From positions 1 to 48,002 of the IMG/VR virus record IMGVR_UViG_3300047322_000488: 48,002 bases of DNA, one strand, 5' to 3'. Position numbers and translations under genes: made by a program. Positions 1 through 48,002 of the stretch are shown in pieces (the stretch's first letter is position 1; each line of letters opens with the position of its first letter). The notes beneath the pieces are model-generated. The model saw only the letters and a list, made by a program, of their open reading frames with translations. It was not told the DNA's origin and did not search any database. This DNA comes from a virus.

Positions 1-1
1 A

Positions 2-637
2 GCTATCGCCGCAGCGGCCCTTGCATTCACCGCCGTCTGCTTCACTGCGCCGGCCAGTGCTGCGGTCATCCTGACGTTCGGGCAAACTAGCGGCACACCC
101 ATCACCGCCACCGAGAACGGCGCCCAGGACGCAACGACGCTCACCGCCGCCAACGCATCGATCAGTATCACGCAGATCGAGAATGGATCGCCCACTGCGG
201 CATTCTTCAATCTGGCTGCTGCATCCGATGGAGCTGCCGTGCCGATCTTGGGTGGCTCGGCGCAAAAGTTCAGCGGCACGTTCTCGATCACCAGTGCGGC
301 TGGCGGCACCGGCACCAATTACCTCAGTGGCGTGTTCAGTGATGTGACGTTCGGCAGTGGCGCTGGAGGTGCGCTGGCGGTTGGTGCGCCGCCTGACAGC
401 TTGACGCTCACGAGCGACGTCATAACCGATCTGTTGCAGCCATCGGCGGTCGGGCTGGCGTTCGCCAATATCTCGCCAGCCTTCCAGATCGTCGGCAGCA
501 GCATCGGCAGCTTCACCTCGTCGGTCAGCGGCACCTTCTCGGCTAGCGCAGAGGCGGTGCCAGAGCCAGCCTCGCTGGCGCTGCTCGGCCTGGGGCTGCT
601 CGGCCTCACCCTAGTGCGGGTACGTTCCAGCCGTTGA
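2..637 (+). CDS. PEP-CTERM sorting-domain protein, 5' end cut by window
   Basis: The frame is open from base 2. It begins inside a signal peptide (hydrophobic run, then APASA before AV, a likely signal peptidase site), continues as a Ser/Thr/Gly-rich secreted region, and ends with a textbook PEP-CTERM tail: VPEPAS, a Leu/Gly membrane helix, then VRVRSSR. In that family the tail is recognised by an exosortase in exopolysaccharide-producing bacteria. The start codon is missing. Its stop overlaps the TTG start of the terminase gene (TTGA). A PEP-CTERM gene in this position is unexpected for a phage. It may be a cargo gene, a host gene brought in by recombination, or an assembly join. The family call is secure; the reason for its location is not known. 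Confidence 0.85.
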   Translation, partial: AIAAAALAFTAVCFTAPASAAVILTFGQTSGTPITATENGAQDATTLTAANASISITQIENGSPTAAFFNLAAASDGAAVPILGGSAQKFSGTFSITSAAGGTGTNYLSGVFSDVTFGSGAGGALAVGAPPDSLTLTSDVITDLLQPSAVGLAFANISPAFQIVGSSIGSFTSSVSGTFSASAEAVPEPASLALLGLGLLGLTLVRVRSSR

Positions 638-2307
638 CAGACTGGGACACCTCCTGCCCCGACTGGGAAGAGCGGCTGCTCGCCGGCCGCTCTCTCGTGC
701 CGGATTTGCCGCTGTACCGCGAGGAGGCGGACAAGGCGCTGCGGGTGTTCAAGCGGTTACGCATCCCGGACGTAATCGGGACGCCGACCAATGGCGAGGC
801 TGCTGGGCCCTGGCTGTTCCCGATCGTCGAGGCCATCTTTGGCAGCTACGACGCAGTCGCCAATCGGCGCGCGCTGAACGAGGTCTTCTGGCTCATACCG
901 AAGAAGAACTGGAAGACGGGCGCGGCGGCCTGCATTATGCTGACGGCGCTGATCCTCAACCGGCGACCTGAGGCGGAACTGACGCTGATCGCGCCGACCA
1001 AGGATGTGGCGGACAGAGCGTTCCAGCATTGCGACGGATCGATCCGGCTCGACGCCGCGTTGAGCAAGCTCTTCCACACTCAGAACCATATCCGCACCAT
1101 CACGCACCGGAACACGGGTGCGAAGCTTCAGGTGAAGGCGGCGGACACCGATATCGTCACCGGCATCCGCTCCGCTTACATCCTGATTGATGAGACGCAC
1201 GTCTTCGCCAACAAGTCGGCTGCCCATGCGATCTTCGTCGAGATCAGGGGAGCGCTCGCGGCGAGGCCTGACGGGTTCCTGATCCAGATCACCACGCAGT
1301 CGAAGAGCCCGCCGGTCGGAGTGTTCCGCACTGAGCTGCACAACGCGCGCGACGTGCGGGACGGGAAGCTCAAGCTTCCGCTGCTGCCGATCCTCTACGA
1401 ACTGCCGGCGCGCATCGCGAACGATGGGGCATGGAAGGAGAAGTGTTACTGGCCACTGGTGAACCCGAACATCAATCGCTCGGTGGACGAGGGGTTCCTC
1501 GAGCGGGAGCTGATGAAGGCTGAGCGTGATGGCGTGCAGGCACTGGCGCTGTTCGCGTCCCAGCACTTCAACATCGAGATCGGCATCAATCTGCGCACGG
1601 ATCGCTGGCCAGGCGCCGAGTACTGGCTCGACCGGGCGGACCCGACACTGACGTACCAGGAGGTGCTAGCGCGGTCTGATGTGATCGTGGTCGGCATCGA
1701 CGGCGGAGGCCTCGACGACCTGTTCGGTCTAGCCGTGCTCGGCCGGGACAAGCAGACGAAGGATTGGCTGCTCTGGTCGCATGCTTGGTGCCACGTCGGC
1801 GTGCTCACCCGCCGACGCTCGATCGCCCAGCACCTCCTGGACTTCGAAGCTGACGGTGACCTGACGATCGTCGAGGACATCGCTGTGGTGGATCCCGAGA
1901 TCGTCAGCATGATCGCAGAGATCAAGAACCGGGATATCCTCGGCGCGGTGGCTGCGGACAGCGAAGGCCCGTTCGGCGAGTTCGTGGATCTGCTCGATCA
2001 GATAGAAGTCACGCAGGACAACAAGCTGCTCGTCGGCGTGAACCAGGGCATCCGCCTGATGCGCGCGATCAAAACGGCGGAACGGCGGCTAGCGTCTGGC
2101 ACGATGCGCCACCACGGCTCACGGCTGATGGGATGGGCCATCGGCAATCTGAAGATCGAGGCGACGGCGACAGCGTTGAGGGCAACCAAGGCGAACGCTG
2201 GCGACGCGAAAATCGATCCGGCAATGGCACTATTCGACGCGGTCGACGTTATGATCGCTAATCCGGATCCGAAACTAGCGCCAGCGTATCAACTTTATTT
2301 CGCGTGA
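634..2307 (+). CDS. terL: Terminase large subunit
   Basis: This is the DNA-packaging motor, with an ATPase and a headful or cos nuclease. The 557 residues have the usual length. The N-terminal stretch DTSCPDWEERLLAGRSLVP is typical of HK97-like large terminases. The variant Walker A is at about residues 88-95 (IPKKNWKT), Walker B is YILIDE at 182-187, and the coupling motif TTQS follows at about 220. The C-terminal RNase H-like nuclease shows VGIDGGG with D356, then ADSEGPFGE near 441 and a late DAVDVM. The TTG start at 634 is chosen because family similarity begins right there and it overlaps the previous stop. No small terminase subunit is visible upstream, where it normally lies. Confidence 0.96.
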   Translation: MTDWDTSCPDWEERLLAGRSLVPDLPLYREEADKALRVFKRLRIPDVIGTPTNGEAAGPWLFPIVEAIFGSYDAVANRRALNEVFWLIPKKNWKTGAAACIMLTALILNRRPEAELTLIAPTKDVADRAFQHCDGSIRLDAALSKLFHTQNHIRTITHRNTGAKLQVKAADTDIVTGIRSAYILIDETHVFANKSAAHAIFVEIRGALAARPDGFLIQITTQSKSPPVGVFRTELHNARDVRDGKLKLPLLPILYELPARIANDGAWKEKCYWPLVNPNINRSVDEGFLERELMKAERDGVQALALFASQHFNIEIGINLRTDRWPGAEYWLDRADPTLTYQEVLARSDVIVVGIDGGGLDDLFGLAVLGRDKQTKDWLLWSHAWCHVGVLTRRRSIAQHLLDFEADGDLTIVEDIAVVDPEIVSMIAEIKNRDILGAVAADSEGPFGEFVDLLDQIEVTQDNKLLVGVNQGIRLMRAIKTAERRLASGTMRHHGSRLMGWAIGNLKIEATATALRATKANAGDAKIDPAMALFDAVDVMIANPDPKLAPAYQLYFA

Positions 2308-2316
2308 AAATGGAAA

Positions 2317-2332
2317 AGCCGCCGAAGCGGCT
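2317..2332 (+). terminator. Hairpin after terminase gene
   Basis: A 6-bp stem (AGCCGC/GCGGCT) with a CGAA tetraloop starts 10 bases after the terminase stop, followed by a pyrimidine-rich run. It fits a rho-independent terminator, but the T run is weak. Confidence 0.5.
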
Positions 2333-2335
2333 CTT

Positions 2336-2415
2336 CTCCCTTGCCTTACCACACCTCACCCCGCCTCGCCTTGCCTGACCTTGCCGTACCGCACCCGGCC
2401 AAACCGCACCGTACC
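2336..2415. repeat. Degenerate period-5 array, 16 NNNCC units
   Basis: From 2336 to 2415 every pentamer ends in CC (for example CTCCC, TTGCC, TTACC, ACACC, TCACC, then down to GTACC), sixteen units without a break. The reverse strand reads GGNNN throughout. The phasing ends abruptly at GCGCA. The array lies between the terminase stop and the convergent gene at 2481-3038 and encodes nothing obvious. It could be a protein-binding array, a structured RNA or a recombination remnant. Confidence 0.85.
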
Positions 2416-2480
2416 GCGCAGTCTGGCTGGCATTGTGTTTCTCAATGCCAGTAACGCGGAGGGCGTGTTGATGGTGCGGG

Positions 2481-3038
2481 TTACTTCAGATCCACTCTGA
2501 GCGGGACAGTGTTTGTGACGCTATCGGCCCATTTGCCGGGGGCTGTGATAGCTCCACAATCCCGGTAGTAGTCGCCGGACAGTTTGCAGACATTGATCTC
2601 TCGGACGATGACGGAGACGAGAGTCACAAAGCCGGTAGGGCGGCAGTAAGTACTCAGTCTTGCCTTCACCAGCTTGTCTTTGCCCGGCTCTACGAATTCG
2701 AAGCTGAAGTATCCTGTGCCGTCACCACCGCCTTGCGTGTAGCCCTGAACGGTACCGGACATGCTGACGACCTCGGAGGACAGGTTGCTCATCACGAGGT
2801 CAACCTCGCAATCTGCATAGCGATCGGAGGAGTCTGGCTTCCTCGCTAGGATGAATATCTGCGGTTGCAGTGGCTCCGCGTGAGCCGTGGCTTGTGCCGG
2901 CTGGAATGGCCGAGTTGGGTTGCTGTCTATAAGCGCGGCCATGACGACTGGGATGGCCAAGATGCCGATGACCCACAAGGTTATGCGACCAAACGATGTG
3001 CGTTTGCGGACGGGTGTTGATATGGTGTGCGTAGCCAT
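2481..3038 (-). CDS. Membrane-anchored hypothetical protein, reverse-strand moron
   Basis: This 185-residue protein of unrecognised family lies against the direction of the surrounding late genes, between the terminase and capsid genes. After a basic N-terminus (RKRTSFGR) there is one hydrophobic helix at about residues 19-36, either a signal anchor or an uncleaved signal. The remainder is a soluble, probably beta-rich domain containing several Cys (CEVDL, TYCRP, NVCKL, YRDCG), which suggests an exported disulfide-bonded domain. A purine-rich ribosome site (GAAGAGGAAA) precedes the ATG. Orientation and export suggest a lysogenic-conversion or superinfection-exclusion gene with its own promoter; this is inference. 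Confidence 0.75.
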   Translation of the reverse strand: MATHTISTPVRKRTSFGRITLWVIGILAIPVVMAALIDSNPTRPFQPAQATAHAEPLQPQIFILARKPDSSDRYADCEVDLVMSNLSSEVVSMSGTVQGYTQGGGDGTGYFSFEFVEPGKDKLVKARLSTYCRPTGFVTLVSVIVREINVCKLSGDYYRDCGAITAPGKWADSVTNTVPLRVDLK

Positions 3039-3069
3039 GATCGAAGGTTTCCTCTTCGGTTAGCGGTCA

Positions 3070-3103
3070 GGACCGTCGCCCGTGCCCAACACGGCGGCGG
3101 TCC
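3070..3103. promoter_or_regulatory. Long hairpin/inverted repeat upstream of capsid gene
   Basis: Bases 3070-3080 (GGACCGTCGCC) pair with 3093-3103 (GGCGGCGGTCC), with one G.U pair. After a one-base bulge, GTG pairs with CAC around a CCCAA loop. It sits in the 158-bp gap between two divergently read genes, the reverse-strand membrane protein and the capsid fusion. It could be an operator, an mRNA structure or a bidirectional terminator. There is no T run. Confidence 0.6.
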
Positions 3104-3196
3104 GCTCGCTCCTAGCCCAGAGCACTGAGCGATTGCAACGCCGGATCAAGCCGGTTGCAGAACACAAGTCCCATCACAACCAGAGAGAGGTCCGAC

Positions 3197-5149
3197 ATGG
3201 ACATGTCGACCCGCGCCTACTCGGTGATCGAGATCAAATCGGTCAACGAGGAGAGCCGCGTCATCCGTGGTGTCGCGACCACGCCTAACACCGACCGCAT
3301 GGGCGACATCATCGAGCCGCTTGGCGTGAAGTTCGCCAACCCGATGCCGCTGCTGTGGCAGCACAAGACCGACAAGCCGGTGGGGCTCGCCACGTTCGAC
3401 AAGCCGACGAAGAACGGCATCGATTTCGAGGCCTCGCTTGCCAAGGTCTCGGAACCTGGCGTGCTGAAGGACCGCATCGATGAGGCGTGGCAGTCGGTTA
3501 AAGCAGGCCTCGTGCGTGGCGTGTCCATCGGCTTCCGACCGATCGAGTACTCGTTCATCGATAAAGGCGGCGTGCGTTTCGCCGAGACCGAGGTGTTGGA
3601 GTTGTCGCTTGTCACGGTGCCAGCGAACCAGGACGCCACCATCAACCTGATCAAGTCCATCGATGCCGACTTGCGCGCCGCGAATGGCACTGCGCGATCG
3701 GCCGATCCACAGCCCGGCGCAACGGGAAAGCAACCTAGGCAACCCGTGAGGGCAAAACCCATGGCTAAGAAGACAATCAGCGAGCAGATCGCTGCGATGG
3801 AGGCGACGCGTCAGGCCAAGTCGGCACGTCTCTCCGAGATCCAGGACGGTGCGATGGAGGAGAACCGCACCAAGGACGAGGCCGAGCGCGAGGAGTTCGA
3901 GACCCTGCAGCGCGAGCTGGAGGACGTCGACCGCGAACTGGTCGATCTCCGCAAGATGGAAAAGATGAACACCGCCGCGGCAAGAGCCGTGGATAACGTC
4001 AGGGATCCGGAAAGCGCCAGCCAGGCGCGGGCGGGCACTGTGGCCGCGACGGTGAAGACGAAGCTGCCGCCGGGAATTCCGTTCACCCGCTTTGCGATGG
4101 CGCTCATGGTTGCCAAAGGCAATCTGATGCAGGCGGAGCGGCTCGCGACAGGCAATGAGCGGTGGCGTAATGAGACGCCCGAGGTTGAAATTTCACTGCG
4201 TGCTGCGGCTCAGGCTGGCACCACGACCGACCCTGCATGGGCTGGTCCGCTGGTTGTCTATCAGAACCTCCAGAGCGAGTTCATCGAGTACCTGCGGCCG
4301 CTCACGATCATCGGTCGGATCCCAGGACTGAGGCGCGTGCCATTCAAGGTGAAGATCCCGAGACAGACTGGCGCTGCAAGTGTCGGTTGGGTCGGCGAAG
4401 GGAAGGTCAAACCTATCTCGTCGATGGCGTTCGACTCCATCACGCTTGATATTGCGAAAATCGCCGGCATTATCGTGCTCACCGATGAGCTGGTGCGTCT
4501 TTCCAATCCGGCAGCTGAGATGCTGGTACGCGACGAACTCGCAGCGGCAATCATCCAATATATGGATTCGCAGTTCGTCGATCCGACGAAGGCTTCCAAC
4601 GACGTTTCGCCAGCCTCGATCACGTATGGTGTCACACCGGTCCCTGCATCCGGCACTACGGCTGCGGCGCTGCGCGCCGATGTGCGTAGCCTTATGGCCA
4701 CGTTCCTCGACAGCAACCTGCAGATGACCAGCGCGGTCTGGATCATGACGCAGCAGACAGCACTCGGGATCCACTTGATCCTGAACGGGCTGGGCCAGCC
4801 GGAATACCCAGGCATTACGATGCAGGGAGGCACGTTCATCGGTCTGCCGGTGGTCACCTCCGAGGGCGTTCCTCAGTCTGGTGGCTCGCCGTCTGACGGC
4901 TTCCCAATCATCCTGGCCAATGCGAGCGATATTCTGCTCGCGGACGACGGTCAGGTGGTCATCGATGCGTCGCGTGAGGCCTCGTTGCAGATGGACACTG
5001 CGCCTGACTCGCCGCCATCTTCTTCGACGGTAATGATCAGTATGTGGCAGCAGAACATGATGGCGATCAAGGCGGAGCGCTACATCAACTGGGCGAAGCG
5101 TCGGCCTGAATGTGTGGGCTATATCTCGGGCGCCAAGTACGCCGAGTAA
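3197..5149 (+). CDS. Fused prohead protease and HK97-fold major capsid protein
   Basis: One 650-residue polypeptide combines two proteins that are usually separate. Residues 1-170 form an S78/U35-type prohead protease: LLWQHKTDKPVG carries the likely catalytic His, GLVRGVSIGF the Ser, and ETEVLELSLVTVPAN follows as in the family. A linker and an acidic coiled coil (about 190-270, rich in Glu/Arg) act as the scaffolding delta-domain. The rest is an HK97-type capsid: WVGEGKVKPISSMAFD, then LTDELVRLSNPA, and near the end MWQQNMMAIKAERYINW. ATG 3197 is chosen because GAGAGAGG lies just upstream; ATG 3203 is possible. Self-cleavage would be expected to release the mature shell protein during prohead maturation. 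Confidence 0.93.
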   Translation: MDMSTRAYSVIEIKSVNEESRVIRGVATTPNTDRMGDIIEPLGVKFANPMPLLWQHKTDKPVGLATFDKPTKNGIDFEASLAKVSEPGVLKDRIDEAWQSVKAGLVRGVSIGFRPIEYSFIDKGGVRFAETEVLELSLVTVPANQDATINLIKSIDADLRAANGTARSADPQPGATGKQPRQPVRAKPMAKKTISEQIAAMEATRQAKSARLSEIQDGAMEENRTKDEAEREEFETLQRELEDVDRELVDLRKMEKMNTAAARAVDNVRDPESASQARAGTVAATVKTKLPPGIPFTRFAMALMVAKGNLMQAERLATGNERWRNETPEVEISLRAAAQAGTTTDPAWAGPLVVYQNLQSEFIEYLRPLTIIGRIPGLRRVPFKVKIPRQTGAASVGWVGEGKVKPISSMAFDSITLDIAKIAGIIVLTDELVRLSNPAAEMLVRDELAAAIIQYMDSQFVDPTKASNDVSPASITYGVTPVPASGTTAAALRADVRSLMATFLDSNLQMTSAVWIMTQQTALGIHLILNGLGQPEYPGITMQGGTFIGLPVVTSEGVPQSGGSPSDGFPIILANASDILLADDGQVVIDASREASLQMDTAPDSPPSSSTVMISMWQQNMMAIKAERYINWAKRRPECVGYISGAKYAE

Positions 5150-5157
5150 GCCGTGCG

Positions 5158-5271
5158 TCTCCGCCTCGTCAGAGGCTCCCGCCATGAGGGTGCTCACACT
5201 TGGCTTTTTGCCAGGAACCGACATGACACTTCATAGGCTAAGCCCTCGTCACAGGACGGGCGAGGCGGAGA
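5158..5271 (+). other. Structured untranslated segment after capsid gene
   Basis: An 11-base arm at 5158-5168 (TCTCCGCCTCG) is exactly complementary to 5261-5271. Between them lies a 6-bp hairpin at 5199-5215 (CTTGGC, T5 loop, GCCAGG) and other short complementary blocks. The segment covers nearly all of the capsid-to-next-gene gap. It may be an mRNA-stability element that boosts capsid expression, an attenuator or a small RNA. No gene is seen here. Confidence 0.45.
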
Positions 5272-5292
5272 TCGCAATAGCGAGGTAACGCC

Positions 5293-5478
5293 ATGCAAGA
5301 GAAAGCCATCGTGTACGTGATCATCGCGTGGCTAGGATGCTGGCTCGTCGATCTTATCGTGATCGTCGCGCGAGGTCCCGTGTTGATCGATCCGATACTA
5401 AAATTGGTGATCGTGCTCCTCTGCCTGATCATCATTCTTGTGTCCTTAGCCCGCCACGGTTGGTTGCTGTCCAACTAA
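5293..5478 (+). CDS. Small two-helix membrane protein
   Basis: This is a 61-residue hydrophobic protein with two likely membrane helices (about 5-26 and 34-53) and a short basic loop. A clear ribosome site, GAGGTAA, precedes ATG 5293. Its stop TAA overlaps the next start (TAATG). The family was not recognised. It lies between capsid and portal genes, where small membrane genes of unknown role do occur. A holin-like or exclusion role is possible but not supported by more than topology. Confidence 0.65.
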   Translation: MQEKAIVYVIIAWLGCWLVDLIVIVARGPVLIDPILKLVIVLLCLIIILVSLARHGWLLSN

Positions 5479-5549
5479 TGGGCCAGCACGCGATCCTGCT
5501 CGGCGTACTCGGCGCGATGATGATCATCGTGGTTGCGGGCCTCACCTAG
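5478..5549 (+). CDS. 23-residue membrane peptide, translationally coupled
   Basis: The short frame starts with ATG overlapping the preceding TAA and encodes MGQHAILLGV followed by a Met/Ile/Val/Gly-rich membrane stretch, ending LT. It is essentially a single transmembrane helix. Coupling to the preceding membrane gene suggests the two act together. The small size means it could be chance, but the TAATG overlap and hydrophobicity argue for a real gene. Confidence 0.45.
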   Translation: MGQHAILLGVLGAMMIIVVAGLT

Positions 5550-5562
5550 GCCAGGAGGAAGC

Positions 5563-5841
5563 ATGGTCAAGATCGTCGTGGCCAAAGGCCGCAGAGTGTG
5601 GAACCGCGAGAAGCAGCGCGACGCGCAGGAAGGCGAGGTGCTCGAGGTGACGGAGCGCGAGGCGAAGATCCTCAAGTTCCGTGGTGTGGCGTTGGATGCT
5701 CCGCCGGAAGCGGCGCCACCTCCGCGGCCGCCTCCATTGCCGCCGCAGCCTGCCCTGGAAAGCAAAGAGCTGCAGGAAACGCCAGACGAAGACACGCGGC
5801 GTCGCACCTATCGCCGCCGCGATCTGCGGCCTGAGGAGTGA
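5563..5841 (+). CDS. Small head-module protein with proline-rich centre
   Basis: The protein has 92 residues starting at ATG 5563, directly behind a strong AGGAGG site. A basic/acidic N-terminal part (KGRRVWNREKQRD) leads into a short segment resembling a compact beta/alpha domain (EGEVLEVTEREAKIL). A proline run follows at about residues 47-63, and the end is highly charged (RRRTYRRRDLRPEE). The family is not recognised. It sits just before the portal gene, so a head-assembly or portal-accessory role is likely by context only. Confidence 0.7.
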   Translation: MVKIVVAKGRRVWNREKQRDAQEGEVLEVTEREAKILKFRGVALDAPPEAAPPPRPPPLPPQPALESKELQETPDEDTRRRTYRRRDLRPEE

Positions 5842-5844
5842 GGC

Positions 5845-7275
5845 ATGGCGGCCCCCGTCACCTGGGAGACCGAGGCTAAGTCATATTCCGGTTCCGCCAT
5901 CGACAGCGGCCGGGGATGGTATCCGTTCTATCCGCTGGTCCGCGAGCCGTTCACCGGAGCATGGCAGCGCAACCTCGAGCTTCGGCCCGAAAGCATCGCC
6001 ACGTTCCACGCGGTCTATTCGTGCATCACCTTGATCGCGAGCGATATCAGCAAGGTCGAGGTTCGTCTCGTCGAGCAGGACGACAACGGCATCTGGTCGG
6101 AGACTTTCTCGCCGACGTTCAGCCCAGTACTGGCGAAGCCCAACCGTTACCAGAACCGCATCAAGTTCTATGAGCAGTGGATCGTGTCCAAGCTGGTTCA
6201 CGGCAACACGTATGTTCTGAAGGAGCGCGACAATCGCGGGAGCGGCCAGTTCCAGGGCGCGGTGCGCGCTATGTACATCCTGGACCCGATGCGTACTCGG
6301 GCGCTCGTCGCACCCGACGGCGAGGTGTTCTACCAGTTATCACGCGACAATCTCGCCGGCATCACCGAGGAAAGCGGCGACAACCTCATCGTTCCGGCGA
6401 GCGAGATAATCCACGATGTAATGGTGCCGCTCTATCATCCGCTGTGCGGTGTCTCGCCACTTACTGCGTGCGGCCTCGCTGCGGCGACCGGGCTCAATAT
6501 TCAGAACCAGTCATCGACGTTCTTTCGGCAGCAATCACAGCCGAGCGGCATTCTGATCGCGCCCGGCCGGGTCACTGAAGAAGACGCGAAGCGCCTGAAG
6601 GCGCACTGGGAGGCGAACTACACGGGCGACAATGTCGGCCGCGTAGCTGTTGTGGGCGATGGGCTGAAATACGAGGCGATGTCGATCAACGCAGTCGATG
6701 CGCAGTTGATCGAGCAGTTGAAGTGGAGCGCGGAGACGGTGTGCTCGTGCTTCCACGTCCCGCCGCACAAGATCAGCATCGGCCCGATGCCCAACTACAA
6801 CAACGTCGAAGCGCTCGATCAGCAATATTACTCGCAATGTCTGCAGGCGCTGTTTGAGAACATCGAGATCTGCCTCGACGAGGGCCTCGGGCTCACCGAT
6901 CTCGTCGGCAAGACCTATGGCACCGAGTTCGACCTCGACAATCTGATGCGAATGGATACAGCCACTCTGCTGAAAGCGCTCTCCGACGGTGTGCGCGGCG
7001 GATTGCTGGCGCCGAACGAAGGCCGGAAGAGATTGGGATACAAGCCGGTCGAGGGCGGTGATACGCCGTACCTGCAGCATCAGGACTACAGCCTTGCTGC
7101 GCTCGCCAAGCGTGACGCGAGCGAGGATCCATTCGCTGCGACCGGGCCTGCCCCGAGCCCGGCTCCGGCGATTCCGCCTCCAGCCGACGATCAACAGCGA
7201 GACCTCGATCTCGAGGCGCTTGCCCAGCTCGTCCGGCTGGAGGCGAACACCCAACTGCGCCTGCTCGCGGCGTAA
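5845..7275 (+). CDS. Portal protein, HK97 family
   Basis: This protein forms the dodecameric ring at the capsid vertex through which DNA enters and to which the tail attaches. The 476 residues show the family signature: FHAVYSCITLIASDISKVEV near 50-70, HDVMVPLYHPLCGVSPL around 190-205, FRQQSQPSGIL near 230, and the long segment around 285-315 containing SAETVCSCFHVPPHKI. The C-terminus becomes proline-rich. The ATG at 5845 follows GAGGAGTGAGGC. The gene lies after the capsid gene, whereas in most HK97-like phages it lies between terminase and protease. Confidence 0.95.
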   Translation: MAAPVTWETEAKSYSGSAIDSGRGWYPFYPLVREPFTGAWQRNLELRPESIATFHAVYSCITLIASDISKVEVRLVEQDDNGIWSETFSPTFSPVLAKPNRYQNRIKFYEQWIVSKLVHGNTYVLKERDNRGSGQFQGAVRAMYILDPMRTRALVAPDGEVFYQLSRDNLAGITEESGDNLIVPASEIIHDVMVPLYHPLCGVSPLTACGLAAATGLNIQNQSSTFFRQQSQPSGILIAPGRVTEEDAKRLKAHWEANYTGDNVGRVAVVGDGLKYEAMSINAVDAQLIEQLKWSAETVCSCFHVPPHKISIGPMPNYNNVEALDQQYYSQCLQALFENIEICLDEGLGLTDLVGKTYGTEFDLDNLMRMDTATLLKALSDGVRGGLLAPNEGRKRLGYKPVEGGDTPYLQHQDYSLAALAKRDASEDPFAATGPAPSPAPAIPPPADDQQRDLDLEALAQLVRLEANTQLRLLAA

Positions 7276-7296
7276 GCCAGACAAGGGGCCCCGGAG

Positions 7297-8136
7297 ATGA
7301 ACGCACTCGAGGTGCGCACCGTCATTGAGGCCCTGATGCCGCCGCTCCACCAGGCGATGGAGCGTGCGGCAGCTCCGCTGTTGGCACGTATCGAGGCGCT
7401 TGAGGCGCGCGCGCTGGTAGAAGGCCCGCGAGGACCGCCTGGGCGCGACGGAAAGGATGGTGTCGATGTTGACCCCGAGGCTACTAAGAGGCTGGTCGCT
7501 CGGATGGTTGCGGAAGCCGTGGCGGTATTCCCGCCCGCTGAAGCTGGTCCGCCGGGCAAAGACGGTGCCGACGCGGATCCGGAAGTCACGAAAGGCATCG
7601 TGCTGAAGGCCGTGGCCGAGGCTGTCGCGGCGATCCCACCCGCCGAAGCCGGTCAGGATGGCGCTCCCGGTCGCGACGGTAGAGATGGCCAACTTGGACC
7701 GTCTGGCCCTCCAGGCCGCGATGGCATCGATGGAAAAGATGGTCTCCCCGGCCAGAACGGGCGTGACGGCCTCAGTGCGGAGGAAATGAGCGCAACAACG
7801 CCAGACGATGGACGAACGATCATCGTGACGCTTGCGCGCAATGGCGAGGTGATCAGTCAGAACGTCATCACCACCGGTCTGCCGATCGATCGTGGGGTTT
7901 GGAAGGATGGCGCTTACGCCAAGGGCGACGGCGTCTCGCTTGGCGGCGAATACTGGATCGCGCGTCGCGACACCAAGCTGAAGCCGGTTTACGCCCCGAA
8001 TTCCGACTGGCGGCTCGCGGTGAAGAAAGGTCGCGACGGCAAAGATGGCGCCACAGGCAAACCTGGAGAGCCTGGGCCTGAGGGCAAGCCTGGCCGCGAT
8101 CTGACGCAGCTCGGTGCTGATGGGACAAAGTGGTGA
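7297..8136 (+). CDS. Collagen-like protein with carbohydrate-binding-like module
   Basis: The 279-residue protein is dominated by Gly-X-Y blocks (for example GPPGRDGKDG, GPSGPPGRDGIDG, GKPGEPGPEGKPG), broken by two related inserts of the form DPE(A/V)TK-AVAEAVA-PPAEAG that look like short helical trimerisation spacers. Between collagen blocks, at about 199-236, GVWKDGAYAKGDGVSLGG then YWIAR resembles the short aromatic module common in chitin-binding and fibre proteins. Such proteins form trimeric stalks on virions. It directly follows the portal gene and precedes the glycosyltransferase cassette, so it is a plausible surface fibre and candidate glycosylation target. Its stop overlaps the next start. 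Confidence 0.85.
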   Translation: MNALEVRTVIEALMPPLHQAMERAAAPLLARIEALEARALVEGPRGPPGRDGKDGVDVDPEATKRLVARMVAEAVAVFPPAEAGPPGKDGADADPEVTKGIVLKAVAEAVAAIPPAEAGQDGAPGRDGRDGQLGPSGPPGRDGIDGKDGLPGQNGRDGLSAEEMSATTPDDGRTIIVTLARNGEVISQNVITTGLPIDRGVWKDGAYAKGDGVSLGGEYWIARRDTKLKPVYAPNSDWRLAVKKGRDGKDGATGKPGEPGPEGKPGRDLTQLGADGTKW

Positions 8137-8342
8137 TGAGCGAGACAAGAAGCGAGCCGATCCTGCAGTTCTTCGACTATGCCCATTTGCCGCCGCATCT
8201 CGCGGAGATCAGCCGACAGTTCGGCATACTGGCGCAGGCAGTCGTCAACGATCTGCCGCGCAACCCCGAACGCACGGTGGCGCTGCGCAAGTTGTTGGAA
8301 GCGAAGGATGCCGCCGTGCGTGCGCGTATCTACGCGCCCTGA
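8136..8342 (+). CDS. Small helical-hairpin protein (LPPHL family), possibly Acb2-like
   Basis: The 68 residues have the pattern FFDYAHLPPHL, then SRQFGILAQ, then PRNPERTVALRKLLEAKDAAVRA. This pattern is very common as a small orphan protein in tailed phages. It predicts two antiparallel helices. The layout recalls the hairpin fold of the Acb2/Tad1 group of cyclic-nucleotide sponges that block CBASS or Thoeris immunity, but the similarity is by architecture only and I could not test it. ATG 8136 overlaps the collagen-like stop (TGATG). The gene itself is secure; the function is unknown. Confidence 0.8.
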   Translation: MSETRSEPILQFFDYAHLPPHLAEISRQFGILAQAVVNDLPRNPERTVALRKLLEAKDAAVRARIYAP

Positions 8343-8343
8343 T

Positions 8344-8985
8344 ATGGCTGCGCCCGTCCGACCGGCATGGTTCCTAGACTGGACCGGCAAGGCCTGCGCC
8401 ATCGTCGCCAGCGGACCATCCACCAAACGGGTGAAGGTAGACGCGCTGCAAGGCCAGATGCGGGTCATCGCGATCAAGGAGAATGTTGAACTCGCTCCGT
8501 GGGCTGACGTGCTCTATGGCTGCGACGCGGCATGGTGGAGGAATGCGAACGGCCTGCCGAACTACACCGGTCTGAAGGTCTGTGCGACCGGCAGGCTCAC
8601 CAGCCGGTTCCCTGATATCCACGTCGTTCAGGTCAAGGATCCGTCTTGCGATCGACTGGTTCTGACAGAGCCTGCCGTTGGTTCGGGCGGCAATTCTGGC
8701 TTCCAGGCGTTGAACCTCGCTGTGCTGTTCGGCGCGCGCCGCGTGCTGCTGATCGGCTTCGACATGACCGACCAGTTCGGCGTCCATTGGTATGGCAGGG
8801 CAAACGGCAACGGGCGATCGAACCCAGCCGAGTGGAACTTCAAGCGCTGGCGTGCCGCTTTCGTCACCGCGTCCGTGCAACTCAAAGCGGCCGGTGTTCA
8901 GGTGCTCAACGCTTCGGACCTCTCGGTCCTGACGTGCTTTCCGAAGGTCAAGCTCGAAGAAGCACTGCACGAATGGAGATCATGA
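8344..8985 (+). CDS. Rossmann-like protein resembling MptE/DUF115 enzymes
   Basis: The 213-residue protein shows an early GKACAIVASGPST loop, a middle segment PAVGSGGNSGFQALNLAVLFGA and then RRVLLIGFDM. This combination is typical of phage proteins related to the MptE-like/DUF115 group, which in bacteria and archaea are linked to sialic-acid-like glycosylation or pterin pyrophosphokinase chemistry. It opens the glycan cassette. ATG 8344 lies one base after the preceding stop, and its own stop overlaps the next start (ATGA). The exact reaction is unknown; a sugar-nucleotide or glycan role is inferred from neighbours. Confidence 0.7.
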   Translation: MAAPVRPAWFLDWTGKACAIVASGPSTKRVKVDALQGQMRVIAIKENVELAPWADVLYGCDAAWWRNANGLPNYTGLKVCATGRLTSRFPDIHVVQVKDPSCDRLVLTEPAVGSGGNSGFQALNLAVLFGARRVLLIGFDMTDQFGVHWYGRANGNGRSNPAEWNFKRWRAAFVTASVQLKAAGVQVLNASDLSVLTCFPKVKLEEALHEWRS

Positions 8986-9704
8986 ACCGCAGTATCTTCC
9001 TTGGCTTCGACCCACGCGAGGCAGCGGCCTATGCGGTGGCGCGGTCGTCGGCGCAGCGGCGGCTCACGCAGCCGATCGCTATTCGGGGTATAGTGCTGGC
9101 GCGGTTGCAGGAGCTTGGACTCTACCGACGTCCGATCGAATGGCGCGAGGGACCGGCCGCGAACCGCATCATGTGGGACACGATCTCCGACGCACCGATG
9201 TCCACGCAGCATGCCTGCGCGCGGTTCCTGGTTCCGCATCTCGCGGTGAACGGCTGGGCTCTGTTCATGGACGGGGATGTCCTGGTGCGCGGCAATCTGG
9301 CTCGCGTGTTCGATGATCTCGATCAAGCGAAGGCCATCTATTGCGTGAAGCATCGGCACATGCCGCCGCCTGGCGTGAAGATGGACGGCCAGGAGCAGCT
9401 CCAATACGCGCGCAAAAACTGGTCCTCCGTGGTGATCTGGAACTGCGACCATCCGTCCAACCGCGCCCTCTCCGTCGACGTCGTCAATTCGCTCGCCGGT
9501 CGCGATCTGCATCGGTTTGTGTGGCTCGAGGACGAGGAGATCGGCGAGCTGGATCCGCGCTGGAATTGGTTGGTCCGACAGAGCCCGCCGGTCGAGGAGC
9601 CGCAGGTTGTCCATTTCACCGAGGGCACGCCTGACATGCCGGGCTACGAAGAGGATCCCTACGCAGACGAATGGCGGCAGGAACTGGGGCGGTGGGCCGC
9701 ATAA
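8982..9704 (+). CDS. GT-A-fold glycosyltransferase, GT8-like
   Basis: The 240-residue protein carries an acidic metal-binding motif in LFMDGDVLVRGNL (D97 and D99), the classic DXD of retaining GT-A enzymes. It also has NWSSVVIWNCDHPSN in mid-protein and a late VVHFTEGTPD of the kind that contacts the donor phosphates (His in HFTEG). It would transfer a sugar from a nucleotide donor. It is embedded in a head-gene operon with ATGA overlap to the previous gene, so it should be expressed late, during particle assembly. Acceptor and donor are unknown. Confidence 0.8.
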   Translation: MNRSIFLGFDPREAAAYAVARSSAQRRLTQPIAIRGIVLARLQELGLYRRPIEWREGPAANRIMWDTISDAPMSTQHACARFLVPHLAVNGWALFMDGDVLVRGNLARVFDDLDQAKAIYCVKHRHMPPPGVKMDGQEQLQYARKNWSSVVIWNCDHPSNRALSVDVVNSLAGRDLHRFVWLEDEEIGELDPRWNWLVRQSPPVEEPQVVHFTEGTPDMPGYEEDPYADEWRQELGRWAA

Positions 9705-10493
9705 GTGGGGCTCGGCGACCAATTGATCGCGAGTGGCCTCGCAAAGGGCGCCGCAGCGCGGGGCAAGATCATCGCTTTCGGCGACGGCCGGCGGATCCTG
9801 TGGGATGCGAACAGCCCAACGATCTTCAAGGGGAACCCGAACATCGCCCCGCCGAAGGGGACGTCGCTGAACGCCAGTCTCGATCTGGAATGGATCCATT
9901 TCTACAAGGGGAACAGGCTCTACAATCGCCACACGCCGGGTCGCTGGGAGTGGAACTATGACTTCCGCTGCAAGCCGGGCGAAATCTATCTGACGAAGCA
10001 AGAAAAGCAGTTCGCCAAGCTGGTGGGCGACACGCCGCTGGTCATCATCGAGCCGAACCCCTCTCCGAAATCGCCGGTCAGCAACAAGCAATGGCCGCTG
10101 TCGCGGTACGAGGAGGTGGCGAAGGCACTGCGGAACGAGGGCTTCGACGTCGTGCAGTTGCATTATCGCGGCGGCAAGCTGCTCCGAAACGCGCGCTCCT
10201 TCCCCAGTCCGAGCTTCCGCAACGCAATGGCGGTGCTGGCACGGGCAAAACTCTACATCGGCGGCGAGGGTGGGATGCACCATGCCGCCGCTGCGGTGGG
10301 CGTAGAAGGCGTCGTCATTTTCGGGGGCTTCATACCTCCCCAGGTCACCGGCTACGCCCTGCACACCAACCTGACGGGCGGCGCGGAGGCCTGTGGCTCG
10401 CTGCAACCGTGTGAGCACTGTGCCGCCGCCATGCAGGCGATCGGAGTGGATGAGGTGCTCGAGCACGCCATGGCACGATTATGCCGAGTGTAG
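9705..10493 (+). CDS. Glycosyltransferase family 9-like (heptosyltransferase-like)
   Basis: The 262-residue GT-B-like protein begins at GTG 9705 immediately after the preceding stop. Its first residues GLGDQLIASGLAKG form the N-terminal glycine loop typical of heptosyltransferases. Mid-protein IIEPNPS with NKQWPLSRY marks the start of the second Rossmann domain, and LYIGGEGGMHHAAAAVGV with VVIFGG is the nucleotide-sugar binding signature of family 9. A C-terminal Cys cluster (EACGSLQPCEHC) follows. GT9 enzymes normally build lipopolysaccharide cores. Here the context points to virion or phage-modified glycan. Confidence 0.82.
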   Translation: MGLGDQLIASGLAKGAAARGKIIAFGDGRRILWDANSPTIFKGNPNIAPPKGTSLNASLDLEWIHFYKGNRLYNRHTPGRWEWNYDFRCKPGEIYLTKQEKQFAKLVGDTPLVIIEPNPSPKSPVSNKQWPLSRYEEVAKALRNEGFDVVQLHYRGGKLLRNARSFPSPSFRNAMAVLARAKLYIGGEGGMHHAAAAVGVEGVVIFGGFIPPQVTGYALHTNLTGGAEACGSLQPCEHCAAAMQAIGVDEVLEHAMARLCRV

Positions 10494-11050
10494 CCAGCGA
10501 GACCACGCTGCAGCGCCGGGTCGCCGGCTACCACGACATCCGGCTCGACGGCATGCTCGATCTGACGATCCGTGCCAAGGGTGCGTCGGTTATGGATATC
10601 GGCTGCAATCGCGGGCTGGTCGCGTTTGAAATGGCGAACAACGGCGCCCGCCTGGTGCATGGCTGCGACAACTATGTTGCTGGCATCGAGACGGCCCGGC
10701 AGCTATTCGCCGATCTACGCGGCGTCGAGACGCGGTTCGAGGTCGTGGATCTCACGCAGGGAGGCCCGGCGCTCAAAGTCTTCGGCGATGTCCGCTATGA
10801 CATCGTGCTGATGCTCGCGGTGTATCATAAGCTCGCGCGGGTGATGGAGCCGAGAAACCTCGAGTGGCTCATGGGCACCATCGGCGACCGCACCAATAAA
10901 TGGTTCGGCTGGCGCGCGACGTCCGACAAGCCGGCGGAGAACCATGCCGAGATGAAACTGCTGGACCGCCAGTTGGCACCGCTCAAGCGGGTCCACACGT
11001 CCTACCTATCGAAGACGCTGGGCGTCGCAGCGATATGGGAACGGCCATGA
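10481..11050 (+). CDS. Class I SAM-dependent methyltransferase
   Basis: The 189-residue Rossmann methyltransferase has motif I at VMDIGCNRGLV (about 38-47), an acidic turn GCDNYVAGIE near 67, and YDIVLMLAVYHK near 106-117. It overlaps the previous gene by 13 bases and the next by an ATGA. Methyltransferases of this size in glycan clusters often cap sugars. DNA or protein methylation is possible but less likely given the neighbours. Substrate unknown. Confidence 0.8.
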   Translation: MPSVASETTLQRRVAGYHDIRLDGMLDLTIRAKGASVMDIGCNRGLVAFEMANNGARLVHGCDNYVAGIETARQLFADLRGVETRFEVVDLTQGGPALKVFGDVRYDIVLMLAVYHKLARVMEPRNLEWLMGTIGDRTNKWFGWRATSDKPAENHAEMKLLDRQLAPLKRVHTSYLSKTLGVAAIWERP

Positions 11051-11658
11051 AGGCGCTCCAGCATCCGGCCGAACTGGCGCGCTTCGTCGAGCTTGTGCGG
11101 AGCGAGGGCGTGCGCAGCTACCTCGAGATCGGCTGCAAGTTCGGGGGGACATTGGTTGCTGTGACGCGGGCGATGCCGCCAGGATCACGCGCTGTCGCGG
11201 TCGATCTGCCTGCCGGTAGCAAGGACTGGCCAGCCAGCCGCGTCGCGCTCAAGGCCTGTGTCGAGCAATTGGGTAAGAACGGCTACCACGCGCATCTGAT
11301 CTGGGGCGACAGCACAGATGCGGACGTTGTTCGCCGGGTCGCATGGCTTGGACCGTTCGACCTTGTGCTCATCGACGGCGGACACACGCTGCCATACGTG
11401 AGCAGCGACTGGAAGTTCTACGGACCAATGGCGCGCATCGTGGCATTCCACGATATTGCGTGGCGTCGACCGCCAAATTGGCCCGGCACCTACCAGATTG
11501 ATGTTCCGGCATTCTGGGAGAGCATCAAGCCGCACTATCGGCACGAGGAGATCAAGCTCGACCCGACCGGCCAGGACAACGGGTTTGGGATCTTGTGGAG
11601 GGACCATGCCAAGCAAGAGCAAGGTGCAGGCTCGCACGATGCGGGCAGCAAAACATGA
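11047..11658 (+). CDS. Second class I methyltransferase (Methyltransf_24-like)
   Basis: The 203-residue protein has motif I as YLEIGCKFGGTLVAV near 25-39, an acidic AVDLPAG at about 57, then FDLVLIDGGHTLPYVSSDW and IVAFHDIAW. The DGGH and FHD motifs are typical of Methyltransf_24/cephalosporin-hydroxylase-like enzymes found in polysaccharide clusters. ATG 11047 is chosen for its ATGA overlap; an in-frame ATG lies 12 bases upstream. The end overlaps the following small gene by 53 bases. It probably methylates or modifies a sugar. Confidence 0.8.
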   Translation: MKALQHPAELARFVELVRSEGVRSYLEIGCKFGGTLVAVTRAMPPGSRAVAVDLPAGSKDWPASRVALKACVEQLGKNGYHAHLIWGDSTDADVVRRVAWLGPFDLVLIDGGHTLPYVSSDWKFYGPMARIVAFHDIAWRRPPNWPGTYQIDVPAFWESIKPHYRHEEIKLDPTGQDNGFGILWRDHAKQEQGAGSHDAGSKT

Positions 11659-11773
11659 CAAGGCGTTCGCGAAGCGGATAGGAATACCGCAGAGCGTCGC
11701 CAGGGACTTCGTGAAGGCCGACAAAAAGAGGGGCAAGAAGGCGCTCGCTCGCCTGCCGGCATCCAAGAGCTAG
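11606..11773 (+). CDS. Small basic phage protein (DUF3008-like)
   Basis: The 55-residue Lys/Arg/Ala-rich protein begins MPSKSKVQARTMRAAKHDKA and contains GIPQSVARDFVKADKK. Such small proteins are widespread in phages, with the pattern P-x-K-S-K then FAKK-GIPQSV. The function is unknown; the charge suggests nucleic-acid or protein binding. GTGGAGGG precedes the ATG. It starts inside the methyltransferase gene in another frame and its TAG overlaps the next GTG start. Confidence 0.75.
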   Translation: MPSKSKVQARTMRAAKHDKAFAKRIGIPQSVARDFVKADKKRGKKALARLPASKS

Positions 11774-12423
11774 TGCTCCACGTCTCAACCTGGATCTGGG
11801 GCAACAGTTTATATGGTGACGAACACCTCGCCAAGCTCGAGGCCGGTGTTGCGCGGCACCTGAAGCAGCCCTACCGGTGGATGGTCTGCCGTCCGATGCC
11901 TGTGGATGCGTATCTGACGCGGGTTCCCGGTTGCTTCGCGCGCCTCAGAATGTTCGATCCGGACTGGCAGATGAGCCAGGGCATCGCGCCGGGTGATCGC
12001 CTCGTCTGCCTCGATCTCGATAGCGTTGTGACCGGGACACTCGATCCGCTGTTTGATCGGGAAGAACCGTTCGTCATCCTGCAGGGAGCCAACGCGTCGA
12101 ACCCATGTCCGTATAACGGGTCGGTCCAGATGCTTCGATCCGGATACTTTCCGGATATCTGGTCTCGCTTCTCGCTCGAAGCCGCGCGAACCGTACGGCA
12201 CTTTGTGTTCCCTGACGATCAGGGCTGGCTGTGGGACAAGATGCCGGATGCAGCGGGCTGGAAAGCGGGATCGGCAAGCGGCATCTACGCGTTCCAGAAG
12301 CCTGGGTGGCCCAGTCGAAGCACTGCCTTGCCAGCCGATGCGCGGCTGGTGGTGTTTCCGGGGTTTCGGGATCCTAGCCAGTTCGTGGAATTGCCGTGGG
12401 TCCAGCAGCACTGGCGGGTTTGA
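11773..12423 (+). CDS. Second GT-A-type glycosyltransferase
   Basis: The 216-residue protein starts at GTG 11773, overlapping the preceding TAG. RLVCLDLDSVVTGTLDPLF (DLD at 81-83) is a DXD metal-site motif within the usual hydrophobic strand. The N-terminal TWIWGNSLYGDEHL and later CPYNGSVQMLRSG match phage and bacterial glycosyltransferases that handle nucleotide sugars. FPDDQGWLWDK near 140 supplies additional acidic residues. It overlaps the next start (TGATG). Donor and acceptor cannot be read from the sequence. Confidence 0.75.
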   Translation: MLHVSTWIWGNSLYGDEHLAKLEAGVARHLKQPYRWMVCRPMPVDAYLTRVPGCFARLRMFDPDWQMSQGIAPGDRLVCLDLDSVVTGTLDPLFDREEPFVILQGANASNPCPYNGSVQMLRSGYFPDIWSRFSLEAARTVRHFVFPDDQGWLWDKMPDAAGWKAGSASGIYAFQKPGWPSRSTALPADARLVVFPGFRDPSQFVELPWVQQHWRV

Positions 12424-13217
12424 TGGATGCGTCACAGGCCTGTCTGTGGATCCCGCCGGAACTCAAGAAGTTCAAGCTTGACCTGTTCGAGCGCATCGGC
12501 CGGCACATCGTCGCTAAGGGCGGTAGCGTCGTCCGACACGACGTCGAGGCTCTGGCGGCACTGTCGCGTGATATCATACCGGTTGTCGGCTGTACGCCTC
12601 TCCTGACGGCGCTGATTGCCGATTGGCGCAAGGCCGGCAGGACATTCGTCTACTGGGACCGTGGGTATGCCCGACGGGTGTTCGCATGCTGGCTGCCTCG
12701 TGGTGAGAACGGCGGCTACTACCGGTGGCACGTCAACGGCTACCAGATGAGGGCCATCCGCGACGTTCCAGGCGACCGCTGGGAGGCTCTCAAGACCGAG
12801 GTGCGCCCCTGGCGCCAGAGCGGCAAGCACATCGTCATAGCGGCTCCCAGTCGCACCTACGCGCGGTTCCACCGCTGCGAGAGTTGGATCGCGGACACGA
12901 TCGATGCCCTGGCCAGGGTGACGGACAGGCAGCTTGTGATCCGCGACAAGGAGAGCAAACGCCCGCTGCAGGCCGATCTCGCGGCCGCGCATGCTCTGGT
13001 GACTCATGGCTCGATTGCCGCAGTAGAGGCCGTTATTTTGGGCACTCCGGTGTTCGTGCATCCGGATTCCGCGGCCGCGCTAGTCGGTCGGACTGATCTG
13101 AAGATGATCGAGCGACCCGCGATGCCGGATCGGACGAAGTGGGTTCACTCGCTCGCTTACTCTCAATGGGACGAGCGTGAGCTTGTCGATGGCACGTTGT
13201 GGGAGTTGTTGACCTGA
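12423..13217 (+). CDS. Polysaccharide-synthesis protein, GT-B-like C-terminal half
   Basis: The 264-residue protein has a C-terminal LVTHGSIAAVEAVILGTPVFV, the donor-binding signature seen in capsule export/synthesis (KpsS-like) and CDP-glycerol transferase-like proteins. The preceding IVIAAPSRTYARF and VIRDKESKRPLQAD fit a Rossmann second domain. The N-terminal domain is short compared with those families. It is the last gene of the glycan cassette and is coupled at both ends by TGATG overlaps, so it is in one operon with the head-tail connector gene that follows. Confidence 0.65.
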   Translation: MDASQACLWIPPELKKFKLDLFERIGRHIVAKGGSVVRHDVEALAALSRDIIPVVGCTPLLTALIADWRKAGRTFVYWDRGYARRVFACWLPRGENGGYYRWHVNGYQMRAIRDVPGDRWEALKTEVRPWRQSGKHIVIAAPSRTYARFHRCESWIADTIDALARVTDRQLVIRDKESKRPLQADLAAAHALVTHGSIAAVEAVILGTPVFVHPDSAAALVGRTDLKMIERPAMPDRTKWVHSLAYSQWDERELVDGTLWELLT

Positions 13218-13918
13218 TGGACTCCATCCTGACAGTCATCGACCCGGCCAGCAGCTACGACCTGGTCGATCTGGATACCGTGAAGGACGAACTGGGGATC
13301 GACCCGGCCGACACGTCGAAGGACGCGAAGCTTCAGCGTTGGATCACCTCGACCTCCGTGCGCTTCGCCAATATCTGCGGTGTGGTCTTCCCGGAGGAGA
13401 ACGTCTCCGAGGTGTTCCGCCTGCTCGGCGGCGGCTTCAGCTATGGCGGCGAGCACCAGTTGATCAACTACCATGCCGACCACGGATGGGGCGGCAGCCA
13501 CCCATACGGCCTGCCGATCCGGCTCCGACGCCGGCCGGTGACGTTCATCAGCGCTGTGCTCGAGGGCACCACCACGCTGCTTCCGGAGGCCTATGAGACG
13601 AACATGCCGGGTGCGCTGATCTACCGGCTCATTGGCAACTGCCGTGGGAACTGGTGCGGCAGCGGCGTCACCGTTCAGTATTCCGCTGGCTACTACCCGA
13701 TACCGGCCGACGTGCAGGACGCCGTGCTCATGATCATGCGCCATAAATACTCGGCAGCGGCGCGGGATCCGCTGCTGCGCCGTTTCTCTATCGAGGGCGT
13801 TGGTGCCGAAGACTATTGGGTCCCGCTGTCACAGCAGGGGATCTACGAAGGCCTGCCGCCAGATCTGCAGCCGGTCGCCGACATCATCGCGACATATCGG
13901 GATCATGTCATCCAATGA
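13217..13918 (+). CDS. Head-tail connector (gp6-like adaptor)
   Basis: The 233-residue protein starts YDLVDLDTVKDELGIDP and continues with DAKLQRWITSTSVRF, the usual N-terminal helices of HK97 gp6-type connectors. These form a ring beneath the portal. The protein is longer than the typical roughly 110-residue family member because of extra central and C-terminal segments, including YCSG-like GNWCGSGVTVQYSAGY and IPADVQDAVLMIMRHKY. ATG 13217 overlaps the preceding stop. It marks the return to structural genes after the glycan cassette. Confidence 0.8.
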   Translation: MDSILTVIDPASSYDLVDLDTVKDELGIDPADTSKDAKLQRWITSTSVRFANICGVVFPEENVSEVFRLLGGGFSYGGEHQLINYHADHGWGGSHPYGLPIRLRRRPVTFISAVLEGTTTLLPEAYETNMPGALIYRLIGNCRGNWCGSGVTVQYSAGYYPIPADVQDAVLMIMRHKYSAAARDPLLRRFSIEGVGAEDYWVPLSQQGIYEGLPPDLQPVADIIATYRDHVIQ

Positions 13919-14247
13919 GCTTCACGCCTCAAACCGTCTACGCGATGCTGACGACGCGTGGCGAGGAGGTGACCTTGCGTCGTCTTGGCACGTCGCCGAT
14001 CGATGTGACCGTGCTTGCGAAGATCGACGATGCGGCAGATCAGCCTCTCGCCGGCAACATGGCGCAGTTCCAGCGACGTGTGACGATCTCCGATCTCGAA
14101 ATCGCTCAGACCGGTTGGCCCGGCCCGCCGAAGCGGAACGACCAGATCATTACGAGCGACGGGCAGGTACTCAGCGTGGCGACGACCGATACGACCACCA
14201 TCGGCTTGCTGACTGTCATGCACCGGCTCACGACCCTTGGCGCATAA
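13915..14247 (+). CDS. Head closure / head-tail joining protein
   Basis: The 110-residue protein has the compact beta-barrel pattern of head-closure proteins: VTLRRLGTSPIDVTVLAKI, then QRRVTISDLEIAQTGWPGPP with PKRNDQIITSDGQVLSV. It sits between the connector and a neck protein, in the place of SPP1 gp16 or HK97 gp7-like proteins, and is coupled by ATGA and TAATG overlaps. The assignment is mainly positional with fold-like support. Confidence 0.7.
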   Translation: MSFTPQTVYAMLTTRGEEVTLRRLGTSPIDVTVLAKIDDAADQPLAGNMAQFQRRVTISDLEIAQTGWPGPPKRNDQIITSDGQVLSVATTDTTTIGLLTVMHRLTTLGA

Positions 14248-14936
14248 TGGCCGCCACAGCCAGCGCGTTCGAGACGGTCATCCGGCTGCAGCTCGACCGT
14301 TATGGGCCGGATGAGGCGAAACGCCGCCACATCGCCGCTGCGAAGGCCGGGCTCGCCGCGTATCTAGGCACCCAGACCCCCCGTCCTGCGGTAAGGCTCG
14401 AGGTGGATGGCCACGCCGCATCGAGCGAGGATCAGGTCAAGCCGTTCGGCATCATCATCTATCGCCTCCTGCGGATGCACGAGATCGTTCCATACGCCCT
14501 CGCCCAGGCGCGCGCTCTTTCGCCGGTAGGCAGCAAGACGGACGCGCGACCGGGACACCCAGGACTTTACCGGGAAAGCTGGTTCACCCTGGTAGACGGA
14601 CGCCGAGTGGATCCCAACGAGGTCCAACCCGACGACACGGTGATCATCACGAACAATCAGCCTTACAGCCGCAAGATCCATACTGGAGCCAGAGGGTTCG
14701 AGCGGTATGGGCCGCCAGGTGTCGTCGAGAAGGTGCGTCAGATGGTAGTGGCCAAGTACGGGGCTCTGGTAGATGCGCAGATCGTCTTCCTCGATCTCCA
14801 GGAAAGCTACGTGCTCAGGCGAGATCTGAGGCACATCTATCGCGGCCGCCGGTACGGTGGCCCCAGGAACGATGCGAGGGCTGGCATGCCGATCACCTAT
14901 CCCTCGCTGCAGATGACGCCGAAGCGGTACGGCTGA
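14247..14936 (+). CDS. Neck / tail-completion protein
   Basis: The 229-residue protein has a helical N-terminal part (FETVIRLQLDRYGPDEAKRR), a central segment including YRESWFTLVDGRRVDP, and DTVIITNNQPYSRKIHTGA. The last motif occurs in HK97 gp10-like neck proteins. It lies in the expected place between head closure and tail terminator. Overlaps at both ends show it belongs to a tightly coupled translational unit. Confidence 0.65.
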   Translation: MAATASAFETVIRLQLDRYGPDEAKRRHIAAAKAGLAAYLGTQTPRPAVRLEVDGHAASSEDQVKPFGIIIYRLLRMHEIVPYALAQARALSPVGSKTDARPGHPGLYRESWFTLVDGRRVDPNEVQPDDTVIITNNQPYSRKIHTGARGFERYGPPGVVEKVRQMVVAKYGALVDAQIVFLDLQESYVLRRDLRHIYRGRRYGGPRNDARAGMPITYPSLQMTPKRYG

Positions 14937-15388
14937 TGGACTGGGTGAGTGCCCACATGGCGCTGCGATCGCACATCGAGACTGAGTGGGCAGCGTCGCC
15001 CTATGCCACTGTTCCGCTCGTCTGGGAGAACACGCTCGACGATCCGACGGAAGAGTTCATCGCGCTGACGATCGAAGGCACGTATGCTGAAAAGTGGATG
15101 TTCGGTGGCACTGGCAAGCGGAATTCGATCGAGGCCGGCGTCATTTTTTTCCATGCATTCACGCCGCTCGGTTCGGGCAACATAACTTGCCTCGCTATGG
15201 TCGAGGCAATGACAACCCTGTTGGAGCTGCGCTCCATTGCGCCCGGCCTCAATACCGATGGCGGTAATCCGCCGACGCCAATCGAGCCTCGTAGCTTATT
15301 GGACCGAAGCATCACGCTGCAACAACCCAACGGCAACTACTATCGCTGCTCAGGCAGCGTGCCGTTCATCGTCATCGACGTTCGATAG
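14936..15388 (+). CDS. Tail terminator-like protein
   Basis: The 150-residue protein begins with HMALRSHIETEWAAS and VPLVWENT, has a middle KRNSIEAGVIFFHAFTPLG, and ends with CSGSVPFIVIDVR. This length, position and pattern fit phage tail terminators, which cap the tail tube and set the interface with the neck. It is the last gene of the overlapping connector series before an untranslated gap. Confidence 0.7.
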   Translation: MDWVSAHMALRSHIETEWAASPYATVPLVWENTLDDPTEEFIALTIEGTYAEKWMFGGTGKRNSIEAGVIFFHAFTPLGSGNITCLAMVEAMTTLLELRSIAPGLNTDGGNPPTPIEPRSLLDRSITLQQPNGNYYRCSGSVPFIVIDVR

Positions 15389-15392
15389 CCTA

Positions 15393-15428
15393 CCCTTTCG
15401 GTCACCGCGGTGGCGTGACCGATAAGGG
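15393..15428 (+). terminator. Strong hairpin before tail tube gene
   Basis: TCGGTCAC (15398-15405) pairs with GTGACCGA (15415-15422) around a nine-base loop. An outer CCCTT/AAGGG (15393-15397 with 15424-15428) extends it past a one-base bulge. No T tract follows, so it may act on mRNA processing or translation rather than as a terminator. The ribosome site AAAGGAG of the tube gene lies about 35 bases downstream. Confidence 0.55.
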
Positions 15429-15476
15429 CCGACTGCAGCCGCCGGATTTCTATCATCCCTGGAAAGGAGTTCGGTC

Positions 15477-15959
15477 ATGACCGGTTCTGTTGGCGTGCTC
15501 GGCACGCGCCTGTATGTCGGCGACACCCCACTCGTGAATATCGAAAGCGGCGCCGACACAATTGCTGATTTTACTGCGCTGTCGATCAGCGCGGAGGTCG
15601 GTCAGATCGAGAGCGTCGGCAACTTCGGCAAGGTGTTCGACCTGGTGTCGTTCCAGGCCGTCGCCGATGGCCGCATGTATAAATACAAGGGGGGATACAA
15701 CGGCGGTACCATGGCGATGGTCGTCGCCGCCGATCTCACGGATGCGGGGCAGGCCATACTTGAGGCGGCCGCGAACAGTCAGGATCAGAACACATACCCG
15801 TTCAAGGTCACCCTGAACGGCGCCGATCCCGCCTTCGACACGATCTACTTCGGCGGCAAGGTGTTCAGCTACGAGTATCAGTTTGGCAGCGTGAACAACG
15901 TGGTCAAAGCGAACATCCGGCTTGAGGTGAACACGGAGATCTTCATCGGCGCCGCCTGA
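15477..15959 (+). CDS. Major tail (tube) protein
   Basis: The 160-residue protein polymerises into the tail tube. Features include LGTRLYVGDTPLVNIESGAD, FGKVFDLVSFQAVADGR, a KGGYNGGTM turn, and FKVTLNGADP leading to the C-terminal FGGKVFSYEYQFGSVNNV. These are typical of tube proteins in GTA-like and HK97-like phages. The gene has its own leader with a strong hairpin and a good ribosome site (GGAAAGGAG), consistent with high expression. Confidence 0.85.
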   Translation: MTGSVGVLGTRLYVGDTPLVNIESGADTIADFTALSISAEVGQIESVGNFGKVFDLVSFQAVADGRMYKYKGGYNGGTMAMVVAADLTDAGQAILEAAANSQDQNTYPFKVTLNGADPAFDTIYFGGKVFSYEYQFGSVNNVVKANIRLEVNTEIFIGAA

Positions 15960-15967
15960 TCCAGAAA

Positions 15968-16054
15968 GCCTGCGCAGGCCTAGGGCCGACGGTTAGCTAT
16001 CGGGGCGCCGTCGGTCCTTCTTCCCCCGAGCCCCGATAGAAGGAAAGCCCCGAT
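15968..16054 (+). promoter_or_regulatory. Structured leader with pseudoknot topology before tail chaperone
   Basis: A 12-bp palindrome lies at 15968-15979. Then 15983-15992 pairs with 16008-16017, ten pairs including one G.U. The loop of this stem holds 15997-16006 (CTATCGGGGC), which is perfectly complementary to 16030-16039, giving an interleaved H-type pseudoknot order. The ribosome site AAGGAA (16040-16045) follows immediately. GCCCCGAT occurs again at 16047-16054, covering the first two bases of the ATG, so the loop could alternatively pair with the start codon. This suggests a translational switch. Confidence 0.6.
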
Positions 16055-16421
16055 GGCCAAGATCAACGAGGGGGATGTCATGATCCACCTCAACGGAGAC
16101 GAGATCGTCCTGCGTCCGACCCTGAAAGCGCTCAGCGCAATCTCAAGCATGGGCGGACTTGGGAAAGTACGACAGGCGCTGGTCGACCAGGACTTCTCGA
16201 CGATCGTCGCCGTCATCCTGCACGGAGCGAACATGACGGGCGGTGCGGCAGGTAAGCAAGTGCCCGATGCAGTGTTCAAGAATGGCCTGAGTACCGAGCT
16301 TCTGGTCGGGCTGTTGAACTATGTCGGGATCCTCGGCAACGGCGGTAAGCCGCTCCCCGATGACGTCGCTGCCGCCGCTGGATCTGAAGAGATGGAACAC
16401 GCCTCGGGAAACGGTTCCTGA
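16053..16421 (+). CDS. Tail assembly chaperone, short (G-like) form
   Basis: The 122-residue protein begins MAKINEGDVMIHLNGDEIVL and continues LRPTLKALSAISSMGGLGKV. It corresponds to the GTA/phage tail chaperones that coat the tape measure during tube assembly, the analogue of lambda gpG. It lies directly between tube and tape-measure genes. Near its 3' end it holds a canonical slippery heptamer that yields a longer form. The leader before it is unusually structured. Confidence 0.85.
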   Translation: MAKINEGDVMIHLNGDEIVLRPTLKALSAISSMGGLGKVRQALVDQDFSTIVAVILHGANMTGGAAGKQVPDAVFKNGLSTELLVGLLNYVGILGNGGKPLPDDVAAAAGSEEMEHASGNGS

Positions 16422-16442
16422 CGATCGATGACTACATCGATC
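16406..16442 (+). promoter_or_regulatory. -1 programmed frameshift signal
   Basis: GGGAAAC at 16406-16412 is in the correct phase (G GGA AAC) relative to the chaperone frame, and the zero-frame stop lies seven bases downstream. A hairpin follows: GATCGATG (16423-16430) with CATCGATC (16435-16442), loop ACTA. CCTGA/TCAGG (16417-16421 with 16441-16445) is an alternative outer stem. Slippery site plus stem-loop is the standard arrangement in long-tailed phages. Confidence 0.88.
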
Positions 16443-16687
16443 AGGTATTCGAAACGGCGACCGGTTGGCTAGGCTGGGATCCGGAGATCGTGCTGAACAC
16501 GCCGCTGTCGCAGATCAATCTCGCGCTGAAGGGAAGGATCGACTTCATCGTGAAAACCAATCCCTTTGGCAGCGGCAAGAAGGATGAGCCAGTGGCCGAA
16601 GGGCCCGAGGCCGTGCAGAATTTCTTCAGCAACCTAGCCAAGGGCGCGCGGCGGTTGCCACCGCGGAAGGCCAACGGCAGTGGCTGA
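16412..16687 (+). CDS. Frameshift extension of tail chaperone (T part of GT-like protein)
   Basis: After slippage the -1 frame reads RFLTIDDYIDQVFETATGW and continues LGWDPEIVLNTPLSQINLA for 91 residues to TGA 16685-16687. The product joins residues 1-120 of the short form to this segment, about 211 residues in all. The frame has no start of its own at its beginning, and open reading continues upstream only to a stop at 16385-16387. The GT-like form bridges the tape measure and tube subunits during assembly. The stop overlaps the tape-measure gene, whose GTG starts at 16680. Confidence 0.88.
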   Translation, partial: RFLTIDDYIDQVFETATGWLGWDPEIVLNTPLSQINLALKGRIDFIVKTNPFGSGKKDEPVAEGPEAVQNFFSNLAKGARRLPPRKANGSG

Positions 16688-19600
16688 CGAAACCGCACGC
16701 ACTGCCCTGATATTCGACGCAAGCGGCGCACAGAAAGGCGCCGCCGATTTCGCGGCCGCCGGCGCCAAGGTCATTGCCACCGAGGCAGCCGTTGCAGCAG
16801 CGGCGGAGAAGAGCGCTGCCACGGTCGATCAGAGCGAGGTGAAGAAGGCTGCGTCGCGCTCCGCCGGATCCAAGGCGGCGACCGATGCGGCAGACGTCGT
16901 GGTGACCCAGCTCGATCGCATCGTCAAATCGACCACTGCACAGACCGCCGTGTTGGATCGTTACGCGCGGCAATGGGATCCGCTGGCGGCAAAGGTGCAA
17001 ACGGCGGCACGGCAGCTCGCGACGCTCAACGACATTGCCTCGAAAACCAGTGGCGACGTGCAGGCGCGTGCCCTCAACATGGCGGCACAAGCGACCGATC
17101 GATTGGTCATTGCGCAGAAAGCCCAGGCGGCAGGGAACAAAACTGTCGAGGAAAGCGCAGGACAAGCACGCTTCGCGACGCAACAACTGAGCGTGCAGAC
17201 GGTGCAATTCTTCAGCTCGCTGCAGGCTGGTACGCCGCTGCTCACCGCATTCATCCAACAGGGCCATCAGATCGTGGACGTGTCGCTTGCCACCGGGACG
17301 GGCCTCGGAACCGTCGCGAAAGGCATCGGCGATATGTTCGCCTCGGTCGCGCGCTGGGTCGCGGCCAATCCTCTGACGGTTGGGGTCGGGCTGATCACTG
17401 CCGCGATCGCTGGCATTGCGGTCGCTGCCGAAAGTGCCTCGCGACGGTTCATCGACCTCCAGCAACAATTGCGTGCCGTCAGTGCCGACTATGCGGCGCT
17501 CGCTACCACCATCGACCGCGCTTCGAAGGCAGCGGGTGCGTCCACGACCCTGAGCACATCGCAAGCGCGGTCTGTTCAACAGCTCATCGTATCGCAGGCG
17601 CCGTATGCGCCGACCGATCAGGCTTCGCTCGTGCAGTTGACGAAGCTCGCCGCCGACCTGGCGCGCACGTTCAATGAAGATCTGACGGCAGCAGCCACGC
17701 GCCTTGCGGTGGCTCTGCAAACGCCGGCAAAGGCCGCGCAGGATCTGGCCGACCGTCAATTCCCTGGCATGACGCAGGCTCTCGCGCGTCACATCGACAT
17801 GCTGGTGAAGCAGGGAAATATCGTCGAGGCGCAGACCATCATCATCGATGCTTACACCAAGGCAGTCGGCAACTCCTCCGAGGAGGGCACGGCGCTGCAG
17901 AAAACGATGATCGAGCTGAACAAACAGTTCGACGCGCTGACCACGAACCTCGGGAAATTCGGTAACGATGCGGTCGGTTGGATCGCGAGGCTGCGCGAAT
18001 ATCTCAAGGGCCTCGGCATCGTCCCGCCCGACAATTTTAATTACAACGCACGCCCTCCGATGCAGACGGGGCAAGAGCTGATCGACAGCCAGACGGCGGC
18101 ACTGCAACGGGCGTTTCCGTCGCTGTTCGCGAGCGGCGGCACGGTCCTGAGCGGACCACCGATACCGGGCAGGACAGAGACCGCGCAGGGCGTCATGCAG
18201 ATGCTGCCATCGACCGCAGCGGCGCGAGGCCTTCCGACTGGGTTCATCGAGGCCAACGCAGGACAGAACATCATCGCCGGCCTCGGTCTGCTCAACAGTC
18301 TGAACCAGCAACCCGGCGCTGACGTCCGCAGCATCACCAAGGCTTACGGCGGCTTCAGCGACACAAATACCGCCGGGCTGGAAAAGCGGTTGTCGGCGCA
18401 GGCTGCGGCGAACGTGGGAAGCCTGCCATCCGATATCCAAGGCGGCATTAAGTTTGTCGCCGGGCTCTTCGGTTGGCCCGATTGGCTGACGCAGCTCGCC
18501 TTGCAGACTGCTGTCCTCGAAAGCGGCGGCAACCAGTTCAAGCAGACCGGCGCCGCTAGCAATGTGAAGACGGGTACCGAGCAGTACGGGCCCGGCGCGG
18601 CCGACGCGATCCTTCAGGGGCGTTGGAACGACGCGACCAAGCAGTTTGCGGGCACGACAGCCGGGCAGCGTGAGGCACTCCAGGCGACCATCGACGGCCT
18701 CAAGCAGTTGCGCGACCAGCTTGGCGCGAATTCCGATGCTGGCAAGCAGATCACCACCGTCCTCGGCCCGCTCGAGGGCCAGCTGGTCAACCTCCGCACA
18801 GCGACGGAGCAATACGCCAAGGGCCTCCGCGATCAGACCGCAGTGTCTGGCATCGAGGAGGGCGCGGCGAAGCGACTGGCCGACGCGTATCAACAGCTCG
18901 ACGAAGCTTCGATCAAAGAGACCGGACACGCGGCGAGCGCGGCGGAGAAGGACGCGGCTCGCGCCGTGATCCTCCAAGGCCTCGGCAAGGATATGCAGCT
19001 CGTGATCGCGACTGCCGGGCGACAGATCGCCGCCAATCAAGAGCTGGCCGCAGCGACCGAGCAAGGCAACACCGCGGTCGTAATGCACACCGCCTCGATC
19101 AAAGCGGAGACCGAGGCGCTGGCGTTCGGCGAGCGTGGCACGCAGGCTTACGCGCAGGCGAAAGAACTACTGACGCAGAAGAACGTCGACGTTGCCCGCA
19201 GCGAAGGGGCAGTCGCAGCCTCACAGCAATCACGGCAGAACCTCGATACCATCGAATATATCCAGCGAGAGACCGACACGCTCGGGCTGAACAACGACGC
19301 GCGCACGCTGAACCTCGCCAAACTCAAGGCTGAGCAGGATGCAAACCGGCTGCTCTCCGAGAGCAGCGACGAGGTGCGGCAAAAGTATGTGGCGCAGCAG
19401 GTGCAGATCGCCTCAATGAACTTGGCGCTTCAGAACCATACGAAAGCGCTCGACACCGTCGCCGGCATGTTTGAGACCAGCTTCGACACCATCGGCAATG
19501 CAATCACTCAGGCACTCGTGCAAGGCCAAGGTGCGGCAGTGAATTTCCGGAATGTGCTGACGTCGGTTGCCCAGCAGATCCTGCAGCAGTTCCTGAAGCT

Positions 19601-20219
19601 CGCGGTCCTCAATCCGCTGTTGAATTCATTGTTCGGCGGCAAACGCGACACGCTTGGCGGGATCTTCGACGCGCTGGATAACGTCACGCCAGGATCAACC
19701 AAGACGGAGAGCAGCGGCGGCGGCGGAATTCTCGGCACGGTCATCAGCCTAGTCGGCAAGGTTGCCGGTCTGTTTGGTGGCGGCGCAGCCACGGGCCCAG
19801 GGAATTTTCCTGACCTGGGCGCAATCGAGGCATCATCGCAGTCATTCGCCGCAAGCCTGCCAGCCGCCAGCCCGATGAGCCTACCTGGGCTTTACCATGC
19901 AGGCGGTATCGTCGGGGACAACGACAACGTGCGTCTGATGCCGGCGGCGATGTTTGCCAATGCGCCACGCTACCATGGTGGTCTCGGTGGCAACGAGTTT
20001 GCCGCCATCCTGCAAAAGGGCGAGCGCGTGTTGACCGAGCGGCAGCAACAGCAAGTGCAGGCCGTAGCGGGCGGCGGGGGTGATGCTCCGGTCGTCCATG
20101 TCAATATCGATGCCCGTGGCGCCACTACGGAGGCCGTGGGAGGCTTCCGCCGGTCGCTGCCGCAGATGGCTGTGCTGATGGCGGATCAGATGGCCAGGGC
20201 AAAGGGAAGGACCCGGTAA
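16680..20219 (+). CDS. Tape measure protein with lytic-transglycosylase-like segments
   Basis: The 1179-residue protein sets tail length and helps deliver DNA. It starts at GTG 16680. Long Ala/Gln-rich coiled stretches fill the N-terminal third, and hydrophobic segments near 220-265 (VKGIGDMFASVARWVAANP, then TVGVGLITAAIAGIAVAA) may insert in membrane. At about 504-514 GVMQMLPSTAA matches the SLT fold's second motif, while the Glu-containing ESGGNQF lies later, near 614, the reverse of the usual order. The C-terminus has Gly-rich repeats and FAAILQKGERVLTERQQQQV, typical of tail tape measures. Confidence 0.92.
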   Translation: MADETARTALIFDASGAQKGAADFAAAGAKVIATEAAVAAAAEKSAATVDQSEVKKAASRSAGSKAATDAADVVVTQLDRIVKSTTAQTAVLDRYARQWDPLAAKVQTAARQLATLNDIASKTSGDVQARALNMAAQATDRLVIAQKAQAAGNKTVEESAGQARFATQQLSVQTVQFFSSLQAGTPLLTAFIQQGHQIVDVSLATGTGLGTVAKGIGDMFASVARWVAANPLTVGVGLITAAIAGIAVAAESASRRFIDLQQQLRAVSADYAALATTIDRASKAAGASTTLSTSQARSVQQLIVSQAPYAPTDQASLVQLTKLAADLARTFNEDLTAAATRLAVALQTPAKAAQDLADRQFPGMTQALARHIDMLVKQGNIVEAQTIIIDAYTKAVGNSSEEGTALQKTMIELNKQFDALTTNLGKFGNDAVGWIARLREYLKGLGIVPPDNFNYNARPPMQTGQELIDSQTAALQRAFPSLFASGGTVLSGPPIPGRTETAQGVMQMLPSTAAARGLPTGFIEANAGQNIIAGLGLLNSLNQQPGADVRSITKAYGGFSDTNTAGLEKRLSAQAAANVGSLPSDIQGGIKFVAGLFGWPDWLTQLALQTAVLESGGNQFKQTGAASNVKTGTEQYGPGAADAILQGRWNDATKQFAGTTAGQREALQATIDGLKQLRDQLGANSDAGKQITTVLGPLEGQLVNLRTATEQYAKGLRDQTAVSGIEEGAAKRLADAYQQLDEASIKETGHAASAAEKDAARAVILQGLGKDMQLVIATAGRQIAANQELAAATEQGNTAVVMHTASIKAETEALAFGERGTQAYAQAKELLTQKNVDVARSEGAVAASQQSRQNLDTIEYIQRETDTLGLNNDARTLNLAKLKAEQDANRLLSESSDEVRQKYVAQQVQIASMNLALQNHTKALDTVAGMFETSFDTIGNAITQALVQGQGAAVNFRNVLTSVAQQILQQFLKLAVLNPLLNSLFGGKRDTLGGIFDALDNVTPGSTKTESSGGGGILGTVISLVGKVAGLFGGGAATGPGNFPDLGAIEASSQSFAASLPAASPMSLPGLYHAGGIVGDNDNVRLMPAAMFANAPRYHGGLGGNEFAAILQKGERVLTERQQQQVQAVAGGGGDAPVVHVNIDARGATTEAVGGFRRSLPQMAVLMADQMARAKGRTR

Positions 20220-20220
20220 G

Positions 20221-20874
20221 GTGCCGCTGGCGTCGTTCGATGAGGTGCAATTCCCGCCTAACATATCGGCCGGCGCACAGGGCGGCCCAGCCTTCAGCAC
20301 GACCGTTCTCACGTTGGACAGCGGGCAGGAGCACCGCAACATAAACTGGAGCCGTGAGCGGCCGATGTACGACGTCTCGACCGGTATCAAGACCATCGAG
20401 GATGCGCGGCTCTACCAGCAGTTCTTCTATGCACGACGGGGCAAAGCGATCGGTTTTCGGTTCAAGGACTGGGCGGATTACCGGCTACCGTTCTGGAACA
20501 AAACGCCCGGCGATCTCGATCCGGTCCCCGTGCTGTTTATCACCGACGGTACTACCAACCAATTTCAGATCTACAAGGTCTACGCTGCTGGCGGCACACC
20601 ATTCAATCGCAAGATTGTTAAGGTCGTCGCCGGCACGACCAACCTGTTCAACAACGCCACGCCGATCTACGCGCCAGGCGATTACTCGATCGACATCAAC
20701 ACTGGCCTTGTTACCCTGTCGACCGCCATCCGCAGCACGACCGGTCACGAGATCAGCGGCTTCCTCGAGTTCGATGTGCCGTGCCGGTTTGATACCGACA
20801 CGCAGAACCTGACGCTGAACGGCAACGAACTGATCAAGTGGGATAGCATCCCTGTTGTAGGACTTAAGCTGTGA
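20221..20874 (+). CDS. Distal tail protein, DUF2460 family
   Basis: The 217-residue protein begins FDEVQFPPNISAGAQGGPAF and has the family hallmark RNINWSRERPMYDVS followed by YQQFFYARRGKAIGFRFKD. DUF2460 corresponds to the GTA distal tail (Dit-like) protein, the first ring beneath the tube. GTG 20221 follows the tape-measure stop by one base, and its stop overlaps the next gene. Together with the following three genes it defines the GTA-like baseplate. Confidence 0.93.
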   Translation: MPLASFDEVQFPPNISAGAQGGPAFSTTVLTLDSGQEHRNINWSRERPMYDVSTGIKTIEDARLYQQFFYARRGKAIGFRFKDWADYRLPFWNKTPGDLDPVPVLFITDGTTNQFQIYKVYAAGGTPFNRKIVKVVAGTTNLFNNATPIYAPGDYSIDINTGLVTLSTAIRSTTGHEISGFLEFDVPCRFDTDTQNLTLNGNELIKWDSIPVVGLKL

Positions 20875-21734
20875 AGACAATCAGTCCTGCCTTCAAGGCA
20901 CACCTCGCCCAGGAGGTAACGACGAAAGCCAACTGTTGGCAGCTCGTCAGGCGGGACGGCGCGATATTCTTCTTCACCGACCACGACCAGGATCTCGAGG
21001 TATCAGGGGAGATCTATCTGTCGGCGATCGGCTATCAGCAGACCGCGATCGCCGCGGATGCTTCACTCGCGGTCGACAATCTCGAGGTAACCGGCATTCT
21101 CGACTCCGAGACGCTGCTTGCCGAGGAGCTACGCGCTGGCTTGTTCGACTTTGCCGAGATATTCCTTTTTACCGTCAACTGGGCTGATCTATCGCAGGGC
21201 ACCATGCGGCTCCGCGCAGGCACGCTGGGCGAGATCAGCACGACGCCGGGAGGGACGTTCCAGGCCGAACTGCGCGGCATGGCACAGCGCCTCGCCGCCA
21301 AGGTCGGTGATATTTACACCCCTGAGTGCCGCGCCGACCTCGGCGACGCAAAGTGCAAGGTAAACCTGGCGGACTTCACGGTGTTGGCCACCGTCACCGC
21401 AGTCAGTGACACGCGCTTTTTCAACCTCGACGTGAGCGACGGCAGAGCGGTCGACGGGTGGTTCACTGGCGGGGCACTGACATGGACGTCCGGTGCCAAC
21501 AACGGCCGGTCCATGGAGATCAAAGACTGGAACCAAGCGGCGAATGGGATCGAACTGTTTCTACCGATGCCACGCCCGGTGGGGTTGGGCGACACATGCA
21601 GGCTCTACGCCGGCTGCGACAAGCGCCACGATACCTGCCGTGACAAGTTCAACAACATCATCAACCGTCGCGCCGAAGATTTCATTCCAGGTTACGACGC
21701 GATCATCCTAACGCCGAACCAGCCCACTAGCTGA
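20871..21734 (+). CDS. Tail hub protein, DUF2163 family
   Basis: The 287-residue protein starts at GTG 20871 and shows CWQLVRRDGAIFFFTDHDQD near the N-terminus, AELRGMAQRLAAKVGDIY in the middle, then the Cys-rich CRADLGDAKC and, near the end, CRLYAGCDKRHDTCRDKF. In the Rhodobacter GTA homologue these Cys residues have been reported to hold an iron-sulfur cluster; the same Cys set is visible here. It forms the hub between distal tail ring and tail tip. Confidence 0.93.
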   Translation: MKTISPAFKAHLAQEVTTKANCWQLVRRDGAIFFFTDHDQDLEVSGEIYLSAIGYQQTAIAADASLAVDNLEVTGILDSETLLAEELRAGLFDFAEIFLFTVNWADLSQGTMRLRAGTLGEISTTPGGTFQAELRGMAQRLAAKVGDIYTPECRADLGDAKCKVNLADFTVLATVTAVSDTRFFNLDVSDGRAVDGWFTGGALTWTSGANNGRSMEIKDWNQAANGIELFLPMPRPVGLGDTCRLYAGCDKRHDTCRDKFNNIINRRAEDFIPGYDAIILTPNQPTS

Positions 21735-21739
21735 CGCAG

Positions 21740-22168
21740 ATGCTTGCAGTGCCGCGTGATACGGTGGTTGCCGAAGCACGGTCGTGGGTCGGCGTGCGAT
21801 GGATTCACCAAGGCCGTAATCGGCAGGGCATAGACTGCATCGGCCTCGTGGTGGTCGTGCGACGATCGCTCAACATCGGTGACTACGATATATCCGGCTA
21901 TCCTCGCTCCCCCGACGGCCGGTTCATGTCGCATTTTCTTAATGCCGGTGGCATACGCGTTGGGATATTGGTGGCGCAGCCGGCGGATCTTCTATTGTTC
22001 AAGCAGGCCCGCTCGCCTTGCCATGTCGGCATCATAACAGCACGCGAAGGCGACGTGATGCATATGGTTCATGCCCATGCTGGTCATCATAAAGTGGTGG
22101 AAGAGCCGGTGATCGGCATGTGGCAGCAGCACTGGGTGTCTGCGTTCCAGATGCCAGGTGTCTTCTGA
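21740..22168 (+). CDS. NlpC/P60 tail peptidase
   Basis: The 142-residue cysteine peptidase has the catalytic Cys in GIDCIGLV (C33), the His in CHVGII (H95) and a further His in HMVHAHAG (near 111), the triad arrangement of NlpC/P60 enzymes. In GTA-like tails this subunit opens peptidoglycan during DNA entry. It lies between hub and tail-tip genes, and its stop is adjacent to the next ATG. Confidence 0.93.
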   Translation: MLAVPRDTVVAEARSWVGVRWIHQGRNRQGIDCIGLVVVVRRSLNIGDYDISGYPRSPDGRFMSHFLNAGGIRVGILVAQPADLLLFKQARSPCHVGIITAREGDVMHMVHAHAGHHKVVEEPVIGMWQQHWVSAFQMPGVF

Positions 22169-25100
22169 ATGGCACAGCTTGCGATTGCCGGTGTAGCCGC
22201 TGCTGCCGGTCTTGGTATCGGCGCGGCAGCCGGGCTTACAACATTCGCTGCGTTGGCAACCGCCGCTTCGATCGGATTCTCCGTAGGATGGGTCGCGGGT
22301 GGCTACCTGTTCCCACCGAAGGTAACGCAGGAAGGCGCCAGGATAAACGACCTCGCGGTAACCAGTTCGGCCTTTGGCGCTGTCAGGCCGGTTGTGTATG
22401 GCCGTGTGCGGATTGGCGGCAACATTATCTGGTCGACGCCGATCAAAGAGGTGAGGAGCGAGAGCAGGCACGGCAGCAAGGGTGGTAAAGGCGGCAAGAA
22501 TTCCGTCACCAGTATAACTTACAGTTACTTCGGTAATTTCGCGCTTGCGATGTGCGAGGGGCCGATCGACGGTGTGCTGCGCATTTGGGCCGACAGCAAA
22601 CTGATCTATGATGCCTCGTCGAATACCGGGGGTACACCACTCGGTCCCGATCTGCCGGCGCAACAACAGATCCTGTCGTCGAACGGCTTGAAGTTCCGTT
22701 TCTATCCTGGCACGGAAGATCAGACACCGGATAGTCTCATTCAAGCTGACAAAGGGGTAGAAAACGTCCCGGCCTATCGCGGTACTTGTTACATCGTGTT
22801 CGAGGATCTACCGCTTGCTAATTACGGCAATCGTTTGCCGAACATCACTTGTGAAATTTATCAAGTCCAGCGCCCGGACTATCCGTATCAGACGTGGACG
22901 CAGGCGACCAATCCCGACACGATATTTGGTTCGACCGGTCACACCGGGCTCGCTGTGGATTGGGACCGCAATCTTGCCTACTGGCAAGGGGATGATCCGT
23001 TCGGTCTGATTGTAACAGACGCAGTTTCACTGCGAACGATCCGTGAAGTTCCGATGACGGAGGTCCTGACCGCAGGCGATGATGGAGGCATCAGCGCTAT
23101 CGGGATCGTTAACCCCAACATCCTTGTCGGACCTGATGGCGCACTCTACTTCGCGGTGTCGGGTAGAAACGTCCGGGTCGACCAGAACACACTTAAGGAG
23201 ACGGCGGAGTTTCCTACGGGGACATGGGTGGATTTTAGTGACGAACACTTTGGACAACCCACTACAATGGGATCGCTTAGCTATTATGACACGACAGGTA
23301 AACGCCGTGATGTTTTGATCGTTGGCAATTACTTCGGGAACTGGGGTGCGCTGTCGATCCCAGAGATGACCTTCCTAAGCCGTGGCAGTTTTCCGCTGGC
23401 TAATTGCCAGGGCATAGTGTCTGGTAAGGTCGAGCTTGGCACCGGCGATGCGTGGGTGATGTTTGGTCCGGCGCCCATCGGCGGTGGGCCTATACTCTTT
23501 GGCCATATCGTCGGGACAGCTCTCGGGTTCGAAACTTCGACGACGCTTATCTACCCCAACCAGTTCGATCCGTCGCTTTCTCCTGGCATCTTCAGCCCAG
23601 GACAATACCATGTGTTCCTCTACGATGAATCGGATGACAGCCTGATCTTCTCGGCATCCACTGAGGTGACCGAGGGCAGTATTCCTGTTCATGCCTGGAT
23701 GGCTAAGTGGTCTCCTGTGAGCGGTCTGGTCTGGAAAACCGAAGTCGACAACGGTCCGTCCGGAAACGTCAGTAATCAGGCGCGCATTTCCGGCGGCACG
23801 CTGGGCGTGTTCATGTTCAACAAAGTTGTGCAATTTGACACCGCAACCGGCAAGATCCTGCACACCTATCCCGCTGGTACAGTGCCTGGTGACGGGTTCC
23901 CGTTTGAGACGGTGAATGGTATTCAGGTCTATGACAGCGTGACTCAGGCCGTGCTTGGTTCGTACAGCTTACCAGGTAGCTACGCAAAAGCCTTTCTCGG
24001 CCGTGGCAGTGGCGAGTCGACGACGCTGGGCGACATCGTCTCCGATCAGTGTCAGCGCGCCGGCTTCACCGTGGCCGACTTCGACGTATCGACCCTCACC
24101 GACGTGATCGAAGGTTACGTCATTACGCAGCGCGCGACGGTGACCGATATTCTGTCTCCGTTAATCGGCGCGTTCCTGGTCGACGCCGTCGAGTCGGATT
24201 ACATGCTGAAGTTCAAGCACCGTGGGGCCGGCGTGGTTGCCGCCGTGTCGCAGGACAAGCTGATCCGTGACGATGTGTCAAAGGCCGAGCCCTACATCGA
24301 GACGCGGCAGCAGGAGATTGAGCTGCCGATGCGACTGACCATGACCTACATGGATCATGATCGCGACTACCAGACCAACACCGCAGCGGTGAAGCGCATT
24401 CGCAATCCCGACCCGGTGGTCTACTCCGACAATCAGATCGACGTGCAACTTGCTATCGTCTCGACCTCGACGCCGGCCAAGCAGATGACCGAGAAGCTAT
24501 TGTTCACTGCGTGGAACGAACGCCACACGTTCTCGACCCGGCTATCCCCAGAGTTCGATTATCTCGATCCGACTGACGCGGTCACGCTGACGCTGAATGA
24601 CGGTTACACGGCACGGATGCGCGTCGGCCCCACGAACCTTGGCGTTGACTATTCGCTGGAAGCGAAACTGATCGGCGAGACGGACGGCCAATACATCTCG
24701 ACCGCCGAGGCAGATCCTGGCGTGCCGTGGATCGGCTCGCATTACATACACGCCGCCGGCAAGTCGCAGCTCATCATGCTCGATACGCCGTTGCTGCGCG
24801 ATGTCGACGATATGGGCGGGCGTGCCGTTCGAGGCTACTGGGCAGGCTCTCCATTCGCGCGTGACATAATCTGGCCGGGAGCCGTGCTGCAGCAGGCAGA
24901 TCCCGCCAGCTCGCTTTGGACGACGCTCGACGCGACCACCAGCGAGGCGACCTGGGGCTATGTCGAGACGCCGCCGGCAGACTGGTCCCCTGTCTTCGCA
25001 ACGCAGGACGAAGAGCACGGCGGCATCATGATCGTGGGCATCGTTGGCGGGATGTATGAGCCATCGTCGATCACCGACGTGGACATGGCGAACTTCGTGA

Positions 25101-25840
25101 ACCCCATGGCGCTGCTCAAAGAGAACGGTCAGGTCGAGATCATCCAGTATCGCGACGCTGTCACGCTTGGACCTGGACGCTACCAGCTTTCCACATTGCG
25201 ACGCGGCCAGCGCGGTACCGACACGATGGCGTTCGGCCATACCGCAGGCGAGCACTTTGTCATCCTTGACCCGGCGCTGCTCAACCTGATGCAAGTGCAG
25301 CTCAGTCAGCGCAACCTAGGCATGTTCTATCGCCTCGTGACTGTCGGCATGATCCCGGAAGATGCGCTGGTGGACGGCTTCACGTTCCACGGGCGTGATC
25401 AGATGCCATATGCGCCGGTCAACGCTGAGCGCTCTCATGTCGGGGCTGACGGCGTGCTGACATGGATCCGCCGCACGCGGATCGGCGGCATGATGGAGGA
25501 TGGTACTGATACCGCGCCGCTGGGCGAGGTTAGCGAAGAGTATGAGGTCTACCTGTTACGCACTGAGGCAGATGCTGTCGATTTTGACCCGACCGATCCG
25601 GCGACCTACATGCGTGCCTTTGTCGGGCTTACCTCGCCGACGTTGACTTACACCGCAGCGATGATGACGGCGGACGGGTTCGATCCGGTGACCGACACGG
25701 CCTACGCGGTGATCTATCAGCTCAATGCGATTGTCGGACGCGGCTTCTCCAGCCTGCACGTCCTGCCGCCGCCGGGCGGTGGTCTGGTATTAGGGCTTGA
25801 GGACGGCACGGGTGGCTGGGATGGTTGGCTGTGGGGATAA
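22169..25840 (+). CDS. Large tail-tip / host-recognition protein with inserted repeat domain
   Basis: The 1223-residue protein occupies the place of the GTA megatron or lambda gpJ-like tip. An N-terminal Ala/Gly hydrophobic segment (to about 50) leads to FGAVRPVVYGRVRIGGNIIW and FALAMCEGPIDGVLRIWAD, as in tail-tip proteins. At roughly 250-610 lies an insert with WD- or YVTN-like short repeats (HTGLAVDWDRNLAYW, VGPDGALYFAVSGRNV, VVQFDTATGKILHTYP), probably a beta-propeller. The hub domain resumes with LGDIVSDQCQRAGF. The C-terminal part carries fibronectin-like strands. The insert may bind receptor. Confidence 0.85.
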   Translation: MAQLAIAGVAAAAGLGIGAAAGLTTFAALATAASIGFSVGWVAGGYLFPPKVTQEGARINDLAVTSSAFGAVRPVVYGRVRIGGNIIWSTPIKEVRSESRHGSKGGKGGKNSVTSITYSYFGNFALAMCEGPIDGVLRIWADSKLIYDASSNTGGTPLGPDLPAQQQILSSNGLKFRFYPGTEDQTPDSLIQADKGVENVPAYRGTCYIVFEDLPLANYGNRLPNITCEIYQVQRPDYPYQTWTQATNPDTIFGSTGHTGLAVDWDRNLAYWQGDDPFGLIVTDAVSLRTIREVPMTEVLTAGDDGGISAIGIVNPNILVGPDGALYFAVSGRNVRVDQNTLKETAEFPTGTWVDFSDEHFGQPTTMGSLSYYDTTGKRRDVLIVGNYFGNWGALSIPEMTFLSRGSFPLANCQGIVSGKVELGTGDAWVMFGPAPIGGGPILFGHIVGTALGFETSTTLIYPNQFDPSLSPGIFSPGQYHVFLYDESDDSLIFSASTEVTEGSIPVHAWMAKWSPVSGLVWKTEVDNGPSGNVSNQARISGGTLGVFMFNKVVQFDTATGKILHTYPAGTVPGDGFPFETVNGIQVYDSVTQAVLGSYSLPGSYAKAFLGRGSGESTTLGDIVSDQCQRAGFTVADFDVSTLTDVIEGYVITQRATVTDILSPLIGAFLVDAVESDYMLKFKHRGAGVVAAVSQDKLIRDDVSKAEPYIETRQQEIELPMRLTMTYMDHDRDYQTNTAAVKRIRNPDPVVYSDNQIDVQLAIVSTSTPAKQMTEKLLFTAWNERHTFSTRLSPEFDYLDPTDAVTLTLNDGYTARMRVGPTNLGVDYSLEAKLIGETDGQYISTAEADPGVPWIGSHYIHAAGKSQLIMLDTPLLRDVDDMGGRAVRGYWAGSPFARDIIWPGAVLQQADPASSLWTTLDATTSEATWGYVETPPADWSPVFATQDEEHGGIMIVGIVGGMYEPSSITDVDMANFVNPMALLKENGQVEIIQYRDAVTLGPGRYQLSTLRRGQRGTDTMAFGHTAGEHFVILDPALLNLMQVQLSQRNLGMFYRLVTVGMIPEDALVDGFTFHGRDQMPYAPVNAERSHVGADGVLTWIRRTRIGGMMEDGTDTAPLGEVSEEYEVYLLRTEADAVDFDPTDPATYMRAFVGLTSPTLTYTAAMMTADGFDPVTDTAYAVIYQLNAIVGRGFSSLHVLPPPGGGLVLGLEDGTGGWDGWLWG

Positions 25841-25843
25841 ACA

Positions 25844-27082
25844 ATGGCGGATATTAAGATCAGCGAGGCGACGCCGGCCGAAGCGTTGCTGGAGACCGAC
25901 ATGGTACCGATCGCGCGGGTCGGTACGAACGCGCCGTTCAACACCTCGATGGCCGACCTGGCGAACTTCATGACAGTGCTCGCCAGCATGCACACTCCGG
26001 AGATGTCGGGCGCGCCGGCGACTGCCGGCACAATGGAGACGTACGCAAGAGCTGACCATGTGCATCCTACCGACCAGTCTCGCGCACCGATCGACTCGCC
26101 ACAGTTTAAAGGTTCGCCGACAGCACCAACCATGCTGCCGAGCGATGCCTCAAATGCCATAGCGACCACCAAGTTCGTTCACGACCTCGGCCAGTCCGGG
26201 ACCTTGCGGACGCAGACGCCAGGCATCGACGACAACTCTGAGTTGGTGGCAACGACGGAGTTTGTGCAGAACCAAGGCTCGACCGACCCACCGCTGATGG
26301 ACGGTACACCGACAGCGGGGGCCTCACGACGCTTCAGCCGTGGCGATCACACCCATCCTGTGGATGTATCGCGTGCCGCGAAGTCCGACATCCCGGTCGC
26401 TGCCACCACCGTTCCAGTCGTGGATGGTGTGGCATTCGTCGGCACCAGTACGGCATTCGCACGGGCGGATCACGCGCACCCGCATGATGAGACACACTAT
26501 CCGGCTAGCAACCCATCTAATTTTCAAACGGCCAATCAGATTGCTGCCACGTTGCAGGCCTACGCTTACCGCGATTCGCCCGTACTGATCGGCACACCAC
26601 AGTCAGCGGCGCCGCTGCCGACCGACAGCAGCGCCATGATTGCGACTACCGCCTTCGTGCGGACTGGCACAAAGATAGGGGACACACCGCCCGCAGGGCA
26701 GGTTGGCGAGTATCTGTCCGCCCAGGTGTTGCAGGCATCGCCAGTGCCCATCACCAACAACCAGACAGTGAACATTACCCAGATCACGCTCAGCGCGGGT
26801 GACTGGGGCGTGTCAGGCGATGTCGGCTTTGCTTTCACTGGAGGCGGGGCAACCATATTGGCCTGTGGCATCAACACCGTCTCGGCGCAGATCCCGACCA
26901 ACGGCACGGCGATCAACCGGCTGCAGCTCTCGGGCAACGTGACGGTGCCGGCGACCAACATGCCTCTCCCGGCAACGCGGATTGTGCTGGCCGCGCCAGC
27001 CATCATCTATCTCGTGGCGACCAGTGCCTTCAATGGAACTGGTATTGTCTACGGCACGATGCACGCGAGAAGGGTGCGCTAA
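25844..27082 (+). CDS. Tail fibre with HxH repeats
   Basis: The 412-residue fibre has three copies of an (F/Y)-x-R-(A/G)-D-H-x-H-P motif (YARADHVHP, FSRGDHTHP, FARADHAHP), the kind of His pair that coordinates metal along trimeric fibre shafts. Interleaved are repeats G-x-P-x-A followed by IATT(K/A)FV, known from many phage fibres. The C-terminal 130 residues (ITLSAGDWGVSGDVGFAF onward) resemble a compact head domain common in alphaproteobacterial tail fibres. Confidence 0.85.
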   Translation: MADIKISEATPAEALLETDMVPIARVGTNAPFNTSMADLANFMTVLASMHTPEMSGAPATAGTMETYARADHVHPTDQSRAPIDSPQFKGSPTAPTMLPSDASNAIATTKFVHDLGQSGTLRTQTPGIDDNSELVATTEFVQNQGSTDPPLMDGTPTAGASRRFSRGDHTHPVDVSRAAKSDIPVAATTVPVVDGVAFVGTSTAFARADHAHPHDETHYPASNPSNFQTANQIAATLQAYAYRDSPVLIGTPQSAAPLPTDSSAMIATTAFVRTGTKIGDTPPAGQVGEYLSAQVLQASPVPITNNQTVNITQITLSAGDWGVSGDVGFAFTGGGATILACGINTVSAQIPTNGTAINRLQLSGNVTVPATNMPLPATRIVLAAPAIIYLVATSAFNGTGIVYGTMHARRVR

Positions 27083-27085
27083 TCC

Positions 27086-28633
27086 ATGGCCGTCTCCCCG
27101 ATCCTCGCAGTCCCTCTGGTCGCGCCGACGCAGTCGGATAAGACCACGACGTTGAACGACATGACGTTGGCCCTCGAAGGCGCGGCCAATGATCAGCTCA
27201 ACGTCGACCTGTCGGGCGGCAATGTCACGCTGACCGCAGTGCAATACACCCGCTTCAACGTGTTCAATTGCTCAGGTCTGACCACAGCGCGCAATCTCGT
27301 CGTGCCGATGACGATCGCCGGCAATCCGGCCAAACGTGTCTTCGCCGTGCGCAACAACTCCGGTTTCAGTATCGTTGTCGGTGGTACGACCGGCGGCACG
27401 GTGACGATCCTCGCCGGCAACGGCGCGATCATCCAGAACAACGGCATCGACTGCGTCGGCTACGGCTCGGGCGGTTCTGGTCCTCCCGGCATCCAGGGGC
27501 CGCCGGGTGGTGCGGTCAACATCTCCTATGTGTTCGACGCCTCGACCACGAACAGCGATCCCGGCCCAGGCGGGCTGCGATTCAATGCGTTGACCCAGAA
27601 CACCGCAACGGCGATCTACGTTGACGTGCTGGACCAGTCGGGCGCCGACTGGACCGTCATCATCGACAGTCTTGATGACAGCACGTCGAGTCCGAAGGGT
27701 CTGGTGCGGGTGTTCGAGCGCTCGGTGCCGACCAACTGGATCGTGTTCAGCCTGTCGGCGATTGTCAGCCACACCGGATACCGCGAGCTGACTGTTGCGA
27801 TGCTCGGCTCGTCTGCCGCCAGTCCGTTCGCTGCGGCCGACGAGATCGCGCTCTCGTTCGATCGCACCGGCAATCTCGGCAGCACGGGAGGCGCCGGCAC
27901 GGCAGGCACGCCAGGCTCAGTGTGGCGCGACGGTACGGGCGTGCCGGCTGTTGGGCTTGGCGTCAACGGTGACTATTACCTCGATGACGCCACCGGAGAT
28001 GTCTATCTAAAGGCCTCGGGCGCCTATTCGATTGTCGCCAACATCATGGGGCCAATCGGTACCGTGCCGGCGATCAGTAACAACCAACTGGTCGCGAACA
28101 CGTCAGGGGGTAGCGCTGCGCCCATAGGGACGACGCTGAGCGCCTTCCTCGACGCGGCGCTGTCATCGACCCAAGGAACCGTCCTCTACCGCTCTGGCAG
28201 CGCCTGGAGCGCCCTGGCGCCGGGCACGGCGGGACAAGTGCTGCAGACCGGCGGTGCCGCAGCCAACCCAAGCTGGACAACCCTCGCCACACCGCCGACA
28301 GCGCGCAACGCAGCCCGCATGCAGACCCAGTGGGTGTCTGGCGCGGCGGCCTCCAACGGCACAGCCTATTTTGTCTATGACGCGCCCTACGGCGGCACGA
28401 TCAACAGCCTGACCTATTTCACCGGCAATGGCTCGTTCACTGTCGCGGTGCAGATCAACGGGACGAACGTGACCGGATTGAGCGCGATCTCCGTCAGCAG
28501 CGCCACGCCTGCGACCGCGACCGCGACGGCGGCAAACACCTTCACGGCAGGGCAGCGCATCACGGCGGTCGTCACGGGGGCAACCGGCTCGCCGACCGAT
28601 GCGGTGCTTAGCCTCGCCGCGACATGGAGCTGA
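27086..28633 (+). CDS. Tail fibre with short collagen-like and fibre-knob segments
   Basis: The 515-residue protein has an N-terminal segment common in fibres (MTLALEGAANDQLNVDLS), a short collagen stretch GPPGIQGPPG near 133-142, another Gly-rich spacer (STGGAGTAGTPG), a module with GVNGDYYLDDATGDVYLK that is typical of fibre shafts, and a Thr/Ala-rich C-terminal beta domain ending in LAATWS. It lies in the fibre series between two other adhesin genes with 3-4-base gaps. A receptor-binding role is likely. Confidence 0.8.
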   Translation: MAVSPILAVPLVAPTQSDKTTTLNDMTLALEGAANDQLNVDLSGGNVTLTAVQYTRFNVFNCSGLTTARNLVVPMTIAGNPAKRVFAVRNNSGFSIVVGGTTGGTVTILAGNGAIIQNNGIDCVGYGSGGSGPPGIQGPPGGAVNISYVFDASTTNSDPGPGGLRFNALTQNTATAIYVDVLDQSGADWTVIIDSLDDSTSSPKGLVRVFERSVPTNWIVFSLSAIVSHTGYRELTVAMLGSSAASPFAAADEIALSFDRTGNLGSTGGAGTAGTPGSVWRDGTGVPAVGLGVNGDYYLDDATGDVYLKASGAYSIVANIMGPIGTVPAISNNQLVANTSGGSAAPIGTTLSAFLDAALSSTQGTVLYRSGSAWSALAPGTAGQVLQTGGAAANPSWTTLATPPTARNAARMQTQWVSGAAASNGTAYFVYDAPYGGTINSLTYFTGNGSFTVAVQINGTNVTGLSAISVSSATPATATATAANTFTAGQRITAVVTGATGSPTDAVLSLAATWS

Positions 28634-28636
28634 GAG

Positions 28637-30124
28637 ATGGCGTGGGTATTTGGCGATGGGTTCGATCTGTATGCGGCGACAGCCGATGCTGTTGCGGGCT
28701 ATTGGGACAGCGGAAACCCCGCTAACTTCACCCTCCAGTCAGGGCGGTTTGGTGGTCAGGCTGTTCAAAATATCACTTCATCCAATGTATATTTTACAAA
28801 GGCATCGAATATTAACGATGCCGTGCATCATATTGTGGTCGCCTTTCGCCAGACCGCGGCGTTGAGCGGCACTACGCTCGGTCTGTATTTCCAACTGGTC
28901 GACGTAGCCACCAACCAGTGTTGCATCGTGTTTCGTAGCGATGGCGCCATTCTGCTGACATCGGCGACACCAGCAGGCACAGTGCTGGCGACTTATACCG
29001 GCGCGGTTACGGCGCAGAACACTTGGTTTGGGTTCGAATTTGAAGTCATCATCAACAACACAACAGGACGCTTTCGTGCCCGTAAGAACGGCAACGCGTC
29101 TGACGATTTTGACAGCGGAGCGGTGCTGAACACTCGGCCCGGAGCGAACGCCTATGCTAACAAGCTGACGATTGGGACGAATGCCACTGTCAACAACACA
29201 CAAATCGACGATCTCCTCTGGCGCAGCGACGCATCGAGCGTGGCATGGGCGGGCGATATCCGTTGCTACACGCGGATGCCAGCGAGCGATGCCAGCGTGC
29301 AGTTCTCGCGGTCGCCGACAAATTATTTCGCGCAGACAACAGGGAATGTCGCCAGCACAGCCGTCAGTGCGGCAAATACCATCCGCGCCACATCAGTTAC
29401 CGCTCCCACGACTGGAACCCTGGTTAGCCTGTCGTTCAATGTTGGAGCGGCATATACCGGGCATGTGAAGATGGCGCTTTACGACAACACTGGGGCGAGT
29501 GGCGGCCCCGGTGCTCTTCTCGCATCATCTGTCGAACTCACTAATCCGGCCGCTGGCGTTACTGCCTTTTCAGTAACTGGTGGGCCGACCGTAACAAAAG
29601 GGACGATCTACTGGGTGGCGGTGTGGTCCGACGCGGGCATGTCTGGAACTGGCGGGGCGAGTCAAAGCATTGACTCGTTGTCATTGACCTACACAACATC
29701 GTTCCCATCAACGATGGCCGGTTTCTCGAATACTTCGGCTAACGGTTTAGGCTCCAACGGGATGAATGTCTCGCCGACCAACGCGGCGCTGGTCAACGAA
29801 ACCCAGCAGGACGGCACCACGAGCTACGTCTACGACAGCACGGTCGGCCACGCGGACTTCTACAATATCGGCTCCATCGCCAGCACGCCGCTTGCCACGA
29901 TCATGGTCACCACGCGCGCCTTTATGCAGAAGTCTGACGCGGGCACACGCACGGCTAGTGTGCAGTTGAAGTCTGTTTCAACGACAACGTCACCCGCCGC
30001 GCTCGTGCTGTCCACAAGCTGGGGCTGGGCGTGGCAGAGCTACCTCAATGATCCAGGCACTGGATTACCGTGGACGGCGACTGGCGTGAATAACGCGCAG
30101 ATCGGCCCGACGACGGTGGCGTAG
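28637..30124 (+). CDS. Lectin-like tail adhesin
   Basis: The 495-residue protein opens with FGDGFDLYAATADAVAGYW and continues with beta-rich segments (FTLQSGRFGGQAVQNI, TWFGFEFEVIINNTTGRF), a pattern like concanavalin-type jelly rolls in phage adhesins. A second beta domain after about 250 (LVSLSFNVGAAYTGHVKMAL) and a third C-terminal domain follow. Tandem lectin-like domains suggest binding to host surface polysaccharide. The exact family is uncertain. Confidence 0.7.
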   Translation: MAWVFGDGFDLYAATADAVAGYWDSGNPANFTLQSGRFGGQAVQNITSSNVYFTKASNINDAVHHIVVAFRQTAALSGTTLGLYFQLVDVATNQCCIVFRSDGAILLTSATPAGTVLATYTGAVTAQNTWFGFEFEVIINNTTGRFRARKNGNASDDFDSGAVLNTRPGANAYANKLTIGTNATVNNTQIDDLLWRSDASSVAWAGDIRCYTRMPASDASVQFSRSPTNYFAQTTGNVASTAVSAANTIRATSVTAPTTGTLVSLSFNVGAAYTGHVKMALYDNTGASGGPGALLASSVELTNPAAGVTAFSVTGGPTVTKGTIYWVAVWSDAGMSGTGGASQSIDSLSLTYTTSFPSTMAGFSNTSANGLGSNGMNVSPTNAALVNETQQDGTTSYVYDSTVGHADFYNIGSIASTPLATIMVTTRAFMQKSDAGTRTASVQLKSVSTTTSPAALVLSTSWGWAWQSYLNDPGTGLPWTATGVNNAQIGPTTVA

Positions 30125-30126
30125 CG

Positions 30127-30900
30127 ATGGCTGTCACATGGGACCCTTCGCATAAGAACGCTGCCATTGCGCTGTCGGGCGCCAATCTTGTTGCGACCAG
30201 TTCCGCTGGTTCTGGTTCGGTTAATGCTGCGGTTTACGGCACGATAGCCATATCAGCCACGATCAAGCAATATTTTGAAGTCACCGTCAGCGGCACGATG
30301 GGGCAATATTTTAGCATTGGCGTGATGAATGGCAGTGCTTCGCTTTCGGCTAACCTAGCCTCGACCAACGGCGCCGCGTTTATCAATAAGTTCAACACCA
30401 CTACGTCAGGCTTCTATCGGAACGGCGTGCAGATTGATCCTAGTCCGCCGAACTTTACGACCGGGCAAGTTATCCGCGTTGCCGTGGATGTTGCCAACAA
30501 TAAAATATGGTGGGCGATCAACAACATCCCCTTCGCAGGTGCTGGCGGTCCTTGGATGGGAAGCGGCAGCGGTGGCGCGCAGGACCCTGTTACGAACACA
30601 GGTGGATTGCCTTTATCCGGCGTAACAGCGCCGATATTCCCCGCGTTCTCCAGTGCATGGACTGGTGACGCTGCAACAATCAATGGCGGCACTACACCAT
30701 TCGCTTATGCTGTGCCTTCAGGGTTTGCATCACTTGATGGGGTCACCAGCGCGCTCGCCACACAGATCGCCGCAGAGCACTGGCTGAGAACCAATCCGCA
30801 GCAACAGGTGACGCAGGTTGCGCTGGAGCACTGGGCCACGGTCGCGATCTACGTTCCGCCGCCTTCAACCGGTGGCCCGATGATCTCGGTGATCGTCTAA
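30127..30900 (+). CDS. SPRY-like tail protein
   Basis: The 257-residue protein begins MAVTWDPSHKNAAIALSGAN. It has YFEVTVSGTMGQYFSIGVMN, GFYRNGVQIDPSPPNFTTG and IRVAVDVANNKIWWAINNI, which match the SPRY/B30.2 pattern (kE-x-T-x-S, G-x-G, W-x-x-N). Such domains appear in phage adhesins. The C-terminal AAEHWLRTNPQQQV with TQVALEHW has paired Glu-His-Trp motifs. It is likely the last of the adhesin group. Confidence 0.75.
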   Translation: MAVTWDPSHKNAAIALSGANLVATSSAGSGSVNAAVYGTIAISATIKQYFEVTVSGTMGQYFSIGVMNGSASLSANLASTNGAAFINKFNTTTSGFYRNGVQIDPSPPNFTTGQVIRVAVDVANNKIWWAINNIPFAGAGGPWMGSGSGGAQDPVTNTGGLPLSGVTAPIFPAFSSAWTGDAATINGGTTPFAYAVPSGFASLDGVTSALATQIAAEHWLRTNPQQQVTQVALEHWATVAIYVPPPSTGGPMISVIV

Positions 30901-30910
30901 CCAAACGACC

Positions 30911-30949
30911 CCATACGTTCACACGCCACGCGTGGTCGAGAGCGTATGG
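30911..30949 (+). terminator. Two-part hairpin between fibre and Pro/Gly-rich gene
   Basis: CCATACG (30911-30917) pairs with CGTATGG (30943-30949), enclosing the self-complementary CCACGCGTGG at 30926-30935. No T run follows. It may end fibre transcription partly or stabilise the downstream mRNA. Confidence 0.45.
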
Positions 30950-30984
30950 ACTTGCGTGCCTACAACTCGAACAAGGAGACTATC

Positions 30985-31494
30985 ATGGCAAGAGTTCAAC
31001 TGACCGGTGGCGTCTTGGACATGGAGGTCGTCGGCGGTGGCCTTTCTCCCGGCCACGATCTGCCCGGTACGGGTCTGCCCGGCCATGATCTGCCGGGCGG
31101 CGGGCATCCGTGGCTGCCAGGGCACATTCCCTCGCCACCACCCGGCGTATGGCCACCACCCAGTAGCCTTTTGCCTATCGTCCCAGCGCCGCCTGGCACG
31201 CCTCCTGGCGCGATCTGGCCGTCGCCTGGGCATCCCAGCCAGGGCTTGCCGGGCGGTCCTGGGCACCCGTCCCAAGGCCTGCCGACGCCGCCCTCTGGCA
31301 CACTCCCGGCACGGCCCCCGGCAGCACCCGATAACACCCTGCCCGGCGGTCAGGGCGGGGTGGTGACACCGCCGATCGCTTCGAAAGTGTATTGGATGTT
31401 GGCATACTGTCCGTCGTTGGGGTGGAATTTTGTTGCCGTTGACCCCTCGCTGTCCGCCGGCACCCCGCTGCCGCCGGCAGCCGCCCCTAAGTAA
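30985..31494 (+). CDS. Pro/Gly-rich repeat protein
   Basis: The 169-residue protein starts at ATG 30985 behind AAGGAGA. After MARVQLTGGVLDMEVVGGG the chain is mostly short repeats such as PGHDLPG, GHPSQGLPG and PPPGVWPPP, then a folded-looking end VYWMLAYCPSLGWNFVAVDP. Proteins of this sort follow fibre genes in many alphaproteobacterial phages; their role is unknown. Repeats alternate His/Asp/Pro/Gly and may form an extended or metal-binding chain. Its stop overlaps the next ATG. Confidence 0.75.
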   Translation: MARVQLTGGVLDMEVVGGGLSPGHDLPGTGLPGHDLPGGGHPWLPGHIPSPPPGVWPPPSSLLPIVPAPPGTPPGAIWPSPGHPSQGLPGGPGHPSQGLPTPPSGTLPARPPAAPDNTLPGGQGGVVTPPIASKVYWMLAYCPSLGWNFVAVDPSLSAGTPLPPAAAPK

Positions 31495-31862
31495 TGTCGT
31501 TCGTCGCCGACGATCCGTACGAGTGCCTCGGTCAGGTGCTCGACACCGGCCACTGCATGCGTCACGTCCAGATCGTCGCTGGCGTGACGCACTCGTCCAC
31601 GCTGCGCCAGGGCGAGAAGGTGCGTGGCGGCGCCGTGTCACGCGGCGCGGTGATCGGCACGTTCGGTCCCGATGGGCGGTATGCGAACGCCACCGACGGC
31701 TCGTCACACGTCGCGATTTTTGTGGCCGAAGTCGACGAGGGGGTGCTGGTGGTGGATGCGTGGGTCGGGCAGCCCGTGCATGAGCGCACCATCCGCTTCA
31801 AAGCTGGTGTTGGCCCGGCGTGTGATGACGGCGATCGCTTCTACGTCGTTGAGGCGGCATAG
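31494..31862 (+). CDS. Endolysin-like BPSL0067-type cysteine amidase
   Basis: The 122-residue protein fits the BPSL0067-like NlpC/P60-related pattern: an early Cys (YECLGQV, HCMRH), GAVIGTFGPDGRYANATDGSSHVAIFV containing the likely catalytic His in SSHVAI, and VVDAWVGQPVHERTI. It lies between the fibre module and a putative holin, so cell-wall cleavage at lysis is the probable task. It has no signal peptide, so it would need the holin for release. Confidence 0.75.
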   Translation: MSFVADDPYECLGQVLDTGHCMRHVQIVAGVTHSSTLRQGEKVRGGAVSRGAVIGTFGPDGRYANATDGSSHVAIFVAEVDEGVLVVDAWVGQPVHERTIRFKAGVGPACDDGDRFYVVEAA

Positions 31863-31865
31863 CGA

Positions 31866-32138
31866 ATGTCGCCTCCAGCTCAGGCAAACGGCAACGGGAC
31901 AGGCGGGCTGCTAGCTTCGGTGAGCGAGAAGCTCATCAGGGCATTGCCGCCCGCCTTCCTGTTGTTGGTTCTATTGAACATCGTCTTTTTGGGCGTGGCC
32001 TCGTATGTCTTTCAACACAATACCAGCGCGCGGAACGCGATGATCGAGAGGATCATCGATACCTGCCTCCAGAAACGGGGGGACGTTCCGCCGGGCTCTT
32101 CAACCGGCGCTGCCCTCTGGAACGGGAGCAGAACATAG
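31866..32138 (+). CDS. Putative holin / small membrane lysis protein
   Basis: The 90-residue protein has one strong membrane helix (LPPAFLLLVLLNIVFLGVA, about 27-45) followed by a polar helix with RNAMIERIIDTCLQKR and a Ser/Gly tail. Position directly after the endolysin-like gene, and just before attP, supports a holin or spanin role. One helix with a long C-terminal tail is less usual for a holin, so an alternative lysis accessory is possible. Confidence 0.6.
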   Translation: MSPPAQANGNGTGGLLASVSEKLIRALPPAFLLLVLLNIVFLGVASYVFQHNTSARNAMIERIIDTCLQKRGDVPPGSSTGAALWNGSRT

Positions 32139-32306
32139 GACTCATATCCGAGTCGCCCCGATTCGGGCCTGCCGCAGCCGCCGCTCCTCGGCGATCTTTG
32201 CAAGAATTCGTGCCTGCTGGGCAGCGCCGGCGCCGAAACTCTAGCGCAACGGGACCATTCTCTCCACCGAACCCTGTGCGCCGATGATATAAGTACTTGA
32301 AATAAT

Positions 32307-32355
32307 TGGTCGGAGTGAGAGGATTCGAACCTCCGGCCCCTGCGTCCCGAACACA
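32307..32355 (-). other. attP core: 3' half of tRNA-Pro(CGG)
   Basis: On the reverse strand 32355-32307 reads as the 3' part of a tRNA: anticodon arm CTGTG/CGCAG with loop TTCGGGA (anticodon CGG), a T arm containing GGTTCGAATCC, and an acceptor 3' strand ending CCGACCA. Beyond 32355 no D arm or 5' acceptor is present. Phage genes on both sides indicate attP. The rest of the gap 32139-32477 shows only short inverted repeats (GACTC/GAGTC near 32140-32155, AAGTACTT near 32291) and no gene. Confidence 0.88.
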
Positions 32356-32477
32356 GATTGGTGGCCCTAACGGCGAGGAAAACCGCCATTTATCACCCGC
32401 GCCAGTGGTCGATTCGCGAGAACTTACATCGAACATCCACAGGCTGAGGAGCAAATTGAACCTGCGAACCCTGTGTG

Positions 32478-33530
32478 TCACCCAAGCGCCCGAATGGCGC
32501 GTCGCAGATGGGTCGGACTGAAGCGTGCGTAGACTCTTTCGGTGATCCTGCTGTCACTGTGTCCGAGCACCTGAGCGATCTCCGCCATTGGCACACCGTC
32601 CTCCGCCATCCACACCGCGGCGGAATGCCGAAACACATGCGGTGTGACCCACGGCAGGCCGGCCGCTATGGCAACGGCAGTGAGCGCCTTACGGATCCGC
32701 GCGATCGGCTTGCCGCCATATTCGATGACATGCGTTGAGGTGCGCGCTTCGGCCGCCTTCAGCAGCGCTGTCCTGGCTCGGTCTGTCATAGGGACCGTCG
32801 CGCGACCCTTGCGCAGTTTCTCGCCTGTGCCGAGCCGGATCACGCCGCGCTCGAAATCCACCCGATCCCAGGTCAGTTGCAGGATTGCCGTCAGGCGCCC
32901 TGCGCTGGCCAGCGCCAGGACGATGAACAAGTGTACATGCGGCGCTTCGGCGGCGTCCACCAGCCGTTCGTACTGGGGCTTCGTCAGGTAACGATCAGCC
33001 GGCGGCGGCTTCGATGGGAGCTCCACCACGGCCTGCGTGTTCTTGTCATGCCAGCGGAGGGCGGCGCGGAGGAATGTCAGCTCGGTGTGGATCGTGCCAT
33101 CGGTGGCGCTTGCGCGGCGCCTGGTGGCGACATAGGCCCGGCACGCCTTGCGGTCGATCTGATCTGGTCGCATGGCGCCGAAGGTCGGTTGCAGACGTTT
33201 CCATGCCCACACGGCGCGCTCGGTGCCCTTGTCCGCCAAGTAGGCTGGATAGATGCCTGAGACTGCCGCGGCCGGTTCGGACACCCTGCGTTGTAGGTCG
33301 TCTATTGCCCGCTGGGCAGCATCACGATCTTTGGTGCGAAGCGCGCGCCGCTGCGTGGCCCCGTCCTCGCGCCAGACGGCGTACCACCACCCGCGATAGA
33401 GTTTGAGCCGCACGCCTCGAACTCCCCGACTGCGCTTGCTGGAATACGATATAGTCCGCGACCAACTGTAAAGTGCGGCAGCCTGCCGCGCCGACAGAGC
33501 GCCTTGACGTGGCTTGCGCTGCATCCCCAC
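32478..33530 (-). CDS. int: Tyrosine-recombinase integrase
   Basis: This is the site-specific recombinase for attP/attB at tRNA-Pro. In the 350-residue frame the catalytic residues are visible: R212 in ASAGRLTAI, a Lys-containing KGRATVP turn, H298 and R301 in TPHVFRHSA, H324 in VLGHSDSR and Tyr334 in RVYARFSP. The first 39 residues overlap the excisionase gene in another frame and do not look domain-like. GTG at 33413 with GGGGAG upstream would begin at RLKLYRGWWYAVW and give about 311 residues. Its end is about 120 bases from attP. Confidence 0.93.
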   Translation of the reverse strand: MGMQRKPRQGALSARQAAALYSWSRTISYSSKRSRGVRGVRLKLYRGWWYAVWREDGATQRRALRTKDRDAAQRAIDDLQRRVSEPAAAVSGIYPAYLADKGTERAVWAWKRLQPTFGAMRPDQIDRKACRAYVATRRRASATDGTIHTELTFLRAALRWHDKNTQAVVELPSKPPPADRYLTKPQYERLVDAAEAPHVHLFIVLALASAGRLTAILQLTWDRVDFERGVIRLGTGEKLRKGRATVPMTDRARTALLKAAEARTSTHVIEYGGKPIARIRKALTAVAIAAGLPWVTPHVFRHSAAVWMAEDGVPMAEIAQVLGHSDSRITERVYARFSPTHLRRAIRALG

Positions 33531-33592
33531 CGATCGGCCAGTGTATCGGGGGTGAAGGGTGCGGGCGGTAGAAGTTCGACGCGCTCAGCCAT
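33302..33592 (-). CDS. xis: Excisionase-like MerR/AlpA helix-turn-helix protein
   Basis: The 96-residue protein has FTPDTLADRWGCSASHVK then CRRGRLPHFTVGRGLYRIP, a winged-helix excisionase (HTH_17) pattern: recognition helix followed by a wing and a helix AVGEFEA. It is upstream of and overlaps the integrase, the standard pairing, and would direct excision. The C-terminal 35 residues are Gly/Ser/Arg-rich and lie within the integrase overlap. Confidence 0.85.
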   Translation of the reverse strand: MAERVELLPPAPFTPDTLADRWGCSASHVKALCRRGRLPHFTVGRGLYRIPASAVGEFEACGSNSIAGGGTPSGARTGPRSGARFAPKIVMLPSGQ

Positions 33593-34730
33593 GCTGCATC
33601 AGGTCTCCTTGCGTGTTCTTCGGATCAGTCCGATCCCACGCTCCCTTGCGGGCTGGCTCTACCTCGGCGTCATAGAGCGGGCGCCGGTGCTTCTTCAGCC
33701 ATTCCATCTGCCGGCGAATATCGGCGTCATCGACAAGAGCGAAGTACGTGCCCCGATCGCCAACACCCAGGAACTTGTCCCGGATCTCTTTCGCGCCGGC
33801 CTCGATGTGGGCCTCGTCAACATGACGCCGGTGCTTCTGTGAACGGGAGGGAGCTTCATCATCTTGCGGCTTCTCAGGCTCGGGCGGCGGCTGCTCTACT
33901 GACGGTGTTTCCTCTGCCTGGCCCGCTTCCCCGGACGATGTCCCGTGTGTGGATCGGGAAGCTGGTTCTTTTTCGCCCCTGGCCCACGCGGCGATGCGCT
34001 GGCCGGTTTCCTCATCGAGCGGGCGGTCAAGCTGGATGATTGGCTTCAGATCCGGCAGCAGAGCTTTGATCGGCCGCGGGACGCCTGGATTGTTCACGTC
34101 GTCCAAGATGAACGCCATTGTCATAGCGTAAGGCAGATCGGCGCCACAGATCGGCTGATAACCCAGATCAACCGGCACGATCTTGCCTTTATCCTTGCCC
34201 TCGGTCTGCTTGACCATGGTGAGCTTCCGTTCGGCCTGGGCGCAAAAGACGATCGGCACGTTGGCGCGATAGGCCGTCAGGAATAGGTGTTTGTGCTCCA
34301 TCTTTGGCTTGACCCATGCGAGCATCTTCACCGCCTCGGCCCTGGCCGGGTCGCCTCTACTCAGACGCTGCACCTCCTCGTCGTGATACTCGTTGGTCGC
34401 GTAGTGTTCGTGGCTGATGTTGTCGACGCCGATGATGTCGGCCTTTTGCTTCTGCGCCTCGAGGATCGCTGCTTCAAAGTCGCGCGGTCGGAATGGTGGC
34501 TGCAAGTCGTAATGGAAGAAATCGAATTCACCAGCGTAAAGTCTTGCTCTGCCGTTGTCGGTGTCGATGATGAAGATCCTTCCCTCCGGCCCGACATAAC
34601 CGCGCATCAACCGCATCATGGAGTAGCTCTTGCCAGTGCCAGAGCCTCCGGTCAGAAGGATGAGCGGAGAGACGATGCCGCGGGTTGCCCTCCGGAAGAC
34701 GATCGTGCGTGCAGAATCGCCGTCAGGCAT
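33585..34730 (-). CDS. Sak4-like RecA-core ATPase (single-strand annealing)
   Basis: The protein has 381 residues from ATG 34730, which overlaps the stop of the nuclease gene. Walker A is LLTGGSGTGKS (28-35), a FIIDTDNGRARLYAG segment follows, and Walker B is IIGVDNISHEHY (101-103). The core resembles the RecA-like Sak4 proteins that phages use for strand annealing. The C-terminus after about 240 is Glu/Pro-rich and then a short helical tail. Pairing with a RecE-like nuclease supports a two-part recombination system. The frame extends upstream but without similarity. Confidence 0.8.
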   Translation of the reverse strand: MPDGDSARTIVFRRATRGIVSPLILLTGGSGTGKSYSMMRLMRGYVGPEGRIFIIDTDNGRARLYAGEFDFFHYDLQPPFRPRDFEAAILEAQKQKADIIGVDNISHEHYATNEYHDEEVQRLSRGDPARAEAVKMLAWVKPKMEHKHLFLTAYRANVPIVFCAQAERKLTMVKQTEGKDKGKIVPVDLGYQPICGADLPYAMTMAFILDDVNNPGVPRPIKALLPDLKPIIQLDRPLDEETGQRIAAWARGEKEPASRSTHGTSSGEAGQAEETPSVEQPPPEPEKPQDDEAPSRSQKHRRHVDEAHIEAGAKEIRDKFLGVGDRGTYFALVDDADIRRQMEWLKKHRRPLYDAEVEPARKGAWDRTDPKNTQGDLMQHG

Positions 34731-35659
34731 CAGCCGCCCCAGCTCTGCAGGCGGATCATCTTCTCGATGAACGCGGTGTCCTCGACGGCGCGGCCGATGC
34801 CACCAACCTTGGCCTCCTCCCACTGCCGCACGATCCACGGCGGTGGCAGGATCCACTCGGTCTCGCGCGGATAGCTCGGCCACTTGTCGGCAGCGAGGCA
34901 CTGCACCCAGGCGGCACGCGCTGCTGCTGCCTTCGCCGCCCCGACCTCGACGGCGATCGGATCGAGGGCAAAAACGCGGATGGCGTAGGGCGGGGAGGTT
35001 TCTGCCACGACGAACAGCATTCCCTCTGGCGGCTCACCGCGGACGAATTCGCAGCCGCGCGGATACATCGAAGCCTGAATATCGGCGCCGAATTGGAAGC
35101 ATTGCCGGCCCCAGCATGCGGCCGTCGCCAGTCCGCCAGTCGTCTTCAGGTCGAGCAACGGTACAGCCGGATCATCGGGCAGCCAGTCAATCCGGCACCG
35201 GCACCACAGGCCTTCGCCTTCGTTCCATATGACGGTCTGCTCGGGCTTGCCTTTGGTGAATAGACCGGAGGCCTGGCGGAAGTGCTCTAGCGCATCCACA
35301 ACGCGCATGGTGCCGTCATACTGTTTGGGCTTTAACGGGATCTTACCGGCCGCCATAGCCGCATCGCGGGCCTCTTTGGCGGCATTGGTGCGATAGCTGT
35401 CGAACTCGATGCGCTGAACTTTGTCGGTGCCTTCGAGGAACAGTGCGTGCGCGGCGGTGCCAACGTCCATGTCGTCATCCCCGGCTGCGGGTCCGGTCGG
35501 CGCGGATCCGCCGAGACGCGGGTGCTGCGACCAGGCGTGCAACGGACTGGCCTCGATCATCAGCTTGCCGATCGAGCGCGAAAAGGAGGGCGCGGCAGCC
35601 ACCGGATCCGCGTGATACTCGCGGTCGGAGATGGTGTAGATGCCGGGGAGTTCGATCAC
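34730..35659 (-). CDS. RecE-like PD-(D/E)XK exonuclease
   Basis: The 309-residue nuclease begins GIYTISDREYHADP, has DVGTAAHALFLEG (H71) and the core RCRIDWLPDD then LLDLKTTGG (D158, D170, K172), which form the acid-acid-lysine active site of RecE/lambda-exo-like enzymes in the PDDEXK group. It degrades one strand from DNA ends so the annealing protein can load. Overlaps with both neighbours show it is in the leftward early operon. Confidence 0.85.
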   Translation of the reverse strand: MIELPGIYTISDREYHADPVAAAPSFSRSIGKLMIEASPLHAWSQHPRLGGSAPTGPAAGDDDMDVGTAAHALFLEGTDKVQRIEFDSYRTNAAKEARDAAMAAGKIPLKPKQYDGTMRVVDALEHFRQASGLFTKGKPEQTVIWNEGEGLWCRCRIDWLPDDPAVPLLDLKTTGGLATAACWGRQCFQFGADIQASMYPRGCEFVRGEPPEGMLFVVAETSPPYAIRVFALDPIAVEVGAAKAAAARAAWVQCLAADKWPSYPRETEWILPPPWIVRQWEEAKVGGIGRAVEDTAFIEKMIRLQSWGG

Positions 35660-35838
35660 GGCACAGGCTCTTCGCGCACGACGATGATGGAGCCGTCGTC
35701 GATCAGATCCTGGATGCTCCGAACCGCAACACCGAAGGGCTCGCCCAGAATGCGGGTGCGGCTCTCGATCCAGTCCAGCTCGGGGAACGCATCATCGAGG
35801 TTTTCGACGCGCGCAAGGATGCGGCGGGTGAACATCAT
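35656..35838 (-). CDS. Small hypothetical early protein
   Basis: The 60-residue protein (MMFTRRILARVENLDDAFPE, then GEPFGVAVRSIQDLIDDGSI) is coupled to its neighbours by ATGA overlaps at both ends. It looks like a compact alpha/beta fold with a final acidic strand IIVVREEP. The family is not recognised. By context it may aid the recombination nuclease. Confidence 0.6.
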   Translation of the reverse strand: MMFTRRILARVENLDDAFPELDWIESRTRILGEPFGVAVRSIQDLIDDGSIIVVREEPVP

Positions 35839-36149
35839 GCCGATCCCTTCGTCCGCGCAACACGCAGTTCGAGCTCCTTGCCGAACGCCTTCAGTTCGCG
35901 ATCGATCAGGTCGATGCGCCGCATATCGGCGTCGGTTGCCTCAGTGCCGGGCTCGAGGATCATCATGATCGAGGCAAACAGATGCTGCGCGCCCGCCATG
36001 TAGACGAGGCGCATTTCCTGCAAGTGCACCGCTGGCGCATCCAGCGGAATCATCGTGATGCGCATCGCCACCCAGCCCGCTTCGATCAGCTTGCCCTCGT
36101 CAGCCAGCCGTCGCGACAAGTCCTCGAGGTATGTGCGATCAGCCATCAT
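35835..36149 (-). CDS. Hypothetical helical early protein
   Basis: The 104-residue protein is mostly helical: YLEDLSRRLADEGKLIEAGW, AVHLQEMRLVYMAGAQHLFA, SIMMILEPGTEATDADMRR and a final DRELKAFGKELEL. Small phage proteins of this style are common in early operons of alphaproteobacterial phages. No known motif is seen. It is coupled by ATGA overlap to the next gene. Confidence 0.65.
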   Translation of the reverse strand: MMADRTYLEDLSRRLADEGKLIEAGWVAMRITMIPLDAPAVHLQEMRLVYMAGAQHLFASIMMILEPGTEATDADMRRIDLIDRELKAFGKELELRVARTKGSA

Positions 36150-36163
36150 AGCCTCCCGGTGGG

Positions 36164-36319
36164 TCAGGCAGCGGCATCCAGTGGGTAATCGCGGACCTCT
36201 GAGATGCGACCGTTGATCGCCGCGACGGCTTGGTTCGCCTCTGCCAGCTCGTTGAGCAAAGCCACCTCGCGCTCGCGAAGCGCGGTCAGGAGCGGATCAG
36301 GCGGTGTCTGTTCGCTCAT
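36164..36319 (-). CDS. 51-residue coiled-coil early protein
   Basis: ATG 36319 follows GAGGAAG and encodes MSEQTPPDPLLTALREREVA, then LLNELAEANQAVAAINGRIS and EVRDYPLDAAA before TGA. The heptad-like Leu/Ala spacing suggests a short coiled coil. It lies between 104- and 49-residue genes in the leftward operon with a few bases of spacing. Function unknown. Confidence 0.6.
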   Translation of the reverse strand: MSEQTPPDPLLTALREREVALLNELAEANQAVAAINGRISEVRDYPLDAAA

Positions 36320-36326
36320 CGCTTCC

Positions 36327-36476
36327 TCACAAAATCGCAATGATCGTCGCCCACAAGATCACCGCGCCGACCGCCGTGCCGATGACCCTGAGTGCTTGGG
36401 CGCGCCGCGGGCTGCGCTGGAACCGGCGCCAGTGACGGCGGTCTTCGGCGCGGGCGAGCTGCTCAATCGTGCTCAC
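36327..36476 (-). CDS. 49-residue basic membrane-tailed protein
   Basis: GTG 36476 starts MSTIEQLARAEDRRHWRRF, followed by QRSPRRAQALRVI and a hydrophobic tail TAVGAVILWATIIAIL. The arrangement is one basic cytoplasmic helix plus a C-terminal membrane helix. It appears to be the first gene of the leftward operon. The start assignment is moderately certain; no clear ribosome site was seen. Confidence 0.5.
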   Translation of the reverse strand: MSTIEQLARAEDRRHWRRFQRSPRRAQALRVIGTAVGAVILWATIIAIL

Positions 36477-36589
36477 GGTGTGTGCGCCTCGACGCGGGCA
36501 GCAACCGCGAGAACTTGGGGAGGCGGAATGACTGGCGCCTCCCCGTTCGCTACCCTGGGGTTACCACACCAACCAGGGAGCGAATTACG

Positions 36590-37048
36590 ATGGTAGCTGA
36601 GGTGCTCGGAGGCATAAGCGCCTTCAAGGCCATGTTTGATATGGCGAAGTCCTTGAAGGACATCAACGACGCCACCGTTCGGGACCGGGCGGTCATAGAA
36701 TTGCAGAAAGAAATCCTGGGAGCACAAGTTGCGCAAGCGGCGTTGGTTGAGCGTGTAAGCTATCTTGAAAAAGAAATGACTCGCTTTGAAACATGGGACG
36801 CTGAGAAGCAGCGGTATGAGCTGAAGCAGGTTGCTCCCGGAGCATTCGCTTATTCTGTGAAGCCCGGCGCACGCGGCGCCGAACCAGCGCATTGGATTTG
36901 CGCAGCATGTTACCAGAACAGAAAGAAGTTCGTTCTGCAGGAAATGCCGATGCGAGTACCGCAGGCCGGCGGCCTGGTTTCGCTCTGGGCGTGCCCGGCG
37001 TGCTCCGCGAAAATCAGCATTCCACGCGGCGGCGCCGGTCCCGGCTGA
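36590..37048 (+). CDS. Coiled-coil protein with C-terminal zinc ribbon
   Basis: ATG 36590 follows CAGGGAG. The 152 residues begin with a hydrophobic helix (LGGISAFKAMFDMAKSLKDI), then a coiled coil with ERVSYLEKEMTRFE, and end in a zinc ribbon: WICAACYQNRKKF and WACPACSAKI, two CxxC pairs. Similar proteins occur in phages and bacteria without known function. It reads opposite to the flanking operon, within the region a leftward transcript would cross, and so may be expressed in lysogeny, for example for exclusion or host modulation. Confidence 0.75.
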   Translation: MVAEVLGGISAFKAMFDMAKSLKDINDATVRDRAVIELQKEILGAQVAQAALVERVSYLEKEMTRFETWDAEKQRYELKQVAPGAFAYSVKPGARGAEPAHWICAACYQNRKKFVLQEMPMRVPQAGGLVSLWACPACSAKISIPRGGAGPG

Positions 37049-37201
37049 GGGCGGCCGGAGCTGCGGCGCTGCAGGCCCTCTAGCCATCACAGCCGCGCCC
37101 TGTCGCCGACTAACGTCCCATCGGCGTGCGCGATCCCGTGCACGCTGGTAAGGGAGGAAGAAGAATGAAGCTCCACGCCGATGCCTCCGATCGAGGAGGC
37201 G

Positions 37202-37254
37202 AAGGTATTTCAGGTTTCCTGCATCGTCAACAATCAGATGCAGCTATCCTGCAT
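37202..37254 (-). promoter_or_regulatory. Left operator pair with leftward promoter
   Basis: A perfect inverted repeat ATGCAG-N5-CTGCAT lies at 37238-37254, overlapping the repressor stop codon. A second, degenerate copy TTTCAG-N5-CTGCAT lies at 37208-37224. On the reverse strand TTGACG (37230-37225) and TACCTT (37207-37202) are separated by exactly 17 bases, and the second operator fills that spacer. This looks like a repressor-controlled leftward promoter. Confidence 0.7.
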
Positions 37255-37627
37255 TTATTTTCTTCGGCCTGCCGCGCGGCGCCTTCGGCTTCGCTTCGGG
37301 TTGGCCGGGCGCCGGGAGAGCCAGTTCCGGACGGTCCGATTCGAATGCCCGCGCCGCCACCCATAGGGCGTCCCCCACGTCCCCGGCCACAGCCCCGGCC
37401 TGGTTCCGATAGATCCAATCTGCTGTGATGCCGTAGCGATCGCAAAACTGGGCCACGAAGTACGGGTCCGGGTAATAGTCCCCACGTATCCAATTCCCAA
37501 GTTTTGACGGGCTGACACCGAGGGTGCGGCAAACTTCGGCCTGCGTTTTGCCGAGCGCCTCGATGGCAACTCCGAGACGACTGCCCGTTTGACGCCTATG
37601 CGTGCTGTTCGACACGCAGGGAAGCAT
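37244..37627 (-). CDS. Phage repressor, XRE-type helix-turn-helix
   Basis: The 127-residue protein from ATG 37627 has an HTH at LGKTQAEVCRTLGVSPSKLG followed by NWIRGDYYPDPYFVAQFCDR and YGITADWIYRNQ, as in XRE/CI-like regulators. There is no LexA-type peptidase domain; the C-terminus is a basic Pro/Lys tail (PKAPRGRPKK). It is divergent from the Cro-like gene and flanked by matched operators on both sides. The frame is open further upstream to 37693, but that part covers the operators. No clear ribosome site is seen, as is common for repressors made from leaderless messages. Confidence 0.82.
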   Translation of the reverse strand: MLPCVSNSTHRRQTGSRLGVAIEALGKTQAEVCRTLGVSPSKLGNWIRGDYYPDPYFVAQFCDRYGITADWIYRNQAGAVAGDVGDALWVAARAFESDRPELALPAPGQPEAKPKAPRGRPKKINAG

Positions 37628-37650
37628 GCCGATGCTGCGTGGATCCCGCG

Positions 37651-37697
37651 ATGCAGGAAAGCTAAATCTTGACTGTATGCAGGAATACTGCACATCC
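37651..37697 (+). promoter_or_regulatory. Right operator pair with rightward promoter
   Basis: ATGCAG-N5-CTGCAC at 37677-37693 matches the left operator with the same five-base spacer. A weaker copy ATGCAG-N5-CTAAAT lies at 37651-37667, 26 bases upstream. TTGACT at 37669-37674 fits a -35 element placed so that the strong operator falls between it and a poor -10 near 37692-37697. Transcription would lead into the Cro-like gene at 37706 with almost no leader. Confidence 0.7.
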
Positions 37698-37705
37698 TCA
37701 CACGT

Positions 37706-37930
37706 ATGGCAGATTACGACGAGCCCCTGAAGCGAGTTCTCAAAGAAACTGGCGGCCCCTCAAAGCTTGCGGAAAAGCTGGGGGTCGTCCCCTCGGCGGT
37801 GACCCAGTGGAGCCGAATTCCCGCGCGACACCTTCCGATGGTGGAGCACATCACGGGAATTCCCGGCCGGGAGCTTCGGCCGGACCTGTATCCGGCGCCG
37901 CAGTGCGCCGGACCGATGGAGGCCGCATGA
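37706..37930 (+). CDS. Cro/YdaS-like regulator
   Basis: The 74-residue protein reads PLKRVLKETGGPSKLAEKLG then VVPSAVTQWSRIPARHLPMV and EHITGIPGRELRPDLYP, a clear YdaS/Cro-type HTH with typical RPDLY ending. It is the first gene of the rightward operon, divergent from the repressor, and probably competes for the same operators. Its stop overlaps the next start (ATGA). Confidence 0.87.
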   Translation: MADYDEPLKRVLKETGGPSKLAEKLGVVPSAVTQWSRIPARHLPMVEHITGIPGRELRPDLYPAPQCAGPMEAA

Positions 37931-38202
37931 CCGCGGCCGCCCCCGCCCGCAGCTTGCGGGACTCCTACTCGCTGAACTGCCCCGCTGACTGCGACGTAAC
38001 GAACCCGGTCAGCGGGGCGATCTTTCCTTCTCCGTGCGTGCAGGCGCTCACCATGCGCGCGGGCTGCATCGTCGTTCCTCCGGCGTGTACCTCCATCGCT
38101 TCAGTAGCCTCCGCCTCCCTGTTCCCGTTCTCCGATGCCGAGAGAGTGGCACGGGAGGGCGGTTCATGGGTGAGCAGCGGAGTATCAGGAATGAGCAAGT
38201 GA
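37927..38202 (+). CDS. Hypothetical protein, uncertain
   Basis: The 91-residue frame is coupled to the Cro-like gene by ATGA and contains MTAAAPARSLRDSYSLNC, several Cys (CPADC, FPSPC, AGCIVVPPAC) and a Ser-rich end. It overlaps the start of the next regulator by 37 bases. The composition does not look like a typical folded protein, and no family is recognised. Position and overlap are the main support. Confidence 0.4.
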   Translation: MTAAAPARSLRDSYSLNCPADCDVTNPVSGAIFPSPCVQALTMRAGCIVVPPACTSIASVASASLFPFSDAERVAREGGSWVSSGVSGMSK

Positions 38203-38537
38203 GCGACACACTTGCGCAATCCATTCGCGAATTTGGTAGCGCTAAGGATGTAGCGCGGGCCGCCGGCTGTTCGGTTGCGACCGCAGGACGCTACCAACGC
38301 GGCGAGACGATACCGGACGCGGTGGCGGTCGCGCGCCTTATGGCGGCATCGCATCGCATCGTCGATGCAATGCTTCGCATGGCCGGCCTCGATGATGTGT
38401 CGCTCGCGCTACAGGAACAGCGGCTTGAGAACGACCTAGCAAAACTCCGGGACAGAAGGATCGCAGCCAATGCGACGGGTGTGGCGGAAGCTGGCCGTCG
38501 TGCGCTGCCGGATATGGGTGGCAATGGCCAACGGTAG
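38166..38537 (+). CDS. Helix-turn-helix regulator (possible CII-like)
   Basis: ATG 38166 follows GGGAGGG. The 123-residue protein has an HTH at FGSAKDVARAAGCSVATAGR with YQRGETIPDAVAVARLM, then a helical C-terminal part (LALQEQRLENDLAKLRDRR). It is the third rightward gene, where lambdoid phages encode CII-like activators or DNA-binding replication proteins. The RxxGxxxPD pattern is typical of XRE-like helices. Confidence 0.75.
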   Translation: MGEQRSIRNEQVSDTLAQSIREFGSAKDVARAAGCSVATAGRYQRGETIPDAVAVARLMAASHRIVDAMLRMAGLDDVSLALQEQRLENDLAKLRDRRIAANATGVAEAGRRALPDMGGNGQR

Positions 38538-38596
38538 CTATGCGGTCGGGGATTTCTGCGCGCGTCGTGCCGAGGCTGGGCGCGAAGGAGGTACCA

Positions 38597-38815
38597 ATGA
38601 CCGAGGCTGACCGGCTGTGGGCGGCAGACCTAAGGCTGCTGCGCGAACGGCGGCTCAGGCTTAAAGCGGAACTCGACCAGTTAGAGGCGCAGCTAAACGC
38701 GCGAGAGGGGAAGGATGCGGCAATGGCTGTCGCGGCATGTGGCCCGCCTATTCCTGGGAGTTGCTCGGCGAACATTGAAGATCGCGCGTTGGTTCGAGAA
38801 GCGCGGCTGACCTGA
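38597..38815 (+). CDS. Small coiled-coil protein
   Basis: A near-perfect ribosome site (AAGGAGGT) precedes ATG 38597. The 72 residues start MTEADRLWAADLRLLRERR and continue LRLKAELDQLEAQLNAREG, a strong coiled coil. The last 30 residues lose this character and overlap another short frame. Function unknown; the start is well supported. Confidence 0.65.
   Translation: MTEADRLWAADLRLLRERRLRLKAELDQLEAQLNAREGKDAAMAVAACGPPIPGSCSANIEDRALVREARLT
38715..38810 (+). CDS. 31-residue basic amphipathic peptide, uncertain
   Basis: A GAGGGGAAGG site lies directly before ATG 38715, which opens MRQWLSRHVARLFLGVARR then TLKIARWFEKRG before TGA. The peptide would be a basic amphipathic helix. It overlaps the 38597 gene in another frame. 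The short spacing between ribosome site and ATG, and the small size, leave it doubtful. Confidence 0.25.
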   Translation: MRQWLSRHVARLFLGVARRTLKIARWFEKRG

Positions 38816-38840
38816 CAACAAACTCCAACTGGGGATAGAA

Positions 38841-39464
38841 ATGGCACAAGCAAAAGTTGGATCGCTGGCTGAAGCCCGTTCGCACAACGTGCCACCCGAT
38901 GTGTTCCTGAAGCACTACCGCACGATACGCGACTGCAAGAAGGCACACGCCGATACAGGCACGGCCGTCGCCCGTGCCAAGAAATCCGCCAAGGGTGATG
39001 GCATCGACCTCGACGCACTCAAGACCCTGGAGAAGCTGGCGGACCTCGGTACCGACGAAGCTGAGATGCAGATCAGGCATCTCCAGATCTATGCCGGGTG
39101 GCTCAAGCTACCGATCGGCATGCAGCTTGCGATGTTCGGCGAGCCTGAGGCGGCGACGGTCGATGCCAAGACAGCGGCCGAGCAGCGCGAATGGGAAGCT
39201 CGTGACATGGGATCGTCCTTCGGCAGGGCTGGCCACGAGCGTGGCACCAACCCCAATCTGGTAGGATCGGCTGAGCACGCGGCCTATGACCGCGGTTGGC
39301 TGGAGGGGCATAAGATCTGGCTGAAGGGCCAGAAGAAGATCGCCAACGAGATGGCACCGAAGAAGGCTGCCAACGGCGCCCGCACCAACGGCCGCACAGC
39401 ACCAGCAGCACGCAAGCGCGGGCGACCATCGAAGGCGAGTGGAGAACAAGCGAACATCCTCTGA
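38841..39464 (+). CDS. Helical DNA-binding-like protein with AT-hook
   Basis: The 207-residue protein has a helical N-terminal part (FLKHYRTIRDCKKAHADTG, AKKSAKGDGIDLDALKTLEK) whose order of helices recalls GapR-like alphaproteobacterial DNA-binding proteins. A middle segment has AGHERGTNPNL, and the C-terminus is an AT-hook-like RKRGRPSKA. Such proteins are common in the early operons of rhizobial phages. A chromatin-like role at replication is possible but not shown. Confidence 0.65.
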   Translation: MAQAKVGSLAEARSHNVPPDVFLKHYRTIRDCKKAHADTGTAVARAKKSAKGDGIDLDALKTLEKLADLGTDEAEMQIRHLQIYAGWLKLPIGMQLAMFGEPEAATVDAKTAAEQREWEARDMGSSFGRAGHERGTNPNLVGSAEHAAYDRGWLEGHKIWLKGQKKIANEMAPKKAANGARTNGRTAPAARKRGRPSKASGEQANIL

Positions 39465-39476
39465 TCGGCCCATACC

Positions 39477-39914
39477 ATGGGCCGCACAGTTGCCACGCCA
39501 GTTCTCAAGCTAGTTGAGTACGAACAAACCGAACACGAGCTGGAGATCTCGTGCGCGAAGATGCTGCGCATCATCCTGCTGCCAGATGTCCAGTGGACAT
39601 CCGTCGATCATGCTCACTCGCTGGATATGCGCCTCGGTCGCAGCGGCGTCCCGATTGGGTTGATTGAAGCGCAGAAACGGAAGGCGCGCGGCGTCAAAGC
39701 CGGTATCCCCGACATGGTGTTTTGGTACCAGCAACGCGGCTACGCTATCGAGTTGAAGCGCAACGCTAGCGAACCGCTTAGCGATGATCAGAAGATCTTC
39801 TGCAGGGGTCTGCTCACGGCCGGGATCCCGGTAAAGATCTGCTGGACCAAGCATCAGGTGCTTGAGACCGTCGAGGCCTGGGGCCTGACGCGTCGGTTTA
39901 GGGTGATGGCATGA
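39477..39914 (+). CDS. VRR-NUC nuclease
   Basis: The 145-residue protein contains GIPDMVFWYQQRGYAIELKR followed by LSDDQKIF. The D-(x)n-ExK core (PDMVFW then IELKR) and surroundings match the VRR-NUC branch of PD-(D/E)XK enzymes, which cut branched DNA and are frequent in phage replication regions. It is coupled by ATGA to the next small gene. Confidence 0.85.
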   Translation: MGRTVATPVLKLVEYEQTEHELEISCAKMLRIILLPDVQWTSVDHAHSLDMRLGRSGVPIGLIEAQKRKARGVKAGIPDMVFWYQQRGYAIELKRNASEPLSDDQKIFCRGLLTAGIPVKICWTKHQVLETVEAWGLTRRFRVMA

Positions 39915-40090
39915 GCAGCACCGAGATACCTGCCGAACCCAATGCGGACATCGACGAGCTGCGCGCTCACTGCAGCGCGTTCATCGATCGAATTGAACCT
40001 CAGTCGAGGGCCACCGCGTTGGCGCGGACTCAGCTTGGCGAAATGATCTATTGGCTGCGCGTCGCGCGCGATCGAGAGGCAACGCGATGA
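39911..40090 (+). CDS. 59-residue helical-hairpin protein
   Basis: ATG 39911 and the stop both overlap neighbouring genes (ATGA at each end). The sequence runs MSSTEIPAEPNADIDELRA, HCSAFIDRIEPQSRATALAR, then TQLGEMIYWLRVARDR. The pattern P-x-SR then LA-x-T-x-L-x-E then W resembles the hairpin segment that many phages carry in small Acb2/Tad1-hairpin-like proteins, though that link is only a pattern match. A real gene by context. Confidence 0.65.
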   Translation: MSSTEIPAEPNADIDELRAHCSAFIDRIEPQSRATALARTQLGEMIYWLRVARDREATR

Positions 40091-40305
40091 CGCAAGAACA
40101 GCGCGCTGCCGAGACCCAATGCTGGCATGCAGAACTCGCTGCGCGGTTTGATAAGCGTCGCTGCCGCTGCGGCGCACAGGCCGTCGTGGTGATCCCCGGC
40201 ACTGAAGCGGTGCGCGAGGTTGGCATCGTGCTGAAGCGCGCCAAACCAGATCGGAATTTATGCATGTTCCATGCAGGGCTGATGAGCAATGAGAGGGCGG
40301 CATGA
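40087..40305 (+). CDS. Small Cys/His-containing protein
   Basis: The 72-residue protein contains ETQCWHAELAARFDKRRCRC, a middle VVVIPGTEAVREVGIVLKR and DRNLCMFHAGLMS near the end. The Cys and His residues (CW, CRC, LCMFH) may bind a metal. It overlaps genes on both sides by ATGA. No family is recognised. Confidence 0.6.
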   Translation: MTQEQRAAETQCWHAELAARFDKRRCRCGAQAVVVIPGTEAVREVGIVLKRAKPDRNLCMFHAGLMSNERAA

Positions 40306-41258
40306 CAGTCCAAGGTCAAAGCGTGAGTACGATCGACAAGGTGCGTCGCATCGGCTCGGCTTTGTCTGTAAATATGTTGATAGCGTCACGTCCGCGCTTT
40401 GAAGGAAAAGGCTACAGCTATTGGCATTTCGATGCCAACGCGGGATCTGGCTTCAACGCTGCAGTTGGCGTCCCCGGCAGTCCGGTGGTGTTTTGGGATG
40501 CGGCTGACAAATGCCTGCGCGGTCTGCATCCGAGACCGTTCTTCTGCGACATCAATGACGGCTATATGGCCACACTGCAGCGCACCTTGGGCACTCGTGC
40601 TCGCTCATCAGTACTGCTTCCTGGCGACAATGAAGAAGCGCTTCTGCTTTTTGGGTTCCACATCCTGCGATCAGGGGAGAAGGCGAGCAAAGCCATGGGC
40701 TCGGTCCTATGCGACCCTAACGCATATTGGTATCGCAATAAGGACAACGAGGGCGTCCCGATCAGGGCGCTTCAATGGTTTCTGCCGAAGTTCGAGAGCA
40801 TCGACTTAGTGCTCAATGTGAATACCAGAACCTACCGGATGCAGGCTCCGCACGGGCACAACGTGCTGCCGCCCAGAATGTTGCTGGCATCTCTGCACAA
40901 GAAACACTGGGTAGTCGGGCACACCTCTCACGGTGGCGACACATTCCTGATTGCCATCGGACGCAACTATCCAGCCGGCGATCACCGCGCGCTCGGCCTA
41001 TATAATTCAACCAGCGAAATGGGGAACCACATTCTCGATGTCGCAGAGGGACGACGGCAGAGCAAGCTCGAATTCGCCATACCAAACGTATCGCGAATAC
41101 CTAGATCATCCAGTGTTTCGCACGGCTCGCGCGATAGCGATGCGAAGGGCCAAAGGGCTCTGCGCATGCGGCAATCCGGCGACCGAAGTCCATCATCTGA
41201 AATACCCGCCGTGGGGCATGTTCGATGTGCCCAGCAACCTGAAGCCGATCTGTCATGA
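40302..41258 (+). CDS. tcmP: TcmP-like three-Cys-motif partner protein
   Basis: The 318-residue frame has YWHFDANAGSGFN followed by VPGSPVVFWDAA, then PFFCDINDGYM, and SVLLPGDNEEALL. This matches the N-terminal pattern of TcmP proteins, which regularly accompany the three-Cys radical-SAM-like phage protein, and such a gene lies just downstream. The Rossmann-like opening (G-x-G then GSP) suggests nucleotide or SAM binding. From about residue 247 on, the frame overlaps the HNH gene and looks non-native (Ser/Arg-rich), so the true C-terminus may be lost or extended by that overlap. Confidence 0.6.
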   Translation: MTVQGQSVSTIDKVRRIGSALSVNMLIASRPRFEGKGYSYWHFDANAGSGFNAAVGVPGSPVVFWDAADKCLRGLHPRPFFCDINDGYMATLQRTLGTRARSSVLLPGDNEEALLLFGFHILRSGEKASKAMGSVLCDPNAYWYRNKDNEGVPIRALQWFLPKFESIDLVLNVNTRTYRMQAPHGHNVLPPRMLLASLHKKHWVVGHTSHGGDTFLIAIGRNYPAGDHRALGLYNSTSEMGNHILDVAEGRRQSKLEFAIPNVSRIPRSSSVSHGSRDSDAKGQRALRMRQSGDRSPSSEIPAVGHVRCAQQPEADLS

Positions 41259-41292
41259 CTGTCACTGCATAGCGCATGGAAAAACATCATGA
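41038..41292 (+). CDS. HNH endonuclease, first of three
   Basis: The 84-residue protein from ATG 41038 (GGGGAA upstream) has YREYLDHPVFRTARAIAM, a zinc pair CACGN, then TEVHHLKYPPWGMFD and NLKPICHDCHCIAHG. The H-H and C-x-x-C pattern is the HNH metal finger. It starts inside the TcmP-like frame and overlaps it by 221 bases. It may be a homing-type insertion or a normal phage gene. Its stop overlaps the following start. Confidence 0.75.
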   Translation: MSQRDDGRASSNSPYQTYREYLDHPVFRTARAIAMRRAKGLCACGNPATEVHHLKYPPWGMFDVPSNLKPICHDCHCIAHGKTS

Positions 41293-42731
41293 CTGACTAT
41301 CAGCAGCACCCACTGTCGGCGGCATTCCCTGCGATGACAGACGCAGCATTCGCAGAGTTGCGTGCCGACATTGTTGCGAACGGACTGCGCTCACCGATCA
41401 CGTTGTTCGATGAGCAAGTCTTGGATGGTTGGAGCCGTTATCGGGCATGCAGCCAAGCTGGTGTCGAACCCCGGTTCGAGACGTTTGGCGGCGATGAAGC
41501 GGCAGCGCGGAAGTTCGTCGTCTCGGCCAACCTGATCAGGCGGCATCTCGATACGTCAGAGCGGGCGATAGTCGCTGCGCGATTTGCGACCATGCCAGCC
41601 CACAGGCCGGGTAAGGGGGCAAATTCGCCCACTTCCATCCAACAGGCAGCCGACCTCTTTAATGTCAGCACCAGATCCGTCAAAGACGCGCGCGCTGTCC
41701 TAACGAGTGGCGACGACGAGGTTATCGGTCAGGTGGGAGACGGCAAGATCTCTGTGTCCCATGCAGCAAAGACCGTGCGGGCGAACAAGCCAAAGCCCGC
41801 ACCGACCAAGAAGGCACAACCGAAGGCTAAGGCTAAGCCAGTCAACATTGAGCCCCAGACGGTGGAGCAGTGGGCAAACCTATCGGCCAGCCTGCAGCGG
41901 GCTCACCTCAAACATCGCAACCCGGAGGCGAAGCTCAACCAGCAGAAGAGCGGCGAGGATGACAACCTCATCGACTGGGCCAAGTGGACATGGAACCCGA
42001 TCACAGGGTGTCTCCACAATTGCCCATATTGCTATGCGCGAGACATCGCCGAGCGGTTCGCAGGCACATCGCCATTCCCGAATGGCTTCACGCCAACACT
42101 ACGCGCCGACCGGCTGTCCGCACCGCTCAACTTCCTGCCGCGCGAAAGCGAAGACCAGCGTGAGCGGCGCATCTTCACCGGATCGATGACAGACCTATTC
42201 GGACGTTGGGTGCCAGCCGAATGGATCGAAGCCGTGCTGCGTGTCGCAGACGAAGCGAAGCTGTGGGAATTCCTGATGCTGACGAAGTTCCCCAAGCGCA
42301 TGGCCGAGTTCGAGATCCCAGCCAATGTCTGGATGGGCACAACTGTCGACTGCCAGGTGCGTGTCACTGCTGCGGAGGAGGCGTTCGCGCGCGTAACCGC
42401 CAAGGTGAAATGGCTCTCATGCGAACCGCTGATCGAGCCACTGCGTTTCCGTCACCTCGACCGGTTCGACATGATAGTGATCGGTGGCGCATCGCCATCC
42501 AGCGAAACCCCGAAGTGGATCCCGCCTTTCTCCTGGCTCGACGATCTCATGCGCCAAGCCGACGACGCCGGGTGCGCCGTGTTCCTCAAGTCGAATATGT
42601 ATAGAAAAGAACAACCCGGTGGACCTCGCTATCGGTTCCTCGATAAGGCGCCGAAGGTGTTCCACTATCTGACGCGCAGCGGCGACCGCCGTGATGCAGC
42701 GAATGAGCTGGCTGTGGCGGGTGCCGCATGA
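41289..42731 (+). CDS. ParB-like domain fused to three-Cys radical-SAM-like protein
   Basis: The 480-residue protein has an N-terminal ParB-like part: HPLSAAFPAM, LRADIVANGLRSPITLFDEQ, VLDGWSRYRACSQAG, then an HTH region (SIQQAADLFNVSTRSVKDAR) to about 160. A Lys/Pro/Ala linker at 165-190 follows. The second part begins DWAKWTWNPITGCLHNCPYC (C241, C245, C248, spacing CX3CX2C) and has TGSMTDLFGRWVP and IVIGGASPSSET, as in phage Gp37/Gp68 proteins (DUF5131). The cysteine spacing equals that of radical-SAM clusters. The reaction is unknown. It probably works with the TcmP-like partner. Confidence 0.85.
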   Translation: MTDYQQHPLSAAFPAMTDAAFAELRADIVANGLRSPITLFDEQVLDGWSRYRACSQAGVEPRFETFGGDEAAARKFVVSANLIRRHLDTSERAIVAARFATMPAHRPGKGANSPTSIQQAADLFNVSTRSVKDARAVLTSGDDEVIGQVGDGKISVSHAAKTVRANKPKPAPTKKAQPKAKAKPVNIEPQTVEQWANLSASLQRAHLKHRNPEAKLNQQKSGEDDNLIDWAKWTWNPITGCLHNCPYCYARDIAERFAGTSPFPNGFTPTLRADRLSAPLNFLPRESEDQRERRIFTGSMTDLFGRWVPAEWIEAVLRVADEAKLWEFLMLTKFPKRMAEFEIPANVWMGTTVDCQVRVTAAEEAFARVTAKVKWLSCEPLIEPLRFRHLDRFDMIVIGGASPSSETPKWIPPFSWLDDLMRQADDAGCAVFLKSNMYRKEQPGGPRYRFLDKAPKVFHYLTRSGDRRDAANELAVAGAA

Positions 42732-43216
42732 CTTCCTCCCACTCATGGACCACGCGCGCTGCCTCGGTGTTCTACGAGTGGCTGGTCGTGCGTGACGACG
42801 AGGAGTTGCCGCAACTCGAGGAGATCTGCGTGCAGCTCTTGCCGGTCATGCCCATCGATCCATGTCGCCTTGCTATATCGATCCGATGGCTTGCCAAGCA
42901 GCGAATGATCGATGTCGCCTGTGGCAACGGGGCGCGTTCCCGCGGCCACTACATCATCCGCGTGCGCTCCACCGGCCGCGTCTACCGGACGTTTGACTGC
43001 CCGCTCGAACTCCCAGAAAACGGAAACGCCGGCAGGGTGGGCCTGCCGGCGTCTCAGAGGGAGGACTGTGATGCTAGAACATCACAAGCTCCTGCCGTGG
43101 ATAGTGGTGGTCGTCGACCTCAGGGTCAAGATGATCATACGTCGGCGGTAAGGCAGGGGGCTAGTCCGGGCGACCGGGCTAGCTCCCGCCCCTCGGGCCG
43201 CGCCGGGGCCACCTGA
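42728..43216 (+). CDS. Hypothetical replication-region protein
   Basis: The 162-residue frame is coupled to the fusion gene by ATGA and to the next by TGATG. The first 100 residues (SVFYEWLVVRDDEELPQLEE, AISIRWLAKQRMIDVACGNG) look like a winged-helix domain. The last 60 are Gly/Arg/Ser-rich and run over a strong hairpin and another short frame, so only the N-terminal part can be taken as a folded domain. Function unknown. Confidence 0.6.
   Translation: MTSSHSWTTRAASVFYEWLVVRDDEELPQLEEICVQLLPVMPIDPCRLAISIRWLAKQRMIDVACGNGARSRGHYIIRVRSTGRVYRTFDCPLELPENGNAGRVGLPASQREDCDARTSQAPAVDSGGRRPQGQDDHTSAVRQGASPGDRASSRPSGRAGAT
43026..43052 (+). terminator. Perfect 11-bp hairpin inside replication region
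   Basis: ACGCCGGCAGG at 43026-43036 pairs with CCTGCCGGCGT at 43042-43052 around a GTGGG loop. No T run follows. It precedes a strong ribosome site (GAGGGAGGAC) for a 26-residue frame. It may be an attenuator or RNA-processing site within the operon. Confidence 0.5.
43071..43151 (+). CDS. 26-residue hydrophobic/basic peptide
   Basis: ATG 43071 with GAGGGAGG upstream encodes MLEHHKLLPWIVVVVDLRV then KMIIRRR before TAA. It would be one short hydrophobic helix with a basic tail. It lies in a different frame from the longer 42728-43216 gene. The good ribosome site is the main support, along with the hairpin just upstream. Confidence 0.35.
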   Translation: MLEHHKLLPWIVVVVDLRVKMIIRRR

Positions 43217-43440
43217 TGGCCCGCGCGCATCATCATGGCGGAGGCCAGAAGTCCGCGCTCTCGCTGCGCTATCGCGGCGAGCACCGGGATGCCACGCCGC
43301 GCACCGCCACGATCCAGGCTTATTGCGACCGAGCACTCGCTCAGACGGGCTTGCTGCCGAGCATCGAACAGGTAGCAAAAGATCTCTGCATGGCGCCGAC
43401 CCAGGTTGAGCGCCACTACCGCATCCTGGGGCTGATCTGA
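43216..43440 (+). CDS. Small helix-turn-helix protein
   Basis: The 74-residue protein has RTATIQAYCDRALAQTGL followed by LPSIEQVAKDLCMAPTQVER and HYRILGLI, a tri-helical DNA-binding pattern. Overlaps at both ends (TGATG) place it in the rightward operon before the helicase. It could be a replication accessory or operon regulator. Confidence 0.65.
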   Translation: MARAHHHGGGQKSALSLRYRGEHRDATPRTATIQAYCDRALAQTGLLPSIEQVAKDLCMAPTQVERHYRILGLI

Positions 43441-43901
43441 TGCAGCACCAGCCCAGCATTTATGCGGCTCCTATCCCGCCATCTGGCGACTGGGTCACGT
43501 CAGCGCACCGCATGCGCTGGATCCGTGAGCAGATTCACCTCTACACGCGCGACCTGGCGCTCGAGCACCTCCTGACAGGGCCGTCAAACTGCTCGCTCCA
43601 GTATGAAAGCTTCGAGGCTGGGATCGGCTTTGGCTTTCAGTGCAAGGCCAGCCACGACGAGATCATCACGGCCTGCAACTCCGAGTGGGCCGATGCTATT
43701 GCCCATGGCGCACGCTTCATCGACGCGCTGAGACGACGGCTCTGGAGTATGTGCCGCTCGCGCATGTCAGAGCAGGTCATCATCCAAGCCGCCGACGAGA
43801 TGAAACGGCACTGGGGTGTGTTCGTCGATGATGAACTACTCATGCCCCTGCTGCACAAGATCGACCTCGCTGCAAAACCTCGGAGGCGTCGCCATGCCTG
43901 A
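43440..43901 (+). CDS. Hypothetical protein before helicase
   Basis: The 153-residue protein has a basic N-terminal segment (SAHRMRWIREQIHLYTRDLA), a central QYESFEAGIGFGFQCKASHD, then helices DALRRRLWSMCRSRMSEQVI and DEMKRHWGVFVDDELLM. No motif is recognised. It overlaps the helicase start by eight bases and is in the same operon, so a replication-linked role is likely. Confidence 0.6.
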   Translation: MQHQPSIYAAPIPPSGDWVTSAHRMRWIREQIHLYTRDLALEHLLTGPSNCSLQYESFEAGIGFGFQCKASHDEIITACNSEWADAIAHGARFIDALRRRLWSMCRSRMSEQVIIQAADEMKRHWGVFVDDELLMPLLHKIDLAAKPRRRRHA

Positions 43902-45105
43902 TCGTCATTTCCGGCAGGGGCATCTTGAGGTGGTTGCGGACATGATAACGACGCCGTTCGTCCTGCGCGCTGCGTCGATACCGCCAGAGAAGGACATCCT
44001 TCCTCGACAGTGGATCTATGGGCGGCACTTGGTACGCGGCTTCGTATCGCTGCTTGTCGCGCCTGGAGGCACTGGCAAGTCGAGTCTGATCCTCGGCCTG
44101 TGCATCGCCTGCGCGACCGGTCGGAAGTTGCTGGGGCACAACGTCTATCAGCAGTGCAATACCGCGCTGCTCAACCTTGAGGATCCACAGGACGAGATTG
44201 ACCGCAGGCTCGCGGCGATCGGCCGTTTCTACAACGTCGCCGACGAGGACATCCGCGGCAAGTTCTTCATGTCGCCGGCCGAGCAGAAGGTGCTGATCGC
44301 AGCAGAGGGCGAGGATGGTTTCGAGGTCGTCCACCCGGATGAGCGACGCATTATCGAGTGCGTCCGCGACAACAAGATCGGCGTCCTCGGCGTCGATCCG
44401 TTCGCCGAGAGCCACGAGCTTGAGGAGAACAGCAACCCGCACATGATCCGTGCTGCGGCCGCGTGGCGTCGTGTGGCTCGTTTCGGCAACTGCGCCGTGC
44501 TGCTGGCCCATCATGTCAGGAAGGGCACCGTGGATAGCATCGAGGCTGCGCGCGGCGCCAAGGCGCTGACCGACAGCGCGAGGATCGGGCTGCTGCTCTC
44601 GTCGATGTCTGCCGCCGAGGCCGAGCTGCTCGGCATCTCCGAAGACGATCGGCTTCAGTATGTCCGCCTCGACGACGCCAAGGCTAACCTAGCGCCGCGC
44701 GCTGCGGCCGCGACTTGGTATCACCTCAACCACGTCAAGCTGGACAACGGCACGCCCGAGTATCCGCACGGCGACGATGTCGTCGTGATCGAGAACTGGA
44801 AGCAGCCGTCTGTTTGGGAGCTTGTCAGTGTGGCTGACGCTAACGAGGCGCTCGACAAGATCGCCAGCGGGTTTCCCGACGGTTCCCGATATAGCCACAC
44901 CCGCCGTTCCGACGAGCGTTGGGCGGGCCGCGTACTGGTCGATCTTTTGGGTCTGAAAGAGGCCCAGGCGGCCGAGGTGATCCGTGTCTGGATCAAGACC
45001 GGACTGTTGCACAAGGAGAGCTACCATGACGCCTCCCAGCGCAAAAACAGGGTCGGTTTGGAGGTCAACGATGCCCTGCGCCCAGGCACCACCACAACTC
45101 GTTAA
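43894..45105 (+). CDS. RepA-like replicative ATPase/helicase
   Basis: ATG 43894 is chosen over the longer frame because GGAGG precedes it. In 403 residues, Walker A is VAPGGTGKSSL (56-63), LLNLEDPQDEIDRRLAAI follows, Walker B is VLGVDPFAESHELEENSN, and CAVLLAHHVRKGT contains the conserved His pair. This matches RSF1010-RepA-like hexameric helicases in plasmids and phages. An iteron cluster lies directly after it, which fits replication initiation. The C-terminal winged-helix-like part has LVDLLGLKEAQAAEVIR. Confidence 0.88.
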   Translation: MPDRHFRQGHLEVVADMITTPFVLRAASIPPEKDILPRQWIYGRHLVRGFVSLLVAPGGTGKSSLILGLCIACATGRKLLGHNVYQQCNTALLNLEDPQDEIDRRLAAIGRFYNVADEDIRGKFFMSPAEQKVLIAAEGEDGFEVVHPDERRIIECVRDNKIGVLGVDPFAESHELEENSNPHMIRAAAAWRRVARFGNCAVLLAHHVRKGTVDSIEAARGAKALTDSARIGLLLSSMSAAEAELLGISEDDRLQYVRLDDAKANLAPRAAAATWYHLNHVKLDNGTPEYPHGDDVVVIENWKQPSVWELVSVADANEALDKIASGFPDGSRYSHTRRSDERWAGRVLVDLLGLKEAQAAEVIRVWIKTGLLHKESYHDASQRKNRVGLEVNDALRPGTTTTR

Positions 45106-45280
45106 TGGCGCATTTAATGGCGCAAAAACCTGGCGAAAAAGCCCGGCGGAGGGTGCTGTTGCGCCATTTCTGCCTAACGGCAGGAGAATGGCGCACCATC
45201 CCCTAACCCGGAGCCGTTTATCGGCGCACTTATTGGCGCATTTTATCGGCGCAATGGCGCATCACGGCGGCGTGAAATGA
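45026..45280 (+). CDS. Small hypothetical protein overlapping iterons
   Basis: ATG 45026 has a strong site (AAGGAGAG) upstream, and the 84-residue frame runs through the iteron region to overlap the next start by ATGA. Sequence features: MTPPSAKTGSVWRSTMPCAQ, NGAFNGAKTWRKSP, then a His-rich end. The repeats shape much of the middle. It may be a real small protein, or a frame kept open by chance between the helicase and HNH genes. Confidence 0.4.
   Translation: MTPPSAKTGSVWRSTMPCAQAPPQLVNGAFNGAKTWRKSPAEGAVAPFLPNGRRMAHHPLTRSRLSAHLLAHFIGAMAHHGGVK
45104..45261. repeat. Iteron cluster, probable replication origin
   Basis: TGGCGCA occurs as direct copies at 45106, 45118, 45189, 45234 and 45255, as an inverted copy at 45160-45166, and as CGGCGCA at 45222 and 45247. 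A degenerate TGGCGAA is at 45131. Most are preceded by an A/T-rich pair, giving the form WWYGGCGCA. AT-rich spacers (TTTAA, TTTTAT) lie between some copies. Position just after the RepA-like gene supports an origin. Confidence 0.75.
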
Positions 45281-45747
45281 CCTCTCGGATGCGGTTGGCA
45301 TACGAGGACTATCTGCGCTCCCCACGATGGAGAGACGTCAGGCATCAGGCTCTCATTCGTGCCCAGTGGCGATGCCAGAGCCCAGCTTGTCCGGACGATG
45401 CGGTTCGGTGGCTAACCGACGCTGAGATCGCCGGCCTGGACGTGCCATATCGTCTGGAAGTCCACCACCTGACCTATGAGCGGTTGGGCTGGGAGCAACC
45501 CGACGATTTGTTAGTGCTCTGCGAGCGGTGTCATGCCGTGCTGCACGGCCGGCAACCCCCGAAGAACCGAAGCGGTCTTGGGCCGCGGCACCTTTCCAGG
45601 GTCCAACTGATCGCCGCTTATCGACGTGCAACCGCCGATAATCTCAACGCGCGCACGGCGGCCGCCGCCGCGGCACGATTGAACTTGCTCACTGCAGGTG
45701 ATCCGCTGCCGAACGGCCGTAAGCGCGTCCCGGTGCTGGTGAAATGA
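45277..45747 (+). CDS. HNH endonuclease, second of three
   Basis: The 156-residue protein has YLRSPRWRDVRHQALIRAQW with two Cys (RCQSPACPDD), YRLEVHHLTYERLGWEQPDD and LLVLCERCHAVLHGRQ. The VHH motif with two CxxC pairs is a classic HNH finger. The helical C-terminus has LIAAYRRATADNL. It is coupled by ATGA overlaps to both neighbours. Such genes in replication regions may be homing enzymes or recombination nucleases. Confidence 0.85.
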   Translation: MTSRMRLAYEDYLRSPRWRDVRHQALIRAQWRCQSPACPDDAVRWLTDAEIAGLDVPYRLEVHHLTYERLGWEQPDDLLVLCERCHAVLHGRQPPKNRSGLGPRHLSRVQLIAAYRRATADNLNARTAAAAAARLNLLTAGDPLPNGRKRVPVLVK

Positions 45748-45851
45748 CGCTGCACCTGACATCGATCGACGATCGCGAACTGATGCGCGGCCTGCTCGAC
45801 TACCTGCGCCGTGTCGAGCGCGAGGCTGAACAACACGGATCATTTTGGTGA
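45744..45851 (+). CDS. 35-residue helical peptide
   Basis: ATG 45744 overlaps the preceding TGA. The frame reads MTLHLTSIDDRELMRGLLDY then LRRVEREAEQHGSFW and ends in a TGA that overlaps the next GTG start. Both overlaps suggest it is genuinely translated. It looks like one amphipathic helix. Function unknown. Confidence 0.5.
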   Translation: MTLHLTSIDDRELMRGLLDYLRRVEREAEQHGSFW

Positions 45852-46084
45852 TCAGCTACACCGAACGCGCAGCGCGCCGAGGCGCAATCGCGTTCCTCGA
45901 GTTCGAGGCCGAGATGATCAGGCTAGGCTTTGTCGAGGAGCCGCCACAAGGCGGCATGCTGCACGAGTACACACACCCCGCCGCCAAACATCAGCGCTTC
46001 GTCATGCCATCCGGCGAACGCTACTCGATCGCGCTGGAACGCTTCCGATCCGAATTGGAAGCCGCGAAAGAAGGGAGCACCTAA
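45848..46084 (+). CDS. Small hypothetical early protein
   Basis: GTG 45848 overlaps the previous stop. The 78-residue protein reads VISYTERAARRGAIAFLEFE, then AEMIRLGFVEEPPQGGMLHE and YTHPAAKHQRFVMPSGERY, ending in a short helix with ERFRSELEAA. It has the look of a small alpha/beta domain. No family is recognised. A TTG one codon earlier is an alternative start. Confidence 0.6.
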   Translation: MISYTERAARRGAIAFLEFEAEMIRLGFVEEPPQGGMLHEYTHPAAKHQRFVMPSGERYSIALERFRSELEAAKEGST

Positions 46085-46312
46085 ATGCCCACGATCCCGG
46101 AACAACTGATGGAAAATACGGATCGTTATGTCCGCGATTGCCTCCAGATACTCGGCGACCGACACGGTGAGGAAACCATCAGGCGCATCGTCAACAAGAT
46201 GGCGCTGATGATGTCGGTTGAGATCGACAAGCGAGAGCTTGAACTGGCAGCCACCGATGCCTGCTGGACGCCAGCGGAACAGCAGCTCCTGAAAGAGAAG
46301 GGCGTATTATGA
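46085..46312 (+). CDS. Small helical hypothetical protein
   Basis: GAAGGGAG lies before ATG 46085. The 75-residue protein is helical: EQLMENTDRYVRDCLQILGD, then RHGEETIRRIVNKMALMMSV and EIDKRELELAATDACW. Its stop overlaps the start of the membrane protein that follows (ATGA). No motif is recognised. Confidence 0.6.
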   Translation: MPTIPEQLMENTDRYVRDCLQILGDRHGEETIRRIVNKMALMMSVEIDKRELELAATDACWTPAEQQLLKEKGVL

Positions 46313-46473
46313 GCCTCATCCTGGTGATCCTCGTTCTGCTGCTGCTGTTCGGCGGCGGCGGGTACTACGGCTATCGGCGCGAGTACTACGGTCCCAGCGG
46401 GATGAGCGGGATCGTCATCATCCTGGTGATCCTGATCGTCGTCGTTCTGTTCACCCGCGGGACTTACTGGTGA
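46309..46473 (+). CDS. Small membrane protein, DUF3309-like
   Basis: The 54-residue protein has two hydrophobic segments (LILVILVLLLLF and SGIVIILVILIVVVLF) separated by a Gly/Tyr loop containing YYGYRREYYGPSG. This is the DUF3309-like layout seen widely in Proteobacteria: short hydrophobic arm, Tyr/Gly/Ser loop, hydrophobic arm. ATG overlaps the previous stop. In phages it may be an exclusion or envelope-stress protein. Confidence 0.65.
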   Translation: MSLILVILVLLLLFGGGGYYGYRREYYGPSGMSGIVIILVILIVVVLFTRGTYW

Positions 46474-46501
46474 CCAGACCTCGCATCCGGATGGAATGCA
46501 C

Positions 46502-46948
46502 ATGAGAACCGCCGGAAAACCAAAGAAGGAACCGATGCAATGGGGTGTCGCCTATGAGGCGCTTTGCATCGTGAGTGAGGCGTTGAAGGTGATCGGCGAC
46601 ACAAAACTAGCCGCCGCGGTTTCGAACCATGCAGCACGGATGTACACGCCGGACTATTCGCGCCTCTTTGACCACAGCGGGGTGAGGGGGCCGCCACCGC
46701 TGGATGTCCGTGTGCTCCAAGCAATCGTGCGCTCCGAGAACAGCGTTTTGGCGCTCTGCTGCCCTGGGCGTCTGCGCCTGGAAGATGCCGAGCGGCTTAA
46801 GGCGTTGTTCTCAGAATTCGTCGGCTCTTCACTCAATCCGGCGCCGGGTTCGGTTATGGTCATCGGCGACGATGTGACCCTGGGTGTGGATGGCGACGCC
46901 GAGTTAGTCGACCACGGCGTCCAGCGCCTCGATATGGACACCCAATGA
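46502..46948 (+). CDS. Hypothetical early protein
   Basis: The 148-residue protein from ATG 46502 (GGATGGA upstream; ATG 46496 is an alternative) has helices AYEALCIVSEALKVIGDTK, a middle VLQAIVRSENSVLALCCPG, and a beta-rich end SVMVIGDDVTLGVDGDAEL. No family is recognised. Its stop overlaps the next start (ATGA). Confidence 0.6.
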   Translation: MRTAGKPKKEPMQWGVAYEALCIVSEALKVIGDTKLAAAVSNHAARMYTPDYSRLFDHSGVRGPPPLDVRVLQAIVRSENSVLALCCPGRLRLEDAERLKALFSEFVGSSLNPAPGSVMVIGDDVTLGVDGDAELVDHGVQRLDMDTQ

Positions 46949-47529
46949 GATCGAGACTGGCAGCAGCGTCCGTCGTCGAGACGAGCGACTTCGGGCCATG
47001 CGTGCTGCGCGGGGAGGACGGACGGATGAGCTACGTCGGTGCGGCCGAGATTATCCTCGAGACGCGGGAGGACATTGACCGAACGCCAGACCGCCGGGGC
47101 AACCGTCCTGTGGTCCGTGGAGCCAGGCGACGCACCTCCCTAGGCGAGATGCTGACGAGGAAGGTCATCACAAAGCGCCACCACGACGCTGCAACGCGGT
47201 TCCTGGACGCTCTGAGCCTCGCCACGGGTGGGGGAAGTGGCTCCCCACTCGGCGACGGCATCAGGGTGGCTCCTGGGAGCCGCACGGCCATGCCTGAGCG
47301 GCAGCTCAACGCCATCACCGAGGTCAGGTGGGTGATGAACCACCTCGGGCTCAACTCGGACACGGTGTTTTGGTGGGTGGTGGTGGGGAACAAGTCGCCA
47401 ACCGAGTTCGATTGCCGGTTTCGGATCAGAGAAGGGACGGGATCTGACTGGCTGCGCGCGTCGCTCGACCAGCTCGATGCGCTCTATCATCACGGTAGTT
47501 CAACTCGCGCCATTGTGGATATCTATTGA
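46945..47529 (+). CDS. Hypothetical protein before terminase module, possible late regulator
   Basis: The 194-residue protein has a basic centre (RTPDRRGNRPVVRGARRRTS), then RKVITKRHHDAATRFLDALS and VRWVMNHLGLNSDTVFWWVV, with a C-terminal LDQLDALYHHG. The order of helices loosely recalls DUF6456-like proteins, but that is not certain. It is the last gene of the early operon before the HNH/terminase end, the place where late-gene activators or antiterminators often lie. Confidence 0.55.
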   Translation: MRSRLAAASVVETSDFGPCVLRGEDGRMSYVGAAEIILETREDIDRTPDRRGNRPVVRGARRRTSLGEMLTRKVITKRHHDAATRFLDALSLATGGGSGSPLGDGIRVAPGSRTAMPERQLNAITEVRWVMNHLGLNSDTVFWWVVVGNKSPTEFDCRFRIREGTGSDWLRASLDQLDALYHHGSSTRAIVDIY

Positions 47530-47585
47530 CGAGCTGGGCGGGCTGGCCGCATGAATTCCGCTAGATTGGCCAGACTCGGCAGCTA

Positions 47586-47912
47586 ATGGCGCGACTTCGC
47601 GCGTTAGATAGGCTGATTCGGATCGCTGATAATCGCGCGATCCGCCCTCCTAGCAAGGCAGTCGACCCTCACTACCGCACACCAGAGCACAAGCAATGGG
47701 CTCGTGCTGTCGTCCGCGCTGCAGGGTTCCGATGTCAGGATCCGATGCATGACCCTGCCATGCCGCGCGATGGGCGGAGACTGTTCGCTGACCACATCGT
47801 TGAGCGCGTCGACGGTGGTGCGCCGCTAGATGTCGCCAATGGGATGGCACGATGTGGTTCATGCCATTCGCGCAAGACGATGGAGCGTCGCGCAGCGCGT
47901 CTGCGGTCGTAG
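47586..47912 (+). CDS. HNH endonuclease next to terminase, third of three
   Basis: The 108-residue protein contains HYRTPEHKQWARAVVRAAGF with RCQDPMHDPAMPRDG, then LFADHIVERVDGGAPLDVAN and MARCGSCHSRKTMERRA. The DHI-(x)n-CGSCHxRKT arrangement is the HNH finger of terminase-linked nucleases such as HK97 gp74, which stimulate DNA packaging. It lies just before the expected small-terminase position. No strong ribosome site is seen upstream. Confidence 0.88.
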   Translation: MARLRALDRLIRIADNRAIRPPSKAVDPHYRTPEHKQWARAVVRAAGFRCQDPMHDPAMPRDGRRLFADHIVERVDGGAPLDVANGMARCGSCHSRKTMERRAARLRS

Positions 47913-47917
47913 AAAAC

Positions 47918-47931
47918 GGCGGAATTCCGCC
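47918..47931. repeat. 14-bp palindrome after terminal HNH gene
   Basis: GGCGGAATTCCGCC is perfectly self-complementary and lies five bases past the HNH stop. It could be a terminator stem or a terminase-binding element near a packaging site. The following 70 bases also hold a run of eight G and an inverted pair GGCCG/CGGCC. Confidence 0.5.
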
Positions 47932-47935
47932 ATTC

Positions 47936-48002
47936 ATGGCAAGGCTCGCGACAGCCGCAAGGGGGGGGATGGCCGAAATCCGGCCGCAATGGGGCGGCCG
48001 AC
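47936..48002 (+). CDS. Possible start of small terminase subunit, cut by window
   Basis: The frame from ATG 47936 (or 47969 after eight G) is open to the edge and ends AEIRPQWGGR. Many small terminases begin with a short basic segment and GG-R-P-G-A-G-R, so this could be that gene. It lies between the HNH gene and, if the map were circular, the large terminase. Too little is present to be sure. Confidence 0.3.
   Translation, partial: MARLATAARGGMAEIRPQWGGR

Follow-up and report, generated by a model that had tools for sequence, protein, structure and literature searches.

A phage cassette that pairs a predicted methyltransferase with a predicted radical-SAM protein on a ParB-type module: a candidate for nucleobase modification

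What do TcmP and DUF5131 proteins do together? Both families occur widely across bacteria, archaea, and phages, and the bare pair is already catalogued (TIGR04474/PF07505; PDC-M30/M41). The literature searched, which falls short of most subscription papers and preprints, yielded no functional study on TcmP or DUF5131, no paper that names DUF5131, and only passing mentions of TcmP under its full name. We approached the question through IMG/VR virus record IMGVR_UViG_3300047322_000488, analysed over its whole 48,002 bp (hereafter the window). The window derives from a tailed phage, with genes for a terminase, major head protein, portal, and tape measure; the nearest isolate relatives of its terminase are found in Agrobacterium and Roseibium phages, at ~53% identity.

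On the plus strand of the window, a TcmP-like gene (40302..41258, 318 aa), a small HNH gene (41038..41292, 84 aa), and a gene for a ParB-like/HTH-DUF5131 fusion protein (41289..42731, 480 aa) follow one another in that order. The HNH reading frame is open from 40951, with the ATG at 41038 as its likely start, and ~220 nt are shared with the 3′ end of the TcmP-like ORF. At the other junctions, the start of the TcmP-like ORF overlaps the preceding gene, the fusion start codon overlaps the HNH stop, and the next ORF (start 42728) overlaps the fusion stop, in each case as ATGA. With these overlaps, the genes are packed for coupled translation. The window also has a VRR-NUC gene upstream of the cassette and a gene for an AAA_25 ATPase downstream of it. 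The cassette occupies the phage replication/nuclease region and no obvious cargo spot.

We scanned viral and cellular contigs, which yielded 175 loci with DUF5131, and modelled the fusion protein. Residues 228–435 (41970..42593) match DUF5131 (PF07505) at 138.9 bits against a gathering cut-off of 28.9 (E = 2.6e-40) and are predicted to form a radical-SAM-type barrel. The three cysteines singled out by the first-pass annotation fall exactly where it had placed them, in a C241-LHN-C245-PY-C248 motif followed by Y249 (42009..42032). All three, and likewise Y249, are kept without exception in the aligned homologues (43/43), and no other cysteine is invariant. CX3CX2C is not the spacing of DUF5131 proteins at large: 123/177 DUF5131 ORFs have it, and 51/177 have CX6CX2C, the version carried by cellular TcmP partners.

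The radical-SAM likeness itself found support. The curated Pfam Radical_SAM profile (PF04055) scores the fusion at 16.9 bits, below its cut-off of 29.5. In favour, the radical-SAM model TIGR04471 matches it at 2e-15, albeit below its curated cut-off, and the AlphaFold model (pLDDT 89.9) resolves into a ParB/Noc-like N-terminal half and a C-terminal half resembling SPL and RlmN. In Foldseek searches the best radical-SAM match was SPL (4fhc; probability 1.00, E = 4e-3), with RlmN second among such folds (probability 0.99); TM scores were modest, at 0.40 by target, with the fusion aligned whole. A PDB sequence search with the DUF5131 query returned no match, and profile alignment of DUF5131 to SPL by hhalign covered the cluster motif alone (20 columns, 41%).

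Closer comparison with SPL revealed both shared and divergent features. In SPL, Y97 and Y99 flank the third cluster cysteine (PMC3742179). The corresponding radical-path positions are Tyr in 62/67 and 67/67 relatives, and are Y247 and Y249 in the window protein. In contrast, the position of the H-donor cysteine (C141 in the Bs enzyme, at the end of strand 2) is Gly298 in the window protein and Cys in 50/67 relatives, a correspondence drawn from strand order and motif context and not from an alignment. RlmN and Cfr carry two additional conserved cysteines (PMC9692996), which are absent here, and we rejected a class A radical SAM methylase identity for this reason. With an SPL-type fold and both tyrosines kept but neither the H-donor cysteine nor the RlmN/Cfr cysteines present, the DUF5131 half is predicted to be a radical-SAM enzyme of SPL type, yet neither SPL itself nor a class A methylase.

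Could the cassette then repair DNA, reversing UV or other thymine damage directly as SPL does while its partner, the TcmP-like protein, binds the damage? The nearest solved radical-SAM fold, the two conserved tyrosines, and the Cys found at the H-donor position in most relatives would all fit. We nonetheless regard repair as improbable: mutation C141A abolishes SPL repair in vivo (PMC3742179) and the window protein has Gly there, a constant methyltransferase partner would go unexplained, and the fused ParB/HTH module suggests site-specific, not lesion-specific, binding.

That partner is TcmP-like at profile level only. The ORF scores 13.2 bits against TIGR04474, whose curated cut-off is 53 and which its relatives approach at up to 43.6, yet hhalign joins the window TcmP-like family to cellular TcmPs at 97.8% (E = 1e-12), and an in-house TcmP profile seeded with phage proteins only converged on 113 proteins that include the cellular TcmPs. 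A PDB sequence search with the TcmP query found no match. The AlphaFold model (pLDDT 83) has the strand order of a class-I methyltransferase, with residues beyond ~257, which overlap the HNH frame, predicted to be disordered. Its first twelve Foldseek matches are all RlmJ or the RlmJ homologue LPL1258 (top E = 4e-8). Profile comparison points the same way, with hhalign pairing the TcmP-like family with E. coli RlmJ at 91.8% (E = 7e-7) and, independently, cellular TcmP with RlmJ at 90.6% (E = 1e-6).

RlmJ, the 23S rRNA m6A2030 methyltransferase, contacts its cofactor through S100, E118, D143, and D164; D164 and K18 are essential, and D164 is catalytic (PMC3814359). S60, D83, D109, and D138 of the TcmP-like protein align with these four contacts. 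The predicted SAM-binding motif I, D44-ANAGSG, maps to 40431..40451, and motif IV, D138-P-N, to 40713..40721, with D138 invariant in 46/46 aligned TcmP-family proteins. Lys13 (40338..40340) is also invariant in 46/46 and is a candidate motif X lysine, but the alignment places RlmJ K18 six residues away. Unlike RlmJ, the TcmP-like protein has DPN (DPNA) in place of DPPY at motif IV, without the DPPY aromatic residue, and lacks the RlmJ helical insert. On fold and aligned residues, the TcmP-like protein is predicted to be a SAM-dependent methyltransferase of RlmJ type. A phage relative, Fairfaxidum gp43, is annotated 'methyltransferase' in GenBank.

The N-terminal half of the fusion bears on where such chemistry would be directed. 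Residues 4–105 (41298..41603) correspond to the ParB N-terminal fold, with DGWSR and SANLIRR boxes, and residues 117–166 (41637..41786) form an HTH region that aligns with the ParB/Noc DNA-binding domain. This half matches ParB-type phrogs; its profile matches solved ParB/Noc proteins at 3e-10, extending through the HTH, and Foldseek pairs it with ParB/Noc/Spo0J (E = 1e-5). DUF5131 takes the place of the C-terminal dimerisation domain of those proteins. The Glu of the ENxxR motif is catalytic in ParB CTPases; the equivalent residue 80 is Ala in the window protein and mostly Ala, Ser, Asn, or Lys in relatives, and a ParB CTPase role was rejected because this Glu is not kept. Of the two roles first suggested for the ParB-like part, then, direction to DNA stands on the ParB/Noc fold and HTH, and ParB-type nucleotide hydrolysis does not. 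We infer that the ParB/HTH half targets the fusion to DNA.

An alternative is that the protein serves mainly to regulate transcription or partition in the manner of ParB/HTH proteins, its enzymatic halves being vestigial, and its recognisable ParB/Noc fold would suit such a role. A search of the window for repeated parS-like palindromes found none, however, and even very divergent sequences keep the cluster cysteines and D138 without exception, which makes vestigial enzymes very unlikely. The modules themselves argue similarly. Within the long-form clade described below, the N-terminus is ParB-like in 47/74 proteins by our own profile, Pfam assigns ParB_N to some further ones, and the remainder carry DUF3102 or other HTH-like sequence. 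Such varied N-termini on a constant DUF5131 part indicate a module that can be swapped while the catalytic part stays.

A role in RNA modification, with the pair altering tRNA or rRNA early in infection and thereby host translation, must be weighed against the same N-termini. RlmJ and RlmN, the closest solved catalytic folds outside SPL, both act on 23S rRNA adenosines, so the target of the cassette could be RNA. But ParB_N, HTH, and DUF3102 are modules of DNA-binding type, and the two extra RlmN/Cfr cysteines are missing; we consider an RNA target for the pair about as improbable as repair.

We next asked how general this arrangement is. About 67 loci share a unit in which a TcmP-like gene and, optionally, an HNH gene precede a gene for CX3CX2C DUF5131 that carries a fused ParB or HTH module at its N-terminus. 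Our survey for fused and unfused versions, which the first-pass annotation had called for, recovered both and sorted DUF5131 proteins into three forms. Short CX6CX2C proteins mostly have a TcmP partner (42/51, cellular); short CX3CX2C proteins lack TcmP in 49/49; and CX3CX2C proteins with a long N-terminus have a TcmP-family neighbour in 66/70 viral cases, plus one cellular case. TcmP thus accompanies 66/70 viral long forms versus 0/49 short forms of the same spacing. A single change accounts for the CX3/CX6 split in a tree built from 146 core domains, and the window protein sits in a set of 58 with 99% support, 55 of them long-form and 50 with TcmP; in essence, the long forms make up a single clade. 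An independent-pairs test of N-terminal module against TcmP gave 4 pairs, each of which either pointed the same way or was undecided, a number too small to reach significance.

Several observations bind the two proteins together. The divergence of TcmP and DUF5131 correlates in a mirror-tree comparison of 93 non-redundant pairs (r = 0.56; attained in 0/1000 permutations), a value that shared lineage inflates, and the correlation persists in viral (r = 0.44) and cellular (r = 0.40) pairs alone. One locus (L149) encodes DUF5131 (residues 10–246) and TcmP (258–532) in a single ORF. The same gene order recurs in dozens of divergent viral contigs, which argues that the unit is not a chance assembly. 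Gene order, coupled starts, covariation, and this natural fusion support the earlier proposal that the two act together, and from coevolution, coupled genes, and fusion we infer that they work as one unit.

Relative to the catalogued TcmP/Gp37-Gp68 pair (TIGR04474/PF07505; PADLOC PDC-M41 and PDC-M30), the window has the same two families, adjacent, in the usual order with TcmP first, and its DUF5131 half matches PDC-M41B and PDC-M30B (1.3e-40 and 5.9e-38). It differs in having CX3CX2C instead of CX6CX2C, in adding a ~225-aa N-terminal ParB/HTH module and an HNH gene, and in a TcmP-like protein that scores below every curated model and matches neither PDC-M41A nor PDC-M30A. Among INPHARED genomes, 140 records match the fusion, none over 80% of its length, and the matches listed fall in the DUF5131 half. 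The ParB-fused, HNH-bearing CX3CX2C phage clade appears to be undescribed, and we likewise found no description of the RlmJ and SPL assignments.

What, then, might the unit make? Nucleic-acid modification, suggested at the outset, emerges as the leading idea. Our preferred reading, to which we give somewhat short of an even chance, is that the ParB/HTH module brings the methyltransferase and radical-SAM pair to phage DNA to produce a modified base. The ParB-fold/HTH module would dock the fusion protein on DNA; the TcmP-like subunit, as a predicted SAM methyltransferase, would present a base, methylate it, or both, probably at an amino nitrogen; and DUF5131, as a predicted [4Fe-4S] radical-SAM enzyme, would carry out a 5′-deoxyadenosyl radical step at a C–H position of the same base. 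The phage would in this way equip its own DNA with a non-standard base as it replicates, probably to evade nucleases or mark its genome. DNA is favoured over RNA as the target because of the types of N-terminal module and the DNA-related genes beside the phage units, namely helicases, DNA methyltransferases, replication initiators, and resolvases. Against modification of DNA, the ParB half might do no more than regulate the operon, and the DPN form of motif IV and Gly298 in place of the H-donor cysteine count against it.

A more specific version is possible but doubtful: a two-step nucleobase modification, in which an RlmJ-type methyltransferase and an SPL-type enzyme on a ParB module would yield a new hypermodified phage base, for example an elaborated methyl-adenine, with cellular TcmP-DUF5131 pairs performing the same chemistry under other targeting. 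The RlmJ-type and SPL-type assignments, together with the ParB/HTH-HNH phage clade, turn an uncharacterised pair into testable base chemistry and, if right, would extend the means of modifying phage DNA to radical chemistry.

The HNH gene raises the remaining alternative, a restriction-modification-like defence or counter-defence cassette in which the pair places a mark on self DNA, and competitor or host DNA that lacks this mark or bears a different one is attacked by the HNH protein or by a partner from the host. We judge this unlikely, though less so than repair or RNA modification. The cellular pair corresponds to the PADLOC candidates PDC-M41A/B and PDC-M30A/B, but these are predictions, unvalidated guilt-by-embedding candidates (PMC12988326), and no PDC model is matched by the window TcmP-like protein. 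In Sinorhizobium, TcmP appears in a listing alongside the Hna defence gene SMa2245 (PMC12445080). A PADLOC scan around cellular pairs picked up type I R-M and MADS genes as neighbours, a count that is suggestive only, as it had no proper control. The window cassette, for its part, sits among replication and nuclease genes and not at an obvious cargo spot. The HNH gene itself accompanies 30/67 phage units but is absent from the other 37/67 and from all 42 cellular pairs (0/42), and is a recurrent part of the phage clade only.

In the window, the HNH gene that had been noted between the two partners matches phrog_144 (40951–41292, 6e-7), and its signature is conserved: T/S-E-V-H-H...YPPWGxFDxPxNL...CHxCHC...HGK. 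As an accessory to base modification, its product may nick or cleave DNA, or only bind it. At one locus (L013), HNH and TcmP are encoded in a single ORF.

Among short DUF5131 proteins with the CX3CX2C motif, a TcmP partner was absent in all cases (49/49), spanning viral and cellular loci (e.g. L061, L074, L099 and L110). TcmP was likewise absent near a ParB-DUF5131 ORF at locus L025 (4945–6840). This ORF starts with MTVRGQSKQSYRK, and because that start resembles a TcmP-like N-terminus, the stretch is possibly the remnant of a deleted TcmP.

Elsewhere, TcmP and DUF5131 share one reading frame: a single ORF in a Caldilineales MAG (L149:8055–9656) naturally fuses canonical DUF5131 (CX6CX2C) to TcmP. 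Two tandem TcmP genes precede a single DUF5131 gene at L154:5883–7957, and the TcmP at L151:8751–9839 carries a C-terminal GMT-like wHTH domain (PF22560, 28.3 bits against a cut-off of 27). In Sinorhizobium meliloti, one transcriptome table lists a TcmP gene with the phage-defense gene Hna (SMa2243/SMa2245; PMC12445080).

In the window, the TcmP-like (40302–41258) and HNH (41038–41292) genes occupy separate frames overlapping by ~220 nt, whereas a single ORF joins TcmP-like and HNH sequences at L013:231–1226. At three loci, HNH lies 3′ of the fusion and bears an additional Cys pair at its C-terminal end (L055:7242–7661, L057:2560–2955 and L067:6259–6558). The window encodes another HNH protein of 156 residues (45277–45747), ~2.5 kb downstream of its own fusion (41289–42731). 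Amid the window's head genes, the protein at 8179–8985 matches a phrog labeled alpha-2,3-sialyltransferase (1.1e-39).
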